A stretch of DNA of 64,000 nt from Amnibacterium setariae (GTDB lineage: Bacteria > Actinomycetota > Actinomycetes > Actinomycetales > Microbacteriaceae). Each line of letters opens with the position of its first letter. The stretch's first letter is position 1. Location of the stretch: contig NZ_QXTG01000001.1 in NCBI RefSeq assembly GCF_003581425.1, positions 310,001 through 374,000 on the forward strand, written 5' to 3'. The translations under genes and the position numbers were made by a program. Shown piece after piece: positions 1-64,000 of the stretch. Under the pieces are notes generated by a model that made no database searches, was not told the DNA's origin, and worked only from the letters and a program-made list of their open reading frames with translations.

Positions 1-276
1 TACGGCGACTTCGTGCGCACGAAGCGCGGCATGGCGGACGCGTTCCGCGCGATCCTGGCCGCGGGAGCCGGCGCGGGCACGCGCCCGCGCATCGCCGCCG
101 CGGTCGCCGCGATGCTCGAGGCCGGGGCGCGGGCGGGCGTCCTCCGCGGGGACGTCGAGGCGGACGACGTCGTCGTCGCCCTGCTCGGCGCGTTCCTCGC
201 CACGCCCGACCCGGACCAGGAGGCCCAGACCGGGCGCCTCCTGGACCTGCTCCTGGACGGCCTCCGCCCGCGCTGA
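1..276 (+). CDS. TetR-family regulator, C-terminal part only
   Basis: The reading frame is already open at base 1 (YGDFVRT...) and ends at TGA 274-276, so only the last 91 residues are in the window. The sequence is Ala-rich and helical, with a stretch of the type RPRIAAAVAAMLEAGARAGVLR followed by an acidic loop and a final helix ending LLDLLLDGLRPR. This layout is usual for the ligand-binding C-terminal domain of TetR regulators (helices 7-9), where 'AG.LR.DV..DDVV.ALLG' is a common pattern. No DNA-binding domain is visible because it lies upstream of the window. The assignment rests on C-terminal pattern alone; target genes are unknown. Confidence 0.6.
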   Translation, partial: YGDFVRTKRGMADAFRAILAAGAGAGTRPRIAAAVAAMLEAGARAGVLRGDVEADDVVVALLGAFLATPDPDQEAQTGRLLDLLLDGLRPR

Positions 277-281
277 GGTCC

Positions 282-383
282 GCGGATCCGCAGTTCCTCG
301 GCGACACGCCGCCCGACTCGCCCCTCGAAGCGGCGTGTCGCCCCAGAACTGCGGATCGGCGGAAGAACTGCGGATCCGCGAAG
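282..383. repeat. Palindromic repeat, family A, copy 1 (likely bidirectional terminator)
   Basis: Arms GCGGATCCGCAGTTC...GCGACACGCCG (282-311) and CGGCGTGTCGCC..AGAACTGCGGATC (331-357) pair into a long hairpin, and a further ACTGCGGATCCGCGAAG half-copy follows (367-383). The element fills the gap between two convergent genes. A second, similarly built copy occurs at 14733-14838, also between convergent genes. Confidence 0.8.
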
Positions 384-396
384 GGAGGCGGAGGGG

Positions 397-2709
397 TCAG
401 CCGCCGACGCGGGGGCCGAGGTGCGCCGGGAGCGTGCCCTCGTAGGCGGTGCGGAGCTCGTCGATCGCGACCTCGAACAGGTCCTGCACCTCGAGGGTGC
501 CGCTCTCGGCGTCGGTGACGCCGACGCGCAGCGCGGGGACGCGGCGGCCGGCGCAGAGGCCGACGAACTTCACGTCCTCCTCCCGCGGCACGGCGACGAG
601 CACGCGCGCCGTCGACTCGCTGAACAGCGCGGTCGCGGTGTCGACGCCGTCCCGCTCCTCGACGTCGCCGAGCCAGACCCGCGCGCCGACGCCGAACCGG
701 AGCACGGCCTCGGCCAGCGTCTGGGCGAGCCCGCCCTCGCCGAGGTCGTGGGCTGCGGACACGAGGCCCTCCTCCGCGGCGGCGGCGAGCAGCCCGGCGA
801 GGTCGCGCTCGGCCTCGAGCCGTGCGGCCGGCGGGCGGCCGCCGAGGTGCCCGTGCACGACGCCCGCCCACGCGGAGCCGTCGAGCTCGAGCGCCGTCGT
901 GCCGAGCAGGTAGAGGTTCAGGCCGTCGTCCTGCCAGCCGGAGGGCACGCGCTTCGCGACGTCGTCGATCACGCCCAGCACGCCGACGACGGGCGTCGGG
1001 TGGATGGCGGTCGTGCCGGTCTGGTTGTACAGCGACACGTTGCCGCCGGTGACCGGGACCTCGAGCGCGAGGCAGGCGTCGGCGAGGCCGTCGACGGCCT
1101 CCGACAGCTGCCACATGACCTCGGGGTTGGTCGGGGCGCCGAAGTTCAGGCAGTCGGTGACGGCGAGCGGGGTGGCGCCGGTCACGGCGACGTTCCGGTA
1201 CGCCTCGGACAGCGCGAGCTGCGCGCCTGCGCGCGGGTCGAGGGCGCAGTACCGCCCGTTCGCGTCCGTCGCGATGGCGACGCCGAGGCCCGACTCCTCG
1301 TCGACGCGGATCATGCCGCCGTCGTCCGGGAAGGAGAGGGCGGTGTTGCCGAGCACGTAGCGGTCGTACTGGTCCGTGATCCAGCCGGCGGAGGCGAGGG
1401 AGGGGGAGGCGAGCACCGCGAGCGCCTGCGCCTTCAGCGCAGCGCCCTCGGTCGGCCGGGGGAGGACCGCGGCCGTGTCCGCCTGCAGCGCGTCGAGCCC
1501 GGCGGGCCGCGCGACGGGCCGGTCGTAGACGGGCCCGTCGACGGCGACCGTCGTGGGGTCGACGTCGACGATGGTCTCGCCGTGCCAGGTGATGACGAGC
1601 CGGCCGGTGTCGGTGACCTCGCCGAGCACGCTCGTCTCCACGTCCCAGCGCGCGGTCACGGCGAGGAAGCCCTCGAGCTGGTCCGGCCGGACGACGGCCA
1701 TCATCCGCTCCTGGCTCTCGGACATGAGGATCTCCTCCGCCGTGAGCGAGGGGTCGCGCAGCAGCACCGCGTCGAGGTCGACCTGCATGCCGCCGTCGCC
1801 GTTCGCCGCGAGCTCGCTCGTCGCGCAGCTGATGCCGGCGGCGCCGAGGTCCTGGATCGCCTCGACGTAGCCGCCGTGGAACAGCTCGAGGCAGCACTCG
1901 ATGAGCACCTTCTCGGCGAACGGGTCGCCGACCTGCACGGCGGGCCGCTTGGTCGGGCCGCCCGCGGAGAACGTGTCGGAGGCGAGGATCGAGGCGCCGC
2001 CGATGCCGTCGCCGCCCGTGCGGGCGCCGAAGAGCACGACCTTGTTGCCGGCGCCGGTCGCGTTGGCGAGCCGGAGGTCCTCGTGGCGGAGGACGCCGAC
2101 GGCGAGCGCGTTGACGAGCGGGTTGCCCTGGTACACCGGGTCGAAGACCGTCTCGCCGCCGATGTTCGGCAGGCCGAGGCAGTTGCCGTAGTGGGCGATG
2201 CCCGCCACGACGCCGTGCACGACGCGGAGGGTGTCCGCCTGCTCGATGTCGCCGAAGCGCAGCTGGTCCATGACGGCGACCGGCCGCGCGCCCATCGCGA
2301 TGATGTCGCGCACGATGCCGCCGACACCGGTCGCGGCGCCCTGGAACGGCTCGATGTAGGAGGGGTGGTTGTGGCTCTCCACCTTGAAGGTCACCGCCCA
2401 GCCGCGGCCGATGTCGACGACGCCGGCGTTCTGGCCCATGCCGACCATCAGGTGCTCGCGCATCTTCGGCGTGACCTTGTCGCCGAAGCGGCGGAGGTAC
2501 TGCTTGCTGGACTTGTAGGAGCAGTGCTCGCTCCACATGACCGAGTACATGGCCAGCTCGCCGGAGGTGGGGCGCCGGCCGAGCAGCTCCCGGATGCGCG
2601 CGTACTCGTCGTCGGTCAGGCCGAGCGCGGCGTACGGCTGCTGCCGTTCCGGCGTCGCCGCCGCTCGCTCGACGGAGTCGACGTGGACCGCGGGCGCCTG
2701 GCTCGTCAC
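397..2709 (-). CDS. purL: Phosphoribosylformylglycinamidine synthase II (FGAM synthase large subunit)
   Basis: ATP-dependent amidation of FGAR to FGAM in de novo purine synthesis; in this split form PurL works with PurQ (glutaminase) and PurS, both encoded about 1 kb away on the same strand. The 770-residue length fits the small-type PurL of Gram-positives. Visible signatures include [14 protein letters not shown] near the N-terminus, [26 protein letters not shown] (written here in part; the core is ESHNHPS), [11 protein letters not shown] and the second-half motif [10 protein letters not shown]. The frame stays open far upstream, but homologues begin near the GTG at 2709; a TATCGT -10 box (2718-2723) lies 8 nt before it, suggesting a leaderless or nearly leaderless mRNA. 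The gene ends at the family A repeat. Confidence 0.97.
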
Positions 2710-2796
2710 GTTCCCCAACGATACGGCCGCAGCGGATCGCGGGTCGCCGCGCCGGTGGGGCGCGAAGGGTGCGAGACTCCGCCGAGGGAGGCACTC

Positions 2797-3081
2797 GTGT
2801 GGTTGACCGCCGGGCAGCGCCGCCGCACCGCCGAGGAGCTGCACGCCAACCTCGTGCTCGCGGCGGTGACGGAGTCGCACCTCCGCGCCGACACCGACCT
2901 CGACGAGCACGAGTTCCGCGAGGCGATGCACGTCGGCCCGCGCTCCCGGCCCGAGGACGTCTGGCTGCTCCGCGACCGGCTCGTGGTGCTCGTGCACGCG
3001 GCGGGCAAGCAGCCGGTGCCGTTCACGGTGCTGACGGAGGACGCGCGAGCCGCTGCGGCCGTCTGGTTCCCGCTGCGATGA
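2797..3081 (+). CDS. Small conserved hypothetical protein (94 aa)
   Basis: I do not recognise a named family. The product starts [16 protein letters not shown] and ends with a hydrophobic strand-like stretch (AAAVWFPLR); charged residues are spread throughout and no membrane segment or signal peptide is present. The GTG start is preceded by GAGGGAGG at good spacing. The stop overlaps the ATG of the downstream nitroreductase gene (ATGA), so the two are probably translationally coupled. It is divergent from purL, with under 90 bp between the start codons. Confidence 0.6.
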
Positions 3082-3482
3082 GCGCCTGGGACGACCGCGT
3101 CGTCGCCGAGTTCCGTGCGAACGGCGGCGGGGTGCGCGGCTTCGGCAGCGGGCTGGTGCTGCTCCACTCGACCGGGGCGCGGTCCGGCGAGCGACGCGTG
3201 TCTCCGGTGGCGGCGGTCCAGGAGGGCGGCTCGTGGCTGGTCTGCGCGTCCGCCGCCGGCGCGAAGCGCTCGCCAGGGTGGTACTTCAACCTGCTCGCCC
3301 ATCCCGACGCCGCGGTCGAGACGCCGCACGGCTCCGTCGACGTGCACGCCGTCGAACTCGAGGGCGCCGAGCGGGACGCGGCGTTCGCGCGCTTCGTCGA
3401 CCGCTCGCCCGCCTTCCGGCAGTACGAGCACGACGCGGCGCCCCGGATCATCCCGGTCCTGCGCCTCGAGCCCCGCGGCTGA
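3078..3482 (+). CDS. Nitroreductase/quinone reductase family protein (F420-type, DDN-like)
   Basis: A 134-residue protein of the deazaflavin-dependent nitroreductase family (split beta-barrel, PF04075). Typical family features are the [17 protein letters not shown] strand-turn, the [19 protein letters not shown] segment and the distal [14 protein letters not shown] region. Such proteins use F420H2 or related cofactors to reduce quinones and nitro compounds, or only bind the cofactor; the substrate cannot be read from the sequence. It overlaps the preceding 94-aa gene by 4 bp. Family assignment is firm; cofactor choice in this organism is inference. Confidence 0.85.
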
Positions 3483-3491
3483 CCGCTGGAT

Positions 3492-3528
3492 CTCCGTTCT
3501 GCAGGACGCCGCGTGCTGCAGGACGGAG
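3492..3528. terminator. Hairpin between convergent genes
   Basis: CTCCGTTCTGCAG (3492-3504) pairs with CTGCAGGACGGAG (3516-3528) with a single mismatch and an 11-nt loop. It sits 10 bp after the nitroreductase stop and 19 bp from the purQ stop, so it can serve both genes. No clear U-tract follows. Confidence 0.6.
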
Positions 3529-3547
3529 GGCCCCGGCGAGCGGCGGG

Positions 3548-4242
<695 letters not shown>

Positions 4243-4246
<4 letters not shown>

Positions 4247-4533
4247 GCGCCGACCTCGGCGTCCAGCCGGTCCTCGAGCTCGGCCGTCGTGAGCTCGCGC
4301 ACGCTCACGACGTCCTCGATGACGAGGTTCGCGAGCAGGGACTCGGCGATCTCGCGGGCGTCGGCGAGGACCGCGTCGGTCACCGGGCCGTCCACATGGA
4401 GCTCGAACCGCTTCCCGACGCGGACGCCGCTGAACGCGGTCCGGCCGAGCCGGTGCAGCGCTCCGGCCACGGCCTTCCCCTGCGGGTCCAGCAGCTCGGC
4501 CTTCGGCATCACCTCGACGACGATCACGGGCAC
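4243..4533 (-). CDS. purS: Phosphoribosylformylglycinamidine synthase subunit PurS
   Basis: Small (96 aa) structural subunit that bridges PurL and PurQ. The N-terminus, [19 protein letters not shown], is the hallmark of PurS, followed by [13 protein letters not shown] and [12 protein letters not shown]. The GTG start at 4533 is chosen because a TAGGCT -10 box (4540-4545) lies exactly 6 nt upstream, consistent with a leaderless transcript; an internal ATG at MPKAEL would truncate the first beta strand. The -10 overlaps the stop codon of the upstream VOC gene. purS and purQ form a two-gene operon. Confidence 0.95.
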
Positions 4534-4542
4534 CCCGGAAGC

Positions 4543-5406
4543 CTACCGATCCCGCTCGGCCTCCACGGCGGCGCGGACCACGTTGCCCCAGGGGTCGGCG
4601 AAGACGACCTCGCGGCCGTCGTCCTGCACGGGCACCCGCGCGACGCGGAGGCGATCGCCGAGGGCGCCGATCGCGTCCGCGTCCGGCAGGCGGAGCGTCA
4701 CCTGGCCGAGACCGAGCGCCGGGGTCCGCGGCCCCGCACCGCGGCTGCGCCACGTGTTCATCCCGACGTGGTGGTGGTAGCCGCCGGCGGAGACGAACAG
4801 CGCCTGCTCGCCGAACCGCGCGGTCGTCTCGAAGCCCACGACGTCGACGTAGAACGCGCGGGCCGTCTCGACGTCCCCGACCTTGAGGTGCACGTGCCCC
4901 ACCTCGGCGCGGCCGAGGGGCGCTGGGCCGTCCTGCACGTGCTCGCGGAGGAAGGCGTCCGGGTCGAGCGGCAGCGTCCCCATCCGGACGGTCGCGCCGT
5001 CCCACCGCCAGCCCGCGCGGGGCCGGTCCCAGTAGAGCTCGACGCCGTTGCCCTCCGGGTCGTCGAAGTAGAACGCCTGGGACACGAGGTGGTCGCTCGA
5101 CCCGGTGAACGAGCCCGGGTACCGGGTCGCCACGGAGAGCACGGCCGCGGCCAGCGCGGCCTGCGAGTCGAACAGGACGGCGGTGTGGAAGAGCCCGGCC
5201 GCGGAGCTCGACGCGGCCCTCAGCGCCGGCGCGTGCCGCAGCACGAGGGACGCGGTGCGGCCGCGGCCGACGGTCACCTCGCCGGGCGCGGTCGCGAGCA
5301 CGTCGAGCCCGATCCCGTCCACGTAGTAGCGGGTCGTCGCATCGAGGTCGGCGACGTCGAGCGTGACGGCGCCCATGAGCGTCGCGGGGGCGAGCACGTC
5401 GGTCAT
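4543..5406 (-). CDS. Two-domain VOC (glyoxalase/extradiol dioxygenase fold) protein
   Basis: A 287-residue protein with two vicinal-oxygen-chelate modules: the first around [18 protein letters not shown]...[18 protein letters not shown], the second around [25 protein letters not shown]...[12 protein letters not shown]...FADPWGN. This organisation matches the CatE/YfiE-like 'catechol-2,3-dioxygenase family' group, whose substrates are mostly unknown. His residues in [10 protein letters not shown] and GYHHHVGMN could bind metal. The ATG at 5406 is preceded 6 nt upstream by CATACT (5413-5418). A TTG further upstream would add seven residues and is less likely. It sits between purC and purS on the same strand, but purS has its own promoter. 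Confidence 0.8.
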
Positions 5407-5443
5407 GCGAGAAGTATGACGCGTCAACCAAGGGAGCCGTGCC

Positions 5444-6292
5444 TCAGGCGGTGAGGAGCTCCACCAGCTCGCGGTAGCGGTCCGCGGTCCGCTGCACGAC
5501 CTCGTCGGGCAGGTCCGGCGCGGCGCCCTCGCCGTCCCAGTGCGCGGCGAGCCAGTCGCGCACGATCTGCTTGTCGAAGCCGACGCCGCGACGGCCGGAC
5601 GCGTACGCGGCGGCGTCCCAGAAGCGGCTGGAGTCGGGGGTCAGCACCTCGTCCGCCAGCACGAGCCCGCCCTCGGCGTCGTCGCCGAACTCGAACTTCG
5701 TGTCGGCGAGGATCACGCCCTTCGCGTCGGCGATCGCGCTCGCCTCGGCGAAGATCCGCAGCGAGGTGCTCCGCAGCGCCTCCGCCGTCTCCGCGCCGAC
5801 GAGGTCGACCACCGTCTCGAACGGGATGTTCTCGTCGTGCGCGCCGAGCTCGGCCTTGTAGGCGGGGGTGAAGATCGGCTCGGGCAGGCGGTCGCCGTCC
5901 TGCAGCCCTTCCGGCAGCGGCAGGCCGCTGATCGAGCCGGTGCGCCGGTACTCGGCGTAGCCGCTGCCCGTCACGTACCCGCGGACGACGCATTCCACGG
6001 GATGCATGCGGAGGCGCCGGACGAGCATGGCGCGGTCGGCGACCGCCTCCGGCACAGCGACGTCCGCGTCCGCGAGGTGGTTCGGGACGTCCGCCAGCTG
6101 CGCGAACCACCAGCGGGTGAGCCGGGTGAGCAGCGCGGCCCGGCCGGGGATCGGCCGGGACAGCACCTGGTCGAACGCGCTCACCCGGTCGTTCGCGACG
6201 AGCAGGAGCAGGTCGTCGTGCCCCTCCGGCGCGTAGAGGTCGCGGACCTTGCCCGCGGTGAGGAAGGTGAAGCCGGGCAGCTCGTCGCTCAT
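5444..6292 (-). CDS. purC: Phosphoribosylaminoimidazole-succinocarboxamide synthase (SAICAR synthetase)
   Basis: ATP-dependent joining of aspartate to CAIR in the purine pathway. The 282-residue protein has the family motifs GKVRDLYA near the N-terminus, LLVANDRVSAFDQVL, the signature PVECVVRGYVTGSGYAEYR, and the aspartate-rich ILADTKFEFG. The start ATG overlaps the purD stop (ATGA), so purD-purC is a coupled operon, and the gene ends 37 bp from the VOC start. Confidence 0.97.
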   Translation of the reverse strand: MSDELPGFTFLTAGKVRDLYAPEGHDDLLLLVANDRVSAFDQVLSRPIPGRAALLTRLTRWWFAQLADVPNHLADADVAVPEAVADRAMLVRRLRMHPVECVVRGYVTGSGYAEYRRTGSISGLPLPEGLQDGDRLPEPIFTPAYKAELGAHDENIPFETVVDLVGAETAEALRSTSLRIFAEASAIADAKGVILADTKFEFGDDAEGGLVLADEVLTPDSSRFWDAAAYASGRRGVGFDKQIVRDWLAAHWDGEGAAPDLPDEVVQRTADRYRELVELLTA

Positions 6293-7551
6293 GCGTCCCT
6301 CGCGATGTCGGTGCGGTGCTGCCCGCCGGGCAGGTCGATGCGGTCGACGCCCTCGTAGGCGGCGGCGCGGGCCGTGGCGACGTCCGCGCCGAGGCCGACG
6401 ACGGTCAGCACCCGCCCGCCGGTCGCGACGAGGTCCCCGCCCTGCCGCGCGGTCGCGGCGTGGTCCACGTGCACGGCGGGCAGGGCGTCCGCGTCGTCGA
6501 TGCCGGTCAGCGGGTCCCCGGTGCGGGGCGCCTCCGGGTAGCCGGCCGCGGCGACGACCACGCCGACCGCGGCGTCGGGCCGGAACGCCGGCTCCGCGAC
6601 GCCCTCGAGGGAGCCGGCGGCCGCGCCGTGCAGCAGCGCGCTGAGCGGGGAGGCGAGCCGCGGCAGGACCACCTGCGTCTCGGGGTCGCCGAAGCGCGCG
6701 TTGAACTCGATCACCCGCACGCTCGTGCCGTCGACGACGAGACCGCAGTAGAGCAGACCGACGAAGGGCGTGCCCTCCTGCGCGAGCCGCGAGACGACGG
6801 GCTGCGCCACCGTCTCCTGCACCTGGGCGACGAACGCGTCCTCGCCGCCGAACGCCTCGGCGAGCCAGGGCAGCGGGGAGTAGGCGCCCATGCCGCCGGT
6901 GTTCGGGCCGGCGTCGCCGTCCAGCAGGCGCTTGAAGTCCTGCGCGGGGCTGAGCGGCAGCACCGTCGTGCCGTCGCTGACGAAGAAGAGGGAGACCTCG
7001 CGGCCGGTGAGGAACTCCTCGACCAGCACGGGGCCGGCCTCGAGCCAGCGGAGCGCGTGGGACCGGGCGGCGTCGCGGTCCTCCGTCACGAGCACGCCCT
7101 TGCCGGCCGCGAGCCCGTCCGCCTTGACGACGTACGGGGAGCCGGTCGCGTCGAGCGCGGCGTCGAGCCCGTCCGCGGTGAGCACGTCGACCGCGCGGCC
7201 GGTGGGCACGCCCGCGGCGGCCATGATCCGCTTCGCGAAGGCCTTGCTGCCCTCGAGCGCGGCCGCCTCGCGACCGGGGCCGAAGACCGGCACGCCTCGC
7301 TCGCGCAGCGCGTCCGCGACGCCGGCGACGAGCGGCGCCTCCGGGCCGATCACCACGAGCTCGGCGCCGACCGCGTCGGCGAGGGCGACGACGGCGCCGG
7401 GGTCGGTCGCCTCGACCGGTTCGAGCCGGGCGAGGGCGCCGATGCCCGCGTTGCCCGGGGCCGCCACGAGGTCGTGACCGGCGTCCTCCGCGGCGAGCGC
7501 TCGGACGATCGCGTGCTCGCGGGCGCCGGAGCCGACGATCAGGATCCGCAC
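6289..7551 (-). CDS. purD: Phosphoribosylamine-glycine ligase (GAR synthetase)
   Basis: Second step of purine synthesis: ATP-dependent ligation of glycine to phosphoribosylamine. The 420-residue product starts MRILIVGSGAREHAIV and has the ATP-grasp motifs PYVVKADGLAAGKGVLV, GPVLVEEFLTGREVSLF, NTGGMGAYSP and IEFNARFGDPETQ. The GTG start has an AATCTA complement (TAGATT on the minus strand, 7558-7563) 6 nt upstream, suggesting a leaderless mRNA. It is divergent from the SCP gene with only 40 bp between them and overlaps purC by 4 bp. Confidence 0.97.
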   Translation of the reverse strand: MRILIVGSGAREHAIVRALAAEDAGHDLVAAPGNAGIGALARLEPVEATDPGAVVALADAVGAELVVIGPEAPLVAGVADALRERGVPVFGPGREAAALEGSKAFAKRIMAAAGVPTGRAVDVLTADGLDAALDATGSPYVVKADGLAAGKGVLVTEDRDAARSHALRWLEAGPVLVEEFLTGREVSLFFVSDGTTVLPLSPAQDFKRLLDGDAGPNTGGMGAYSPLPWLAEAFGGEDAFVAQVQETVAQPVVSRLAQEGTPFVGLLYCGLVVDGTSVRVIEFNARFGDPETQVVLPRLASPLSALLHGAAAGSLEGVAEPAFRPDAAVGVVVAAAGYPEAPRTGDPLTGIDDADALPAVHVDHAATARQGGDLVATGGRVLTVVGLGADVATARAAAYEGVDRIDLPGGQHRTDIARDA

Positions 7552-7557
7552 CGCGCC

Positions 7558-7583
7558 AATCTATCGGCGCGGCCGCGTACCGT
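7558..7583. promoter_or_regulatory. Back-to-back -10 boxes of the divergent purD / SCP promoters
   Basis: TAGATT on the minus strand (7558-7563) is 6 nt from the purD GTG, and TACCGT on the plus strand (7578-7583) is 8 nt from the GTG of the SCP gene. Each promoter's -35 region must lie inside or beyond the other's coding side, so the two could interfere with each other. Confidence 0.5.
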
Positions 7584-7591
7584 TTCCGTCC

Positions 7592-7963
7592 GTGGCGAGA
7601 GCGCGGATCCCGGACGGCGAGGGCGACCAGGCGGTCGCCGCGGCGCTCGCGGGCGACGCGGACCGCCCGGTGACCGCGACCGCCGTCCGCTACCTGCTGC
7701 AGCTGCTCGCCGAGCGCTACCCCGGCGGCGCCGTCGAGGTGCGGGTGCCGCCGTTCGGCGCGGTGCAGTGCATCGAGGGGCTGAAGCACACCCGGGGGAC
7801 CCCGCCGAACGTCGTCGAGATGGCGGCGGACGTCTGGCTGCCGCTCGCGACCGGCCGGCGCGGCTGGAGCGATGCCGTGGAGGCCGGCTCGGTGCAGGCG
7901 TCCGGCTCGCGCGCGGACCTGACGGGCCGCCTGCCCGTGTGGCGCCCGCAGGTGACGCGATGA
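7592..7963 (+). CDS. Sterol-carrier-like family protein (bacterial SCP ortholog)
   Basis: A 123-residue protein whose core VTATAVRYLLQLLAERYPGGAVEVRVPPFGAVQCIEG and PPNVVEMAADVWLPLATG resemble the actinobacterial SCP_3 domain usually found beside purD or purF. The family has a sterol-carrier-protein fold but no demonstrated ligand. The GTG start follows a TACCGT -10 by 8 nt. The stop overlaps the ATG of the next gene (ATGA). Confidence 0.75.
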   Translation: MARARIPDGEGDQAVAAALAGDADRPVTATAVRYLLQLLAERYPGGAVEVRVPPFGAVQCIEGLKHTRGTPPNVVEMAADVWLPLATGRRGWSDAVEAGSVQASGSRADLTGRLPVWRPQVTR

Positions 7964-8337
7964 GCGACCCGCAGCGCCGCACCGTCCGCGTGCGCCGCAG
8001 CCCCCGGATCGGCGTCTTCCTGCTGCTCGGCGCGGCCCTCGGTGTGCTCGGCGCGATCGTCGCGGTGAACGTCACCCCCGACAGCGGCGACATCTCGACC
8101 GGGCAGGCGATCGGCTTCCTCTCGCTGCTGCTCGCGCCGCTCGGCGCGCTGCTCGCCGGCGTCGTCGCGATCGTGCTCGACCGGATCGCGGAGCGCCGTG
8201 CGCGGACCGTCGAGGCCGAGCGCATCGAGCCGCCCGCGCCCGTCGCCGCGCAGGACGGTGCGATGCAGGACGGGCCGGCGCAGGACGAGGCGGTGCTGGA
8301 CGGTCCCTCCGAGAGCGACCGCCCGATCGGTGACTGA
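7960..8337 (+). CDS. Small membrane protein with two TM helices
   Basis: A 125-residue protein: a basic N-terminus (RRTVRVRRSPR), TM1 about residues 18-37 (IGVFLLLGAALGVLGAIVAV), a short extracytoplasmic loop VTPDSGDISTGQ, TM2 about 47-69, then an acidic tail with three repeats of the type QDGAMQDGPAQDEAVLDG. No enzymatic motif is visible. The ATG overlaps the SCP stop by 4 bp, so the pair is an operon that is conserved in position near pur genes in related actinobacteria (recalled, not checked). Confidence 0.7.
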   Translation: MSDPQRRTVRVRRSPRIGVFLLLGAALGVLGAIVAVNVTPDSGDISTGQAIGFLSLLLAPLGALLAGVVAIVLDRIAERRARTVEAERIEPPAPVAAQDGAMQDGPAQDEAVLDGPSESDRPIGD

Positions 8338-8342
8338 CGCCC

Positions 8343-9125
8343 TCAGGTCCGCTCGAGGAAGGCGAGGGCGCCGGTCCGGAACGCCCGCGCCGTCGGGGCG
8401 TTGAAGTGGTTCCGTCCCTCGATGAGCAGGAACTCCCCGTGCGGCGCGGCGGCGGCGAGGCGCTGGGACGCGGGCGCGATGGGGTCCTCGCCGCCGGCGG
8501 CGAAGAGCACCGGCTGCTGCGGCGGGTCCGCCGGGTCGGGCTGCTCGCCGCCGCGCATCCCCTCCACCAGCGCGACGAGCGCGGCGAGGTCGTTGCCGGG
8601 GATCCCCTCCGCCATCGACAGGTACGCCTCGGTGAGCCGGTCGCCGACCGGCGTGCCGTCCGCGATGTAGGCCCGGGCCGCGTCGACCCGGAAGCGGGTG
8701 AGCGGGTCGCCGTCGGGGATGCCGCCGAGCACCGCGCGGGGGATCACGTGGGCGCCGCCGAGCAGCGCGTGCCAGCCGACGCGGGCGCCGAGCGAGTACC
8801 CGACGTACGCGGCCTCGTCGACGAGGTACGTGTCGAGCACGGTCCGCACGTCGTCGACCAGCGTCGCCATCGAGTACGCGGCGGGGTCGTGCGGCTTGCC
8901 GCTGCTCCCGTGCCCGCGCTGGTCGAGGGCGAGCACCCGGAACCCGGCGCGGTTCAGCTCCCGCACCCAGCCGGTCGCGACCCAGTTCGCGTACGCGGAG
9001 GAGGCGAACCCGTGGACCGCGACGACGACGGGGGCGTCGGGGTCGCCGAGGTCGTAGGTCGCGAGCGGCACGCCGTCCGGCGCCATCACCCGCTTCGGGT
9101 CGGCGGCGGGCGGCAGCAGGCTCAC
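8343..9125 (-). CDS. Alpha/beta hydrolase
   Basis: A 260-residue alpha/beta-fold hydrolase. The oxyanion-hole strand is VVAVHGFASS, the nucleophile elbow GYSLGA (Ser111), the acid probably Asp in AGGEDPIAP, and the His in IEGRNHFNAP. No signal peptide, so cytoplasmic. Substrate unknown; lipase, esterase or haloperoxidase-like activities are all possible. The GTG at 9125 is preferred over one six codons upstream because GGAGG lies 9 nt before it. Its stop is 5 bp from that of the convergent membrane-protein gene. Confidence 0.85.
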   Translation of the reverse strand: MSLLPPAADPKRVMAPDGVPLATYDLGDPDAPVVVAVHGFASSAYANWVATGWVRELNRAGFRVLALDQRGHGSSGKPHDPAAYSMATLVDDVRTVLDTYLVDEAAYVGYSLGARVGWHALLGGAHVIPRAVLGGIPDGDPLTRFRVDAARAYIADGTPVGDRLTEAYLSMAEGIPGNDLAALVALVEGMRGGEQPDPADPPQQPVLFAAGGEDPIAPASQRLAAAAPHGEFLLIEGRNHFNAPTARAFRTGALAFLERT

Positions 9126-9146
9126 CCCGCGATCCTCCCGCACCCG

Positions 9147-10067
9147 TCAGGCGTGCGTGCCCGCCTCGTGCGCCGTGTGCGCGGGGGGCTCGAGCTGGAA
9201 CGTCGAGTGGGTCAGCGAGACCGGGAAGTGGCCGGCAACGCAGTGCTGCAGCGCGTCGAGGACGGCCGGCGCGGTGCCGTTGCGGAAGCAGGCGGCGTCG
9301 ACGACCACGTGCGCGGAGAGCACGGGCAGGGAGGAGGAGACGCGGGTGGCGTGCAGGTCGTGCACCGCGAGCACGTGCTCCTGCTGCAGCAGGTGGCGGC
9401 GGACGTCCTCCAGGTCCAGCCCGCGGGGCACGGACTCGAGCAGCACCTCGAGCGCGTCGCGGAGCAGCAGGAGGGTGCGGGGCACGATCAGCGCGCCGAC
9501 GAGCAGCGCCGCGACCGCGTCGGCGCGCGTCCAGCCGGCGAGCGCGATGACGAGGCCCGCGACGAGGACGCCGACCGAGCCGAGCGCGTCGTTCAGGACC
9601 TCGAGCAGCGCGGCGCGGCTGTTGAGGTCCGCACCCCCGGCCCGGCGCAGGAGCGCGAGGGAGACGAGGTTGCCGACGAGCCCGAGCCCGCCGAACACGA
9701 GCAGCGCGGGTCCGGGCACCTCGGTCGGCTCGGCGAAGCGGCGGATCGCCTCGATCACGACGAAGACGCCGACCCCGAGCAGGACGGCGGCCTGCGCGGC
9801 GGCGCCGAGCACCTCCGCGCGCGCCCACCCGTAGGTGCGGCGGGCGGTGGCGCTGCGGGTGGCGAGCCGTGCGGCGACGAGGGCGAGCCCGAGGCCGACG
9901 ACGTCGGTGAGCACGTGGGCCGCGTCGACGAGCAGCGCGAGGCTGCCGGTGACGACGGCGCCGACGACCTCGACGACGAGCAGCGCGACGGTGATGCCGA
10001 ACACGACGGCGAGCACGCGAGCGGGCGCGCCCGCGCCGTGCGCGTGGTCGTGCCCGTGCTCGTGCAT
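9147..10067 (-). CDS. Cation diffusion facilitator (Zn/Cd/Co-type) exporter
   Basis: A 306-residue CDF protein: His-rich N-terminus (MHEHGHDHAHG), six predicted TM helices, the TM2 metal site DAAHVLTD, and a cytoplasmic C-terminal domain ending with His residues (PPAHTAHEAGTHA). In TM5 the usual HxxxD pair reads EVLND, with Glu replacing the His seen in ZitB/CzcD; this may alter metal choice. A CAGACT -10 (10074-10079) lies 6 nt before the ATG. It exports a divalent cation, probably Zn2+, using the proton gradient. No regulator is adjacent. Confidence 0.9.
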   Translation of the reverse strand: MHEHGHDHAHGAGAPARVLAVVFGITVALLVVEVVGAVVTGSLALLVDAAHVLTDVVGLGLALVAARLATRSATARRTYGWARAEVLGAAAQAAVLLGVGVFVVIEAIRRFAEPTEVPGPALLVFGGLGLVGNLVSLALLRRAGGADLNSRAALLEVLNDALGSVGVLVAGLVIALAGWTRADAVAALLVGALIVPRTLLLLRDALEVLLESVPRGLDLEDVRRHLLQQEHVLAVHDLHATRVSSSLPVLSAHVVVDAACFRNGTAPAVLDALQHCVAGHFPVSLTHSTFQLEPPAHTAHEAGTHA

Positions 10068-10133
10068 GCCCCCAGTCTGCGCCAGATCCGCCCCCGGGGG
10101 CGCTGCAGGAGCGGGTGATCTCGAGCGCGCCGG

Positions 10134-10233
10134 TGGTGATCTCGAGGCTCGCCGGCGCTCGCACCTCGATCATCGGGGAGGAGGTGCCCCGCTCCGCTGG
10201 TCGAGGTGCGAGCGGAGCGAGCCTCGAGACCAC
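10134..10233. repeat. Inverted pair of family B repeats (CTCGAGGCTCGC...CTCGCACCTCGA)
   Basis: GGTGATCTCGAGGCTCGCC... (10134-10177) and its near reverse complement (10190-10233, containing TCGAGGTGCGAGCGGAGCGAG) form a long hairpin. The whole 10068-10501 gap has no convincing gene; besides this element it contains only GC-rich sequence and a short AT-richer patch (about 10415-10470). Related copies occur at 26404-26580. Confidence 0.8.
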
Positions 10234-10501
10234 AGCGGCAGGACCGACGCCGGGCAGCCAGTGCGGGGGAGTCGCTGCCCGGCGTCGTCATCCGGGAGAC
10301 CGTGCAGGACCTCGCGGGGGAAGTCCGGTCCTGCCGTTCCCGCCGCCCCGGGGGAAGGGCGATCGGGACCGAGTCGGTCGTTCGGGTAGTTCGGCGGTGG
10401 GTGCCGCCGAGATCACCATACCACCGGACGAGGACAGAACGACCTGTCTGTCCCCGTCTTTCTCGTCCCCAGAACGGGTGACAGCGAGGAGCGGATCCGC
10501 C

Positions 10502-11971
10502 TCAGGACAGCTGGTTGGCCTCCACCCACTGCAGGTACTCGTCGCTGACGGTCCCCGTGACGTAGTCGCCGGTGAAGCAGCTCATCTCGAGCTCGGTGAC
10601 GTCGGAGCCCTGCAGGATCGCGTCCCGCATGTCGTCGACCTCCTGGTAGATGAGGTGGTCGGCACCGATCTCGCGGGCGATCTCCGGGATCTTGCGCCCG
10701 GCGGCGACGAGCTCGCGGCGCGTCGGCATGTTGATCCCGTAGACGTGCGGGAAGCGGACGGGCGGGGCCGCGGACGCGAACGTCACCTTGTTCGCGCCGG
10801 CCGCACGGGCCATCTCGACGATCTGCGCGCTGGTGGTGCCCCGCACGATCGAGTCGTCGACGATGAGGATGTTCTTGCCCTTGAACTCCGAGCCGAGGGC
10901 GTTCAGCTTCTGGCGCACGCTCTTCTGGCGCACCGCCTGCCCCGGCATGATGAACGTCCGGCCGACGTAGCGGTTCTTGTAGAACCCCTCGCGGTACGTG
11001 ACGCCCAGCCGCTGCGCGAGCTGCATCGCCGAGGGGCGGGCGGAGTCCGGGATCGGCATCACGACGTCGACGTCGCCGAACGGCGTGTACTTCGCGACGG
11101 TGTCGGCGAGGCGGTCGCCGAGGCGCAGCCGCGCCTCGTAGACGGAAATGCCCGACATCGTCGAGTCCGGCCGCGCGAGGTAGACGTACTCGAACGAGCA
11201 CGGCACGAGACGCGGGTCCTCGGCGCACTGCTGCAGGTGCAGCTCGCCGTCGGGGGTGATGAACGCGGCCTCGCCGGGGGCGATGTCGCGCACGACCTCG
11301 TAGCCGTTCGCCTCGAGCACGAGTGACTCGGAGGCGACCATCCACTCGTCTCGCTGCACGCCGGGCAGGTGGTCCGCGGTGCGGCGGCCGAGGGTGAGGG
11401 GGCGGATCCCGAACGGGTCGCGGAAGGCGAGCAGGCCGCGGCCGGCGATCAGTGCGATCGCGGCGTAGGAGCCCTCCACCCGCTCGTGCACGCGGCGGAC
11501 CGCCGTGAACACGTGGTCCGGGTCGAGCTCGGGGCCGGAGACCTGCGCCTGCAGCTCGTTCGCGAGCACGTTCACGAGCAGCTCGGTGTCCGAGTCCGTG
11601 TTGAGGTGCCGGCGGTCGACGTGGAACAGGTCCGCCGTCAGCTCGCGGGTGTTCGTGAGGTTGCCGTTGTGCACGAGCACGATGCCGTACGGCGCGTTCA
11701 CGTAGAAGGGCTGCGCCTCCTGCTCGCTGGCCGCGGACCCGCGGGTCGCATACCGCACGTGGCCGAGGCCCGTGCTGCCGAGCAGCGTCCGCATGTCGCG
11801 GGTGCGGTAGGCCTCCCGGACCTGACCCTTCACCTTCACCATGTGGAAGGAGCCGTTCTCATCGGTCGTGATCCCAGTCGAATCCTGACCGCGGTGCTGC
11901 AGCAGCAGCAGGCTGTCGTAGATGAGCTGGTTGACCGGCTGGGCGGCGGAGACGCCGACGATGCCGCACAT
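10502..11971 (-). CDS. purF: Amidophosphoribosyltransferase
   Basis: First committed step of purine synthesis: PRPP plus glutamine to phosphoribosylamine. The 489-residue product begins MCGIVGVSAAQPVNQLIYD, so Cys2 becomes the N-terminal nucleophile of the glutaminase domain. The LLLQHRGQDSTGI and HNGNLTN motifs follow, and the PRPP-binding loop is NILIVDDSIVRGTTSA. No propeptide precedes the Cys. It is transcribed away from purM, with 34 bp between the start codons, whereas in many actinobacteria purF and purM are co-directional. A long repeat-containing gap lies downstream. Confidence 0.97.
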   Translation of the reverse strand: MCGIVGVSAAQPVNQLIYDSLLLLQHRGQDSTGITTDENGSFHMVKVKGQVREAYRTRDMRTLLGSTGLGHVRYATRGSAASEQEAQPFYVNAPYGIVLVHNGNLTNTRELTADLFHVDRRHLNTDSDTELLVNVLANELQAQVSGPELDPDHVFTAVRRVHERVEGSYAAIALIAGRGLLAFRDPFGIRPLTLGRRTADHLPGVQRDEWMVASESLVLEANGYEVVRDIAPGEAAFITPDGELHLQQCAEDPRLVPCSFEYVYLARPDSTMSGISVYEARLRLGDRLADTVAKYTPFGDVDVVMPIPDSARPSAMQLAQRLGVTYREGFYKNRYVGRTFIMPGQAVRQKSVRQKLNALGSEFKGKNILIVDDSIVRGTTSAQIVEMARAAGANKVTFASAAPPVRFPHVYGINMPTRRELVAAGRKIPEIAREIGADHLIYQEVDDMRDAILQGSDVTELEMSCFTGDYVTGTVSDEYLQWVEANQLS

Positions 11972-11993
11972 TCGGGTGGAGATCCCCCTGGCC

Positions 11994-11999
11994 TAGGCT
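11994..11999 (+). promoter_or_regulatory. -10 box of purM
   Basis: TAGGCT followed by six bases and GTG at 12006. It is embedded in the palindrome GCCTAGGC, so the same bases might also act, more weakly, as a minus-strand -10 for purF. Confidence 0.5.
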
Positions 12000-12005
12000 C
12001 GAGTG

Positions 12006-13151
12006 GTGCAGCCGCCATCCTCCCATCCGGCGACGGCCGGTCGGAACGCGGCGGGTCCGGTGGACCGGTACGCGGCCTCGGGCGTCGACACCGTGGCCGG
12101 CGACACGGCCGTCGAGCTGATGAAGCGCTCGGTCGCGGCGACGCACGGGCCGCAGGTCCTCGGCGGCGTCGGCGGCTTCGCCGGGCTGTGGGACGCGTCC
12201 GCGCTCACCCGCTACCGGAAGCCGGTCCTCGCGACGTCGACCGACGGCGTCGGCACGAAGATCGCCATCGCGCAGGCGCTCGGCAAGCACGACACGATCG
12301 GTCAGGACCTCGTCGGGATGGTGGTCGACGACATCGTCGTGGTCGGCGCGGCGCCGCTCTTCATGACGGACTACATCGCCTGCGGGCGGGTCGTGCCCGA
12401 GCGCATCGCCGCGATCGTCGACGGCGTCGCCCGCGCCTGCGCGGCCACGCGGACCGCGCTCGTCGGCGGCGAGACCGCGGAGCACCCCGACCTGATGGCG
12501 CCGGACGACTACGACGTGGCCGGTGCGGCCGTGGGCGTGGTCGAGGCGGACCGCCTGCTCGGTGCGGACCGGGTGCGGCAGGGCGACGCCGTGCTCGCGC
12601 TCGCGTCCTCGGGCCTGCACAGCAACGGGTACTCCCTGGTCCGGCGGATCGTCCGCGACGCCGGCCTCCGGTACGACACCCGCATCGCGGACTACGGCAC
12701 CTCGCTCGGCGAGGCGCTGCTCGAGCCGACGCGGCTCTACACGGCTGCGCTGCTCGACGTGCTCGACGGTCCGGACGGCGACGCCGTGCACGCGCTCGGC
12801 CACGTGACGGGCGGCGGGCTCGCGGCGAACCTCGCGCGCGTGCTGCCGCGGGGCAGCACCGTCGACGTGGACCGCTCGACGTGGACGCCCGCGCCGGTCT
12901 TCACCGTGCTCGCGGAGCTCGGCGGCTTCCCGCTCGAGGAGGTCGAGGGCGCCTGGAACCTCGGGGTCGGCATGTTCGCCGTCGTCGAGGACGCCGCGGC
13001 GGACCGCATCGCCTCCGCCCTCACCGCCGCGGGCATCCGCACCTGGCGGGCCGGCGCGGTCGCGACGGGCGACGCGCCGGAGGGCTCGGTGCAGGGGGCG
13101 AAGGGCGTCGACGGCGGTGCCGTGCGGCTCGTGGGGGCCTACGCGCGCTGA
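12006..13151 (+). CDS. purM: Phosphoribosylformylglycinamidine cyclo-ligase (AIR synthetase)
   Basis: ATP-dependent ring closure of FGAM to AIR. The 381-residue protein shows YAASGVDTVAGD at the N-terminus, LATSTDGVGTKI, the signature GQDLVGMVVDDIVVVGAAPLF (core VGMVVDDI), ALVGGETAEHPD and GLHSNGYSLVRR. Two adjacent GTG codons (12003, 12006) could start it; the second is exactly 6 nt after the TAGGCT -10 and would be leaderless. A later GTG at 12060 (VDRYAASG) is a possible alternative. No Shine-Dalgarno sequence is present. Confidence 0.96.
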   Translation: MQPPSSHPATAGRNAAGPVDRYAASGVDTVAGDTAVELMKRSVAATHGPQVLGGVGGFAGLWDASALTRYRKPVLATSTDGVGTKIAIAQALGKHDTIGQDLVGMVVDDIVVVGAAPLFMTDYIACGRVVPERIAAIVDGVARACAATRTALVGGETAEHPDLMAPDDYDVAGAAVGVVEADRLLGADRVRQGDAVLALASSGLHSNGYSLVRRIVRDAGLRYDTRIADYGTSLGEALLEPTRLYTAALLDVLDGPDGDAVHALGHVTGGGLAANLARVLPRGSTVDVDRSTWTPAPVFTVLAELGGFPLEEVEGAWNLGVGMFAVVEDAAADRIASALTAAGIRTWRAGAVATGDAPEGSVQGAKGVDGGAVRLVGAYAR

Positions 13152-13227
13152 CCCCGCTCCGCGGCATGCGGAACCGCCCGTGAGCACGGACGACCGGCCG
13201 CCTCCTCGCGGGAGCGACCGGCGCGGT

Positions 13228-13398
13228 TCAGCGGTGCGAGTCCTCCTCGGCGAAGTCCTCCTCGGACCAGCCGGCGTGCGCCTCGGTGGAGTGGGATCCG
13301 ATCTCGGCCTCGAGCGCGTTGTAGTTCGTGTCCGGGCTGAAGTACTTCAGCTCCCGGGCGATCTTCGTGTGCTTCGCCTTCTGACGGCCTCGCCCCAT
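13228..13398 (-). CDS. DUF3073 protein
   Basis: A 56-residue protein starting MGRGRQKAKHTKIARELKY, then SPDTNYNALEAEI and an acidic tail EEDFAEEDSHR. This basic-then-acidic short protein is the DUF3073 family, which sits next to purM in many actinobacteria; its function is unknown. The ATG at 13398 has GAGGGGG upstream. The frame continues upstream, but homologues start at MGRGRQKAK. It is convergent with purM. Confidence 0.9.
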   Translation of the reverse strand: MGRGRQKAKHTKIARELKYFSPDTNYNALEAEIGSHSTEAHAGWSEEDFAEEDSHR

Positions 13399-13532
13399 GC
13401 GTGACCCCCTCACGTAGTCATCGCCGCATCGGGTGGATGTCGCGGCGGAAATGCGAAAACTGGCGCTCATCGTAACACGCGCCTCCCTGGCAGGATGGTG
13501 CCCGGCGCTCGCGCCAGGGGAGGGGGATCGCC

Positions 13533-14729
13533 GTGGTCGCAGTGCCCGCTCGCACCGACGTGGTCGTCATCGGGGCAGGTCAGGCGGGGCTCTCCGTCGC
13601 CTACTACCTGCAGCGGCTCGGCGTCCGCAGCGGCGTGGACCAGGTCGTCGTCGACCGGGGACCCGGCCCGGGCGGCGCCTGGCAGCAGCGATGGGCGGCC
13701 CTGCGCCTCGGCTCCGCGCACCGCGTGCATGACCTCCCCGGCATGCGTCGCGCCGGCATCACCTTCGAGACCGCCGACCGGAGCCGCCCGGCTCGGGACG
13801 TCGTCGGCGAGTACTACGGCCACTACGAGCGCTTCTACGGGCTCGACGTGCGGCGGCCGGTCACGGTCGCCGCGGTGTTCGACCGCGGGGCCGAGCTCGT
13901 CGTGCGGACCACGGTCGGCGAGATCGTCACGCGGACCGTCGTCAACGCGACCGGCACGTGGGGCGCGCCCTTCGTGCCGTACTACCCGGGCGTCCGCGAG
14001 TTCTCGGGCCGCCAGGTGCACACCGCGACCTACCGGGACGCCGCGGACTTCGCGGGCCTCCGGGTGCTCGTGGTCGGCGGCGGCACCTCCGCCATCGGCT
14101 TCCTCCTCGAGCTCGAGGGCGTCGCCGCGAAGACGTTCTGGGCGACGCGGCGCCCGGTCGACTACCTCGACCAGGGGACCCTCGACCTCGAGGCCGCGGT
14201 CACCGCCGTGAACCAGCAGGACGACGCGGCGAAGCAGGGCCGGGCCCTGCCGTCGATCGTGTCGGGCACCGGCGTGCCGAAGACGCGGCGCATCGCGGCG
14301 GCGATCGAGCGCGGCGTGCTGTCGCCCCGGCCGATGTTCGACCACCTCGAGCGGGAGGCGGTCGTCTGGCCGGACGGGTCGCGCGAGCGCATCGACGCGA
14401 TCGTGTGGGCGACCGGCTTCCGGCCCGACATCCGCCACCTCAGCCCCCTCCGCCTCCACGAGAAGGCGGGCGGCGTGCAGGTGACGAGCGGCGCGGCGGA
14501 GCGCGACCCGCGGATCTTCTTCGCCGGCTACGGCCCGACCGCGAGCACGATCGGGGCGAACCGCGCCGGCCGCACCCTCGCACGGCAGGTCTTCGCGGCG
14601 CTCGGCGACACCACGACCGCGCCGATCGACGCGGTGCCGGGCCCGACGACGCAGGTCCTCGAGGTGCCGCCGCCCGAGCCGGAGGACCACGTCGCCCAGC
14701 TGATGGCCCGCTTCTTCACCGACGCCTGA
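13533..14729 (+). CDS. Flavin-containing monooxygenase-like FAD/NAD(P) protein
   Basis: A 398-residue flavoprotein of the FMO/CzcO family. The FAD-binding Rossmann motif is DVVVIGAGQAGLSVAYYL, the NADPH-binding motif LVVGGGTSAIGFLLEL, and the late ATGF (IVWATGFRPD) marks FMO-like enzymes. The FMO signature FxGxxxHxxxY appears as FSGRQVHTATY. Likely substrates are small organics or metal-linked redox partners; not determinable. GTG start with GGGGAGGGGG upstream. Convergent with the KimA-like transporter across a family A repeat. Confidence 0.85.
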   Translation: MVAVPARTDVVVIGAGQAGLSVAYYLQRLGVRSGVDQVVVDRGPGPGGAWQQRWAALRLGSAHRVHDLPGMRRAGITFETADRSRPARDVVGEYYGHYERFYGLDVRRPVTVAAVFDRGAELVVRTTVGEIVTRTVVNATGTWGAPFVPYYPGVREFSGRQVHTATYRDAADFAGLRVLVVGGGTSAIGFLLELEGVAAKTFWATRRPVDYLDQGTLDLEAAVTAVNQQDDAAKQGRALPSIVSGTGVPKTRRIAAAIERGVLSPRPMFDHLEREAVVWPDGSRERIDAIVWATGFRPDIRHLSPLRLHEKAGGVQVTSGAAERDPRIFFAGYGPTASTIGANRAGRTLARQVFAALGDTTTAPIDAVPGPTTQVLEVPPPEPEDHVAQLMARFFTDA

Positions 14730-14732
14730 CCC

Positions 14733-14838
14733 CTTCGCGGATCCGCACTGCTGCCGCGGATCCGCAGAACCGGGGCGACACGCCGCGTCCAGGCTGCGTG
14801 AGCACGGCGTGTCGCGGAGGAATTGCGGATCCGCGAAG
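14733..14838. repeat. Palindromic repeat, family A, copy 2
   Basis: Outer arms CTTCGCGGATCCGCA (14733-14747) and TGCGGATCCGCGAAG (14824-14838) enclose a second CGCGGATCCGCAGAACC segment and the inner pair CGACACGCCG / CGGCGTGTCG. Same construction as 282-383, again filling a gap between convergent stops (14729 and 14841). Confidence 0.85.
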
Positions 14839-14840
14839 GG

Positions 14841-16889
14841 TCAGCGGGGGGTGAGGTCGGGCTCGCGCTCGATCGGCTCCGTCGGGAGGGCGGCGGGGGC
14901 GCCGTCCTTCACGTGCCGGCGGACGGGCATCCGCGGGCGGACCGGCTCGCCGCGGCGGTCCTGGCCGGGGATCGGGCGGGAGCGGCGGCCGTAGATCAGC
15001 TGCGAGGAGTCGAGCAGCCACGGCACGAGCGCCAGGGTCACGCCGTGCACGAGCATCAGCTTCTGCCGGATCCGCCGCGCCTTGTGGTTGTGCAGCAGCT
15101 GCTCCCACCAGTGCCCGACGACGTAGACGGGCGTGTAGATCGTCACGACCTCCGAGCCGTGGGTCGCGCGGTGCGCCTTCACGTACTTGATGAGCGGCAC
15201 GGAGATGTCGCGGTAGGGGGAGGGGACGACGGTCAGCGGCACCGAGATGTTCATCAGCGCCCACTCGTCCTCGAGCTTCTTCGTCGCCGCGTCGTCGATC
15301 GAGACGTGCACGGCCTCGAGCGAGTCGTGCTTCGCGGCGATCGCGTAGTCGAGCGCCTTCAGCGCGGGCTTCTGCATCCGGCCGACCAGCACGATCGCGT
15401 GGTCGCCCTTCGCGCCGAAGGTCGTGTGCGGGTCGACCTCGATCTCCTTCTCGACGTCGCGGTAGTACCGGTTCACGCCGAGCATCAGGAACCAGAGGAT
15501 CGGCATGATCACGAAGACCAGCCATGCGCCGTGGGTGAACTTCGTGATCGTGACGATCACGAGCACCGTCGCGGTCATCGTCGCGCCGACGAGGTTGATG
15601 ACGAGGCTGCGAACCGTGCCGGCCCGGCCGGGGGCGCCGCGGCGCAGCAGCCGGATCCAGTGCCGCACCATCCCCGTCTGCCCGAGGGTGAACGAGACGA
15701 AGACGCCGATGATGTACAGCTGGATCAGGTTCGTGACGCTCGCCTGGTAGACGAGCAGCAGCAGCCCGGCGACCAGCGACAGCACGATGACGCCGTTGCT
15801 GAAGATGAGGCGGTCGCCGCGGGTCGACAGCGACTTCGGCGCGTAGCCGTCCCGCGCGAGCACGCTGCCGAGCAGCGGGAAGCCGTTGAAGGCGGTGTTC
15901 GCGGCGAGCAGCAGGACGAGGGCCGTCGCCGCCTGCACGAGGTAGAAGAGGGGCGACGTCGCGCCGAAGGTGGCGCCGGCGACCTGCGCCATCAGGCTCG
16001 GCTGCGGCGAGCTCGCGCAGGCCTCGAGGCCGATCAGCGAGCAGGGGTCCTCCGCGTAGTGCACCCGCGCGATGAGCGCGACGGCGAGGAGGCCGACGAA
16101 CAGGCAGATCGCGATGAGCCCCATCGCGGTCAGGGTCTTCTGCGCGTTCCGCACCTTCGGGCGGCGGAAGGCGGGCACGCCGTTCGCGATCGCCTCGACG
16201 CCGGTGAGCGCCGAGCAGCCGCTGGCGAACGCCCGCAGCACGAGCAGCACGAGCCCCGCCTGCGTCACCTGGTCCGCCTGCACGGAGTAGGCGGCGCTCT
16301 CCGCGACCGGCGGCTGCCCGAGCGCCGTGCGGACGAGCGCCACGACGACCATGAGCGCGACGCCCGCGATGAAGACGTAGGTGGGCAGCGCGAACGCCTT
16401 GCTCGACTCCCGCACCCCGCGCAGGTTCACGCCCGCCAGCAGCACCACGATCGCGAGCGCCATCTCCACCCGCACGCCCGCGAGCTGCGGCAGCGCCGAG
16501 ATGATGTTGTCGACGCCGGAGGCGACGGACACCGACACGGTGAGGATGTAGTCGACGAGGAGCGCGGAGGCGACGACCAGCGCGGGCCGCTCGCCGAGGT
16601 TCTTCTGCGCGACCTCGTAGTCGCCGCCGCCGGAGGGGTACGCCTTGATCAGCTGGCGGTAGGACAGCACGACGACCGCGAGCAGCAGCACGACGACCGC
16701 CGCCACCCAGGGGGCGAATGCGAGGAACGCGGTGCCGCCGAGCAGCAGGATCAGCAACAGCTCCTGCGGCGCGTAGGCGACCGAGGAGAGCGGGTCCGAG
16801 GCGAAGATCGGCAGCGCGAGGTGCTTCGGGAGCAGCTGGTCGTCCAGCTTGTGCGACGGCAGCTTTTCGCCCAGGATCAGGCGTTTCAT
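14841..16889 (-). CDS. APC-superfamily permease, KimA-like potassium transporter
   Basis: A 682-residue protein with about 12 TM helices (residues about 40-450) followed by a cytoplasmic C-terminal domain of about 200 residues containing AIVLVGRMQKPALKALDYAI and SVPLIKYVKAHR. This two-part layout and motifs such as FASDPLSSVAYAPQELL, YPSGGGDYEVAQKNLG and GCSALTGVEAIANGVPAF match the KimA (YdaO) group of H+-coupled K+ importers, some of which are inhibited by c-di-AMP. ATG start; a TTGACA/TACTCT promoter lies 42 nt upstream. No c-di-AMP riboswitch fits in the short leader. Specific ion not proven. Confidence 0.8.
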   Translation of the reverse strand: MKRLILGEKLPSHKLDDQLLPKHLALPIFASDPLSSVAYAPQELLLILLLGGTAFLAFAPWVAAVVVLLLAVVVLSYRQLIKAYPSGGGDYEVAQKNLGERPALVVASALLVDYILTVSVSVASGVDNIISALPQLAGVRVEMALAIVVLLAGVNLRGVRESSKAFALPTYVFIAGVALMVVVALVRTALGQPPVAESAAYSVQADQVTQAGLVLLVLRAFASGCSALTGVEAIANGVPAFRRPKVRNAQKTLTAMGLIAICLFVGLLAVALIARVHYAEDPCSLIGLEACASSPQPSLMAQVAGATFGATSPLFYLVQAATALVLLLAANTAFNGFPLLGSVLARDGYAPKSLSTRGDRLIFSNGVIVLSLVAGLLLLVYQASVTNLIQLYIIGVFVSFTLGQTGMVRHWIRLLRRGAPGRAGTVRSLVINLVGATMTATVLVIVTITKFTHGAWLVFVIMPILWFLMLGVNRYYRDVEKEIEVDPHTTFGAKGDHAIVLVGRMQKPALKALDYAIAAKHDSLEAVHVSIDDAATKKLEDEWALMNISVPLTVVPSPYRDISVPLIKYVKAHRATHGSEVVTIYTPVYVVGHWWEQLLHNHKARRIRQKLMLVHGVTLALVPWLLDSSQLIYGRRSRPIPGQDRRGEPVRPRMPVRRHVKDGAPAALPTEPIEREPDLTPR

Positions 16890-16930
16890 GCCGCGGCCGT
16901 CGTCCTCGGGCGCCGAAGTCACGAGTCGGC

Positions 16931-16958
16931 AGAGTACTCGGAGCGCCGGGCGTGTCAA
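16931..16958 (-). promoter_or_regulatory. Consensus sigma-70-type promoter of the KimA-like gene
   Basis: On the minus strand TTGACA (16953-16958), a 16-bp spacer and TACTCT (16931-16936). It predicts a leader of roughly 35 nt before the ATG at 16889, and is the best -35/-10 pair noticed in the window. Confidence 0.65.
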
Positions 16959-17003
16959 ACGGGTCCGTCCCCGCGGTGCACGGCGCGCCGCAGCGCCCCT
17001 CCT

Positions 17004-17025
17004 TGACCGATCGGTCAGCGATAAT
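17004..17025 (+). promoter_or_regulatory. TetR-type operator overlapping the RND promoter
   Basis: The perfect 14-bp palindrome TGACCGATCGGTCA (17004-17017) sits 2 bp upstream of the -10 GATAAT (17020-17025), which is itself 6 nt from the GTG of the RND gene. A protein bound here would block the promoter. No regulator gene is adjacent, so a distant TetR-family protein is likely. Confidence 0.6.
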
Positions 17026-17031
17026 CGGGGC

Positions 17032-20000
17032 GTGCAGCTCTTCGCCGCCTTCAGCCTCCGCAACCGGGCGCTGATCGCGCTGATCACCGTGGTCGCCGCG
17101 TTCTTCGGCGTGCTCGCCACGACGGGCCTGCGGCAGGAGCTGATCCCCTCGATCACGCTGCCTCAGCTGGCCGTCGTGTCCACCTACCGGGGCGCGTCCC
17201 CGGAGATCGTGAGCGAGCGGGTCAGCCGCCCGATCGAGCAGGCCGTGCGCGGCATCCGCGGCGTCGAGGACACCTCCTCGACCTCGAGCACCGGCAGCTC
17301 GACGGTGAGCATCGGGTTCGCCTACGGGACGGACCTCGACAACGCCGAGCAGAAGATCAGCGCCGCGATCAACGGCCTCTCCTCCTCGCTGCCGGACGGC
17401 GTCGAGCCGCAGGTCGTGGCCGGCAGCCTCGACGACCTGCCGATCGTCGCGCTGTCGGTGACCGGCGACGCCTCCACCACCGAGCTCGCGCGCAGCGTGA
17501 ACGACTCCGTGCTGCCGAAGATCGAGAAGCTCGACGGGGTCCGCGCCGCGACCCTCGCGGGCGAGCCCGGCGACCGCATCACGATCACCCCGAAGGACGC
17601 GCTCGAGGACCACGGCCTGCAGCCCACGGTGCTCTCCGACACGCTCCGCGCCTCCGGGGCGCTCGTGCCGGGCGGCACCGTCACGCAGGACGGCCGCACG
17701 CGGTCCATCGAGATCGGCTCGGAGCTCGGCTCCGTCGCCGACATCCGCGCCCTGCCCCTCTCCGGCGTGACGCAGCAGCAGTGGAACGCGCGGAGCCTCG
17801 CGACCGGGAAGAGCACGCTGAACCGGCCGCCGCGGATCAGCGACGTCGCGACGGTGGCGGAGGGCAAGGACCCCGTCACCACGGTCGCCCTCGTGAACGG
17901 CAAGCCGGCGCTCACGATCTCCGTCACGAAGCTGCCGGACGCGAACACGGTGCAGGTGTCGCGGGAGGTGGGCGACCTGCTGCCGAGCCTGCGGTCGGCA
18001 CTCGGGTCGGGCGGCGCCTTCACGCCCGTCTTCGACCAGGCGCCGTTCATCACGCAGTCGATCGACTCGCTGCTGCAGGAGGGCGGGCTCGGCCTCCTCT
18101 TCGCGGTCGTCGTGATCCTGCTGTTCCTGCTCAGCATCCGCGCGACGCTGGTCACCGCGATCAGCATCCCGACCTCCGTGCTCATCACGCTCATCGGGAT
18201 GCAGGCGGCCGGCTACTCGCTGAACATCCTCACGCTCGGCGCCATCACGATCGCGGTCGGCCGCGTCGTCGACGACTCGATCGTCGTCACCGAGAACATC
18301 GCGCGGCACTTCCGGGAGGACTTCCCCGGCTTCGCGAACGACCGCGAGGACCGGCGGCGGATCACGCCGGACGCGCGGCGGAAGAGCGTGTTCGAGGCGG
18401 TCAGGGAGGTCGCCGGCGCGGTCACCGCCTCCACCGCCACGACCGTCGCCGTCTTCCTGCCGATCGCCTTCGTCGGCGACACCGCGGGCGAGCTGTTCCG
18501 GCCCTTCGCCGTCACGGTGACGATCGCGCTCGCCGCCAGCCTCTTCGTCGCGCTGACGATCGTGCCGGTGCTCGCCTACTGGTTCCTCCGGCCCGGGCGC
18601 AGCCGGCGCGAGTCCGCGAAGCGCCTCCCGCCGCTGCAGCGCGGCTACCGCCCGATCCTCTCAGGCACCCTCGCGCACCCGTGGATCACGGTGCTCGTCG
18701 CGGTGCTCGTGCTCGGCGGCACCGTGGCGCTCGTGCCGCGGCTGCAGACGAACTACCTCGGCTCGACCGGGCAGAACACGCTCAGCGTCACGCAGACCGT
18801 CGCGGACGGCACGAGCCTCGACGACCAGACCGACGAGGCCCGTCGGGTCGACCGCACGCTGCGGGGCATCGACGGCGTCGCGATCGTCAGCGCCTCGATC
18901 GGCACGAGCGGCAACGCGGCCCGCGACGCCTTCGTCGGCGGCGCCGGGTCGCAGATCACCTACAACGTGACCACGGCCGAGGACGTCGACCAGGACGCCC
19001 TGCAGAAGACGATCCGCACGCGGCTCGGCGGCTCGGAGGGCGAGTTCCAGATCGGCTCCGGCCAGGGCTTCGGCGCCTCCAGCGACATCGAGGTCGACAT
19101 CACGGCGGGGAACACGGACGCGCTGCAGACCGCGGCGGACCGGATCCTCGAGCGGGTGCGGAGCCTCGACTCCGTCGCGCAGGCGACCAGCAACCTGTCC
19201 GCCACGTCGCAGTACCTCGCGGTCCGGATCGACGCGGAGAAGGCCGCGAAGGCGGGGCTGACGGAGGCCGCGCTCGCGCAGCTCGTCGCCGGGCGCACGC
19301 AGCCGACCGACATCGGCTCGATCACCGTGGGCGACGACAGCATCACCGTCTACCTGCAGCAGCAGGACCGGCCGGCGACGCTGCAGGACCTGAAGGACCT
19401 CGAGGTCCGCACGGCGACCGGCACGAAGCGGCTGTCCTCGCTCGCGACGGTCGCGCTCGACCGGGAGCCCGCGACGGTCACGAGCACCGACGGCGCCCGC
19501 AGCGCCACGGTCACCGCGACCCCCGCCGGCACGAACACGGGTGCCGCGATCGCCGAGGTGCAGCGGGCGGTCGACGGCCTGCGCCTGCCCGCGGGCGCCT
19601 CCGCGACCATCGGCGGCCTCGCGTCGGACCAGACGAACGCGTTCTCGCAGCTGTTCCTCGCGCTGCTCGCCGCGATCCTGATCGTCTACACGATCATGGT
19701 CGCGACGTTCCGCAGCCTGCGGCAGCCGCTCGAGCTGCTCGTCTCCGTGCCGTTCGCGGCGACCGGCGCGATCCTGCTGCAGCTCGTCTCCGGCATCCCG
19801 CTCGGCGTCGCGTCCGTGATCGGCCTGATCATGCTCGTCGGCGTCGTGGTGACGAACGCGATCGTGCTCATCGACCTCGTGCGGCAGTACCGGGAGAAGG
19901 GCGAGTCCGTGCGCGACGCGGTGCTCGACGGCGCGAGCCGGCGCCTCCGCCCGATCCTCATGACCGCGCTCGCGACGATCTTCGCCCTCGTCCCGCTGGC

Positions 20001-20208
20001 CTCCGGGCTCACCGGGCACGGCGGGTTCATCTCGCAGCCGCTCGCGATCGTGGTGATCGGCGGCCTCGTGTCCTCCACGGTGCTGACGCTGATCGTGCTG
20101 CCGACGCTCTACTACCTGATCGAGGGCCGGCGGGAGCGCCGCGACGCCCGCCGGGCCCGCCGCGGGAAGCCGGCGAAGGCCGCCCGCGCCGCCGCCTCCG
20201 CCTCCTAG
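17032..20208 (+). CDS. RND-superfamily efflux permease (AcrB/SwrC type)
   Basis: A 1058-residue inner-membrane exporter. The N-terminus (FAAFSLRNRALIALITVVAAFFGVLATTGLRQ in outline) provides TM1, then the porter loop with YRGASPEIVSERVSRPIEQAVRGIRGV, TM2-6 around residues 350-560 with the intramembrane Asp pair in ITIAVGRVVDDSIVV, a second large loop, and TM8-12. These are RND hallmarks; in Gram-positives the nearest characterised group is SwrC/YerP, involved in surfactin or drug export. No membrane-fusion protein is nearby. GTG start is placed 6 nt after a GATAAT -10 with a TetR-type palindrome just upstream. Confidence 0.92.
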   Translation: MQLFAAFSLRNRALIALITVVAAFFGVLATTGLRQELIPSITLPQLAVVSTYRGASPEIVSERVSRPIEQAVRGIRGVEDTSSTSSTGSSTVSIGFAYGTDLDNAEQKISAAINGLSSSLPDGVEPQVVAGSLDDLPIVALSVTGDASTTELARSVNDSVLPKIEKLDGVRAATLAGEPGDRITITPKDALEDHGLQPTVLSDTLRASGALVPGGTVTQDGRTRSIEIGSELGSVADIRALPLSGVTQQQWNARSLATGKSTLNRPPRISDVATVAEGKDPVTTVALVNGKPALTISVTKLPDANTVQVSREVGDLLPSLRSALGSGGAFTPVFDQAPFITQSIDSLLQEGGLGLLFAVVVILLFLLSIRATLVTAISIPTSVLITLIGMQAAGYSLNILTLGAITIAVGRVVDDSIVVTENIARHFREDFPGFANDREDRRRITPDARRKSVFEAVREVAGAVTASTATTVAVFLPIAFVGDTAGELFRPFAVTVTIALAASLFVALTIVPVLAYWFLRPGRSRRESAKRLPPLQRGYRPILSGTLAHPWITVLVAVLVLGGTVALVPRLQTNYLGSTGQNTLSVTQTVADGTSLDDQTDEARRVDRTLRGIDGVAIVSASIGTSGNAARDAFVGGAGSQITYNVTTAEDVDQDALQKTIRTRLGGSEGEFQIGSGQGFGASSDIEVDITAGNTDALQTAADRILERVRSLDSVAQATSNLSATSQYLAVRIDAEKAAKAGLTEAALAQLVAGRTQPTDIGSITVGDDSITVYLQQQDRPATLQDLKDLEVRTATGTKRLSSLATVALDREPATVTSTDGARSATVTATPAGTNTGAAIAEVQRAVDGLRLPAGASATIGGLASDQTNAFSQLFLALLAAILIVYTIMVATFRSLRQPLELLVSVPFAATGAILLQLVSGIPLGVASVIGLIMLVGVVVTNAIVLIDLVRQYREKGESVRDAVLDGASRRLRPILMTALATIFALVPLASGLTGHGGFISQPLAIVVIGGLVSSTVLTLIVLPTLYYLIEGRRERRDARRARRGKPAKAARAAASAS

Positions 20209-20232
20209 CCGCCGCGCCGTCGCCCGACCGGG

Positions 20233-20319
20233 GAGCGATCGAGCAGGACGAGGACGCTCCAGCAGGACCTCAGGGGCTGTCTGGTCCTGCTCGAGCGAGG
20301 AGGTCCTGCTCGATCGCTC
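20233..20319. terminator. Long nested hairpin after the RND gene
   Basis: GAGCGATCGAGCAGGAC (20233-20249) is a perfect 17-bp inverted repeat of GTCCTGCTCGATCGCTC (20303-20319). Inside are further AGCAGGAC / GTCCTGCT copies, so alternative hairpins are possible. It lies 25 bp after the stop and before the independently promoted MBL gene. Confidence 0.65.
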
Positions 20320-20391
20320 GGCGAGGGCGCCCCCACGCGACGTGGAGGCGGCATGCCGAGCGCTCGCAGGGGCCGTCCATACGGTCGAGGG

Positions 20392-21159
20392 ATGTCCAGA
20401 CCGCCCCGCGCGACCCTGACCCGCTCCGTGGCCCCGGGGGTGCACCGCCTCGCCCACGCGGAGGTGAGCGCGTACCTGATCGAGGACGGCGACGCGGTGA
20501 CGCTCGTCGACGCCGGGCTGCCGCGGATGTGGCAGCCGCTGCAGCGGGCGCTCGCCGCGATCGGCCGCCGACCGGCCGACGTGCGGGCGCTCGTGCTGAC
20601 CCACGCCCACTTCGACCACGTCGGCGTCGCGCGGCGGGTGCAGGAGGAGTGGGGCGTCCCGGTGCTCGGCCACCCGCTCGAGCACCACCTCGCCGCCCAC
20701 CCGTACGACTACGCGCACGAGGATCCGCGCCTGCCCTACCCGCTCACGCATCCGGCGGGCCTGCCGCTGCTCGGCTCGATGCTGCTCGCCGGCGCGCTCG
20801 CGGTGCCCGGCGTCGAGGGGGTGCGGTCGATCGCGCCGGGCGACGTGCTCGACGTGCCGGGCTCCCCGGTCGTCGTCTTCAGCCCCGGCCACACCTGGGG
20901 GCACTGCGCCCTCCACCTGCCGGACCGCGACGCCCTGATCACGGGCGACGCGCTCGTGACCCTCGACCCGTACAACGCCCGCACGGGCCCGCGGGTCGTG
21001 GCGGGCGCCGCGACGGCGGACATCCCGCTCGCGCTCGCCTCCCTCGACGCCCTCGCGGCCACCGGCGCCGGGGTGCTGCTGCCGGGCCACGGCGACCCGT
21101 GGCGAGGCGGCGCCGTCGCGGCCGTGGAGGCCGCGAGGACCGCGGGCCGCCCGGACTGA
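20392..21159 (+). CDS. Metallo-beta-lactamase-fold hydrolase
   Basis: A 255-residue MBL-fold protein. The metal motif is LVLTHAHFDHVGVARRV (HxHxDH), with further ligands in SPGHTWGHCALHL (His), LITGDAL (Asp) and LLPGHGDPW (His). These give a typical dinuclear site of the glyoxalase II/quorum-lactonase-like group; substrate unknown. ATG start is exactly 6 nt after a TACGGT -10 (20380-20385), suggesting a leaderless mRNA. Confidence 0.88.
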   Translation: MSRPPRATLTRSVAPGVHRLAHAEVSAYLIEDGDAVTLVDAGLPRMWQPLQRALAAIGRRPADVRALVLTHAHFDHVGVARRVQEEWGVPVLGHPLEHHLAAHPYDYAHEDPRLPYPLTHPAGLPLLGSMLLAGALAVPGVEGVRSIAPGDVLDVPGSPVVVFSPGHTWGHCALHLPDRDALITGDALVTLDPYNARTGPRVVAGAATADIPLALASLDALAATGAGVLLPGHGDPWRGGAVAAVEAARTAGRPD

Positions 21160-21299
21160 TCCCCGGCGGTACCATGGAGGGTCGGCCCGGACCGTTCTCG
21201 TGGAGTCCATCGGCCGTCCGCGCGTCGCATCCGACGCGCTCCATCGGCCGGCTGCGGACGCACGACGCGCGCAGCGCCCAGATCGAACGGATCCTCCGC

Positions 21300-23273
21300 A
21301 TGCCCGCACGCCCCAGGAACAACCGCACGCCCGACGGCGCCAAGCGCCGCTGGACCCCGGAGGAGCGCGCCACGCGCTCGTCCGCCCGCGGCGGAGCCGC
21401 GCCCGCCCGCTCGGGCGGCGCGCGAGCCGACCGCCGCTCCGAGCGCTTCGGCGCCGAGGAGGCGCGGGAGGGCGGCCGCCAGAAGCGCGGGATCGACTGG
21501 TACCCCGGCCCGCGGAACGGCAAGCCGGCCGGCGACCGGCGCTTCGACCGCCCCGAGCGCGGCGGTCGGCCCGAGCGCGGTGAGCGGAGCGACCGCGGCG
21601 ACCGGTACGACCGCGCGGATCGCCAGGACCGCGCCGACCGGCAGGACCGCGGCTTCCGCCCCGACCGCGACTCCCGTCCGGACCGCCAGGACCGCGGCTT
21701 CCGCTCGGACCGCGCAGGCGCCGGGCGTCCGACCCGCGACGACCGAGGCGGACGCCCCGCCCGCAGCCCCCGCGACGAGCGGCCGGCTCGCGAGGACCGC
21801 TTCGAGCGACCGCGCCGCGCCGACCGGCAGGAGCGTCCGCAGCGCCGTGACGACCGCTTCGAGCGGCCGGATCGCGAGGACCGCTTCGAGCGTCCGCAGC
21901 GCCGCGACGACCGGTTCGAGCGTCCGCAGCGCGGCGATCGGCCCGACCGGCCGCGCCGTGAAGACCGCGACGGCCGGTTCGAGCGCGGCCAGGCGCAGCG
22001 CGGCCGCGACGACCGCGCCCCGCGCTTCGAGGCCCCGGAGGACGTCGTGCTCGACCGCCTCCAGGGCGAGGTCGTGACGGCGGAGCAGGTCGCCGGCCGC
22101 ACCTTCGCCGACCTCGGCCTCGGCGAGCGGATCACCGAGGCGCTCGCGGAGCTCGGCGCCACCGAGCCGTTCCCGATCCAGGCCGCGACGATCCCCGCGG
22201 CGCTCCGCGGGCGCAACGTGCTCGGCCGCGGGCGGACCGGCTCCGGCAAGACCATCGCGTTCGGCGCGGCCCTCGTCGAGCGCCTGCTCCGCAACTGGGC
22301 CGAGTCCGGCCGCACCGGCACGGGCCGCCGCCAGGGCCGCCCGCCGCGCGCGCTCGTGCTCGCGCCGACCCGGGAGCTCGCGCTGCAGATCGACCGGACG
22401 GTGCAGCCCATCGCCCGGGCGGTCGGCCTCTACACGACGCAGATCGTCGGCGGCGTGCCGCAGGGTCGCCAGGTCGGCGCGCTCGCGAAGGGCGTCGACA
22501 TCGTGATCGGCACCCCCGGCCGCATCGAGGACCTGCTCGAGCAGGGCCGCCTCGACCTGTCGGCCGTGGAGATCTCGGTGCTCGACGAGGCGGACCACAT
22601 GGCGGACCTCGGCTTCCTCGAGCCGATGCAGCGCCTCCTGCGCCGGGTGCCCGCCGGCGGCCAGCGCCTGCTGTTCTCGGCGACGCTCGACGCCGCCGTC
22701 TCGCAGCTCGTCGACGAGTTCCTCCCGGACCCCGACGTGCACGAGGTCGCGGACCCGGAGGGCTCGACGACGGCCGACCACCGCGTGCTCGTGATCGAGC
22801 AGGGGGAGAAGGTGCCGGTGCTGACCGCGCTGCTCGCCTCCGTCGACCGCTCGCTCGTCTTCGCGCGGACCCGCGCCTTCGCGGAGGAGCTCGCGGACGA
22901 GCTCGACGCGCAGGGCGTGCGGACCGAGAGCCTGCACGGCGACCTGAACCAGGGCCGCCGCACCCGGAACCTCGCCCGCTTCAGCGAGGGGAAGGTGTCC
23001 GCGCTCGTCGCGACCGACGTGGCCGCGCGCGGCATCCACGTCGACGACGTGCGCCTCGTCGTGCACGCCGACTCCGCGGAGGACTACAAGACGTACCTGC
23101 ACCGGTCGGGCCGCACCGGCCGGGCCGGCGCCTCCGGCACGGTCGTCACCCTCATCACCGCGCGCCGTCGTCGCCGCTTCACCGAGCTGCTCGAGCGCGC
23201 CGGCATCGAGGCGGCGTTCGTCGTGCTGAAGCCGGGCGACGACCCGGTGACCGCGATCGGCGGCGACCGGTGA
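21300..23273 (+). CDS. DEAD-box ATP-dependent RNA helicase with Arg/Asp-rich N-terminal tail
   Basis: A 657-residue protein. Residues about 1-260 are low-complexity and very charged, with imperfect tandem repeats of the types DRQDR and DDRFERPQR. The helicase core starts near residue 267 (FADLGLGERI, Q motif FPIQAATIPAAL), motif I GRTGSGKT about 314, DEAD box VLDEADHMAD about 428, SAT in LLFSATL, and motif VI HRSGRTGRAG. It remodels RNA, perhaps in ribosome assembly or cold adaptation; the tail resembles RNA-binding disordered regions that can drive condensates. Bacterial helicases usually carry such tails at the C-terminus. GTGA overlap with the next gene. Confidence 0.93.
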   Translation: MPARPRNNRTPDGAKRRWTPEERATRSSARGGAAPARSGGARADRRSERFGAEEAREGGRQKRGIDWYPGPRNGKPAGDRRFDRPERGGRPERGERSDRGDRYDRADRQDRADRQDRGFRPDRDSRPDRQDRGFRSDRAGAGRPTRDDRGGRPARSPRDERPAREDRFERPRRADRQERPQRRDDRFERPDREDRFERPQRRDDRFERPQRGDRPDRPRREDRDGRFERGQAQRGRDDRAPRFEAPEDVVLDRLQGEVVTAEQVAGRTFADLGLGERITEALAELGATEPFPIQAATIPAALRGRNVLGRGRTGSGKTIAFGAALVERLLRNWAESGRTGTGRRQGRPPRALVLAPTRELALQIDRTVQPIARAVGLYTTQIVGGVPQGRQVGALAKGVDIVIGTPGRIEDLLEQGRLDLSAVEISVLDEADHMADLGFLEPMQRLLRRVPAGGQRLLFSATLDAAVSQLVDEFLPDPDVHEVADPEGSTTADHRVLVIEQGEKVPVLTALLASVDRSLVFARTRAFAEELADELDAQGVRTESLHGDLNQGRRTRNLARFSEGKVSALVATDVAARGIHVDDVRLVVHADSAEDYKTYLHRSGRTGRAGASGTVVTLITARRRRRFTELLERAGIEAAFVVLKPGDDPVTAIGGDR

Positions 23274-23896
23274 GCGGGGAGAGCGCGCTCGCCGTCGCCG
23301 ACTGGCGGCAGCGCACCCACGACCTCTACGCGGAGGTGCGCGCCGAGTACGCGCGCGACCGCGCCCTCGCGCACCGCACGTGGGTGGCCGGCCGCGACGC
23401 GCTGTTCCGCCACCACCCCGCGACCGCGCTGCTGCCGGAGGACCGGGACGGGTTCACCGGCCTCGACGTCCCCGCCTACGACCCGGACTGGGCGTTCGAG
23501 GCGGAGCTCGAGGACGCGGAGCCCGCGCACCTCGACGTGCCGACCGGCACCGACGGCGTCGTGCCGTTCGACCGGGTCGGCGTCGTCCGGCTCGACGGCG
23601 TCGGCTCGCTCGACGTCTGGTGGCTCGGCTCCTACGGCGGCGGGTTCTTCGTGCCCGTCAAGGACGCGTCCGCGGGTCGCCCCGGCGGCACGTACGGCGG
23701 CGGCCGCTACCTGCTCGACACGGTGAAGGGCGCCGACCTCGGTCGCGTCGGGTCGCGGTTCGTCCTCGACCTCAACTTCGCGTACAACCCCTCCTGCGCC
23801 TACGACCCGGAGTGGGCGTGCCCGCTCGCCCCGGCCGGCAACACCCTCCGCGTCCCGGTCCCGGCGGGCGAGCGCACCTTCCACGACGAGCCCTGA
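23270..23896 (+). CDS. DUF1684 protein
   Basis: A 208-residue protein with the DUF1684 pattern: N-terminal WRQRTHDLYAEVRA, RDALFRHHPATALLPEDR, a central beta region, GTYGGGRYLLDTVKGADLG and the terminal LDLNFAYNPSCAYDPEWACPLAPAGN. The conserved YNPSCAYDP...CPLAP with two or three Cys is diagnostic. Function is unknown. Start GTG overlaps the helicase stop by 4 bp, so it is translationally coupled to it. No signal peptide. Confidence 0.85.
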   Translation: MSGESALAVADWRQRTHDLYAEVRAEYARDRALAHRTWVAGRDALFRHHPATALLPEDRDGFTGLDVPAYDPDWAFEAELEDAEPAHLDVPTGTDGVVPFDRVGVVRLDGVGSLDVWWLGSYGGGFFVPVKDASAGRPGGTYGGGRYLLDTVKGADLGRVGSRFVLDLNFAYNPSCAYDPEWACPLAPAGNTLRVPVPAGERTFHDEP

Positions 23897-23903
23897 CTTC
23901 CCT

Positions 23904-23946
23904 TTTGAAGGAGTTCTCGTCCGCGATCGGCGAGAACTCCTTCGAA
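23904..23946 (+). terminator. Strong hairpin after the DUF1684 gene
   Basis: GAAGGAGTTCTCG (23907-23919) and CGAGAACTCCTTC (23931-23943) are a perfect 13-bp stem with an 11-nt loop, extended by TTT/AAA on the flanks. It closes the helicase-DUF1684 operon. Confidence 0.75.
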
Positions 23947-23977
23947 ACGGAAGCGGGGTGTGGCGGGAGGAGCGGGG

Positions 23978-25858
23978 ATGTCCGAGGGAACGACTAGCCT
24001 CCCCGCCGTGACCGACGTGCTGCCCTCGCCCGCGGGCACGAGCAGCGCGCTCGAGGTCCTCCACCGCGTCTTCGGCTACGAGTCGTTCCGCGGCCGGCAG
24101 CAGGAAGTCGTCGACGCGGTCGTGGCGGGCGGCGACGCCGTCGTGCTCATGCCGACCGGCGCGGGCAAGTCGCTCTGCTACCAGGTGCCCGCCCTCGTGC
24201 GCCGCGGCGTGGGGCTCGTCGTCTCCCCGCTCATCGCGCTCATGCACGACCAGGTCGACGCCCTGCGCGCGGTCGGCGTGCGGGCGGAGTTCCTGAACTC
24301 GACCCAGAGCCCGGACGAGCGCGCCGAGGTCGAGCGCGCGCTGCTCGCGGGCGACGTCGACCTCGTCTACATCGCGCCGGAGCGCCTGTCCGGCGGCTCG
24401 GTGCGGTCGCTGCTCGACCGCGTGGCCGCCGGGCCGGGCATCTCGGTCTTCGCGATCGACGAGGCCCACTGCGTCTCCCAGTGGGGCCACGACTTCCGGC
24501 CCGACTACCTGGCGCTCGCGGACCTCGTCGGGCGCTGGCAGGGGGTGCCGACGATGGCGCTCACGGCGACGGCCACCGAGGCGACCCACCGCGAGCTGAC
24601 CGCCCGCCTCCACCTCGAGGGCGCGACCCACGTCGTCGCCAGCTTCGACCGGCCCAACATCCAGTACCGGATCGTGCCGAAGGACGACCCGAAGCAGCAG
24701 CTGCTGAAGCTGATCCGGGAGGAGCACCGCGGCGACGCCGGAATCGTCTACGCGCTGTCGCGCAACTCGGTCGAGCAGACCGCGACCTGGCTCGCCGAGC
24801 ACGGCGTCGACGCGATCCCGTACCACGCGGGCCTCGACCCGCGGATCCGGGCCGCCAACCAGTCGCGGTTCCTCCGCGACGACGGCGTGGTCGTCGTCGC
24901 GACGATCGCGTTCGGCATGGGCATCGACAAGCCCGACGTGCGCTTCGTCGCGCACATCGACGTGCCGAAGTCGGTGGAGGGCTACTACCAGGAGACGGGT
25001 CGCGCGGGCCGCGACGGCCTGCCCTCGACCGCCTGGCTCGCCTACGGCCTGCAGGACGTCGTGCAGCAGCGCCGCTTCATCGACCAGAGCGTCGGCGACG
25101 CCGCCCACAAGCGGAAGCAGTCGGCGAACCTCGACGCGATGCTCGCGCTCTGCGAGACCGTCGGCTGCCGGCGCCGGATGCTCCTGGCGTACTTCGGCCA
25201 GCCGACCGACCAGGACTGCGGCAACTGCGACACCTGCCTCAACCCGGTCGAGACCTGGGACGGGCTCGTGCCCGCGCAGAAGCTGCTGTCCACGATCGTG
25301 CGGCTGCAGCGGGAGCGGAACCAGCGGTTCGGCGCCGGGCAGATCGTCGACATCCTCCGCGGCAAGCGCACGCCGCGCGTCGAGCAGCACCGGCACGACG
25401 AGCTCAGCGTGTTCGGCATCGGCGCGGACCTCTCCGACCGCGCGTGGCGCAGCGTCCTCCGCCAGCTCATCGCCCAGGAGGTCGCGCAGGTCGCCGACGA
25501 CTACGGCACCCTCGGGCTGGGCCCGCTCGGGCCGGCCGTGCTGAAGGGGGAGCACCCGGTCCGGCTGCGGCACGACCTCGAGCGGTCGTCGTCGGGCGCC
25601 GGCTCGAAGCGGGCGACGCCGGTCGCCGCGGACCTCGACGCGGGTGCGCGCGAGCTGTTCGAGGAGCTGCGCGCCTGGCGGGCGGACCAGGCGAAGGAGC
25701 AGGGCGTGCCCGCCTACGTCGTGTTCGGCGACGCGACCCTCCGCGCGCTCGCGACCGAGCGGCCGCAGACGGAGACCGCGCTCTCGGGCATCAGCGGCAT
25801 CGGCGCGGCGAAGCTCGAGCGCTACGGCGAGGACGTGCTGGCCATACTGGCGAAGTGA
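23978..25858 (+). CDS. recQ: ATP-dependent DNA helicase RecQ
   Basis: 3'-5' DNA helicase of recombination repair, about 626 residues. Motifs: [17 protein letters not shown] (motif 0), [12 protein letters not shown] (Walker A), [20 protein letters not shown] (DEAH plus aromatic-rich loop), ALTATAT, and [13 protein letters not shown] (motif VI). The RQC zinc site shows C-R-x-x-x-L-L-A-Y-F-G and [11 protein letters not shown]; an HRDC domain is at the C-terminus ([23 protein letters not shown]...[16 protein letters not shown]). ATG 23978 has GGAGG 7 nt upstream; a GTG at 24008 with TAGCCT 7 nt before it is a leaderless alternative. GTGA overlap with the GNAT gene. Confidence 0.96.
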
Positions 25859-26397
25859 CCGAGTTCTGCACGTCCCGCGTCCTGCTCCGGCACTGGCGGG
25901 AGGAGGACAAGGCGCCGTTCGCCGCGATGGGCGCCGACCCGCGCGTCATGGAGCACTTCCCCGCACAGCTGACGCGCACCGAGTCCGACGGCATGGTCGA
26001 CCGCGTCGGCGCCGACCTGGAGCGCCGCGGCTGGGGCCTGTGGGCGGTGGAGGAGCTCGGGTCGCCGGGCTTCCTCGGCTTCGTCGGCCTGAACGTGCCG
26101 GGCTTCGACGCGCACTTCACGCCCGCCGTGGAGATCGGGTGGCGCCTCGCGACGCAGGCCTGGGGCCGCGGGATCGCGAGCGAGGCCGCCCGCGGCGTGC
26201 TGGCCTTCGCCTTCGAGGACCTGGGCCTCGACGAGGTCGTCTCCTTCACCGCGACGACGAACGAGCGCTCGCAGGCGGTGATGCGCCGCATCGGCATGAC
26301 CCGCGACCCCGCGGAGGACTTCGACCACCCGAACCTGGCCGAGGGCAGCCGCCTCCGCCGCCACGTCCTCTACCGCCTCCGCAACCCCGCCGCCTGA
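25855..26397 (+). CDS. GNAT acetyltransferase, RimJ/RimL type
   Basis: A 180-residue acetyl-CoA-dependent N-acetyltransferase. Features: N-terminal strand [20 protein letters not shown], central [12 protein letters not shown], the acetyl-CoA loop region [26 protein letters not shown] (Q/RxxGxG/A seen as QAWGRGIA), and [21 protein letters not shown]. The acceptor is unknown; family members acetylate ribosomal proteins or small amines. It overlaps recQ by 4 bp (GTGA) and is convergent with the aldo/keto reductase across family B repeats. Confidence 0.88.
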
Positions 26398-26403
26398 CCG
26401 CCC

Positions 26404-26580
26404 CGAGCGATCGCGGGGTCCGGGGTGGTCTCGAGGCTCGCTGCGCTCGCACCTCGACCGGCGGGGAGGCCGTCCGCGGTGGTTGAGCCGGGCGCTCCGC
26501 GCCCGTGTCGAGACCATGCCGAGCGATCGCCGGGGTGTGGTCTCGAGGCTCGCTGCGCTCGCACCTCGACCAGCGGGGCC
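26404..26580. repeat. Cluster of family B repeats, three units
   Basis: Two direct units (26404-26466 and 26521-26580) share GAGCGATCGC, then GGTCTCGAGGCTCGCTGCG and GCTCGCACCTCGACC. Between them a diverged inverted unit reads GGTTGAGCCGGGCGCTCCGC followed by GCCCGTGTCGAGACC. The cluster fills the gap between convergent stops 26397 and 26586. Pairing of inverted and direct copies gives several possible hairpins. Confidence 0.8.
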
Positions 26581-26585
26581 GTTCC

Positions 26586-27398
26586 TCAGTCGCGGATGGC
26601 GTCGAGCTCCGCGATCGCGTCCGCGTCGAGGGTGAAGTCGACGTCCGCGTTCTCGCGGATGCGCTCCGGCGTCACCGACTTCGGCAGCGGGAGCACGTCC
26701 TTCTCGAGCAGGTAGCGGATCGCGACCTGCGCGGGCGTGCGGCCGACGCGCTTCGCGATGTCGTCGAGCGCGCCGCCCTCGAGCAGCTGCCCGGTCGCGA
26801 GCGGCGAGTAGCCCTCGACGAGCACCCCGCGCTGCTGGCACCACGCGGTCACGTCGTCCTGCGTGCTGCCGACGAACCAGCGGATCTGGTTCGCGTGCGG
26901 CACCACGTCGGTCGCGGCGGTCAGGTGCTCGAGGTCCTCGACGGAGAAGTTCGAGACGCCGATGGAGCGGGCGCGACCGTCGCCGTACAGCTCCTCGAAG
27001 ACCTTCCAGACCTCGATGTTGCTCTCGCGGTGGTCGGTGCCGATCGCGTTCCACGGCCAGGGCGCGTGGATCAGGTAGAGGTCGACGACGCCGAGGTCGA
27101 GGCTCCGCTGCGACTTCTCGAACGCCCGGCGCGCGCCGTCGGCGTCCTTGATCTCGGCCGGCAGCTTCGTGGTGATGAAGACCGTGTCGCGGTCGACGCC
27201 GCTGTCGCGGACCGCGCGGCCGACGCTCTCCTCGTTGCCGTAGGCGAGCGCGGTGTCGATGTGCCGGTAGCCGGCGTCGAGGGCGGTGCGCACGGAGTCG
27301 TAGGCCTCGGGCCCGTCGGGGATCTGCCAGGTGCCGAACCCGATCTTCGGGATGGCGACGTCGCCGGCGATGGTGAAGGTGTCGGTCAGAGCGGACAT
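26586..27398 (-). CDS. Aldo/keto reductase
   Basis: A 270-residue NADPH-dependent (beta/alpha)8 oxidoreductase of the 2,5-diketo-D-gluconate reductase-like group. The catalytic tetrad is visible: Asp48 (GYRHIDTA), Tyr53 (ALAYGNE), Lys78 (FITTKLP) and His111 (DLYLIHAPWP); the cofactor part includes LPLPKSVTPERIREN. ATG at 27398 follows a TAGCGT -10 (27406-27411 on the minus strand) by 7 nt. The physiological carbonyl substrate is unknown. Confidence 0.93.
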   Translation of the reverse strand: MSALTDTFTIAGDVAIPKIGFGTWQIPDGPEAYDSVRTALDAGYRHIDTALAYGNEESVGRAVRDSGVDRDTVFITTKLPAEIKDADGARRAFEKSQRSLDLGVVDLYLIHAPWPWNAIGTDHRESNIEVWKVFEELYGDGRARSIGVSNFSVEDLEHLTAATDVVPHANQIRWFVGSTQDDVTAWCQQRGVLVEGYSPLATGQLLEGGALDDIAKRVGRTPAQVAIRYLLEKDVLPLPKSVTPERIRENADVDFTLDADAIAELDAIRD

Positions 27399-27440
27399 GC
27401 CGCCGACGCTACGTCGCGCGTCGGCGGGCCTCCTGTGTTC

Positions 27441-28715
27441 TCACTCGGCCGCGGCGAGGAAGACGCCGGCGGCGTCGGCGAGGCGGCCCGGGTCGTCGAC
27501 GTGGCACAGCTCCCGCGCGGAGTGCATCGACAGCAGCGGTGTGCCGACGTCGAAGGTGCGGATGCCGAGCCGGGTCGCGGTGATGGGCCCGATCGTCGAG
27601 CCGCAGGGCACGTCGTTGTTCGACACGAACTCCTGGTACGGCACCCCGGCGGTGCCGCAGACGCGGCTCCAGAGCGCGGCGCCGCCGGCGTCGGTCGTGT
27701 ACCGCTGGTTGGCGTTGATCTTCAGCAGGGGCCCGCCGCCGGCGACGGGCCGGTTCGCCGGGTCGTGCTTCTCCGGCCGGTTGGGGTGGACGGCGTGCCC
27801 GGCGTCGGCGGAGCAGCACCACGAGCCGGCGATGGCGCGCGCCAGCTCGGCGCGGCCGCCGCCGAGCGCGGCGGTCACCCGCTCGAGCACGTCGGCGAGG
27901 AGGGGGCCGGCGGCGCCGGACCGGCTCTCCGACCCGACCTCCTCGTGGTCGAAGGCGGCGAGCACCGCGATCGCACCGACGGGCTGCAGCGCCTCCATGG
28001 CGCGGACGCCCGCGTGCACGGAGCTGAGGTTGTCGAGCCGGGGGGAGGCGAACAGGTCGCCGGCGATCCCGAACGTCCTGGGCGGCTGGGTGTCGCAGGT
28101 GACGAGGTCGTACCCGGCGACCGCCTCCGGAGCGATGCCGGCGATGGCCGCGACCGCGCCCACCACGTCGTCGGCGGGGCCGATCGCGCCGAGCACCGGC
28201 TGCAGGTCGCGCTGCCGGTCCGGGGCGAACCCGCTGTTCAGCTCGCGGTCGAGGTGGATGGCGAGGTGCGGGATGTGCGCCCACGAGCCGGTGCGGACGA
28301 GGTGCTCCACCCCGTCGACGTCGACGACGCGGCCCGCGAGCTCGAGCTCCCGGTCGAACCAGGAGGCGAGGATCGGGCCGCCGTAGACCTCGACCCCGGC
28401 CTGGAGGAAGCCGTTGCCGCCGATCGTCGGTCGCGGCTTGAGCTTGAAGCCGGGGGAGTCGGTGTGGGCGCCGAGCACGCGGTAGGGCGTCGCCGCGGTC
28501 GCGTCCTCCGGGATCGCGACGGCGACGACCGCCCCCTCCCGCACGACGACGACGCGCGCGCCGGGCACGACGACGTCGGCCCAGTCCTCGGTCTCGTCGA
28601 TGCGCACGTGACCGGCGGCCTCGAGCCGGCGCGCGACCTCCGCCGCGGCGTGGAACGAGCCGGGGGAGGCGCTGACGAAGTCGGCGAGGTCGTCGATGTA
28701 GGTCGCGGAGTCCAC
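27441..28715 (-). CDS. M18-family aspartyl aminopeptidase
   Basis: A 424-residue dizinc aminopeptidase of family M18 that removes N-terminal acidic residues from peptides. Seen: YRVLGAHTDSPGFKLKPRP (first metal His), the DNLSSVHAGV region with the bridging Asp, AAFDHEEVGS (catalytic Glu pair), INANQRYTTDA, NNDVPCGSTIGPI and the last metal His in LLSMHSARELCH. Length fits. GTG 28715 is preferred because homologues begin close to this point; a TTG at 28727 is possible, and the ATG nearby is out of frame. Confidence 0.92.
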   Translation of the reverse strand: MDSATYIDDLADFVSASPGSFHAAAEVARRLEAAGHVRIDETEDWADVVVPGARVVVVREGAVVAVAIPEDATAATPYRVLGAHTDSPGFKLKPRPTIGGNGFLQAGVEVYGGPILASWFDRELELAGRVVDVDGVEHLVRTGSWAHIPHLAIHLDRELNSGFAPDRQRDLQPVLGAIGPADDVVGAVAAIAGIAPEAVAGYDLVTCDTQPPRTFGIAGDLFASPRLDNLSSVHAGVRAMEALQPVGAIAVLAAFDHEEVGSESRSGAAGPLLADVLERVTAALGGGRAELARAIAGSWCCSADAGHAVHPNRPEKHDPANRPVAGGGPLLKINANQRYTTDAGGAALWSRVCGTAGVPYQEFVSNNDVPCGSTIGPITATRLGIRTFDVGTPLLSMHSARELCHVDDPGRLADAAGVFLAAAE

Positions 28716-28730
28716 GGGCCCATGCAAGCA

Positions 28731-28811
28731 GACGGGCCCGGACCGTCGCCGGTCAGGGCCCGTCCGCGCAGGCGTCTCCGTCCAGGAGGACGTCGCGTCC
28801 TCCGGGACGGA
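28731..28811 (-). terminator. Two hairpins downstream of the PadR gene
   Basis: GACGGGCCC (28731-28739) pairs with GGGCCCGTC (28756-28764); next to it CTCCGTCCAGGAGGACG (28776-28792) pairs with CGTCCTCCGGGACGGAG (28795-28811) with one mismatch. They separate the PadR gene from the M18 gene on the same strand. Confidence 0.55.
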
Positions 28812-28820
28812 GGCGAGGGA

Positions 28821-29432
28821 TCACTCGCCGAGGATGCGGTAGAGCTCCCGGCGCAGCTCGTCGACCTTCTCGGTCGCCCGGGCGCGCTGCTCGGCGGTGA
28901 CGCCGCCGCGGAACTGCATGGCCGCGCCGGCGAGCTTGCCGAACGCCGTCATGAGGGCGTCGCCGCCCTGGAAGCGGTCACCGGCGCTGCGGAAGGCGGC
29001 GTCGATCTCCTCCTGGTGGGCGGCCACGTAGGTGCGGCCGGCCTCGGTCAGCTCGTAGGCGCCGCGGGGGCCGCCCTCCTGGCTGATGAGGCCCTCGTCG
29101 ACGAGCTGGGCGAGCGTCGGGTAGACCGAGCCGGGGCTCGGCGTCCAGGCGCCCTCCGTCTTCTCGCCGATGGCCTTGATCAGGCCGTATCCGTTGGACG
29201 GGCCGTCGGACAGCAGGCCGAGGATGGCGCTGCGGACGTCGCCGCGGCGGGCGCGGGGGCCGTGCGGGCCGAAGCCGGGGCCGGGACCGAAGCCCTTGAA
29301 GGCGCGCAGCGCCTCCGCCGGGCCGTCCCAGGGGCCGCCGAAGCCGCCGCGGGGTCCGCGGTGGCCGAACGGGCCGTCGAACCGGCCGCGCATGCCGCCG
29401 TGGTGGGGGTGGTGGTCGTGGATGTGCTCCAT
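28821..29432 (-). CDS. PadR-family transcriptional regulator
   Basis: A 203-residue regulator. Residues 1-65 are a His/Gly/Pro-rich tail (HDHHPHHGG...GPRGGFGGP); the winged-helix domain follows: DVRSAILGLLSDGPSNGYGLIKAI, WTPSPGSVYPTLAQLVDEGLISQE and YELTEAGRTYV, then a C-terminal helical dimerisation segment. This layout is common in PadR proteins next to transporters or stress genes. ATG 29432 has AAGGAG 6 nt upstream. A CGATATATCG palindrome upstream suggests autoregulation. The His-rich tail could bind metals (inference). Confidence 0.9.
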   Translation of the reverse strand: MEHIHDHHPHHGGMRGRFDGPFGHRGPRGGFGGPWDGPAEALRAFKGFGPGPGFGPHGPRARRGDVRSAILGLLSDGPSNGYGLIKAIGEKTEGAWTPSPGSVYPTLAQLVDEGLISQEGGPRGAYELTEAGRTYVAAHQEEIDAAFRSAGDRFQGGDALMTAFGKLAGAAMQFRGGVTAEQRARATEKVDELRRELYRILGE

Positions 29433-29458
29433 GGTGGTCTCCTTCAAGTAGTCGTTGT

Positions 29459-29480
29459 CGTGAAGCATCACGATATATCG
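29459..29480 (-). promoter_or_regulatory. Palindromic operator candidate upstream of padR
   Basis: CGATATATCG (29471-29480) is a perfect 10-bp palindrome abutted by CGTGAAGCATCACG (29459-29472), an inverted repeat with a 4-nt centre. PadR proteins typically bind AT-centred palindromes of this kind, and the sites lie in the probable promoter. Confidence 0.5.
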
Positions 29481-29596
29481 GTAAACATCAGAGCGCAAGC
29501 AGCTGTTCCCGACCGGGCGACGACTCCGTACGGAACTCGCACCCGACTCCGAGGTGCGGCTGCCACGGTCGAGGGACCGAACGGAAGGAGACCGTC

Positions 29597-29767
29597 ATGG
29601 CACTCGGCGACAAGATCTCGAACGCGGCGGAGGACCTCGCGGGCAAGGCCAAGGAGGCCACCGGCAAGGCGAAGGGCGACGAGCGGCTCGAGGCGGAGGG
29701 GCAGGGCGACCAGACCAAGGCCCAGGCCAAGAAGGTCGGCGAGGACGTCAAGGACGTCTTCCGCTGA
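29597..29767 (+). CDS. CsbD-like stress protein
   Basis: A 56-residue very hydrophilic protein: MALGDKISNAAEDLAGKAKE, then ATGKAKGDERLEAEGQGDQT and KAQAKKVGEDVKDVF. The GK.KE..GK..GDERLEAEG pattern is diagnostic of the CsbD family, small helical proteins induced by general stress in many bacteria; molecular role unknown. ATG with AAGGAG 7 nt upstream. Divergent from padR. Confidence 0.92.
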   Translation: MALGDKISNAAEDLAGKAKEATGKAKGDERLEAEGQGDQTKAQAKKVGEDVKDVFR

Positions 29768-29791
29768 TCCTCGCGGCTCGTCCCGCATCAC

Positions 29792-29827
29792 GACGGCGCC
29801 TCCCGGAACGGACCGGGAGGCGCCGTC
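29792..29827 (+). terminator. Rho-independent-like terminator of the csbD gene
   Basis: GACGGCGCCTCCCGG (29792-29806) and CCGGGAGGCGCCGTC (29813-29827) form a perfect 15-bp stem with a 6-nt loop, followed by GTGTTCTGT, a weak U-rich run. Confidence 0.85.
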
Positions 29828-29861
29828 GTGTTCTGTCCCGATGGTGAATCGGACCTGAATG

Positions 29862-29883
29862 AAGGTTAGGCTCTCCTAACCTT
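29862..29883 (+). promoter_or_regulatory. Iron-regulator (DtxR/IdeR-type) box
   Basis: AAGGTTAGG-CTCT-CCTAACCTT is a perfect inverted repeat that closely matches the TTAGGTTAGGCTAACCTAA-type box of DtxR/IdeR. It ends 19 nt before the GTG of the siderophore-binding lipoprotein, over the promoter, so the operon should be repressed when iron is plentiful. Confidence 0.85.
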
Positions 29884-29902
29884 TACCGATAGGAGAGCCG
29901 CA

Positions 29903-30943
29903 GTGCGAGCCTCGCGCCTGATGTCCATCGCCGCCTCCGCGGCCCTGCTCGTCGCCCTGGCCGGCTGCGCGCAGTCGTCCGACACCGCCGGCGGGAGCGG
30001 CACGGCCGCGTCCGCCGGGTCCTCGGACGCCTTCCCCGTCACGATCGACCACGCGTTCGGCGAGACGACGATCACGGCGAAGCCGAAGCGCGTCGCGACC
30101 GTGGCGTGGGCGAACCACGAGGTGCCGCTCGCGCTCGGCGTCGTGCCGGTCGGGATGAGCAAGGCGTCCTGGGGCGACGACGACGGCGACGGCGTGCTGC
30201 CCTGGGTCGAGGACCGGATCACGGAGCTCGGCGCGAAGGCCCCCGTGCTGTTCGACGAGACGGACGGCATCGACTTCGAGGCCGTCGCCGACACCCGGCC
30301 GGACGTGATCCTCGCCGCCTACTCCGGCCTGTCGAAGAGCGACTACGAGACCCTCTCGAAGATCGCACCGACGATCGCCTACCCGAAGACCGCGTGGGGC
30401 ACGACGCTCGAAGAGATGATCGAGATGGACAGCGAGGCCATCGGCCTCGGCGCCGAGGGGAAGCAGCTGGAGTCGCGGCTGCGGACCGACGTCGCCGACG
30501 CCGTCGCGAAGCACCCGCAGCTGCAGGGGAAGACGGCGATGTTCGGGTACTTCGACCCGAGCGACCTCAGCAAGGTCGGGTTCTACTCGACCCTCGACCA
30601 GCGCGCGCGGTTCTTCGAGCAGCTCGGGATGACCGCGCCGAAGGCCGTCGAGGAGGCCTCCGCGAAGTCCACCGAGTTCTACCTGACGCTCAGCGCGGAG
30701 GACGCCGACCGCCTGGACGACGTCGACGTGATCGTCACCTACGGGGACGAGGCGCTGCTGAAGAAGCTGCAGGCGGATCCGCTGATCGGCAAGATCCCCG
30801 CCGTCGCGCGCGGCTCGGTCGTGCTGCTGCCGGACAGCACGCCGCAGGCGGCCGAGGCGAACCCGACCCCGCTCTCCATCTCGGGCGGCGAGGACGACAC
30901 GTACATCGACACCGTCGCGGCGGCCGCGGCGAAGGCCGGGTGA
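29903..30943 (+). CDS. Iron-siderophore ABC transporter substrate-binding lipoprotein
   Basis: A 346-residue class III binding protein (FepB/FatB-like). The signal peptide ends with lipobox ALAGC (Cys22), so it is lipid-anchored outside the membrane. Family features include VTIDHAFGETTITAKPKRVATVAWANHEVPLALGVVPVG, FEAVADTRPDVILAAYSGLSKSDYETLSKIAPTIAYP and the long connecting helix after it. It captures a ferric siderophore; which one is not visible. GTG with AGGAG upstream, behind a perfect iron box; 4-bp overlap with the first permease. Confidence 0.93.
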   Translation: MRASRLMSIAASAALLVALAGCAQSSDTAGGSGTAASAGSSDAFPVTIDHAFGETTITAKPKRVATVAWANHEVPLALGVVPVGMSKASWGDDDGDGVLPWVEDRITELGAKAPVLFDETDGIDFEAVADTRPDVILAAYSGLSKSDYETLSKIAPTIAYPKTAWGTTLEEMIEMDSEAIGLGAEGKQLESRLRTDVADAVAKHPQLQGKTAMFGYFDPSDLSKVGFYSTLDQRARFFEQLGMTAPKAVEEASAKSTEFYLTLSAEDADRLDDVDVIVTYGDEALLKKLQADPLIGKIPAVARGSVVLLPDSTPQAAEANPTPLSISGGEDDTYIDTVAAAAAKAG

Positions 30944-31986
30944 CGACCGCGGTCGGGCGGCGGTCGGGGGCGGACGCCGCGAGCGCGCGGCGCCCGGTCC
31001 CCGTCCGCGTCACCTGGCTCGTCGTCGCGGTGCTCGCGCTCGCCCTGGTCGCGGCCGCGTCGGTCGCGTTCGGCGTCCGCGCGGTGACCTGGTCGGACGT
31101 CGTCGCCGGGGTGACCGGGTCGTCGGACACGCTCGCGGAGGCCGCGGTGCTCAAGCGGGTGCCGCGCACCGTCCTCGCGATGCTGGTCGGGGTGGCGCTG
31201 GGGCTCGCCGGCGCGGTCATGCAGGGCGTGACGCGCAACCCGCTCGCGGACCCGGGCATCCTCGGCGTCACCACGGGCGCCTCGCTCGCGGTCGTCACGG
31301 GCTTCGCCTTCTTCGGGCTCGCCGCGCCGACCACCGTGATCTGGGTCGCGATCGCCGGCGCGGCGGCCTCCGCCGTGCTCGTCTACGCGATCGGCTCCCT
31401 CGGGCGGGGCGGGGCGACGCCGCTCAAGCTCGCCCTCGCCGGCGCCGCGACCTCCGCCGCGTTCAGCTCGCTGATCAGCGCCGTGCTGCTGCCCCGCGTC
31501 GACGCGCTCACCGACTTCCGGTTCTGGCAGATCGGCGGGGTCGGCGGCGCCGCATTCCCGCGGATCGCGCAGGTGCTGCCGTTCCTGGTGGTGGGCGCCG
31601 CGATCTGCGTCCTCACCGCGCGAGGGCTGAACTCGCTCGCGCTCGGGGACGACGTCGCCGCCGGGCTCGGCGAGCACGTCACCAGGACCCGGGTGCTGGC
31701 CGCGCTCGGCGCGATCCTCCTGTGCGGCGCCGCGACGGCCGTCGCCGGCCCGATCGGCTTCGTCGGGCTCGCCGTCCCGCACCTCTGCCGCCTGCTCGTC
31801 GGCGTGGACCACCGCTGGCTGCTGCCGTTCTCCGCGGTCGTCGGAGCCGTGCTGCTCACCGCGGCGGACGTGCTCGGCCGACTCGTCGCGCGCCCCGCGG
31901 AGGTCGACGTCGGGATCGTCACGGCGATCCTCGGCGCGCCGATCTTCATCTGGATCGTCCGTCGCCAGAAGGTGCGGGCGCTGTGA
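30940..31986 (+). CDS. Iron-siderophore ABC transporter permease (FecCD family), first
   Basis: A 348-residue membrane subunit of the FecCD/BtuC family with about ten TM helices. Typical motifs: RVPRTVLAMLVGVALGLAGAVMQGVTRNPLADPGILGVTTGAS, FRFWQIGGVGG and GPIGFVGLAVPHLCRLLVG, the last contributing the coupling region to the ATPase. Overlaps the lipoprotein gene and the second permease gene by 4 bp each (GTGA), so expression is tightly coupled. Confidence 0.94.
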   Translation: MTTAVGRRSGADAASARRPVPVRVTWLVVAVLALALVAAASVAFGVRAVTWSDVVAGVTGSSDTLAEAAVLKRVPRTVLAMLVGVALGLAGAVMQGVTRNPLADPGILGVTTGASLAVVTGFAFFGLAAPTTVIWVAIAGAAASAVLVYAIGSLGRGGATPLKLALAGAATSAAFSSLISAVLLPRVDALTDFRFWQIGGVGGAAFPRIAQVLPFLVVGAAICVLTARGLNSLALGDDVAAGLGEHVTRTRVLAALGAILLCGAATAVAGPIGFVGLAVPHLCRLLVGVDHRWLLPFSAVVGAVLLTAADVLGRLVARPAEVDVGIVTAILGAPIFIWIVRRQKVRAL

Positions 31987-33035
31987 CCGGCGTCGTCGCG
32001 TCCGCGCCCGGCCTCGGCCGGCGGGTCGCCACCGGGCGCCGGCGGCGGGCGCTGCGCCGTCGCGGCATCGCCGCCGCGCTCGCCGCGCTGGTCCTCGTGC
32101 TCTTCGCCGTGAGCCTCATGGTGGGGGACACCTTCTACACGCCGTCCGAGGTGCTCCGCACGGTCCTCGGCCAGACCGTGCCCGGCGCCTCCTTCACCGT
32201 CGGTGAGCTGCGGCTGCCGCGCGCGAGCATGGGCGCGCTCGCCGGTCTCGCGTTCGGTGCGGCCGGCGTGGCCTTCCAGACCATGCTCCGGAACCCGCTC
32301 GCCGCGCCGGACGTGATCGGCATCAGCTCGGGCGCCAGCGCGGCGGCCGTCGTCTCGATCGTGCTGCTCGGGTTCGACGAGGCGGCCACCTCGCTCGTCG
32401 CGATCGTCGCCGCGCTGCTCACCGCGGCCCTGATCTACCTCCTCGCCTACCGCGACGGCGTCGCGGGCACGCGGCTGATCCTGATCGGCATCGGCGTCTC
32501 GGCCATGCTCGAGAGCGTCGTGTCCTACGTGCTGCTCCACGCGGCGACCTGGGACCTGCAGACCGCGATGCGATGGCTCACCGGCAGCCTCAACGGGGCG
32601 ACCTGGGACCAGCTGCTGCCGCTGGCCCTCGCCGTGCTCGTGCTCGGTCTCGTGCTGCTCTCCCGCGAGCACGACCTGGGCCTGCTGCAGCTCGGCGACG
32701 AGTCGGCCGCCGGGCTCGGCGTCCGGGTCGAGCGCACCCGGATCGTCGTGATCGTCGCCGCCGTGCTGCTCATCGCGTTCGCCACCTCCGCGGCCGGCCC
32801 GATCGCCTTCGTGGCCTTCCTCTCCGGTCCGATCGCCGCGCGCCTGGTCGGCGGAGGGGGCGGGCTGATGATGCCGTCCGCCCTCGTGGGCGCGGCGCTC
32901 GTGCTCGGCGCCGACCTGATCGGGCAGTTCGCGTTCGGCAACCGCTACCCGGTCGGCGTCGTGACGGGCGTGCTCGGTGCGCCCTACCTCGTCTACCTCC
33001 TCGTCCGAACCAATCGCGCAGGAGGCTCCCTGTGA
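31983..33035 (+). CDS. Iron-siderophore ABC transporter permease (FecCD family), second
   Basis: A 350-residue paralogue of the preceding gene, presumably forming a heterodimeric channel. Motifs: LRLPRASMGALAGLAFGAAGVAFQTMLRNPLAAPDVIGISSGAS, MRWLTGSLNGATW and GPIAFVAFLSGPIAARLVG. An Arg-rich cytoplasmic N-terminus (RRRRALRRRG) precedes TM1. Coupled by 4-bp overlaps on both sides. Confidence 0.94.
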   Translation: MTGVVASAPGLGRRVATGRRRRALRRRGIAAALAALVLVLFAVSLMVGDTFYTPSEVLRTVLGQTVPGASFTVGELRLPRASMGALAGLAFGAAGVAFQTMLRNPLAAPDVIGISSGASAAAVVSIVLLGFDEAATSLVAIVAALLTAALIYLLAYRDGVAGTRLILIGIGVSAMLESVVSYVLLHAATWDLQTAMRWLTGSLNGATWDQLLPLALAVLVLGLVLLSREHDLGLLQLGDESAAGLGVRVERTRIVVIVAAVLLIAFATSAAGPIAFVAFLSGPIAARLVGGGGGLMMPSALVGAALVLGADLIGQFAFGNRYPVGVVTGVLGAPYLVYLLVRTNRAGGSL

Positions 33036-33847
33036 CCGAGTCGCACGCCCTCGAGGTCGACGGGGTCGTCCTCGCCTACGGCGACCGCGTCGTCGCCGAC
33101 GGGATCGACCTCGCCGTGCCGCCCGGCAGGATCACCGCGATCGTCGGCGCCAACGCCTGCGGCAAGTCGACGCTGCTGCGCGCCATGTCCCGCCTGCTCC
33201 AGCCGCGGGCGGGCCGCGTCGTGCTCGACGGGAAGGACCTGCACCGCCTCCCGACGAAGCAGGTGGCGCGCATCCTCGGGCTGCTGCCGCAGTCGCCGAG
33301 CGCGCCGGAGGGCATCGCGGTCGCGGACCTCGTCGCCCGGGGCCGGCACCCGCACCAGGGGTTCCTGACGCGCTGGACGGCGGAGGACGACGAGGCCGTC
33401 GCCGAGGCGCTGCGGATGACGGACATCGCGGAGCTCGCGGACCGCGCCGTCGACGAGCTCTCGGGCGGGCAGCGGCAGCGGGCGTGGATCGCGATGGCGC
33501 TCGCGCAGCAGACGGACGTGCTGCTGCTCGACGAGCCGACGACGTTCCTCGACATCACCCACCAGGTGGAGGTGCTCGACCTGCTCACGGACCTCAACCG
33601 GGCCCGCGGGACGACCGTCGTGATGGTGCTGCACGACCTCAACCTCGCGGCGCGCTACGCGGACCACCTCGTCACCGTCGCCGGCGGACGGGTGCACGCC
33701 GCGGGCGCTCCGGGCGAGGTGCTGACGGCCGACGCGGTCCGCGAGGTGTTCGGGCTCGAGAGCCGGGTCGTGCCCGATCCGGTCTCGGGCGCGCCGATGG
33801 TCCTGCCGATCGGTCGGCACCACGCGGCGGCGCCCACCGGCGCCTGA
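33032..33847 (+). CDS. Iron-siderophore ABC transporter ATP-binding protein
   Basis: A 271-residue ATPase of the FepC/FhuC group. Walker A is GANACGKST (residues 39-47), ABC signature LSGGQRQRAWIAMALAQ, Walker B VLLLDEPTTFLD and H-loop VLHDLNLAARYAD. The GRHPHQGFLTRW segment between Walker A and signature is usual for iron importers. GTG start overlaps the upstream stop and has GGAGG nearby. Last gene of the operon; a perfect palindrome follows. Confidence 0.95.
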   Translation: MTESHALEVDGVVLAYGDRVVADGIDLAVPPGRITAIVGANACGKSTLLRAMSRLLQPRAGRVVLDGKDLHRLPTKQVARILGLLPQSPSAPEGIAVADLVARGRHPHQGFLTRWTAEDDEAVAEALRMTDIAELADRAVDELSGGQRQRAWIAMALAQQTDVLLLDEPTTFLDITHQVEVLDLLTDLNRARGTTVVMVLHDLNLAARYADHLVTVAGGRVHAAGAPGEVLTADAVREVFGLESRVVPDPVSGAPMVLPIGRHHAAAPTGA

Positions 33848-33869
33848 GCCGGCTGCGCGCCTCCGGACG

Positions 33870-33895
33870 ACCGCATGCGCCGCGGCGCATGCGGT
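33870..33895 (+). terminator. Perfect palindromic hairpin after the iron-uptake operon
   Basis: A 26-bp perfect palindrome with arms ACCGCATGCGCC / GGCGCATGCGGT around GC, 22 bp after the ATPase stop. It is followed by TCTCGGG rather than a clear U-tract. Confidence 0.6.
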
Positions 33896-33993
33896 CTCGG
33901 GACGGCGTGCGCGCATCGGCGGACCGCCGATGGAGCAGGACCGGAGAAGCGGCGGCGACGCAGGCCCCGTACCGTCGGCGTGGAGGAGGTGTC

Positions 33994-34425
33994 ATGGCCG
34001 ACACGGAGGGCGCGTTCACGGCGGAGGAGCGCGCCGCGATGAAGGACCGCGCGCAGGAGGTCCGACGCGCCCGCCGCGGGAAGGCGTCGCCGGAGGACGA
34101 CCTGCGGGACCTCCTCGCGAAGATCGACGAGCTGCCCGAGCCGGAGCGCACGACCGCGCTGCGCATCCACGCCATCGTGTCCCGGACCGCCCCCGAGCTG
34201 CAGCCGAAGCTCTGGTACGGCATGCCGGGCTGGGCGAAGGGCGGGAAGAACCTGCTGTTCTTCCAGAGCGCGACGAAGTTCAGGACCCGCTACGCGACGC
34301 TCGGCTTCAGCGACCTGGCGCGGCTCGACGACGGCGACCTCTGGCCGAACGCCTACGCGATCACCGCGCTGACGCCCGAGGTCGAGGCGCGCATCGCGGC
34401 CCTCGTGCGCCGCGCGCTCGGCTGA
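33994..34425 (+). CDS. DUF1801 (YdhG-like) domain protein
   Basis: A 143-residue protein with an acidic/basic helical N-terminus (EERAAMKDRAQEVRRARRGK) and a DUF1801 core: IHAIVSRTAPELQPKLWYGMPGWAKGGKNLLFFQ, TRYATLGFSDLARLDDG and WPNAYAI. Family members include the Bacillus iron chaperone Fra, but most have no assigned function; nearness to the iron operon could be chance because a terminator separates them. ATG with GGAGGAGG upstream. Its stop is 1 bp from that of the convergent amylase. Confidence 0.85.
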   Translation: MADTEGAFTAEERAAMKDRAQEVRRARRGKASPEDDLRDLLAKIDELPEPERTTALRIHAIVSRTAPELQPKLWYGMPGWAKGGKNLLFFQSATKFRTRYATLGFSDLARLDDGDLWPNAYAITALTPEVEARIAALVRRALG

Positions 34426-34426
34426 C

Positions 34427-35683
34427 TCAGTCCCGCCCGATCACCGCGGCCTCGTGCGGGCCGAGCCCGCCCTCGAGGACGCGCTCGCCGGCACCGGGTG
34501 CGAGGTCGAGCGGTGCGTCCCCGACGTTGAGCGCGACCGTGATCGCGTCGGCGCCGTCCGGCGCGGTCATCCGGTAGACCAGCACGTCGTTCTCGACGCG
34601 GACCTGCTCGTAGCGCCCGTGCGCCAGCCACGGCTTGCGCCGGCGGAGCGCGATCAGGCGCTGGTGGAGGCGGAGGACCGGCTCCCCGAGCGGGGACAGC
34701 TCGTCGGGGGAGTCCGGGAACGCGGGCCGAACGGCGTCGTCGCCGCCGGCGCGGTCCTCCTTCACGCCGCGGAAGCCCTCCTCGTCCCCGGAGTAGACCA
34801 CCGGTGTGCCGGCGATCGTCAGCAGCACGACGACGGCGTGAGCGAGGTGCCGCTCGTCGACGAGCCGGCTCGCGATGCGCGTCGTGTCATGGTTGCCGAG
34901 GAAGACGGCGGGCAGGAACGACTCGACCATGTCGCGGTGGCGCCCGAGCGACCAGGCCAGCTCCCAGAGGTTGCGCTCGTTGAGCCCGCTCCAGATCGCC
35001 TTCCACAGCTCGTACTGCGTCACGGAGTCGAGACCGGACTCGGCGACGAACCGCGCGTAGTCGCCGTGGATGACCTCGCCGAGCAGCCACGCGTGGGGGT
35101 GGGAGGCGTGCACCGCGTCGGCCACCTCGTGCCAGAACGCCGTCGGGACGGCGTACGCGGCGTCGAGCCGCCAGCCGTCGACGCCGAGGTCGAGCCAGTG
35201 CCGCATCACCGCGATGACGTGGTCGCGCACCGCGGGGTTCCCGTGGTCGAGGGCGACGAGCGCGGAGTGGCCCTCGAAGTCCGCCCAGCCGTCGGCGGTG
35301 CGGTGGAACCAGGCAGCGGCTCCGGGGTCGCCCTCCTCCGCCCGCACGAAGCGCTCGAAGCTGCGGCCGACGTGGTTGAAGACGCCGTCGAGCACCACCT
35401 TCACGCCGCGGTCGTGTGCGGCGGCGATCAGGTGCCGGAGGTCGTCCTCGTCCCCGAGGCGGGGATCGACGCGGAAGTGGTCGCGGGTGTCGTACCCGTG
35501 GGTCTCGGAGTCGAAGACGGGCCCGAGCTGCAGGCCGTTCGCGCCGAGCCCGACCAGGTGGTCGAGCCACCCCTCGATCCGCGGCAGGCGGTGCCGGACG
35601 GGCGCTCCGGGCGGGTTCTCGCGCTCCGCCCCGGTGAACCCGAGCGGGTACACGTGCCAGAGGATCACGTCCTCGAACCGCAT
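34427..35683 (-). CDS. GH13 alpha-amylase family glycosidase
   Basis: A 418-residue cytoplasmic (no signal peptide) alpha-glucan-active enzyme. GH13 regions: I DGVFNHVGRSF, II GWRLDAAYA (nucleophile Asp), III LLGEVIHG (acid/base Glu), IV FLGNHDTTRIAS (HD). The N-terminus DVILWHVYPLGFTGA and YDTRDHFRVDPRLGDEDDLRHLI are typical of the catalytic barrel; a short C-terminal beta domain ends the protein. Likely acts on maltodextrins or trehalose-type substrates. ATG preceded by GGGGGAC. Confidence 0.92.
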   Translation of the reverse strand: MRFEDVILWHVYPLGFTGAERENPPGAPVRHRLPRIEGWLDHLVGLGANGLQLGPVFDSETHGYDTRDHFRVDPRLGDEDDLRHLIAAAHDRGVKVVLDGVFNHVGRSFERFVRAEEGDPGAAAWFHRTADGWADFEGHSALVALDHGNPAVRDHVIAVMRHWLDLGVDGWRLDAAYAVPTAFWHEVADAVHASHPHAWLLGEVIHGDYARFVAESGLDSVTQYELWKAIWSGLNERNLWELAWSLGRHRDMVESFLPAVFLGNHDTTRIASRLVDERHLAHAVVVLLTIAGTPVVYSGDEEGFRGVKEDRAGGDDAVRPAFPDSPDELSPLGEPVLRLHQRLIALRRRKPWLAHGRYEQVRVENDVLVYRMTAPDGADAITVALNVGDAPLDLAPGAGERVLEGGLGPHEAAVIGRD

Positions 35684-35775
35684 GCCGTCCCCCTGTCCGC
35701 CCGGGTCGGGGGCGGCGGTCGACCCTACGCGGTCCGGCCCGGGAGACCCGGGGCGAGCGCAGGCGAGCGGCGGCG

Positions 35776-36813
35776 CTAGCGCAGCTCGGAGTAGGACCAG
35801 ACGGCCTTGACCGAGCGCAGCTTCGCGGCCCCCTTCGCCCAGCGGTGACCGATCGCGACCTTCTCGAAGCCCTTGAAGAGCGCGAACCGCTTCGTGGTGT
35901 GGACGCCGTCGCGCAGGCGGATCGAGCGCGTGACGCCGTCGTTCGAGAAGGTGAGGGCGGCCGGGCCGCTGACCGACGCGTCGGTGCGGACCTGGACGGA
36001 TACCGGACCGACGGCGAACGCCGCGGCGACGCGCTTCGGCAGCGCGGCCGTCGTACTGCCGGAGCCGACGTTCTGCCGCACCATCATCTGCCGGTGCCGC
36101 AGCTGCTTGCCGACCACGCGGATGCGGCTCACCGCGGTCTCGCGGCTGCCGTCCGCCGACCACGCCGACACGTGCAGCGTGTAGACGCCCGCCCGGATCC
36201 GGCCGTGCGACCGGCCGTCCCAGGTCAGCACGCTGGTGGCGCCGGTGAGCGTCCACGTCCGCACCGTCCTGCCGGCACGGGTCAGCGCGGCGGTGCCGGT
36301 CACTGGGACCAGGTGCCCGTCCGCGTCGAGGGCGTGCACGGCGAAGCGCACGTCGTCGCGGAACCCGTCCCGCACCGGATAGACGGCGGGGCTGCTCCGC
36401 ACGACGTCGAGGTCGGCGACGGGCGCGGCGGCGGGCGCGGCCGTGCCGCGGGTGCCGATCCCGCCCGCGGTCGGTGCGGAGGGCTCGGGCGCCGGTGCGG
36501 CGGCGACGGGGGCGGCGACGGGCTCCGTCGTCGGCGGCACGCCCGGCTCGGCGACGGTCGGGGCGCTCGGGGCGCTCGGCGTCGGAGGGGTCTGCATCGG
36601 CGCGGGGCCGTCCGTGGTCGAGCCCGTCGTGCAGCCGATCGGAGCGACGACGAGACCGGCGCTGCCGAGCGCGACGCCGCCGAGGCCGCAGCCGCTGCTC
36701 GCGGTGGCCGCCTGGGCGGGTGCGCCCGTGAGCACGCCGCCGGCGATCGCCGCCACGGCGACGCACACCGCGGTCAGTCGTGCGATGCGCTGCCGCTTCC
36801 CCTGCTCGGTCAT
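35776..36813 (-). CDS. Secreted protein with Pro/Ala/Thr-rich linker and FlgD-Ig-like domain
   Basis: A 345-residue protein not assigned to a known enzyme family. Residues 1-36 are a Sec signal peptide (RQRIARLTAVCVAVAAIAGG...APAQAA). Residues about 60-130 are a Pro/Ala/Thr linker. A beta-rich domain follows with YPVRDGFRDDVRFAVHALDADGHLVPVTGTA... and TWDGRSHGRIRAGVYTLHVSAWSADGS, like the FlgD-Ig 'W.G....G..v..G.Y' pattern; the C-terminal part is Lys/Arg-rich. It may be a surface or cell-wall protein. ATG start. Confidence 0.7.
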   Translation of the reverse strand: MTEQGKRQRIARLTAVCVAVAAIAGGVLTGAPAQAATASSGCGLGGVALGSAGLVVAPIGCTTGSTTDGPAPMQTPPTPSAPSAPTVAEPGVPPTTEPVAAPVAAAPAPEPSAPTAGGIGTRGTAAPAAAPVADLDVVRSSPAVYPVRDGFRDDVRFAVHALDADGHLVPVTGTAALTRAGRTVRTWTLTGATSVLTWDGRSHGRIRAGVYTLHVSAWSADGSRETAVSRIRVVGKQLRHRQMMVRQNVGSGSTTAALPKRVAAAFAVGPVSVQVRTDASVSGPAALTFSNDGVTRSIRLRDGVHTTKRFALFKGFEKVAIGHRWAKGAAKLRSVKAVWSYSELR

Positions 36814-36885
36814 CGGTGGACCCCCTCCGCCGTTCCCCCCGGTCCGGCTGGCAGGAGCATCGCGCTGCGCACCCGCGCACGGGTC

Positions 36886-36901
36886 GATCCGTGCACGGAT
36901 C
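36886..36901. promoter_or_regulatory. 16-bp perfect palindrome upstream of the secreted-protein gene
   Basis: GATCCGTGCACGGATC, 72 bp before the ATG of the secreted protein and downstream of the TetR gene stop. Could be an operator or a short terminator stem; no supporting -10 was found. Confidence 0.35.
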
Positions 36902-36980
36902 GTCGTGAGGCGGTGCGTGCAGGCGCCGTCTTCCCCCAGGACTGGGGACGCCGGGATGCCGGCCGGACGGGATCGCCGCG

Positions 36981-37565
36981 CTAGCGGGCGGCGGGATCCG
37001 CCCGGATCGTGAGCGTGGCCGCGAGGTCGACGACCGAGGGGCCGCCGGGGATGCCGCCCGAGGAGAGCAGCACCGCGCCGAACACCGCGCTCCAGAAGGT
37101 CGTGACGTCGCGGGCCGTGCCGTGGTCGCTGATCCAGCCGCGCTCCCGCAGGACGCGGTCGAGGTAGCGCTCGGACTGCCGGAACAGGATGCCGACCGCG
37201 CGGCGCACCTCCTCCTGCGCGTCGCTCCGCTCGCGGGCGAGGGCGACCGCGGCGACGACCCGGGGGAGGGAGGGCATCGCCAGCGCCGTGCGGGCGATCG
37301 CGGAGCGGAACGACTCCGCGGTGCGCATCCGGCGCCCGGCCGCCTGCAGCCGGTCGGTGTCCCGCAGGAGCAGGACGAACGCCGCCTCCACGAACAGGCG
37401 GTCCTTGGACCCGAAGTGGTGCGTGATCTGGTTCGGGTACACCTCGGCGGCCGCCGCGATCTCGGCGACCGTCGGGGCGCCGTCATGCGTCTGCAGCAGC
37501 CGCATCGTCGCGGCGCGGATGCGGGACCGGGTCGCGGCGCCGCGCGGGGTACCGGTCAGCGCCAC
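36981..37565 (-). CDS. TetR-family regulator, divergent from a ketosynthase
   Basis: A 194-residue TetR protein. HTH: RSRIRAATMRLLQTHDGAPTVAEIAAAAEVYPNQITHHFGSKDRLFVEAAF; the C-terminal half is helical and includes RRAVGILFRQSERYLDRVL. GTG at 37565 is 7 nt downstream of a TACAAT -10 that overlaps the operator TTGTACGTGATACAA, so it should repress itself and the divergent beta-ketoacyl synthase. Family members with this type of target often sense acyl-CoA or fatty acids (inference). Confidence 0.85.
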   Translation of the reverse strand: MALTGTPRGAATRSRIRAATMRLLQTHDGAPTVAEIAAAAEVYPNQITHHFGSKDRLFVEAAFVLLLRDTDRLQAAGRRMRTAESFRSAIARTALAMPSLPRVVAAVALARERSDAQEEVRRAVGILFRQSERYLDRVLRERGWISDHGTARDVTTFWSAVFGAVLLSSGGIPGGPSVVDLAATLTIRADPAAR

Positions 37566-37573
37566 GAGCCGAA

Positions 37574-37617
37574 TTGTACGTGATACAACTGTCTGCGGCA
37601 GTTTGTTCGTCGTACAA
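37574..37617. promoter_or_regulatory. Tandem TetR operators between the regulator and the ketosynthase
   Basis: TTGTACGTGATACAA (37574-37588) and TTGTTCGTCGTACAA (37603-37617), each TTGTA/TACAA-type arms around 5 bp, with centres 29 bp apart. The first overlaps the regulator's -10. Confidence 0.7.
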
Positions 37618-37629
37618 GTCTGGAGCGTC

Positions 37630-38850
37630 ATGCGGATCGCGATCACGGGGCTCGGCGCGGTCTCGCCGCTCGGGGACGGCGTGGAGGCGCTCTGGCAGGG
37701 GCTGCTCGCAGGCCGCAGCGGCGTGCGCGACCTCTCGCCGCTCGGGGAGGCGTGGGCGGCGCTGCCGATCCCGGTAGCCGCACCCGCCGACGTCGACGTC
37801 GAGGGCCGGCTCGGCCGGGTGGACGCCCGTCGGCTCGACCGGAGCCAGCAGCTCGCGCTCATCGCCGCCGCCGAGGCGTGGGCGGACGCGGGCGTGCCCG
37901 AGGTCGAGGGCGAGCGGTTCGCCGTCGTCGTCGGCACCGGCATCGGCGGGCTCGAGACCCTGCTCGGCCAAGACGACGTGCTCGAGGCCTCCGGCGCGCG
38001 CCGGGTGTCGCCCCGAGCCGTGCCCATGCTCATGCCGAACGGCGCCGCCGCGCAGATCAGCATCGCGTACGGCGCGGGCGCCGGCGTCTACACGACCGCG
38101 TCCGCCTGCGCCTCCGGCGCGGAGGCGATCGCGGACGCGGCGCGCCTGATCGCGACGGGGGAGGCGGACGTCGTGTTCGCGGGCGGGGTGGAGGCGTCCA
38201 TCGCTCCGCTGACCCTGGCCGCGTTCGCGCAGGCGCAGGCGGCGGCGAAGCCCGACGACGGCCCGGTCGACGCGCTCTCGCGCCCCTTCGACGCCGGCCG
38301 GCGCGGCTTCGTCCTCGGCGAGGGCGCGGGGATGCTCGTGCTCGAGAGCGAGGAGCACGCGGCGCGGCGCGGCGCCCGCGTCCGAGCCGTCCTCACCGGC
38401 TGGAGCGTCACCTCCGACGCGTTCCACATCACCGCGCCCGCCCCCGAGGGGCAGGGCCAGGTCCGCGCGATCCGGAACGCGCTCGCGATGGCCGGCGTCA
38501 GGCCCGAGGCGATCGACCACGTGAACGCCCACGCCACGGGCACGACGGTCGGCGACGTGATCGAGGCGGCCGCGATCGGCACCGCGCTCGGCGGTGCGCC
38601 GTCCGTCACCGCGCCGAAGGGCGCCATCGGGCACCTGCTCGGCGCCGCCGGCGCGGTCGAGGCGATCGTCGCCATCCGGACCATCGAGACCGGCCTGGTG
38701 CCGCCGACCCGCAACCTGGAGGCGCTCGACCCGGCCGTCGGGCTCGACGTCGTGACGGGGGAGCCGAGGCGGCAGGCCGTCCGTACCGCGCTCAGCAACT
38801 CCTTCGGGTTCGGGGGCCAGAACACCACCCTGATCCTCGCCTCCGCGTGA
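37630..38850 (+). CDS. Beta-ketoacyl-ACP synthase II (FabF-like), stand-alone
   Basis: A 406-residue thiolase-fold condensing enzyme: catalytic Cys160 in TASACASGAEA, His301 in NAHATGTTVGD, Lys330 and His335 in APKGAIGHLLGAAGA, and GFGGQN at the end. All active-site residues are present. No ACP, ketoreductase or dehydratase gene is nearby, unlike the main fab cluster, so it is probably an accessory elongation enzyme, perhaps adjusting membrane lipids. ATG 13 bp after the second operator. Divergent from its likely TetR repressor. Confidence 0.93.
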   Translation: MRIAITGLGAVSPLGDGVEALWQGLLAGRSGVRDLSPLGEAWAALPIPVAAPADVDVEGRLGRVDARRLDRSQQLALIAAAEAWADAGVPEVEGERFAVVVGTGIGGLETLLGQDDVLEASGARRVSPRAVPMLMPNGAAAQISIAYGAGAGVYTTASACASGAEAIADAARLIATGEADVVFAGGVEASIAPLTLAAFAQAQAAAKPDDGPVDALSRPFDAGRRGFVLGEGAGMLVLESEEHAARRGARVRAVLTGWSVTSDAFHITAPAPEGQGQVRAIRNALAMAGVRPEAIDHVNAHATGTTVGDVIEAAAIGTALGGAPSVTAPKGAIGHLLGAAGAVEAIVAIRTIETGLVPPTRNLEALDPAVGLDVVTGEPRRQAVRTALSNSFGFGGQNTTLILASA

Positions 38851-38902
38851 ACCGGCGGCGCTGCTCGGCGCACGTCAGGTCGGCGATGGATACATTCGGA
38901 CC

Positions 38903-39430
38903 ATCGACGTCGCCCTGATCGCCCTGCTCCTCGGTGCCATCGGCGCCGGGGTCGCCGTCGTGCTCGTGGTCCGGGCCGGGCGGCAGGCCGCCGGCGCGCC
39001 GGATCTCACCCAGGGCACGCTGCGCGTGCGCGCCGAGGTGCACACGGGTGTCGAGCAGGCGCTGATCGGCCTCACCCGCTCCCTCGCCCTCGTGGGCAGC
39101 CCCGGCGATGCCGCCTACGGGCAGATGTACCTCCGGCAGGTCGGCGACGAGGCGCTCGAGGTCGGATCGCGCTCGGAGATCCGGCGCGGCTTCCGGGCGA
39201 TGATCGTCGCGCGCCGGGGGCGGTCGGCGACGCACCTCGACTACTCGATCCTCCGGCTGCCCGGCGACGACTCCCTGCACGCGGCCGTGCTCCAGTTCGA
39301 GCTGCTGCTGATCGAGGCGATCCGGCGGCTGGACTCCGACGCGGACGTGCGCCTCGTGGGCCGCGCGCTGCGTGATCTGGACCGCACGGAGCGCACGCCC
39401 CTCGGCGAGCCGGGAGAATCGATGCGATGA
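38903..39430 (+). CDS. Uncharacterised one-TM protein coupled to the rhodopsin gene
   Basis: I do not recognise the family. The frame encodes an N-terminal TM helix (DVALIALLLGAIGAGVAVVL in outline) and a soluble domain of about 140 residues with RAEVHTGVEQALIGLTRSLALVG, QMYLRQVGDEALEVGSRSEIRRGF, RRGRSATHLDYSILRLPG and a C-terminal helix VLQFELLLIEAIRRLDSDADVRLV. There is no ATG, GTG or TTG that keeps the TM helix; the ATC at 38903 lies exactly 6 nt after TACATT (38891-38896), like the window's other leaderless starts. A GTG at 38960 would cut the TM helix in two. The stop overlaps the rhodopsin ATG (ATGA). Confidence 0.7.
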   Translation: MDVALIALLLGAIGAGVAVVLVVRAGRQAAGAPDLTQGTLRVRAEVHTGVEQALIGLTRSLALVGSPGDAAYGQMYLRQVGDEALEVGSRSEIRRGFRAMIVARRGRSATHLDYSILRLPGDDSLHAAVLQFELLLIEAIRRLDSDADVRLVGRALRDLDRTERTPLGEPGESMR

Positions 39431-40320
39431 ACGGGATGGACGTGCGGCCGCCGTGGACGGCGGTCCTGGCCGACGGGGAGCACACGCTGCTGCTCTTCGC
39501 GGTCGTCGCAGCCGCCCTCGCGCTGCTCGCGACCCTCGTGCGCATCCGCTTCGCGTCCGGCGAGGTCCAGGGCGAGTACCGGACGGCGAGCCTGACGGCG
39601 AACGCGGTCGTCGCGATCGCCCTCGCCTCCTACGTGCTCGTGCTCGTGTCGCTGATCATCGGCTACGACCGCGTCGGCGGCGGCTGGCGGCCGAACGAGT
39701 GGGCGTCCTTCGGCTGGGCCTTCCGCTACGCCGACTGGGCGATCACGGTGCCGCTGCTCGTGCTCGAGCTGATCGCCGTGAGCGTGATGGTCTCGGCCGA
39801 GCGGCAGATGCGCATCCGCGCCGCCGGCATGGCGCTCGCGTTCACGATGATCCTGCTCGGCTTCGTCGGCGGCTTCGTCGTCGAGGACGGCCGCAGCTTC
39901 ACCGCGCTCGCGGTGTTCGGCGGGCTCAGCGCGCTCTGCTTCCTGGGGCTCGCGATCCTCATCGTGCGGACGGCGCTGTTCACGCTGCCACGGCTCGCGC
40001 CGCACGCACGCCCGGCGTACCGCGCCTCGGTCGTGCTGCTGCTCGTCGTGTGGTTCGTCTACCCGATCGTCTACGGCCTGCAGGGCACGACGAGCGGCGG
40101 CGGCTGGGCGGTCACCGGCGCTGTCGCGCTCAGCGTGGCGGACGTGATCGCGAAGGTCGGCTTCGGGTCGCTCGTCCACCGCACCGCGGTGCTGCGCTCG
40201 CGCGCGGACGAGGAGGCGTCGCCCACCACCGAGCGCCGTCCGCGCCAGCCGGAGGCGGACCGCCTGTGGGTGGAGGACGGCTCCCGGTACACCGAGGACC
40301 GGGAGCTCTTCCGCGACTGA
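39427..40320 (+). CDS. Microbial rhodopsin, predicted light-driven proton pump
   Basis: A 297-residue seven-TM retinal protein. TM3 reads FRYADWAITVPLLVLELIAV: Arg100, Asp103 (proton acceptor, bacteriorhodopsin D85), Trp104, Thr107 (T89) and Glu114 (D96), i.e. a DTE motif as in proteorhodopsins. TM6 has WFVYP (Trp209, Tyr212, Pro213), and TM7 ADVIAKVGFG gives counter-ion Asp239 and retinal-binding Lys243. Leu111 at the spectral-tuning site suggests green absorption. No His pairs with Asp103 in TM2. A charged cytoplasmic tail of about 45 residues follows TM7. The 4-bp overlap couples it to the one-TM protein. The retinal-forming oxygenase is not in the window. Confidence 0.93.
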   Translation: MNGMDVRPPWTAVLADGEHTLLLFAVVAAALALLATLVRIRFASGEVQGEYRTASLTANAVVAIALASYVLVLVSLIIGYDRVGGGWRPNEWASFGWAFRYADWAITVPLLVLELIAVSVMVSAERQMRIRAAGMALAFTMILLGFVGGFVVEDGRSFTALAVFGGLSALCFLGLAILIVRTALFTLPRLAPHARPAYRASVVLLLVVWFVYPIVYGLQGTTSGGGWAVTGAVALSVADVIAKVGFGSLVHRTAVLRSRADEEASPTTERRPRQPEADRLWVEDGSRYTEDRELFRD

Positions 40321-40327
40321 TCGCGGA

Positions 40328-41356
40328 TCAGCGCCGCGGCGCGTCCTCCGGCTCGCTCGCGTGCCCGACCACGCCCGCCTCCGACGTCGGCGACGCGGTC
40401 GCTCCGGACCGACGGATCCGCTGGAGGCTCTCGGCCGGGGACTCGCCGAACTCGTCGCGGTAGTGCGTGGAGAACCGGCCGCCGTTCGAGTACCCGAACC
40501 GGCGGGCGACCTCGGCGACGGTGGTCCCGGAGGCGGCCTCGTCCTGCAGCGCCTGCCGCGCCGCCTCCAGCCGCAGCGCGCGCAGGTGCAGCAGCGGGGA
40601 GACGCCGAGCTGGCGGCGGAAGACCATCTGCAGCCCCCGCACCGAGACGCCGGCGGTCGCTGCGACCTCGGGGATCGAGATCGGGTCGGCGAGGTGCGCG
40701 CGCAGCTCGGCGAGCGCGCGGCGCAGCACGGCGGCGTCGCGGTCCTCCGCGTCCTCGCTGCGGTTCGTGAGCTCGAACGCCTCGACGGTGACGGCGCTCA
40801 GCAGGTCGATGGCGTGCGTGCGGACGAGGTCGCGGTCGTACACCTCTGGGACCCCGAAGACGTCGGCGGTGAGCAGGTGCGCCGCGCGGCGGAAGTACTC
40901 CGCGAGCTCCGGGGAGCGCGGCTCGATCCGCGGCGCGTGCAGCTGCACCCGGTGCTTCGGCACCCCGAGCAGGCGGGCGAGGGGAGCCGGCGGGAACGAG
41001 AAGACCTCGATGTCCGCGCGGTTCGTCCGCAGCTGGGCGTTCGCGTCGATCGGCACGAGGCCGAGCCCGCCCGCGCCGAGCTCGGCGTCGAAGTCGCCGT
41101 TGCGCAGCTGCACGCGGCCCTCGCGGACGTGGACGACCAGCAGCTCGGTCGCGCGGGCGATGCCGAGGTGCACGGCGTCCCCGGCGATCTGGATGCGGGA
41201 GACGGAGATCCCGTCGTCGACGATCGAGGCCTGCTTCCACGCCATCTCGGCGCCGCGCATGGTGACCTCGGCGGAGCCGAGCACCGCGCGAGCGGCCGTC
41301 GTCGCCGCGCTCGCGTCCGTCGCGGTGTAGGTGAGCCGGAGGAGGCTGTCGATCAT
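40328..41356 (-). CDS. AraC-family transcriptional regulator
   Basis: A 342-residue regulator with an AraC_binding_2-type N-terminal domain (AGGLGLVPIDANAQLRTN...FSFPPAPLARLLG) and a C-terminal double HTH: ISIPEVAATAGVSVRGLQMVFRRQLGVSPLLHLRALRL and TTVAEVARRFGYSNGGRFSTHYRDEFGESPAESL. ATG at 41356 follows TAAGGT (41363-41368, minus strand) by 6 nt. Convergent with the rhodopsin gene, 7 bp apart; whether it controls the rhodopsin is unknown. Confidence 0.92.
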   Translation of the reverse strand: MIDSLLRLTYTATDASAATTAARAVLGSAEVTMRGAEMAWKQASIVDDGISVSRIQIAGDAVHLGIARATELLVVHVREGRVQLRNGDFDAELGAGGLGLVPIDANAQLRTNRADIEVFSFPPAPLARLLGVPKHRVQLHAPRIEPRSPELAEYFRRAAHLLTADVFGVPEVYDRDLVRTHAIDLLSAVTVEAFELTNRSEDAEDRDAAVLRRALAELRAHLADPISIPEVAATAGVSVRGLQMVFRRQLGVSPLLHLRALRLEAARQALQDEAASGTTVAEVARRFGYSNGGRFSTHYRDEFGESPAESLQRIRRSGATASPTSEAGVVGHASEPEDAPRR

Positions 41357-41444
41357 CGTCGGACCTTAGCGGGAGCGCGGGAGACCGCTCCTGCGGTGGA
41401 CAGGAGGGGCGCCGCGGCGCGACGCCCCTCCTCGGTCCTCCGGG

Positions 41445-42260
41445 CTAGCGGGTCTCGCGGGTGGTCCGGCCGTCGTCGTCCGTCGTGATCTCCTCGTGGC
41501 GGACGTCCTCGGTGACCTGCTGCTGGTCGGTCACCGTCTCCTTGTCGAGGCGCACGCGCTCGACCGGCACGGTCTCCTTCTGGACCACGGGGCGCTCCTC
41601 GGTCAGGACGACCTCGTGCTCCTCCTCCGACAGGTCCGGGCCGGCGAGCGCCTCGCCGCGGTTCGCATCGGTGATCGGCTCGCGCTCGAGCCGCACCTCC
41701 TCGTGCTGCACCGGCACGGTGACGCTCTGCTGCTCGGTCACGACGTGCTTGCGGAGGCGGGCGCGGCCGGTCTCGACCTTCTGGGTGCCGACGTTGAGCC
41801 GCTCCTCCGAGCGCGTCATCGCGTCGTCCGTCGTCGGGCCGGAGGTGTCGTGCCCGACCGTGCCGCGGTCGGTCGTCGTGTCGAAGCCGGCGCCGCGGTC
41901 CGTGCCGATGCCGGACGGGGTGCCTCCGACGCCGGCCGCGGCACCGCCCGCGCGGCCGTCGTAGTAGTCGAACAGGCTCGCCTGCTCCTCGTCCGCCAGG
42001 TGCCCGTCGTCGTCGATGTTCGGCGCGCCCTTGATGGTGTCCTTGTCGTACTGCACGCGCAGGGTGTCGCCCTCGAGGGCGGCGCCCTGGAGCGGGACGA
42101 ACGACTGCTTCGTGCCGAACAGGCCGGTGTGCACGGTCACGAACAGCGGCTGGCGGCCGTCGTCCGAGACGTACACCTGGCCGATGCGGCCGAGCCGGTC
42201 GCCGTCGCGGTCCACGGCGGTCGAGTGGTACAGGGCGTCGATGTCGTTGATGTCGACCAT
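41445..42260 (-). CDS. PRC-barrel / DUF2382 stress-response protein
   Basis: A 271-residue hydrophilic protein: a PRC-barrel-like N-terminal domain (STAVDRDGDRLGRIGQVYVSDDGRQPLFVTVHTGLFG), a Gly/Thr/Asp linker, and a C-terminal DUF2382 domain with repeated RLRKHVVTEQQSVTVPVQHEEVRLEREPI and ERPVVQKETVPVERVRLDKETV elements. Similar to YsnF-type general-stress proteins. Cytoplasmic. ATG with AAGGAG 6 nt upstream; exact function unknown. Confidence 0.9.
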   Translation of the reverse strand: MVDINDIDALYHSTAVDRDGDRLGRIGQVYVSDDGRQPLFVTVHTGLFGTKQSFVPLQGAALEGDTLRVQYDKDTIKGAPNIDDDGHLADEEQASLFDYYDGRAGGAAAGVGGTPSGIGTDRGAGFDTTTDRGTVGHDTSGPTTDDAMTRSEERLNVGTQKVETGRARLRKHVVTEQQSVTVPVQHEEVRLEREPITDANRGEALAGPDLSEEEHEVVLTEERPVVQKETVPVERVRLDKETVTDQQQVTEDVRHEEITTDDDGRTTRETR

Positions 42261-42483
42261 GGGGGTCTCCTTCGTTCCTCGGGTCGTGCCGCGGTCAGGC
42301 CTCATCCGGGCGGGCCGCTCTTCGGTCCACTGACCCAGTCGCGGCCGCACGTCTGCTGGGCGTCCGGGGTGCACCGCCTGGGCGTGCGCGATCGGTCGCT
42401 CGAGACTGGGCCCGGCCCGGTCGTCGGCTCCGAAAGCGCCGCGGAGACCGCGGCGGCGGGTGCTCCGGTCGTACGGTCCGGCC

Positions 42484-43119
42484 ATGAGCGACGAGCACGA
42501 CGACCGCCCGAGCGAGCGGACGACCGCGGTGGCAGCGGGAGGGGACGCTCGCCTGTCCTCGCCGCGGACCGACGCCGCGGTGGAGCGCGACCGCGCCCTG
42601 GCGCGCGAGCGCGAGCAGTTCTCCGGCATGCGCTTCTTCCTCGGCTTCTTCGGCTGGCTCACCGCGACCGGCCTCACGGTGCTGCTGCTCGCGGTCGTCA
42701 GCGCGATCGCCGCGCTGGCGGGCGTGCAGGACGCCGCCGGTTCGCAGCCGTCCGCGGTCGGGATCGGCGGCGCGATCGTGCTGCTCGTGGTGCTGCTGAT
42801 CGCCTACTTCTGCGGCGGCTACGTCGCCGGCCGCATGGCGCGCTTCAGCGGCCTCAAGCAGGGGATCGCCGTGTGGCTGTGGGCGGTGATCGTCGCGGTC
42901 GTCCTCGGCGTCGTCGGCGCGATCGCCGGTGCGCAGTCCGGCGTCGTGAACCAGCTCGGCAGCGTCGCGCAGCTGCCGTTCTCCTCCTCGCAGCTCACCG
43001 TGGGCGGCATCGTGAGCGCGCTCGCCGTGCTCGTCGTCACGCTGATCGGCGCCCTGCTCGGCGGCCTCGCCGGCATGCGGTACCACCGCCGGGTCGATCG
43101 GGCCGGCGCCGCCGCCTGA
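42484..43119 (+). CDS. Integral membrane protein, four TM helices
   Basis: A 211-residue protein: hydrophilic N-terminus to about residue 45, then TM segments about 48-80 (RFFLGFFGWLTATGLTVLLLAVVSAIA in outline), 93-118, 126-147 and 176-198. The FCGGYVAGRMARFSGLKQGIAVWLWA loop resembles the YrzE/TIGR04086-like families of unknown function. ATG lies 6 nt after a TACGGT -10 (42472-42477), so the mRNA is probably leaderless. The gap 42261-42483 upstream holds nothing else recognised. Confidence 0.8.
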   Translation: MSDEHDDRPSERTTAVAAGGDARLSSPRTDAAVERDRALAREREQFSGMRFFLGFFGWLTATGLTVLLLAVVSAIAALAGVQDAAGSQPSAVGIGGAIVLLVVLLIAYFCGGYVAGRMARFSGLKQGIAVWLWAVIVAVVLGVVGAIAGAQSGVVNQLGSVAQLPFSSSQLTVGGIVSALAVLVVTLIGALLGGLAGMRYHRRVDRAGAAA

Positions 43120-43228
43120 GGCGGAACCCCGCCGGGCGCGCCGGTCGGCGTGACACCGCGGCGCCCGGCGGACATCCCCGATCGACGGCTCCTCTTCGGG
43201 CGCCGGACCGCGACGGAGGGGATGCACC

Positions 43229-44434
43229 ATGTGGAGCCGACGGATCGACGGAGGCGGGCGCGCCGCCCGGGGCGCGGGGGCCGTCCTCACGACCGCGACG
43301 CTCGTGACGGGCCTGCTCGTGGGCGCCGCGAGCGGCGCGGAGGCCGCGGCGCGCGTGGACCCGGATGCGCCGTACCGGCAGTGCGCGGACTCGGCGATCG
43401 CGACGACGGTGCTGGCCGATCCCGAGGGGTCCGGCGCGGGGCAGCGGCTGGCGCACATCGTCTTCGAGAACACGGGCCGGTCCGTGTGCCGGCTGGCCGG
43501 CGCGCCCGGCGTCAGCCTCGTGAGCGGCGGGGACGGGACGCGGATCGGTGAACCCGCGGACCGTCGGCAGCAGGGCGTGCCGGTGCAGGTGATGCTGCGT
43601 CCCGGCGACGCGGCCCGCGCCGACCTGCAGTACACCGCGGTCGACGAGGGCGGCGGCCCGTTCGACCGCGCCTGCCGGGCGGAGCGCGCCGACGGCTACC
43701 GCATCTCCCCGCCGCACTCCTTCCGCGCCGTCTTCGTCGCGGCGCCGCAGTGGGCGTGCGCCTCGTCGGTGCACTGGGGCGTCGCCGGCTACGTCGACAC
43801 GAATCCGGTGGGCGAGGCGAACGGCACCCGCGGGTGCGTCAACAGCCGGACCGTGCCGGCCGGCGCGGTCGTCGGTGCGACGGTGGACGTCGACCGCGAC
43901 GGGCTCCAGGACACGCAGTTCACCGCTGCGGTGGGCGACCGCCGGGTCTATGGCGTCCGCACGGGCGCGGGCGGCGTCGTCACCGTCACCGACCCGCTGC
44001 GCGGGGTCGGCGTGCACGGCGGCTGGACCGCGAACCTCGACAGCGCGGGCGGCACCATCACCGTGCTCGACGATCAGCGCACCGCGAGGCTCTACGCGTT
44101 CCGGGGCTGCCGCTTCGTCGCCACGACGCATCGCGACGGCGGCGCCTACGCGTTCACGATCGGTGCGAGGACGGGGTCCGGCACGGGCGTCGCGTGCAAC
44201 GACCGGAACGGCGGCACGCTCCTCGTGCGGGCCGGCCTGCGCGCCCGCAGCGGCGGCCGCTTCGACGTCTCATGGACGCTCGTCGACGTCAGCGCCGACG
44301 GCCGCACCGCCGTGCAGCGGAAGGACTCGAAGGAGGTGCGCTGGGCCGGGCTGAAGGCCTCGGACCCGAGGGTCGCGCAGGCTCGCGCGAGCTCGTGCGA
44401 CGCCCTGCTCCGCGTCGAGGCCCGACAGGACTGA
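43229..44434 (+). CDS. Secreted DUF4232 protein
   Basis: A 401-residue exported protein. The N-terminus has a twin-Arg start (MWSRRIDGGGRAARG) and hydrophobic core ending GAASGAEAAA; Sec export is more likely because the pair lacks the full Tat motif. DUF4232 features: CADSAIATTVLADPEGSGAGQRLAHIVFENTGRSVCRLAGAPGVSL and the beta-sandwich that follows. The second half is a separate beta-rich region with Cys pairs (GCVNS, RGCRF, VACND, SSCDALL) and a VDVDRDGLQDTQF sequence like EF-hand/FG-GAP calcium loops. Function unknown. Confidence 0.75.
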   Translation: MWSRRIDGGGRAARGAGAVLTTATLVTGLLVGAASGAEAAARVDPDAPYRQCADSAIATTVLADPEGSGAGQRLAHIVFENTGRSVCRLAGAPGVSLVSGGDGTRIGEPADRRQQGVPVQVMLRPGDAARADLQYTAVDEGGGPFDRACRAERADGYRISPPHSFRAVFVAAPQWACASSVHWGVAGYVDTNPVGEANGTRGCVNSRTVPAGAVVGATVDVDRDGLQDTQFTAAVGDRRVYGVRTGAGGVVTVTDPLRGVGVHGGWTANLDSAGGTITVLDDQRTARLYAFRGCRFVATTHRDGGAYAFTIGARTGSGTGVACNDRNGGTLLVRAGLRARSGGRFDVSWTLVDVSADGRTAVQRKDSKEVRWAGLKASDPRVAQARASSCDALLRVEARQD

Positions 44435-44583
44435 CCCCGGCACCGCGGACCCTCCCGCACCGGCGCGCTCCGGCGCGGGAGGCCGCGTCCGCACACCGGA
44501 GCCCCTGGCACCGCTTCGGGGAGTGCCGTTCGCGGCCGGCGCCGGAGCAGAGTGTGCCGCGACGGCGGGGACGGAGGACGACC

Positions 44584-45855
44584 ATGCGGGACGGGCGGCG
44601 GACGGCGGCGCACCTCGTCGCCGCGCTCGCGGTCGTCGGCGTGCTCGCCCTGACCGCCTGCAGCGGTCCGCCCGCGCTGCCGCCTGCGCCGAGCCCGACC
44701 CGGAGCGCGACGCCGGACCCCCTCGCCGCGGAGCGCCCGGTCGTCGCCGAGGCCCGGCTCGCCCTCGAGCAGTACGACTACGGCCGAGCGGGCGAGCTGC
44801 TCGCCCCGCTGCGATCGGCCGAGGCCGGCCGGCTGGCGGCCGAGGTGCGGACCCGCGAGGCGACGGCCGTGCGATGGCACGACGACTCCCGGATCAGCCA
44901 CCTCTTCTTCCACAGCCTGATCGTCGACCCGCGTCGCGCGTTCGACGGCGACGCGGACGCCGCCGGGTACGACGACTACATGGTCACGGCCGTCGAGTTC
45001 GACCGGATCCTGCGCTCCCTGCACGCGCGGGGGTTCGTCCTCGTCAGCCCGCACGACGTCGCCGCCGTCGACGACCGCGGGCGGATGCGGTACCGGCCGA
45101 TCCTGCTGCCGCGCGGGAGGACGCCGATCGTCCTCTCGCAGGACGACGTGGACTACTACCGCTACGAGCGCGGCGACGGCCTGGCCGAGGACCTCACCCT
45201 GCGGAACGGCCGGGTCGTCAGCACCTACCGCGACGGCACGGGCGTCCACCACGGCGCCTACGACGTCGCCCCGGTCGTCGACGCCTTCGTCGAGCAGCAC
45301 CCGGACTTCGCGTACCACGGCCACAAGGGCGTGCTCGCGGTCACCGGCTACGAGGGCGTGCTCGGGTACCGCACCTCGCCGACCGCCGACGCGCGGAACC
45401 CGCATCGCGCCCGCGACCGCGCGGCGGCGTCCCGCGTGGCGACGGCCCTGAAGGCGGAGGGGTGGGAGTTCGCCTCCCACAGCTGGGGCCACATCGACGA
45501 CACGACGGCGTCGGTCGGGTCCCTGCAGCGGGACAGCGCCCGATGGGACGCGGAGGTGCGGCCGATCGTCGGGAGGACCGACCTCTACGTCTACCCGTTC
45601 GGCGCGGACATCGGCGGCGTCGCGCCCTACTCGGGACCGAAGTACCGCCTGCTCGAGCAGCACGGGTTCCGGTACTTCTTCCCGATCGACGCGACCACCA
45701 CGCACTGGCAGCAGCTGCACGGCTCGTCGCTCCGCCAGGCGCGGATCGACGTTGACGGCATCCGCCTCCGCGAGGCCGTGGCCCGGCGCCGGTCCGTGCT
45801 CGACGCGTTCTTCGACCCGCGGGCCGTCTTCGACCACCGTCGGCCCCGCCGCTAG
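44584..45855 (+). CDS. Polysaccharide deacetylase family lipoprotein
   Basis: A 423-residue extracellular lipoprotein: signal peptide with lipobox LTAC (Cys26), Pro/Thr linker, then a NodB-like domain. The catalytic Asp pair is SQDDVDYY (187-188) and the metal His pair HSWGH (299, 303); DLYVYPFGADIGG supplies the motif-3 region. An insert (about 190-250) between the first two motifs is longer than in classic deacetylases. It may trim N- or O-acetyl groups of wall polymers. ATG with GGAGG upstream. Convergent with the CDGSH gene. Confidence 0.9.
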   Translation: MRDGRRTAAHLVAALAVVGVLALTACSGPPALPPAPSPTRSATPDPLAAERPVVAEARLALEQYDYGRAGELLAPLRSAEAGRLAAEVRTREATAVRWHDDSRISHLFFHSLIVDPRRAFDGDADAAGYDDYMVTAVEFDRILRSLHARGFVLVSPHDVAAVDDRGRMRYRPILLPRGRTPIVLSQDDVDYYRYERGDGLAEDLTLRNGRVVSTYRDGTGVHHGAYDVAPVVDAFVEQHPDFAYHGHKGVLAVTGYEGVLGYRTSPTADARNPHRARDRAAASRVATALKAEGWEFASHSWGHIDDTTASVGSLQRDSARWDAEVRPIVGRTDLYVYPFGADIGGVAPYSGPKYRLLEQHGFRYFFPIDATTTHWQQLHGSSLRQARIDVDGIRLREAVARRRSVLDAFFDPRAVFDHRRPRR

Positions 45856-45858
45856 CGG

Positions 45859-46083
45859 TCAGTCCTCGGCGGGCTCCTCCGGCTCGGTGACGAAGCCGAT
45901 GACCTTGTGCGTGCCGTCGCAGTAGGGCTTGATCGTCGACTTGCCGCAGCGGCACAGCGCGACGGTGCGGCGCCGCCGGGGCAGCGGGGCGCCGTCGGGC
46001 CCGACGATCTCGACGGGGCCGCGGACGAGCAGCGGGCCGTTCGGGTAGGCGACGATCCGTACGGGCTCCTCCCGCTCAGGCAT
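45859..46083 (-). CDS. CDGSH iron-sulfur domain protein
   Basis: A 74-residue protein with one CDGSH motif: Cys44-x-Cys46, ...PYCDGTH with Cys55 and His59, the 3-Cys/1-His ligands of a 2Fe-2S cluster as in mitoNEET. The N-terminal PVRIVAYPNGPLLVRGPVEIVGPDG is the usual bacterial beta-strand preamble. Its start overlaps the end of the upstream haem-oxygenase-like gene by 8 bp, so they are co-translated. Confidence 0.93.
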   Translation of the reverse strand: MPEREEPVRIVAYPNGPLLVRGPVEIVGPDGAPLPRRRRTVALCRCGKSTIKPYCDGTHKVIGFVTEPEEPAED

Positions 46084-47155
46084 CGGTGCTCCCGGCGTCG
46101 GGCAGCGGGCTGCGGAGGGAGGACGCGCCCGCGCCCCACCGCTCGAGCATGTGCGCGGCCGGCCAGCCGTCGACGGTGAGCGAGGCGGCGGCGCCGAACA
46201 GGACGTCGTCGAGCAGGGCGGGCTCGCCCTCGACCAGGCCGCCGGCGAGGTCGCGCGCGGCGATCTGCTCGTGCACCGCGTCCGCCTCCACGTGCTCGTC
46301 GAAGTACCAGGTGGTCTCCTCGCCGAAGCCGAGCCGGCGGAACCCGTTGCCGTACAGGCGGCTCGGCACGGCCGACGTCATCTCATAGGCGGCGAGGTGC
46401 CCGACGAGGGCGCCGCGCAGCCGCCGGTTGATCGCGAACAACGACATCATGTTGACCGAGGTCAGGGTCACGGCCGGCACGAGGTCGATGTAGGCCCCGT
46501 ACGCGTCGTCGAGGCCGAGCGACCGCAGGGTGCGCGCGTAGATGCTCGAGTGCACGCGGCCGGGCCGGCCGCCGCCGTACTCGTCGGACTGGATCTCGAC
46601 CAGCGCCGCCTTGGCCCGGCCCGTGAGCCGCGGGATGCCCCAGGAGTGCGGGTCCGCCTCCTTCAGCGTGTAGATCGAGCGCTGCACCAGGAACTCGCGG
46701 GCCTGCTCGAGGGTCGCCTTGCGCGCGAGCCAGCGGGACAGGCTGGGGCCCGAGTCCGCGCTCGTCAGCGCGAAGAGGGTCGCGGCGACGTCGCCGGCGG
46801 ACGTCGAGGCGGGCCGCTCGGGCATCGGCACCGCCGCGCGGATCGCGGCCTCGAAGGGCCGCTCGATCCGGATGCGCGCGGCGTTCAGCTCCGGCGACCA
46901 CTCGAGGTCCTCCGCGACGCCCTCGATGCCGCCGAAGTGGAGCTCGTAGAGGCAGAAGAGCGCGAGCTGCAGGTCCTCGTCGAGCAGGACGTCCGGGGTG
47001 GCGGCGAGGGCCTCGTCGACCGCCGCGACCACGCCGGCCTCGGCCGCGGGGTCCGTGAGCGCGGCGAGGACGGCCTCGCCGGCGGGTCCCCGGGGCGTCG
47101 GCGGGGCCATGGGCCGCTGCTGCACGGCGGCGTCCTCGAGCAACTGGGCAGGCAC
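46076..47155 (-). CDS. Iron-containing redox enzyme family protein (haem-oxygenase-like diiron fold)
   Basis: A 359-residue protein of the haem-oxygenase-like diiron oxidase (HDO) superfamily. Candidate metal ligands are in LYELHFGGIEGVAEDLEW (Glu/His), ALVEIQSDEYGGG (Glu, Asp/Glu) and EHVEADAVHE (Glu-x3-Asp/His-Glu). HDO members oxidise fatty acids, nitrogen compounds or act in metal uptake. GTG 47155 is 6 nt after TACAGT (47162-47167, minus strand), so the mRNA is probably leaderless. Pairing with a CDGSH protein suggests electron supply to the diiron site. Confidence 0.85.
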   Translation of the reverse strand: MPAQLLEDAAVQQRPMAPPTPRGPAGEAVLAALTDPAAEAGVVAAVDEALAATPDVLLDEDLQLALFCLYELHFGGIEGVAEDLEWSPELNAARIRIERPFEAAIRAAVPMPERPASTSAGDVAATLFALTSADSGPSLSRWLARKATLEQAREFLVQRSIYTLKEADPHSWGIPRLTGRAKAALVEIQSDEYGGGRPGRVHSSIYARTLRSLGLDDAYGAYIDLVPAVTLTSVNMMSLFAINRRLRGALVGHLAAYEMTSAVPSRLYGNGFRRLGFGEETTWYFDEHVEADAVHEQIAARDLAGGLVEGEPALLDDVLFGAAASLTVDGWPAAHMLERWGAGASSLRSPLPDAGSTDA

Positions 47156-47445
47156 CGCTGCACTGTAGGCGGGCCGGCTGCGCGTCGGGCCCGGCTGCGG
47201 ACGCTCGGATGCGGCGCGCTCGCGACAGTCCCCGACCAGGGGCCTCGGCGGCGCCGCTCGCCGGGAATCGGCTGTGGATCCGTCCCGCCGCGCCGGTGCC
47301 CGGTTGCGCACGGGCCGGACCGCCCGTCTGTCCGGCAGGAAAAGGTGCTCGGATCCCCCGAAGACGGGCTTCACGAGGGGTTTCCTCGGGCCTGGAATCG
47401 TTCGCACGCACTGACGGGGCGCCCGGGTCCGGGGAGGGGGACGGC

Positions 47446-48708
47446 ATGACGACCACCGGCTGGACCGACGCGGCGTCCTCCGCACCGCGAGCTCGGATCG
47501 GCGGGATCGTGCGGCGCACCTTCGACGCCCTCTCGACCGACGAGGCGCGGGTGGTGCTCGAGGTGCGACCCGACCCGGTCGCGACGATCCGGCGCTCGGG
47601 GGCGAATCCCTACCGGGTCCTCTGCTTCGGCGGCGGCGTCCTCCGGGGAGCCGGGCTGCGGGACCACGAGTCGGGCCTGCCCGGTCGGCTCGCGGACCGG
47701 GTGACGGCGCGCACGGGCCGCGCCGTCCAGCTCGACGTGGTCGTCGAGTCCGAGCCGACGAAGCCCGCCGCCCTCGCGGGGCTGGCCGGGCTCCGGCTCC
47801 GTCGCTACGACGCCGTCGTGATCGTGCTCGGCGACGACGGGGGCCAGCAGCCCCTCGACCAGTGGCGCGGCGCCGTCGTCGGGCTCACCCGCCTCCTCGT
47901 CACCGAGACCTGCCCGACCGCCGGTCTCTTCGTCTACGAGTCCGGTCGGGCGGTGGCGGACCCCGTCGCGGCCTACCGCGCCGCGCGGTCCGTCGGCCAC
48001 GCCGCGCGTCGGGTCGAGGTGACGGAGGAGGTCTGCTCCCTGACCGGTCGCGTGCGGTTCGCGGAGCTCCGCCCGATCCTCGGGGCGCAGCAGCCGGCCG
48101 GCCGTTTCTCGGACACCGCCTGGGACGACTGGGCCGACTTCGTCGCGGGCCGCCTCGAGCCCGCGTTCGCCGCGGTCGACGGCGCCGGCGACGAGTCGCC
48201 GCGCGCGTTCCGGAACCGCCCGCAGCACGAGGCGTTCCGGCAGCGCGCCGTCGACGCCCTCCGCCTCCGCCGCGGGGAGCGCGACCTCGTGCTCGACAAG
48301 GAGGTCGAGGCCGTCCGCAGCCGGTACCGCGTCCGCGGCGCGGCCTTCACCGTGATCGACGGCGCCGCGCAGTGGTCGAAGGCCTCGACCCGGGACGAGC
48401 TGCTCGTGATCCCGCGCGAGGCGGGCCTCTGCCACATCGCCGTCGGCACCGACGAGCTGACGCTCGTCAACGACACCCTGCTGGACGGCAGGACGAGGAA
48501 CGCCCCGCTCGTGCAGGGGCCGGCCGGCATCCGGTTCTACGCGGGCTACCCGGTGCACTCGCCCGACGGGTACCGGATCGGCATGGTCTGCATCTACGGC
48601 ACGAACCCCCGGACGTTCCGGCCGAGCGAGCTCGAAGGGCTGCGCGACGCCGCGGCGCGGGTCGAGCAGCACCTGTGGAACGAGGCGCTGCGCAGCCGCA
48701 CGATCTGA
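47446..48708 (+). CDS. SGNH-like plus GAF domain fusion protein
   Basis: A 420-residue protein of unknown role. Residues about 55-230 look like an SGNH/GDSL hydrolase fold (YRVLCFGGGVLRGAGL...LRRYDAVVIVLGDDG), but the nucleophile position of 'FGDS' reads FGGG (61-64), so the esterase Ser is missing. Residues about 255-415 are a GAF domain: RQRAVDALRLRRGERDLVLDKEVEAVRSRYRVRGAAFTVID, IPREAGLCHIAV, FYAGYPVHSPDGYRIGMVCIYG and PRTFRPSELEGLRDAAARVE. Probably a sensor. ATG with GGGGAGGGGG. The 290-bp upstream gap holds its promoter but no clear site. Confidence 0.75.
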   Translation: MTTTGWTDAASSAPRARIGGIVRRTFDALSTDEARVVLEVRPDPVATIRRSGANPYRVLCFGGGVLRGAGLRDHESGLPGRLADRVTARTGRAVQLDVVVESEPTKPAALAGLAGLRLRRYDAVVIVLGDDGGQQPLDQWRGAVVGLTRLLVTETCPTAGLFVYESGRAVADPVAAYRAARSVGHAARRVEVTEEVCSLTGRVRFAELRPILGAQQPAGRFSDTAWDDWADFVAGRLEPAFAAVDGAGDESPRAFRNRPQHEAFRQRAVDALRLRRGERDLVLDKEVEAVRSRYRVRGAAFTVIDGAAQWSKASTRDELLVIPREAGLCHIAVGTDELTLVNDTLLDGRTRNAPLVQGPAGIRFYAGYPVHSPDGYRIGMVCIYGTNPRTFRPSELEGLRDAAARVEQHLWNEALRSRTI

Positions 48709-48720
48709 GCCGCGGCTCGG

Positions 48721-49089
48721 TCAGACCGTGACGAGCGTGGCGGCGACGGCGTCCAGCGCTCCCGGGACGAGCGCGTAGTACGCCCAGGTGCCGCGCTTGG
48801 AGCGCGTCAGGAAGCCGGCGTCGACGAGCACCTTGAGGTGGTGGCTCACCGTCGGCTGCGCGAGGCCGAGCGGTTCCGTGAGGTCGCAGACGCACGCCTC
48901 CCCGCCGTCGTGCGCGGCGATCATCGAGACGAGTCGGAGGCGCACGGGATCGGCGAGCGCCTTCAGCACCAGGGCGAGGTCGCGTGCTCCGCGCTCGTCG
49001 ATCGCCTCCCGGGTCAACGAGGCGCAGCTGTCGCCGATGCAGCACGCCGCGCTGGTCGACGCGGTGATCGGCAGCTCCATCAGCGGCAT
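48721..49089 (-). CDS. ArsR-family metalloid-responsive repressor
   Basis: A 122-residue winged-helix repressor. The metal site is ACVCDLT (Cys66, Cys68) at the start of the recognition region, as in As(III)/Sb(III) ArsR; an additional N-terminal CC....C (Cys16, Cys17, Cys22) could contribute a third thiol. DNA-binding segment: LGLAQPTVSHHLKVLVDAGFL. Divergent from the arsenate reductase gene, with interleaved inverted repeats between. Expected to release DNA on binding arsenite or antimonite. Confidence 0.92.
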   Translation of the reverse strand: MPLMELPITASTSAACCIGDSCASLTREAIDERGARDLALVLKALADPVRLRLVSMIAAHDGGEACVCDLTEPLGLAQPTVSHHLKVLVDAGFLTRSKRGTWAYYALVPGALDAVAATLVTV

Positions 49090-49097
49090 GGTCCGAC

Positions 49098-49134
49098 CAT
49101 AGACATCGATGAACGTCTATGTCTATGGTTCATC
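49098..49134. promoter_or_regulatory. ArsR operator region
   Basis: Two interleaved inverted repeats: CATAGAC (49098-49104) / GTCTATG (49115-49121) and GATGAAC (49108-49114) / GTTCATC (49128-49134). Unusually AT-richer than the surroundings, located between the divergent arsR and arsC starts. Confidence 0.7.
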
Positions 49135-49158
49135 GACATCCATCGATGGAGGAGAGCC

Positions 49159-49563
49159 ATGAACGACGAGCGTCCGTCGATCCTGTTCGTCTGCGTGCAC
49201 AACGCCGGCAGGTCCCAGATGGCGGCCGGGTTCGCCCGCGAGCTCGGGGGCGAACGGGTGCAGGTGCTGTCCGCAGGGAGCGAGCCCGCGGACCGGATCA
49301 ATCCCGTCGCCGTCGAGGCCATGGCGGAGGTCGGGATCGACATCACCGGGACGCAGCCGCGGGTGCTCGCGGTCGACGACGTGCGCGCCTCCGACGTCGT
49401 CATCACCATGGGATGCGGCGACGCCTGCCCCGTCTTCCCGGGCAAGCGCTACGAGGACTGGGAGCTGACCGACCCGGCCGGGCGGCCGCTCGAGCAGGTC
49501 CGGCCGATCCGCGACGAGATCCGCGGCCGCGTCGAGGCCCTGCTGGAGGGCCTCCGCGGCTGA
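49159..49563 (+). CDS. arsC: Arsenate reductase, low-molecular-weight phosphatase type
   Basis: A 134-residue enzyme of the LMW protein tyrosine phosphatase fold, reducing arsenate to arsenite. The P-loop is FVCVHNAGRSQMAAG (Cys12-x5-Arg18-Ser), and the VVITMGCGDACPVFPGKRYEDWEL segment supplies further Cys residues (about 92 and 96) and the general acid region, as in thioredoxin- or mycothiol-linked ArsC. ATG with GGAGGAGAG upstream. No arsenite exporter is present within the window. Confidence 0.9.
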   Translation: MNDERPSILFVCVHNAGRSQMAAGFARELGGERVQVLSAGSEPADRINPVAVEAMAEVGIDITGTQPRVLAVDDVRASDVVITMGCGDACPVFPGKRYEDWELTDPAGRPLEQVRPIRDEIRGRVEALLEGLRG

Positions 49564-49592
49564 CGACCCCGATCGACGGGAGGAGGTGACCC

Positions 49593-49634
49593 GTGGACGA
49601 CCAGACCTGCTGCGGCGGCACCGGCTGCTGCTGA
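49593..49634 (+). CDS. Candidate 13-residue cysteine-rich peptide downstream of arsC
   Basis: GTG at 49593 opens VDDQTCCGGTGCC followed by TGA. A very strong Shine-Dalgarno, GGAGGAGGTGA, lies 4 nt before it, better than for most genes here, and the frame begins 29 bp after the arsC stop on the same strand. Two vicinal Cys pairs separated by GGTG would suit arsenite or other soft-metal binding. No further gene can use this ribosome site. Function and expression are inference; the peptide family is not one I can name. Confidence 0.55.
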   Translation: MDDQTCCGGTGCC

Positions 49635-49706
49635 CCCGAAGGGCGCCCTCGGCGAGGAACCGGCCGGGGGCGTTCGGGTCGCGCGTGCTCCGGCGCGCCG
49701 CTCGGA

Positions 49707-50321
49707 TCAGCGCGCGTCGCTCCGGCCGCCCAGCACTCGGGCGCCGAGCTCGGACCGCAGCAGCATCGACGCCGCGTCGTCCACGATGCGCTCGCCCTGC
49801 TCACGGCTGACGCGACCGGTCGTGACGAGCGCGGCCGCGCCCTGGACGGCCGCCGCGAAGACGAGTCCGAAGCGCTCGCCGTCGACGGGGTGGGGAGGGG
49901 TCGTGGACCCCTTGGCCAGCGCGTCGCCGAGGACGTCGAACATCCGGCCCGCCGCGTCGGCCACGGCGGGGGTCGACCCGGTCGTCTTCATGGAGAACAT
50001 CAGCTCCATCAGCGCCGCGTCGTCGACCGCGAAGCCGACGTAGGCGCGCGCGAGCCGGTGGAACCGGTCCTCGAACGACCGCCCCGCCTCCCGCGCGGCA
50101 CGGAGGCGCTCGGTGAGGCGGTCGAAGCCCTGCACCGCGAGCGCATCGAGCAGCGCCTGCCGGTCGATGAAGTGGCTGCGGGGCGCCCCGTGACTCACGC
50201 CGGCCTCGCGGGCGAGCTCTCGGAGGGACAGGGCGTCCGCGCCGCGCTCGCGCACGACCGCCTCCGCGCGTTCGAGCAGCACCGCGCGCAGGTTGCCGTG
50301 GTGGAACGGCTGCGACGTCAC
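49707..50321 (-). CDS. TetR-family regulator (WHG-type C-terminal domain)
   Basis: A 204-residue regulator. HTH: LLERAEAVVRERGADALSLRELAREAGVSHGAPRSHFIDRQALLDALAV; C-terminal: LARAYVGFAVDDAALMELMFSMK and FGLVFAAAVQGAAALVTTGRVSREQGERIVDDAASML. GTG 50321 is 6 nt from TAGTCT on the minus strand (50328-50333). It is divergent from an SDR gene and a perfect CTAGACA palindrome lies over the SDR promoter, so it probably controls that gene. Confidence 0.88.
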   Translation of the reverse strand: MTSQPFHHGNLRAVLLERAEAVVRERGADALSLRELAREAGVSHGAPRSHFIDRQALLDALAVQGFDRLTERLRAAREAGRSFEDRFHRLARAYVGFAVDDAALMELMFSMKTTGSTPAVADAAGRMFDVLGDALAKGSTTPPHPVDGERFGLVFAAAVQGAAALVTTGRVSREQGERIVDDAASMLLRSELGARVLGGRSDAR

Positions 50322-50358
50322 ACGGACAGACTAGCGGGAACTAGACGTTGCCAACTTT

Positions 50359-50376
50359 CTAGACAGTGTCTAGTGT
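50359..50376 (+). promoter_or_regulatory. TetR operator overlapping the SDR -10 box
   Basis: CTAGACA-G-TGTCTAG (50359-50373) is a perfect 15-bp palindrome. Its right arm overlaps the -10 TAGTGT (50371-50376), which is 7 nt from the SDR ATG. Confidence 0.7.
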
Positions 50377-50383
50377 CTCCGGC

Positions 50384-51253
50384 ATGACCTCCACGCTGCA
50401 GTCCGCATCCGACCTCCCCGACCTCGCCGGCAGGACGGTGATCGTGACCGGCGCGACCGGCGGCATCGGCCTCGCCACGGCGCGGGCGCTGGCGACCGCG
50501 AACGCCCGCGTCGTCCTGGCCGTCCGCGACGCCGAGAAGGGCCGCCGGGTGGCGTCCGCGATGCCGGGGCGGACCGAGGTGCGCGCCCTCGACCTCGCGG
50601 ACCTCGCCTCCGTCCGCCGCTTCGCCGAGGCGTGGGAGGGGCCGATCGAGGTGCTCGTGAACAACGCCGGCGTCTCGGTGCCGACCCGACGCCTGACGAA
50701 GGACGGCTTCGAGCTGCAGCTCGGGACCAACCACCTCGGCCCCTTCGCCCTGACGAACCTGCTGCTGCCGCAGGTCACCGGCCGCGTCGTCTCGCTCGCG
50801 TCGCAGGTCGAGCGGATGGGCCGGCTCGACTTCGACGACCTGCAGATGGAGCGTCGCGCCTACAAGGAGTCCACGGCCTACGCGGCCTCGAAGCTCGCCG
50901 ACCTCCTGTTCATCGTCGAGCTGCAGCGCAGGCTGACGGCCGCGGGCTCCGCGGTCACGGCGGTCGCCGCCCACCCCGGCCTGGTCGCCACGGACATGAC
51001 GGGCGGCTCGACCGGGCTCGCGCAGCTCGTCACCCGCGCGTTCGCGCAGTCGCCGGACGACGGCGCGCTGCCCGTGCTCCTCGCCGCGATCGGGGATGTG
51101 CCCGGCGGATCCATGACCGGACCGGAGCACCTGGTGCACATGCGCGGCGGCGCGGAGGTCATCGGGACGTCCAAGCAGGCGAAGGACCCCGCGCTCGCCG
51201 CCCGGCTCTGGACCGTGTCGGAGCAGCTGACGGGGGTGCGCTTCCCGCTCTGA
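50384..51253 (+). CDS. Short-chain dehydrogenase/reductase
   Basis: A 289-residue NAD(P)-dependent oxidoreductase. Cofactor motif TVIVTGATGGIGLATARAL (TGxxxGIG), structural NNAG in VLVNNAGVS, catalytic Ser in RVVSLASQVERMG and Tyr-x3-Lys in STAYAASKLADLLF, then AAHPGLVATDM. It resembles retinol dehydrogenase/WWOX-like SDRs often annotated as SDR-family oxidoreductases. ATG 50384 follows a TAGTGT -10; the operator overlap implies TetR control. Substrate unknown. Confidence 0.93.
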   Translation: MTSTLQSASDLPDLAGRTVIVTGATGGIGLATARALATANARVVLAVRDAEKGRRVASAMPGRTEVRALDLADLASVRRFAEAWEGPIEVLVNNAGVSVPTRRLTKDGFELQLGTNHLGPFALTNLLLPQVTGRVVSLASQVERMGRLDFDDLQMERRAYKESTAYAASKLADLLFIVELQRRLTAAGSAVTAVAAHPGLVATDMTGGSTGLAQLVTRAFAQSPDDGALPVLLAAIGDVPGGSMTGPEHLVHMRGGAEVIGTSKQAKDPALAARLWTVSEQLTGVRFPL

Positions 51254-51292
51254 TCGGCTCGGATCGGATCGGCTCGCTGGGCGAACGGCCCC

Positions 51293-52087
51293 CTACGCCG
51301 GTCGGTCGCCCTGCGGCAGGACCGCTCGGCGGTCCTGCGACGGTTCGGCCCGGAGCCCCGCCTGCAGACGCAGGCCGTCCAGCAGCAGGTCGAGCCCCGA
51401 TCGGAAGACGTCGATGTCGTCGTGCGTCGCCATCTCGTCGGCGACCTCGTGGGCGAACGGGAACTCGTCCGGATCGAGCGCCCGCCAGCGGTCGCCGAGC
51501 ACGCGGAGGAACTCGGCCGGGGCCATCCCGCTCTCCAGGTACTCCTTCGGCGGCGGCTCCGCGAGGTCGATGGCGACGCCGACGACGTAGCTGATGATCG
51601 AGGAGACCGCGTGGAACTGCTGGCGCGGCGTCAGGTCGAGCCGCATGAGCTGCTGACCGAGCCGTTCGAGCATCGCCATGGAGTTCGGCTGCATGCCGTT
51701 GTTGCGGAGCATGAGCTGGCCGAACCACGGGCGCCGGACGAACTCGTCGAACAGCGCCAGGGCGATCGCCCGCACGTTCGCGATCGGATCCGGGCCGTGC
51801 GTCAGCGGCTCGCTGCCGGCGACGACCTGCCCCATGACCTCCTCGACCGCCAGGTCGAGCAGCTCGTCCCGGCTGCCGACGTACCAGTAGATGCTCCCCA
51901 CGCCGCCACCGAGCCGCGAGGCCAGGGCACGGAACGTCAGGGCGGGCTCGCCCGACTCGTCGAGGATCGCGATCGCCTCGCGCAGCACGGTGTCGAGCGA
52001 GTGCGACGCCCGCTGACGTCCTCGAGCGCGGGCGGCCGGGCTCGCCGTCTCCGCCTCCGTCGATCGATCCGTCGCCACGTCTTGCAT
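51293..52087 (-). CDS. TetR-family regulator, divergent from the MFS exporter
   Basis: A 264-residue TetR protein with the larger TetR_C-type ligand domain. HTH: LDTVLREAIAILDESGEPALTFRALASRLGGGVGSIYWYVGSRDELLDLAVEEVMGQVV (SIYWYVGSRDEL is the recognition end). The C-terminal part includes FDEFVRRPWFGQLMLRNNGMQPNSMAMLERL. ATG 52087 chosen; the frame is open further upstream through the operators. Three palindromes lie between it and the exporter gene. Confidence 0.9.
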   Translation of the reverse strand: MQDVATDRSTEAETASPAARARGRQRASHSLDTVLREAIAILDESGEPALTFRALASRLGGGVGSIYWYVGSRDELLDLAVEEVMGQVVAGSEPLTHGPDPIANVRAIALALFDEFVRRPWFGQLMLRNNGMQPNSMAMLERLGQQLMRLDLTPRQQFHAVSSIISYVVGVAIDLAEPPPKEYLESGMAPAEFLRVLGDRWRALDPDEFPFAHEVADEMATHDDIDVFRSGLDLLLDGLRLQAGLRAEPSQDRRAVLPQGDRPA

Positions 52088-52090
52088 CTT

Positions 52091-52145
52091 ATCGAACGTT
52101 GTTCTATCTTCTCGAACGTCGTTCGAGACTCGAACGGCGTTCGAG
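52091..52145. promoter_or_regulatory. Three tandem TetR operators
   Basis: CTCGAACG-T-CGTTCGAG (52111-52127) and CTCGAACG-G-CGTTCGAG (52129-52145) are perfect 17-bp palindromes; ATCGAACGTTGTTCTAT (52091-52107) is a degenerate third. Centres are 20 and 18 bp apart and fill the interval between the regulator ATG and the exporter Shine-Dalgarno. Confidence 0.8.
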
Positions 52146-52160
52146 AAAGGAGGTGCACCG

Positions 52161-53645
52161 ATGAGCGCACCGGACACCGCTGCCACCGCCCCGCGCACCT
52201 ACGCCTCGCTCCGCGCCGCGGCGATCCCGCTGGCGGCCCTCTGCCTGGCCTTCTTCGTCGAGATGATCGACAACACGCTGCTGCAGGTCGCCCTGCCCAC
52301 GATCGGTCGCGCGCTGCAGAGCGGCACGACCGGGCTGCAGTGGGTCACCGGCGCCTACTCCCTGACCTTCGGCGGCCTGCTGCTGACTGCCGGCTCCTCG
52401 GCGGACCGGTTCGGCCGGCGCCGGGTGCTGCTCGTCGGTCTCGCCGCCTTCGGCCTGATCAGCCTGGCCGTCGTCCTCGTGACCGACATCGGCCAGCTCG
52501 TCGCGCTGCGCGCCGCGCTGGGATGCGCCGCCGCCGCGATGGCGCCCGTGACGATGTCGCTGATCTTCCGGCTCTTCGACGACGAGAAGCTGCGCATGCG
52601 TGCCATCACGATCGTGATGGTCGTCGGCATGTCCGGCTTCGTCCTCGGCCCGGTCCTCGGCGGCTCCGTGCTCGCGAGCTTCAGCTGGCAGTGGCTGCTG
52701 GTCGTCAACGCGCCGGTCGCGCTGATCGCCTGGCTCGGCGTCCGCGCCGGCGTCCCCGCCGACCGGCGCGCGGACCTCACCACCGGGCGCCTCGACCTGA
52801 TCGGCGCGGCCCTGACGGTCGCGGCGATCGGGCTCGGCTGCTACACGCTGACCAGCGGCGTCGAGTTCGGGTGGCTCGCCCCCGCGACCGTCGCCTCCGC
52901 CCTCGGTGCCGTCGCGGCCGTGATCGGCTTCATGGTCCGCGAGCGTCGCGCCGCCGCGCCGATGATCGATCTCGCGCTGTTCCGGACCGGACCCGTCCGT
53001 GGAGCCGCGCTCACCCAGCTCGCGTCGAACGTCGCGATGGCCGGCGTGCTCTTCGCGCTGACCCTGCACTTCCAGTACGCCTACGGCTGGAGCCCCATGG
53101 TCGCGGGCCTCGCCAACCTGCCGCTGATCGTCACGATGATCGCGGCGACCCCGGTCGCGGAGCAGCTGGCGGCCCGTCTCGGGCACCGCCTCGCCTGCCT
53201 GGTCGGCGTCGGGCTGCTCGTCGGCGCGATGCTCGGGATGGCGTGGGCCGTGGACCGCGGCTACCTCGCGATCGCCGTGATGATGGTCGTCCTCACGATC
53301 GGCCTGCGCACGATCCTCACCATCTGCGCGGTCGCGCTCGTCGCGGCGATGCCGGCCAACCGCACCTCGATCGGCGCCGCGCTCAACGACACGGCGCAGG
53401 AGATCGGCACCAGCCTCGGCACGGCCGTGGTCGGCACGCTCATCGCGGCGCTCGTGACGAACGCCCTGCCCGTCGGCGCCTGGAGCGCCTCCCTGGTGCA
53501 GTCCTTCTTCACCGGCGAGCGGGTCGTGTTCCTGGTCGTCGCCGTGCTCGTCGCGACGATCGGAACGATCGGGGCCCTGACCCTGACCGACTCCCGCGCG
53601 ACCGAGGAGCCGGCGCCCGCGGAGCCCGAGCACGCCGCGGTCTGA
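52161..53645 (+). CDS. MFS multidrug exporter, DHA2 (14-TM) type
   Basis: A 494-residue proton-coupled exporter. TM1 motif AALCLAFFVEMIDNTLLQVALPTIGRAL carries the usual membrane Asp; motif A is GSSADRFGRRRVLLVGLAAF; motif C is VLGPVLGGSVLASFSWQWLLVVNAPVAL. About 14 helices. DHA2 proteins export cationic drugs, antibiotics or native metabolites. AAAGGAGGTG precedes the ATG, and its TetR repressor is divergent. A strong hairpin ends the unit. Confidence 0.93.
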   Translation: MSAPDTAATAPRTYASLRAAAIPLAALCLAFFVEMIDNTLLQVALPTIGRALQSGTTGLQWVTGAYSLTFGGLLLTAGSSADRFGRRRVLLVGLAAFGLISLAVVLVTDIGQLVALRAALGCAAAAMAPVTMSLIFRLFDDEKLRMRAITIVMVVGMSGFVLGPVLGGSVLASFSWQWLLVVNAPVALIAWLGVRAGVPADRRADLTTGRLDLIGAALTVAAIGLGCYTLTSGVEFGWLAPATVASALGAVAAVIGFMVRERRAAAPMIDLALFRTGPVRGAALTQLASNVAMAGVLFALTLHFQYAYGWSPMVAGLANLPLIVTMIAATPVAEQLAARLGHRLACLVGVGLLVGAMLGMAWAVDRGYLAIAVMMVVLTIGLRTILTICAVALVAAMPANRTSIGAALNDTAQEIGTSLGTAVVGTLIAALVTNALPVGAWSASLVQSFFTGERVVFLVVAVLVATIGTIGALTLTDSRATEEPAPAEPEHAAV

Positions 53646-53655
53646 TCAAGCGCCC

Positions 53656-53698
53656 GAGGCGGGCCGCGCGCGAGTCGATCTCGAGCGCGGCCCGCCTC
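53656..53698 (+). terminator. Strong hairpin after the MFS gene
   Basis: GAGGCGGGCCGCGC (53656-53669) pairs perfectly with GCGCGGCCCGCCTC (53685-53698) with a 15-nt loop, 10 bp after the stop. Confidence 0.8.
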
Positions 53699-53718
53699 TG
53701 CGGTCCGGTATCGCCGCG

Positions 53719-53886
53719 ATGGTCGGGCCCGGCTCAGCGCAGCGCCGTGCCGGGGCTCGGCAGCTGGCCGCGCAGGCCAGGAGCAAGCACGGCCTCGGCG
53801 ACGCGTCGACCGCCGCCGACGCGCAGACCGATCGCCTGCTCGAGCTGATCGTCGCGGCACTGCGATCGGCTCCCCGGTCGCGGTGA
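53719..53886 (+). CDS. Possible small protein (55 aa), uncertain
   Basis: An ATG frame encoding a basic, Ala-rich helical peptide ending STAADAQTDRLLELIVAALR and a basic tail. It fills most of the 250-bp gap between the MFS gene and the convergent SDR-like gene. No ribosome site is clear, and nothing is recognised. It may be a real small gene, the remnant of a larger one, or chance in GC-rich DNA. Confidence 0.25.
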   Translation: MVGPGSAQRRAGARQLAAQARSKHGLGDASTAADAQTDRLLELIVAALRSAPRSR

Positions 53887-53898
53887 CCACCGCCCGGG

Positions 53899-54642
53899 TC
53901 AGCTCCGCTCGGCGGCGCGGATGGTCCGCAGGAGGTCGGTCACCTCGTCCGCGCCGTGCAGCGGCACGATGTCGCTCTGCGCCGTCGAGGCGGAGAGCGC
54001 CACGGCGGCCGCCCCGACCTGGTCGCTGCTGATCCATGTCGGGTCGCCCTCGACGTCGCGCGTGCGAACCGGTCCCAGCGTCAGGGCGAAGATCCGCCTG
54101 CTGTCGCCGGACTCGACAGCCGCCACCCGCTGCATCATCAGCACGGCGGCCTGCTCCATGCTGACCAGCCCGCTGCCCGGGACCGGGAAGCTCGCCGAGT
54201 CGCCGACGACGACCGAGTACGCGCCGGTGCGGTTCATCCGCGGCAGAGCGGCCCGCAGGACTGCGATGTGCGTCGATGCCAGACCGACGAAGGCGTCGCC
54301 CCAGTCCTGCTCGGTGATGGCCGACAGCGGGCCGCCGGCCCACCAGCCGCCGATCGGGGCCACGACGTCGTCGACCCCGCCGAGGTGGTGCGCCGTCTGA
54401 TCCATGAGGTCCTCCGCGCCGGCGAAGGTCGTGTAGTCGTGGACCACCACGTGCAGGCGCTCCGCCTCGGCGGTCCCGAGCAGTGCTCGGAACTCGCTCG
54501 AGCGCCGCTCCGAACGCGTCGGCACCACGACATCGGCACCGGCCGCCAGGTAGCGGCGCACCACGCCCTCCCCGACGGCACCGGTGCCGCCGGGGACGAC
54601 GACGCGACGGCCCATCAGGTCGGGCAGCGGGTTCGGCTCCAT
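53899..54642 (-). CDS. SDR-fold protein lacking the catalytic Tyr-Lys pair
   Basis: A 247-residue Rossmann-fold protein. The nucleotide motif RRVVVPGGTGAVGEGVVRRYLAAGADVVVPTRS and the position of VVAPIGGWWAGGP fit SDRs, but where YxxxK should be the sequence reads GLVSMEQAAVLMM, so no canonical catalysis is expected; it may be an atypical SDR or a regulatory protein of the NmrA kind. ATG 54642 with GAGGAG upstream. Divergent from a MarR regulator behind three repeated operators. Confidence 0.8.
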   Translation of the reverse strand: MEPNPLPDLMGRRVVVPGGTGAVGEGVVRRYLAAGADVVVPTRSERRSSEFRALLGTAEAERLHVVVHDYTTFAGAEDLMDQTAHHLGGVDDVVAPIGGWWAGGPLSAITEQDWGDAFVGLASTHIAVLRAALPRMNRTGAYSVVVGDSASFPVPGSGLVSMEQAAVLMMQRVAAVESGDSRRIFALTLGPVRTRDVEGDPTWISSDQVGAAAVALSASTAQSDIVPLHGADEVTDLLRTIRAAERS

Positions 54643-54664
54643 GTTCACTCCTCGTGCAGAAAAT

Positions 54665-54719
54665 GTTGGCTTCACCAACGTTGGCACGACCAACATACAC
54701 GTTCGTTGGCGCGACCAAC
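54665..54719. promoter_or_regulatory. Three 15-bp MarR operators
   Basis: GTTGGCTTCACCAAC (54665-54679), GTTGGCACGACCAAC (54680-54694) and GTTGGCGCGACCAAC (54705-54719): constant GTTGG/CCAAC arms around a variable 5-bp centre. The first two abut; the third ends 3 bp before the MarR -10. Confidence 0.85.
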
Positions 54720-54734
54720 CGTTATGGTGTGTCG

Positions 54735-55193
54735 ATGTCCGAGACCGGTGCCGAAGCGGGCCCGCCACGGCGTCTTCGGCAGCTGGTGAGCTGGCAGGCG
54801 AACAAGGTGGGAACGATCGGCTCGCGCCTCACGCTGCAGCGCATGACGGCTGCGGAGCGCGGGGACTATGCGGTCCTGGCCGCGCTCGACGAGTTCGGCG
54901 ACCTCAGTCAGGCGGAGATCGGGCGCCGCCTCGGCCTCGATCGCAACGACGTCAACGCGGTCGCGACTCGACTCGACGGGGCCCGGCACGTCGATCGGCG
55001 GACGGATCCGGCGGACCGGCGACGGAAGGTCCTCACGTTGACCCCCTCCGGTCGGGCGCATCTCGGCGGCCTCCAGGCCCATGCGGCCGCCGTGCAGGAG
55101 GCGCTCCTCGCGGGCCTGACGAGCGAGCAGCAGGAGCAGCTGGTCGGTCTGCTGGGGCTCGTCCTGAAGGCGCACGGTCCGCAGTCCGCGTAG
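54735..55193 (+). CDS. MarR-family transcriptional regulator
   Basis: A 152-residue winged-helix protein. Core: ERGDYAVLAALDEFGDLSQAEIGRRLGLDRNDVNAVATRLDGARHVDRRTDPADRRRKVLTLTPSGRAHL, where DPADRRRKVLTLT is the wing. ATG 54735 is 6 nt after TATGGT (54723-54728), so the mRNA is leaderless, and the three GTTGG/CCAAC sites lie immediately upstream: autoregulation and control of the divergent SDR-like gene are likely. The ligand is unknown. Confidence 0.92.
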   Translation: MSETGAEAGPPRRLRQLVSWQANKVGTIGSRLTLQRMTAAERGDYAVLAALDEFGDLSQAEIGRRLGLDRNDVNAVATRLDGARHVDRRTDPADRRRKVLTLTPSGRAHLGGLQAHAAAVQEALLAGLTSEQQEQLVGLLGLVLKAHGPQSA

Positions 55194-55221
55194 CGCCGAC
55201 CTGCCCGCGGTCGGGACGCCC

Positions 55222-55389
55222 GTGCTGGACGCGGACCGGCGACGGCGGGTCTTCGCGTCGATCGTCGACGACCTGGACCAGCCGCGGCACCGCGCGTACA
55301 TCGCGCAGCCGGTCGATCCGCTCGAGGCGTGGCTCGACGGCAGCGCGCTGATGCACGTCCGCTTCGACGACGGGCCCTGCTTTCCGTGA
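55222..55389 (+). CDS. Possible small protein (55 aa) between marR and the cupin gene
   Basis: A GTG frame giving VLDADRRRRVFASIVDD, then DQPRHRAYIAQPVDPLEAWLDGS and FDDGPCFP. Composition is protein-like (acidic and aromatic residues, no low complexity). The stop overlaps a possible GTG start of the cupin frame (GTGA at 55386-55389). No Shine-Dalgarno is convincing, and no family is recognised; it may be the tail of a broken gene because the frame is open upstream into marR. Confidence 0.35.
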   Translation: MLDADRRRRVFASIVDDLDQPRHRAYIAQPVDPLEAWLDGSALMHVRFDDGPCFP

Positions 55390-55409
55390 GCGGTGCGACA
55401 CTGCCCGGC

Positions 55410-55784
55410 ATGCAGCAGGACGTGGTCGGCATCGCGGCGGCGCTCGAGGGCGTCGTCGAGCACTGGTCCCCGAAGGTGGTGGGCCGGGTCAACGACCAGT
55501 ACGTGAAGGTCGCGAAGCTGCTCGGTCAGCTGGTATGGCACGCGCACGACGACGAGGACGAGCTGTTCCTCGTGGTCTCCGGGCGCCTCCGCATCGAGCT
55601 CGAGGGGCGGGACGAGGTGCGGCTCGGCCCGGGGGAGTTCTTCGTCGTCCCGCGCGGTGTCCGGCACAACCCGATCGCGGACGAGGAGGTGCACATCGTG
55701 CTCGTCGAGACGGTGACGACCGCGCACACGGGGTCGGTGGTCGTCGAGGGCACGAAGACCATCGAGGAGCAGCTCTCGCAGTAG
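55410..55784 (+). CDS. Cupin-domain protein
   Basis: A 124-residue single cupin. Motif 1: WHAHDDEDELFLVVSGRLRIELEG (His-x-His...Glu), motif 2: PRGVRHNPIADEEVHIVLVET (His). The N-terminus DVVGIAAALEGVVEHWSPKVVGRVNDQYVKVAKLLG fits a well-spread bacterial cupin group of unknown substrate. Metal binding is likely. ATG 55410 matches homologue length; an in-frame GTG at 55386 would add eight residues. Confidence 0.88.
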   Translation: MQQDVVGIAAALEGVVEHWSPKVVGRVNDQYVKVAKLLGQLVWHAHDDEDELFLVVSGRLRIELEGRDEVRLGPGEFFVVPRGVRHNPIADEEVHIVLVETVTTAHTGSVVVEGTKTIEEQLSQ

Positions 55785-55820
55785 GCGGCGCTCGGGCTCC
55801 TCGGCCCGTGGGGTGCCGGG

Positions 55821-56414
55821 TCAGCCGGCCGTGCCGGGTTCGAGCACCTGCCGGAGCGCGCGCCGGGTCGCTCCGACCAGGTCCGCAGGGTCGGGCGCGG
55901 TGCGACGGGCCGTCCAGTAGCAGGCCATCGCGATCTCCGCCGCGAGCGTGGCGGTGCCGTCCGGGCAGTCCTGCGCGGTCAGCAGGTCGCGGAGCCGGAG
56001 CGCCACGCCCTGCATCTTGACGGCGTCGCGCGCCGCGAGCTCGGCGTGCTGCTCGATGAGCTGCAGGTGACGTCGGTAGCCGGCGAGGTCCGCGGTCATG
56101 CGGTCCAGGAGGCGCAGCAGGACCGGCTCGAGCGCGCGAACCGCATCGAGGAGCGTGCCGAGACCGGCCGCGGCGGGTTCCACCCGTTCCGCGGCGATGA
56201 GGTCGAGCAGCTCCTGCTCGCGGGCGAACACCACCTCCTGCTTGTCCCCGAAGTGGCGGAAGAAGGTCGTCCGCCCGACCTCGGCGCGCTCGGCGATGTC
56301 GTTCACCGACACGGCGTCGAACCCGCGAGCGGCGAACAGCTCGTCGGCCGCGGCGACGATGCGCCGACGAGCCTGTCGCCGCTTCCGCTCGATCAGGGAG
56401 AGGTCCTCGGGCAC
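55821..56414 (-). CDS. TetR-family regulator, divergent from a SnoaL-like gene
   Basis: A 197-residue TetR protein: IERKRRQARRRIVAAADELFAARGFDAVSVNDIAERAEVGRTTFFRHFGDKQEVVFAREQELLDLI is a textbook HTH. The ligand domain contains LLLRLLDRMTADLAGYRRHLQLI and a final ALRQVLEPG. GTG 56414 is 6 nt from TACCCT on the minus strand (56421-56426). A long symmetric operator lies 38 bp upstream, so it likely represses itself and the SnoaL-like gene. Confidence 0.9.
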   Translation of the reverse strand: MPEDLSLIERKRRQARRRIVAAADELFAARGFDAVSVNDIAERAEVGRTTFFRHFGDKQEVVFAREQELLDLIAAERVEPAAAGLGTLLDAVRALEPVLLRLLDRMTADLAGYRRHLQLIEQHAELAARDAVKMQGVALRLRDLLTAQDCPDGTATLAAEIAMACYWTARRTAPDPADLVGATRRALRQVLEPGTAG

Positions 56415-56451
56415 ATGAGGAGGGTAGGCCAGAACGACGTTGGGCAGGGCT

Positions 56452-56488
56452 TGCGTTCCGCGCGGTACGGAGTACCGTTCGGAACGCA
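56452..56488. promoter_or_regulatory. Double-armed palindromic operator
   Basis: TGCGTTCC (56452-56459) / GGAACGCA (56481-56488) and, nested on the same centre, GGTAC (56464-56468) / GTACC (56472-56476). All four arms are perfectly symmetric about 56470, as expected for two TetR dimers or one large site. Confidence 0.75.
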
Positions 56489-56519
56489 GGCTCAGATGGA
56501 GCCGACGAAGGAGCAGCAG

Positions 56520-56966
56520 ATGAGCACCCACGAGCGGGACCAGATCGTCGAGACCCTGGCGCGATACGGGCACGTGGTCGACCGCGGCGACCTCGACCGG
56601 CTGGACACGGTCTTCACGCTCGACGTGCGCTACGACATGAGCGCGGTCGGGCTGCCGGTGATGATCGGCGTGCAGGCGCTGGCGGACGGCGCGATGCGGC
56701 TCGGTCCGCAGAACCCCGTCGCCCATCACACGACCGACGTCGTGGTCCTCGAGGCCGACGAGGACGAAGCGGTCGTCGAGTCGAAGGGCTTCATGCTGAC
56801 CGTCGAAGGCGCGGTGCGCAGCGTCTCGCACCACGACGTCCTGCGGCGCACCGCCGCCGGGTGGCGCATCGCATCCCGGACGCTCGTGCCGCAGACGGCC
56901 TCGTTGGGCGGCCGGTTGGGCGCCGCGGCCGGTGCTGAGGAGGCGCCGGCGCGTCCGGACCGCTGA
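56520..56966 (+). CDS. SnoaL-like / NTF2-fold protein
   Basis: A 148-residue cone-barrel protein of the SnoaL_4-like group: DQIVETLARYGHVVDRGDLDRLDTVFTLDVRYDMS, NPVAHHTTDVVVLEADEDEAVVESKGFML and SVSHHDVLRRTAAGWRIASRTLVPQ. The His in PVAHHTT is typical of ketosteroid-isomerase- or dehydratase-like members. ATG 56520 has AAGGAG 6 nt upstream; an ATG eight codons earlier lacks one. Substrate unknown; TetR control suggests an inducible detoxification or catabolic role. Confidence 0.88.
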   Translation: MSTHERDQIVETLARYGHVVDRGDLDRLDTVFTLDVRYDMSAVGLPVMIGVQALADGAMRLGPQNPVAHHTTDVVVLEADEDEAVVESKGFMLTVEGAVRSVSHHDVLRRTAAGWRIASRTLVPQTASLGGRLGAAAGAEEAPARPDR

Positions 56967-57001
56967 GCGCCACCCGCCATGGGCACGGCTGCCGCCCGAG
57001 C

Positions 57002-58456
57002 TCAGCGCTCGAGCCGCGGCCCATGCCCTGACGCTCGCGCATCCGCCGTGGGCGGATGCTGCGCGAGCAGCCGGGCGACGGCGATCATCGCCCCGCCCAG
57101 GACGGCGGGGACGCCGCCCCCGGGGTGGACGGACGCGCCCACGCGCCACAGCCACGGCCGCCGGCGGTCCGAGTAGGCCGGACGGTGGAAGGGGCCGCTC
57201 AGCCAGGGCGGTCGTGCCGCGCCGTACAGCGCACCGTGCGGTTCGCCGAACGAGCCGTAGTGGCGAGGGTCGAGCACGACCGCCTCGGCGAGGCCGTCCG
57301 TGAGCGGTCGCGCGAGGCCCATCGCGGCCGAGATGCGCTCGACCTCGCGGCGGACGAACGGGTGCTCGAGCGTGTACTCCTCGTCGTTCGCCGGCGCGGT
57401 CAGCAGGACGGCGAGGGTGCTCCGATCGTTCGGGTAGACCTCGCCCGCGCGGTAGGTGGTGACGAACGCCATCGTGTCGGCCGGTTCGTCGCCGGCCGCG
57501 AGACTGCGGTGCAGCGCCGCGGGGCGCCGCGGCAGCACGACGCTGTGCGACGCGATCTCGGCCGGCAGGTCCTGCTGCAGCACCCCGTGGATCGCGATCG
57601 CGGAGCAGGAGAGGGTGCGCGGCCTGCGCGGTGCCGGCCGGTCGAGCAGCCCGTCCAGACGGTCGGCGTCGAGCCCGCTGACGACCAGGTCGGCCGGGTG
57701 CTCGCCGGTCGTGCTCCGCACGCGCCCTCGCTCGATGCGCGTCACCTCCTCGCCGGTGCGCACCTCGACGCCTGCCGCCTCCGCGAGCCGCTGCAGCGCG
57801 AGCACGATCTCGTACACGCCGCCGCGGGGGACCCAGGCGCCGGTGGCCGCCATGATCGCCGGCATGCTCGCGTAGAGCGCGGGCGTGCGCTCGGGAGCGA
57901 CGCCCGCGTTCAGCGTGTGGATCGCGAGGATCTCGCGCAGGCCGTCGGGCAGCCACTGCAGCGAGTCGAGGTAGGCGCGGGTCGTCAGGCGGCTGCCGTA
58001 GGTGCGGAGCAGGCGGCGGACGGCCGGCAGCGCCGAGCGGGACAGCGGGTCGGCGAGCAGCAGCGCGGTGACGTCGTCCGCGAGCGGGGCGTGCTCGTCG
58101 CTGAAGCGGCGCCAGGCCGGGTACCAGGGGTGGTCCTCGGGCACGGGGAGGGAGACCTGCTCGCCCGCGAAGTAGTAGCGGCTCACCTCGGGCAGCCGGA
58201 TCAGGTCGAGCCGCCCCGCAGCGGCGATCGGGCGCCGTCCGGCGTCGAGCCGGCGCAGCAGCTCGTCCCACACCGCAGGGAAGGTGACGAGGGACGGCCC
58301 GCTGTCGATCCGCTCCCCGTCGAGCTCCAGCCGGCGGCTCTTGCCGCCGAGGACCTCGGCGGCCTCGAGCAGGACGACGCGGTGACCGGCCCGGGCGAGC
58401 AGTGCGGACGCGGCGAGGCCGCCGATCCCGCCGCCGACGACGACGACCCGGCTCAC
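57002..58456 (-). CDS. CrtI/CrtD-type carotenoid desaturase
   Basis: A 484-residue FAD enzyme of the phytoene/carotenoid desaturase family. N-terminal SRVVVVGGGIGGLAASALLARAGHRVVLLEAAEVLGGKSR is the dinucleotide fold; LRTYGSRLTTRAYLDSLQWLP, VPRGGVYEIVLALQRLAEAAGVEVRTGEEV and the C-terminal WRVGASVHPGGGVPAVLGGAMIAVARLL are hallmarks (V.PG.G.P...L.G). Whether it is the main phytoene desaturase or a 3,4-desaturase acting on a C50 intermediate cannot be decided; linkage to the elongase favours the latter. GTG start, 34 bp after the UbiA stop. Confidence 0.88.
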   Translation of the reverse strand: MSRVVVVGGGIGGLAASALLARAGHRVVLLEAAEVLGGKSRRLELDGERIDSGPSLVTFPAVWDELLRRLDAGRRPIAAAGRLDLIRLPEVSRYYFAGEQVSLPVPEDHPWYPAWRRFSDEHAPLADDVTALLLADPLSRSALPAVRRLLRTYGSRLTTRAYLDSLQWLPDGLREILAIHTLNAGVAPERTPALYASMPAIMAATGAWVPRGGVYEIVLALQRLAEAAGVEVRTGEEVTRIERGRVRSTTGEHPADLVVSGLDADRLDGLLDRPAPRRPRTLSCSAIAIHGVLQQDLPAEIASHSVVLPRRPAALHRSLAAGDEPADTMAFVTTYRAGEVYPNDRSTLAVLLTAPANDEEYTLEHPFVRREVERISAAMGLARPLTDGLAEAVVLDPRHYGSFGEPHGALYGAARPPWLSGPFHRPAYSDRRRPWLWRVGASVHPGGGVPAVLGGAMIAVARLLAQHPPTADARASGHGPRLER

Positions 58457-58490
58457 GGGCGACCTCCGGCGATCACGGCGCTGCGGCCGC

Positions 58491-59369
58491 TCACGGGTAG
58501 AGCCCCATGACGATCCCGAAGGTCAGCGGGGCGCCGGCGACGGAGCCCGCGATGTAGGGGAAGGCGACCGACAGGGGGTAGAGCCGATGCCCGGTCGCGG
58601 GCGTCGGACGGCGCAGCAGCCGGACCACGAGCGCGCCCGCGATCGCGAGGTTCACCGCCGCCACCGGCAGGCTGACGACCGCGAAGAGCCCCGTCGAGAC
58701 CAGCCACCACGCACCGCTCCACACCGCGGTGCCGCGCGGGCCGAGGCGCACCGCCGTCGTCGCGATGCCCGCCTCGCGGTCCTCCTCCACGTCCTGCACC
58801 GCGTCGAAGGCGTGCTTGGCGACGCTCCATGCGAGCAGCCCGGCGAGCGCCGGCCAGACCGGGGTCGCGCCGAGGGCGAGCGGCACGAAGAGGAGGGGGA
58901 GCGCGTAGGCCGCGTTGCTCAGCGAGTCGAGGAAGGGGCGGGTCTTGAACCGCAGCGGCGGGGCCGAGTAGAAGACGAACACCCCCGCGTAGAGCAGCAT
59001 CACGGCGACCGCGGCAGGCGGGAGCGCGACGAGGAAGTAGACGAGGAACGGCAGGTTGACGACCGCGACCGACCAGGCGATCGTGCGCACCTCGCGCGGC
59101 TCGATGCGCGCGCCCTCGATGGAGCCCTTGCGCGGGTTCAGCGCGTCGGTCTCCTGGTCGTACACGTCGTTGACGCCGTAGATCAGCAGGTTGAAGGGCA
59201 GCGTCAGCCAGAGGATCACCGGCAGGGCCTGCAGGTCGAAGAGCCGCCCGGTCAACCAGATGCCGACCAGGCCGGTGCCGATCGTGTTGATCCAGAGCAC
59301 GGGGCGCGAGATGTGGATCAGCCGCACGAGCCGCATCACCGGCGCGGCCGACGCCGCCGCCGCCGTCAT
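58491..59369 (-). CDS. UbiA prenyltransferase, lycopene-elongase type
   Basis: A 292-residue integral membrane prenyltransferase with about 8-9 TM helices. First Asp-rich motif IYGVNDVYDQETDALNPRKGSIEGA (Asp68, 71, 75), second DAVQDVEEDREAG (Asp189, 193, 197). The ISRPVLWINT start, NPRKG..EGA and YSAPPLRFKTRPFLDSL are characteristic of CrtEb/LyeJ-type elongases that add C5 units to lycopene to make C50 carotenoids. ATG 59369 chosen. It is in an operon with the desaturase and divergent from a glycosyltransferase. Confidence 0.88.
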   Translation of the reverse strand: MTAAAASAAPVMRLVRLIHISRPVLWINTIGTGLVGIWLTGRLFDLQALPVILWLTLPFNLLIYGVNDVYDQETDALNPRKGSIEGARIEPREVRTIAWSVAVVNLPFLVYFLVALPPAAVAVMLLYAGVFVFYSAPPLRFKTRPFLDSLSNAAYALPLLFVPLALGATPVWPALAGLLAWSVAKHAFDAVQDVEEDREAGIATTAVRLGPRGTAVWSGAWWLVSTGLFAVVSLPVAAVNLAIAGALVVRLLRRPTPATGHRLYPLSVAFPYIAGSVAGAPLTFGIVMGLYP

Positions 59370-59565
59370 CGCGACCGGCACGGCGGGTGCGGCGCCGTCG
59401 ACGTGGTCCACTGGGGCGGCATCCGGTAGGGCGTCACGGCCAGCTCCTCGAGGATCGGCCGGGATCGGGCTCCGCCGGCACCTCAGCCTGGCGCCTGCCG
59501 TCCGAGTGGACGCCCGGTTCCCAGGCGCACGGCGGTCCTTCGAGGTCGGGCCACAGACTGCGGGG

Positions 59566-60819
59566 GTGCGGATGATGCTGCTGACGGCCGGCACCCGGGG
59601 GGACGTCGAGCCGTTCGCGGCCCTCGCCCGGCGTGCCGCCGCTTCCGGCCACGAGGTCCGTCTCGGCGTCCCGGACGACTCCGGCGCGGAGCTGGCCGGG
59701 ATCGACGCGGTGAGCCTCGACCTGCGGTTCCAGGGCCTCGTCCCGGGACCGTCGACGCGGCCGTGGGCGGTGGTCCGAGCGCTGCGCGACGCGCGGCCCG
59801 GCCTGCGCCGCCTCTTCGCGGCCGGCGTGCGCGAGACGCTCGCGTTCGCGCCCGACGTGGTGGTGCACCACCCGCTCCTCCTGAGCGCGCCGCTGGTCGC
59901 CGACGCCCTCGGGATCCCGCGCGTGCTCGTCGAGCTGTCGCCGGTCGCCACCCCGACCGCCGCGTTCCCGGCGGCGGGCGGGCCCACCGCGACCCGGGAC
60001 CTGGGTCGCGCGAACCGGTGGACCTACGCCGTGCCGAGGGCCGGCGCGCGCCTGCTGCAGCCCGACGCCGCCCGCGCCGCGGCGCTGCTGCCGGGCGGGA
60101 CCGCGCCCGCTGCCCGCTCCTCGTCCCGGGCGGTCCTGATGGCGGTGAGCCCGCAGCTGCTGCCCCGGCCCGCGGACTGGCCGGAGCGGGTGCACCTCAC
60201 CGGCGCCTGGTTCGACGACGCCTCGAGCGAGGCCCTCGCGCCCGACGTGGCGGCGTTCCTGCGGGACGGACGCCACCTCGTCGCGTCGTTCGGGTCCATG
60301 GCCGGCGGCGACGCGGCGCGCAGGGCGCAGGTGGTCGTCGCAGCGGCGCGGGCGCACGGGCTGCGAGCGGTGCTGCTGACGGGCTGGGGCGGCATGGCGC
60401 TGCCGGAGGCGCTGCGGGCCCCGGACGTGCTCGCTCTGCGGTCGGCGCCGCTCCGCCCGCTGCTCGCCGCGGCGGACGTCGTGCTGCACCACGGCGGCGC
60501 CGGGACGACGCACGCGGTCGCGCGCGCGGGCGTGCCCTCCGTGGTCGTGCCGTTCGCCGCGGACCAGCCGTTCTGGGCCGGTCGCCTCCACCGGCTCGGC
60601 ATCTCGGCCGCGCCGGTGCCGCCGCGGCGGCTGCGCGTCGGCACCCTCGTGCCGGCGATCACCGACGCGCTCGGTCGCCGATCGAGGGCGGCCGTCGTCG
60701 CCGCCGCGATGCGGACCGAGGACGGCGTGGGGCGGGCCGTCGACGTGATCGCCGGTCTCGAACCCCTGCCCGAGGACCCGCGCGGCGCCGCTCCGCTGGG
60801 GTGGGCCGGAGCGCCCTGA
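59566..60819 (+). CDS. GT1 (MGT-type) glycosyltransferase
   Basis: A 417-residue GT-B enzyme. The N-terminus MLLTAGTRGDVEPFAALARRAAASGHEVRLGVPD and the nucleotide-sugar motif VLHHGGAGTTHAVARAGVPSVVVPFAADQPFWAGRLHRLG match sterol/antibiotic/carotenoid glucosyltransferases. GTG 59566 is 6 nt from CAGACT (59554-59559), so leaderless; ATG codons two and three codons later are alternatives. Divergent from the elongase gene, which makes C50-carotenoid glucosylation a reasonable role (inference). Confidence 0.88.
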   Translation: MRMMLLTAGTRGDVEPFAALARRAAASGHEVRLGVPDDSGAELAGIDAVSLDLRFQGLVPGPSTRPWAVVRALRDARPGLRRLFAAGVRETLAFAPDVVVHHPLLLSAPLVADALGIPRVLVELSPVATPTAAFPAAGGPTATRDLGRANRWTYAVPRAGARLLQPDAARAAALLPGGTAPAARSSSRAVLMAVSPQLLPRPADWPERVHLTGAWFDDASSEALAPDVAAFLRDGRHLVASFGSMAGGDAARRAQVVVAAARAHGLRAVLLTGWGGMALPEALRAPDVLALRSAPLRPLLAAADVVLHHGGAGTTHAVARAGVPSVVVPFAADQPFWAGRLHRLGISAAPVPPRRLRVGTLVPAITDALGRRSRAAVVAAAMRTEDGVGRAVDVIAGLEPLPEDPRGAAPLGWAGAP

Positions 60820-60884
60820 CCGCCCCGACCGGCGCCCGTGCCCGGGACGGCGCCCCCGTCACCGGCTCCTCCTGCTCTGGTCCG

Positions 60885-61079
60885 ATGACGGACGGGTCCG
60901 ACGGAGGCCTCCCCGTCTCCGGGCTCCACGAGCTGTTGGCGCAGGCCGCGGGGCGGCGGTCGATCCGCTACGCCTCGCTCGAGGCGGCGCGCGCCGATCC
61001 CGATGCGGCCGCACGGGCTGCGGCCGTGCTGGCCGGCGGAAGCGACGAGTCCGCGCCGGATCAGGGACGCGGCACCTGA
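60885..61079 (+). CDS. Small hypothetical protein (64 aa)
   Basis: The product is DGSDGGLPVSGLHELL and AQAAGRRSIRYASLEAARAD, then an Ala-rich stretch PDAAARAAAVLAGG. No domain recognised; no signal or TM. It starts 65 bp after the glycosyltransferase stop on the same strand, without an obvious ribosome site. Coding is plausible from composition only. Confidence 0.4.
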   Translation: MTDGSDGGLPVSGLHELLAQAAGRRSIRYASLEAARADPDAAARAAAVLAGGSDESAPDQGRGT

Positions 61080-61164
61080 GTCGAGGGGTCGACGTCCCGG
61101 AGACGGGTCCTCGCACCCGAGCGTCCGCGGGCCGTGACGGCCGGCCGGCGGTCGTGGGCGCGGA

Positions 61165-62037
61165 TCAGCCGACCGCGGCGACCAGGTCGGTGATGCGTCG
61201 CCAGGTCGCCGGATCGGTCAGGTCGAGGAACCGGGGCTGCATGAAGTACGCCGTGCCCTCCACGACCTCGAGGTCCCACGGCGTGCCCGTCGCCGCCGCG
61301 GCGGCCAGCGCGTCGACGAGCCGCGTCGACAGCGCGGCCATCGCCTCCTGCCCGGTCCCGGCCTGCAGGTAGAGCCGGTAGGAGCGGTCGAAGTCGGGCC
61401 GCTGCAGCACCACCTGGTCGAGCGCGCCGCGCGGCGCGTGCGAGCCGGTCGCGCGGCGGTGGCGGTCGTGCTCCATCGCGTCGATCACGAGCCGCGGGCC
61501 GGCACGGTCGAGGCGCACGACGACGAGGCCGACGCGGTACACCGACGTGCTGCGGGCGTCGCCGCCTCCGCTGGTGACCGAGTACCGGTGGTTGGCGACC
61601 TGGATCCGGTCGCCGGGGAAACGGATCCACTCCGTGCGCCGGCGCTGCTTCCCGCGGCGCAGCTGGACGGCGAGGTCGGCCGGCGCCGCGTACTCGGGGA
61701 CGAGCCGGAGTCCGTTGCGCGTCGCGAACCGGTCGAGCACCGCCCAGGTGCGCCACGAGCGACGGCTCGCGGCCGCGGTGCGGACGGCCGAGAGCGTGCC
61801 GACGAGGGCGACCAGCAGCGCGACGACGACCGTCCACGCGGGACGGCCGGTGGCCGCGACGACGACCAGCGCGACCAGCGCGACGAGCGCGGTCACCGCC
61901 GGTACGCCGACCCGGCGCAGCAGCGCGCCTGTGGAGGGCGCCTCGCCGCGAGCGACCGCGTCCCGCCGGTGCACCGACACCTCCTCGGCCGTGACCGGCT
62001 CGGTCAACGACGTGAGGTCCAGCACGGGTGCGCGCAC
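61165..62037 (-). CDS. Uncharacterised membrane protein with two TM helices
   Basis: A 290-residue protein: cytoplasmic N-terminus, two TM helices about residues 45-62 and 68-88 (LLVALVGTLSAVRTAAAS), then a large soluble domain with TWAVLDRFATRNGLRLVPEY, WIRFPGDRIQVANHRYSVTSGGG, VYRVGLVVVRLDRAGPRLVIDAMEHD and PDFDRSYRLYLQAG. I know no named family. GTG 62037 is 6 nt after TAACCT on the minus strand (62044-62049), so leaderless. Convergent with the small hypothetical gene. Confidence 0.75.
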   Translation of the reverse strand: MRAPVLDLTSLTEPVTAEEVSVHRRDAVARGEAPSTGALLRRVGVPAVTALVALVALVVVAATGRPAWTVVVALLVALVGTLSAVRTAAASRRSWRTWAVLDRFATRNGLRLVPEYAAPADLAVQLRRGKQRRRTEWIRFPGDRIQVANHRYSVTSGGGDARSTSVYRVGLVVVRLDRAGPRLVIDAMEHDRHRRATGSHAPRGALDQVVLQRPDFDRSYRLYLQAGTGQEAMAALSTRLVDALAAAAATGTPWDLEVVEGTAYFMQPRFLDLTDPATWRRITDLVAAVG

Positions 62038-62081
62038 GCGGTCAGGTTAGGGCGACCGCGTCGATGCAGCGCTCGAGCGCC

Positions 62082-62419
62082 TCAGTGCATGAGGCGCCGG
62101 ATCTCGACGGGGGAGAAGCGCGTCTCGGCGAGCATGCCGGCGATCTCGATCGCGCGGTCCTTCGATGCCACATCGACGACGTAGTAGCCGCCGACGACCT
62201 CGACGCCCTCCGTGAACGGCCCCGCATGGAGAGGGCCTCGCCCCGGTGCGTCCCGATCACCGTCGCGTCCTCGGGATCGAGCTCGTTGCCGTCGACCAGC
62301 TCGCCGGTCCGCCGCAGCTCGGCGAAGACCGCCCGGTGCGCGTCGTCGAACACGGACCCGTCCGCCTCCCACTGCTTCCGGGCGTCCTCGTCCGTCGAGA
62401 TCAGGATCATGTACTTCAT
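62082..62419 (-). pseudogene. YCII-family protein gene with a frameshift
   Basis: ATG 62419 (AAGGAG 6 nt upstream) opens MKYMILISTDEDARKQWEAD...ELDPEDATVIGTHRGEALS, the first half of a YCII/DGPF-type protein; the second half, HAGPFTEGVEVVGGYYVVDVASKDRAIEIAGMLAETRFSPVEIRRLMH, is in another frame. The switch lies at about 62225-62231 (CATGGAGAG on the plus strand) and is repaired by adding one base, giving the usual GPF.E..E..GGYY motif. Could be a true pseudogene or a sequence error. A full-length protein would be about 112 residues, cytoplasmic and of unknown substrate. Confidence 0.75.
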
Positions 62420-62521
62420 CGCGTGCTCCTTCTGTCGCGTCACCCCTACGACGGACGAGGACGCCCGACGAGGACAGTCGTGGCGATTCTCGGCTCGCAG
62501 CAGGCCTGGGCGGGACCGGGG

Positions 62522-63427
62522 TCAGAGCGGGTCGAAGGAGAAGGCGTACTCCGGCGGGATGCCGCGGTTCGCCGCGTCGAAGCGGCGGTTGAGCGCGGCC
62601 AGGCGGCCCGGGCGGATCGCGGCGTGGAGCAGGTACTGGTCGACCACCGCGACCACGAGCTCCCGCGGGTCGTCCGCCCGAGGGAACCGCGCGAGCGCCT
62701 CGAGCAGGTCGGGCGGCGGGTCCTTCGGGAGGAAGGCGAACGGGACGGTCTCGGTGCGGCCCTCGAGCGGGACGGCGATCGTGGAGGCGGTCCCGCGGTC
62801 GTCCGCCGCCAGCGTGACCACGACGTCCTCCGGGTCGACCTCGTGCCCGAGGGCGGCGAGGAGGGCTGCGGCGACCTCGGCGAGGAGGTCGACGTCGTAC
62901 TCGACGTGCACCGGTACGAAGACGAGTCGGCGCAGCGCGAGGACCCCGAGCTCCTGCAGCACGGCGAGCGAGCCGAGCGCGCCGTAGACGTCCACGGGGC
63001 GTCCGGGATCGGAGGCGTGGGCGGCCCGCCACATCTGCGGGACGTCGACCTCGCCGGCCCGGAGCAGCTCGACGTCCTGGAGTGCGGTGAGCGTCGTGGC
63101 GAGCACCTCGCGCTCCTCGGCCGACGGCTCGCCGACCTCCGCGTGCAGGTCGATGGACGGCTGCTCGCCCACGAGGACGGGACCGGGAGCCGCTCGGCCG
63201 GTCGCCGCGGCGGGGGCCCGCACCGACCGTTCCTTTCGCCGCCGGGTTCCCGACGCTGCGAGCGCCTCGCCCTTCCAGAGCGCGACGCAGCCGGCCGCGA
63301 CGAAGGCGATGCTCGCCACGAGGACCGCCCATCCCGTCGGACCGAGCGGCCGGAACAGCACGACGCTGAGGACCGCCGTCAGCGCGAAGAAGACGGTGGC
63401 GGCCACGAGGCCGCGTCGCGACGCCAT
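62522..63427 (-). CDS. Uncharacterised membrane-anchored protein
   Basis: A 301-residue protein: TM helices about residues 6-25 and 30-48 (RRGLVAATVFFALTAVLSVV; AVLVASIAFVAAGCVALWKG), a Lys/Arg-rich turn, then a soluble domain with LTALQDVELLRAGEVDVPQMWRAAHASDPGRPVDVYGALGSLAVLQELGVLAL, VHVEYDVDLLAEVAAALLAALGHEVDPEDVVV and RELVVAVVDQYLLHAAI. No family recognised. ATG 63427 with GGGGAGC upstream. Confidence 0.7.
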   Translation of the reverse strand: MASRRGLVAATVFFALTAVLSVVLFRPLGPTGWAVLVASIAFVAAGCVALWKGEALAASGTRRRKERSVRAPAAATGRAAPGPVLVGEQPSIDLHAEVGEPSAEEREVLATTLTALQDVELLRAGEVDVPQMWRAAHASDPGRPVDVYGALGSLAVLQELGVLALRRLVFVPVHVEYDVDLLAEVAAALLAALGHEVDPEDVVVTLAADDRGTASTIAVPLEGRTETVPFAFLPKDPPPDLLEALARFPRADDPRELVVAVVDQYLLHAAIRPGRLAALNRRFDAANRGIPPEYAFSFDPL

Positions 63428-64000
63428 GCCCGCTCCCCGCCCTCGACCGATCCAGGCGATCCTGCCGCACGGGCGGCCGAGGCTGCTGATGCGCCGAGGC
63501 GACTCGCGCGGGGCCGACATCGCGCTGGCCGAGATCGCGATGCCGGTCGTCCCAGCCGTAAGCGGTCGTGATCGGGTGCCTGCCCCGATTCGTCCCTCCT
63601 CGGTCTTGCCGAGGATCCGCGTGATCTCCTGCAGCGCCTCGGGGGAGACGTTGCCGAATTTGCGGGTGGCGTAGAGCCGAACTTCGCGCATCCGGACTTG
63701 CCGGAGGAACTCGAGTTGCTGCTCCAGCGCTTCCGGGGCCGGCCCGGCACGGTCAAGCAGGTAGGCGGGGTTGCGAGCGGTATACCTGGCATCGCTGTCA
63801 GGACAGATGGACGTCCTCGCCCGCGATCCGGATCCAATTGTTGCTGCTGTTGGTCAGACCGGGGCGGCCATGTTCGCTGTCGAATATGTCGGCGCCAAGG
63901 AGGAGGAGCGGCGGCGCAGGATCCGCCGGTGACGCATCCCCGTCTGGCAGCGATGCCGGGCTACCCGTTGCATCATCGGCGCGGGTAGCTTTGCCAGGAC
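63428..64000. other. Right-end region with uncertain coding content
   Basis: No gene can be assigned with confidence. On the minus strand a frame from about 63869 down to 63570 encodes a protein-like stretch (PAYLLDRAGPAPEALEQQLE, VRLYATRKFGNVSPEALQEI, TRILGKTEEGRIGAG) without a good start and running into the next gene's upstream region. On the plus strand ATG 63807 opens a 41-aa frame (MDVLARDPDPIVAAVGQTGA...EYVGAKEEERRRRIRR, stop 63930-63932) that is also open upstream. Codon use is less GC-biased (AAATTC, CAATTG, GAATATG) than in the rest of the window. Either an adjacent accessory element or decayed genes begin here. Confidence 0.4.

Follow-up and report, generated by a model that had tools for sequence, protein, structure and literature searches.

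A one-helix membrane protein family encoded beside cryorhodopsin-related rhodopsins in Amnibacterium, with Ser/Thr kinase genes at some of its loci

A microbial rhodopsin gene of Amnibacterium setariae is directly preceded by, and overlaps, a gene for a small membrane protein, here called P, and the two may well be members of a dedicated pair: P genes are linked to rhodopsin genes and, among the genomes searched, are restricted to the genus Amnibacterium. The partner differs from that of the cryorhodopsins (CryoRs), the closest solved relatives of this rhodopsin, and at other loci in the genus the pair is linked to Ser/Thr kinase genes. From these sequence comparisons we give about an even chance to the reading that we favour, in which a photosensor rhodopsin has P as its membrane-anchored partner and a kinase as its output. 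The DNA analysed (the window) is a stretch of 64,000 nucleotides, and its features are collected in Table 1.

Table 1. Features at the P-rhodopsin locus, in window coordinates.
Feature	Position	Strand	Basis or remark
Possible -10 element, TACATT (weak)	38891..38896	+	TANNNT 6 nt before the inferred ATC
P (one-TM protein, ~175 aa)	38903..39430	+	Coding signal; start inferred from homologues
ATGA overlap, P stop (TGA 39428-39430) / rhodopsin start (ATG 39427-39429)	39427..39430	+	
Rhodopsin, 297 aa, intact	39427..40320	+	Pfam PF01036 Bac_rhodopsin
AraC-type regulator, convergent with rhodopsin; a neighbour, not assigned to the module	40328..41356	-	PF12833, 70.6 bits

The original prediction described P as a membrane protein of no nameable family that starts at 38891. 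Its lack of a family stands, as P has no relative in Pfam, NCBIfam or the PDB, no P member comes near a curated Pfam cut-off, and the best matches in a PDB profile search (E 0.84 and 0.95) were at chance level. The start has to be moved, as the homologues begin just before the hydrophobic helix, which points to the ATC at 38903, 12 nt downstream of 38891. The frame holds no ATG, GTG or TTG before the GTG at 38960, which sits inside P's only hydrophobic helix, and a start there would remove most of that helix. We therefore take the non-canonical ATC as the probable start; the aligned start codon of the A. kyonggiense P is also ATC, and its upstream layout (TAACGT-N6-ATC) is shared with the window gene. 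The P mRNA may be leaderless and start at AUC; a sigma-70 scan of 38700-40500 found no promoter, and the leaderless start is therefore only a suggestion. Comparison of P with its A. kyonggiense orthologue over 169 aligned codons gives 30, 23 and 67 differences at codon positions 1, 2 and 3, and from this pattern and the N-terminal hydrophobic helix P looks like a real gene. The protein has a short N-terminus and a TM segment at about residues 5-23, after which comes a domain of some 150 aa. In all nine aligned P members the one hydrophobic helix, which is N-terminal, scores 2.7-3.1 (Kyte-Doolittle) and is flanked C-terminally by Arg, and by the well-established positive-inside rule this Arg should place the soluble domain in the cytoplasm.

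Full-length P was found in all seven Amnibacterium genomes sampled (the 3.48 Mb window genome, G000; A. kyonggiense DSM 24782; A. sp. CER49; and MAGs), with nine P genes in all, and in none of the 391 other Microbacteriaceae genomes of a 398-genome family sample. Weak partial matches occur in 22 of those 391 (E 9.2e-5 to 9.9e-4); the one inspected (L063) falls in a frame that we read as RuvC-like, and for this reason all 22 were treated as chance. At E <= 1e-5 only the window genome matched among 396 order and 396 phylum genomes, samples that share genomes with one another and with the family sample, take in part of the genus, and had at most 8 candidates scored per genome. A pattern scan of GTDB-based contigs for P gave 98 stretches and, from these, seven confirmed loci, all on contigs of Amnibacterium members. 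One contig with an Amnibacterium P locus (JABBOB010000031.1, L041) belongs to a MAG titled Acidobacteria, a title that looks wrong because a genome search places this genome (G004) in Amnibacterium.

The seven genomes carry 11 rhodopsin genes. Of the nine P genes, eight have one of these at a distance of about 1.4 kb or less, so the expectation that homologues of P would accompany rhodopsins held up. The pairs occur in three relative arrangements. The ATGA overlap described for the window pair is indeed present in the sequence, and a 4-nt overlap is found at one further locus (G001C1), that is, at two of eight; at another (G006) the genes are co-directional with a 115-nt gap. The remaining pairs (5/8) are convergent, either abutting (G003, with a 73-nt overlap, and G005, 15 nt apart) or separated by 1388-1401 nt with a kinase gene between (G001C2, G004C96 and G000C2, the last being a second P-rhodopsin copy in the window genome). 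Thus the linkage of P to rhodopsin stands, but P does not always precede its rhodopsin; and roughly equal amounts of the two proteins, which the original prediction had drawn from the ATGA coupling, cannot be general because most pairs are convergent. The ninth P (G002:C242) adjoins a kinase gene on a 7-kb contig on which no rhodopsin match better than E 0.2 appears among the matches listed; its genome is an incomplete assembly of 350 contigs. Three Amnibacterium rhodopsins (G001C3, G002C52 and G004C116) have no P alongside on the stretches examined, but for the latter two the contig is short or its end is close by.

The window protein is a microbial (type 1) rhodopsin by both profile and residue, with a Bac_rhodopsin score of 84.2 bits (cut-off 24.6; E 1.2e-23) and the retinal-binding Lys of helix G, K243. 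Positions 58, 100, 103, 107, 114, 239 and 243 are A, R, D, T, E, D and K, and the last six agree in numbering and identity with those of the original prediction, which read them as a DTE-type proton pump. The counterions and donor of such a pump (D103, E114 and D239) are all present; they would be expected of a pump yet are insufficient to prove pumping. The pump claim is thus upheld as to its residues, but the CryoR group, which includes the DTE member CryoR5, is read as UV sensors (below), and a proton pump is a possible function of the window rhodopsin. Near the rhodopsin, at 41445-42677 on the minus strand, is a gene for a PRC-barrel and DUF2382 protein, which we take to be a stress-type gene.

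The best solved relatives of the window rhodopsin are 8r0k (E 1.9e-47) and 8r0p (E 4.2e-47), followed by xanthorhodopsin (E 5.7e-20). The second of these is named CryoR2; 8r0k is named only Rhodopsin, and we take it to be CryoR1 because its Arg57 fits. Lamm et al. (2025, PMC12227055) define CryoRs (CryoR1-5) by an Arg that corresponds to BR T46 (R57 of CryoR1) and by an RRXXXDK motif, describe them as having a very slow photocycle with a long-lived UV-absorbing state, and read them, CryoR5 included, as UV sensors; they show inward proton movement for CryoR1. The window rhodopsin has Ala58 in place of this Arg, which is present in none of the 11 Amnibacterium rhodopsins.

For comparison we used all 33 rhodopsins outside Amnibacterium that scored 62-110 bits in the family sample of 398 genomes, each taken together with 5-9 kb of surrounding DNA; higher scorers (nine of them used as outgroup) and fragments (two in G412; one each in G364:C158, G109, G077 and G087) were left out of this superclade set, and the incomplete L108 and L109 were excluded from the tree. 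In the tree the eight P-linked rhodopsins form one clade (support 98/93), and the 23 Arg-bearing rows form a separate one (97/99) with the window row outside it. The P-linked clade groups (97/98) with eight rhodopsins that lack both the Arg and a P gene (L082, L084, L086, L089, L091, L095, G001C3 and G002C52). A grouping with actinorhodopsins, which had been raised as a check, is not what the tree gives: the window row falls in the CryoR superclade, outside the Arg-bearing CryoRs, and stands apart from the rows that we label actinorhodopsin-like. Lamm et al. give the DSE rhodopsins (Marin et al. 2023), which are without the CryoR Arg, as the closest relatives of CryoRs (PMC12227055). D-S-E is found in five of the eight P-linked rhodopsins (G000C2, G001C2, G004C96, G003 and G005), whereas the window rhodopsin has D-T-E and so lies outside the D-S-E definition of that group, as cited in PMC12227055.

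The original prediction held that a dedicated partner protein for a rhodopsin would be new. As a kind such partners are known, since in Lamm et al. (PMC12227055) the putative transducer of CryoR is the product of an adjacent gene, DUF7882 (PF25355), predicted to be a pentameric PH-like ring that binds the rhodopsin C-terminus, with a short C-terminal strand of CryoR predicted to join the DUF7882 sheet. What would be new is an unrelated, membrane-anchored putative partner family, P, in a neighbouring clade. Among the 33 rhodopsins outside Amnibacterium, DUF7882 is adjacent to all 25 that bear the Arg and to none of the eight that do not; these matches rest on four reference sequences, Pfam bears out 10 of the 25 (for L094 and L081 on a partial stretch), and that at L108 is weak and partial (34 bits). 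By our reading the DUF7882 gene lies upstream and co-directional in 23 cases and downstream and convergent in two (L088 and L098), and P occupies these same two kinds of slot. P was nevertheless rejected as a DUF7882 homologue, as it has no PF25355 match and hhalign gives a probability of 0.1% (E 0.64). The eight non-Arg superclade rhodopsins outside the genus have neither P nor DUF7882 adjacent, so superclade rhodopsins can do without a partner. All seven Amnibacterium genomes contain DUF7882, with 20 matches in total (up to 8 in one genome, two of them maybe pieces of one gene). All of them either share no contig with a rhodopsin or lie some 52 kb or more from it, and DUF7882 thus seems to have rhodopsin-independent roles too.

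The rhodopsin C-termini follow the same division. By our reading, a V[YFH][LI] stretch (EVYLAEG and variants) follows a SIWIS-like motif in all 23 Arg-type rhodopsins with complete C-termini, and in none of the eight non-Arg rhodopsins outside the genus or the eight P-linked ones; we infer that this stretch is the strand predicted to join the DUF7882 sheet. The SIWIS-like motif itself is uninformative on P binding because it is common to rhodopsins with and without a partner. The window pair therefore resembles the CryoRs in its family, Microbacteriaceae, in having them as closest solved rhodopsins, and in having a small partner gene that adjoins or overlaps that of the rhodopsin, in the same kinds of slot, but differs in lacking both the Arg and the EVYLAEG-like stretch and in its partner, a one-TM protein of undetectable homology to DUF7882, which PMC12227055 gives as water-soluble. 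Another system in which a rhodopsin is co-encoded with a membrane-anchored transducer is sensory rhodopsin. Its transducer, Htr, is a two-TM protein that carries an MCP signalling domain, whereas P has a single TM and lacks a named domain.

A Ser/Thr kinase gene follows the rhodopsin closely at four of the eight P-rhodopsin loci, with gaps of 25 nt (G000C2 and G001C2), 3 nt (G006) and, at G004C96, 58 nt by the gene finder or about 22 nt from the start homologous to that of G000C2. A kinase gene is present within six of the nine P loci, and at G001C1, where the kinase is identified by BLAST and PF00069, it lies beyond an opposed polyprenyl synthetase gene. The window, G003 and G005 loci have a rhodopsin but no matching kinase within the 12-13 kb examined. 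GAF_2 is matched in the G000C2 kinase (28.8 bits, cut-off 28.6), to which the G001C2 kinase is 82% identical, and in that of G004C96 (30.5 bits), and is not matched in that of G006. In the kinase tree G000C2, G001C2, G004C96 and G002 form one clade (100/100), and G006 and G001C1 belong to another (100/99) that includes G000 C2:1195533; a sister relation or common origin of the two kinase types, A and B, is unsupported in this comparison. This last gene (G000:C2:1195533-1196279) is an orthologue of the type-A rhodopsin-linked kinase and is unlinked from the window P-rhodopsin pair. The G002 locus (L030:3273-6911) has the kinase-kinase-P order of the G004 locus minus the rhodopsin, with 215 nt between the kinases. 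Some kinase neighbours are likely to occur by chance, since the three genomes counted have 17-18 kinase matches each; the repeated close, co-directional placement of kinases of two groups argues against chance, although three of the four loci are orthologous. The kinase gene behind the rhodopsin at half of the loci may be taken as favouring sensing over pumping, but the window locus has no kinase and the G002 P stands by a kinase without a rhodopsin. Heliorhodopsins are linked to histidine kinases in PMC8612252; among the literature matches listed there was no report that links microbial rhodopsins to Ser/Thr kinases. In the literature searched, no work joins Amnibacterium with rhodopsin or opsin, and DUF7882 comes up in a single paper.

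Genes for retinal supply were also surveyed. BCD is present in three of the seven Amnibacterium genomes and absent from the window genome, which, like G002, has an RPE65-family oxygenase; G006, rated 100% complete, has neither. BCD adjoins none of the P-linked rhodopsins. Other Microbacteriaceae rhodopsins, in the same supported group as the P-linked clade, differ in this respect and have no P: of the 10 superclade rhodopsins with neither the Arg nor a linked P, 6 have a gene for lycopene cyclase and/or BCD next to them. BCD is confirmed at L084, L086, L095 and G001C3; lycopene cyclase is confirmed at L084, L086, L089, G001C3 and G002C52. PMC7734400 describes bacteria that have a rhodopsin yet lack any known gene for retinal, so retinal may be taken up. 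The G001C3 rhodopsin (L025:4727-5677) loses its frame before the retinal Lys and looks broken; the G002C52 gene is 93% identical to it and has that Lys. Two of the genus rhodopsins without P have a divergent gene with a LuxR-type DNA-binding domain (L025:5684-6376 and L031:4158-4838; the domain was scanned in L025), and by eye similar genes lie near L082 and L086.

In the favoured reading P would be a membrane-anchored cytoplasmic transducer or adaptor, in the role that DUF7882 has for CryoRs. Light would alter the cytoplasmic face of the rhodopsin, the soluble domain of P, held near the membrane, would sense this change, and the signal would pass from P to a cytoplasmic Ser/Thr kinase, such as that encoded directly after the rhodopsin at four other Amnibacterium loci; the kinase orthologue nearest to the window pair is elsewhere in the genome. 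The P-rhodopsin contact, the sensing and the kinase as output are what we infer; against them stand the window locus without a kinase, the G002 P with a kinase but no rhodopsin, and the presence of all the pump residues. A fuller version, in which a CryoR-type photoreceptor with an unrelated membrane-anchored partner is wired to a Hanks-type Ser/Thr kinase as a rhodopsin-controlled phosphorylation pathway of one genus, is offered tentatively, and we would sooner doubt it than not.

The pump residues may instead be taken at face value, with the rhodopsin an outward proton pump and P an accessory subunit for its assembly, oligomer formation or regulation. The complete DTE motif with donor Glu, counterions and Lys, the missing CryoR Arg, and the energy-type arrangement of the relatives that stand beside lycopene cyclase and/or BCD would all fit, but the window genome has no BCD, kinase genes lie behind the rhodopsin at four other loci, and D-T-E occurs also in CryoRs, which PMC12227055 reads as UV sensors, with inward proton movement shown for CryoR1; we think this main alternative unlikely. 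It is also conceivable that P belongs with the kinase, as an anchoring or regulatory protein for which the rhodopsin is one interchangeable input. This would account for the G002 contig, where P adjoins a kinase gene and a rhodopsin is found neither between the two nor next to them, and for the kinases within most P loci; yet that assembly is fragmentary, and three of the nine P loci (the window's among them) have a rhodopsin and no matching kinase, which makes this quite improbable to us. Finally, P and rhodopsin might be neighbours co-inherited in one genus without a functional tie, as the confinement of P to one genus of seven genomes and the same three groups in the P and rhodopsin trees, such as vertical descent would give, could suggest. 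We consider this very improbable, because adjacency is retained through three different relative arrangements, the ATGA overlap is conserved between two species, and the three genus rhodopsins outside the clade (two on short contigs) have no P on the stretches examined.

The Ser/Thr kinase link, if true, would connect microbial rhodopsins with a type of signalling chemistry for which the literature matches listed contain no report. The proposal that CryoRs are UV sensors rested partly on one partner family; a second, unrelated family, combined with the way in which the Arg, the C-terminal stretch and DUF7882 occur or are missing jointly, allows the transducer idea to be tested independently, and the P-linked and CryoR clades form a natural comparison for mapping the part of the rhodopsin that binds its partner.
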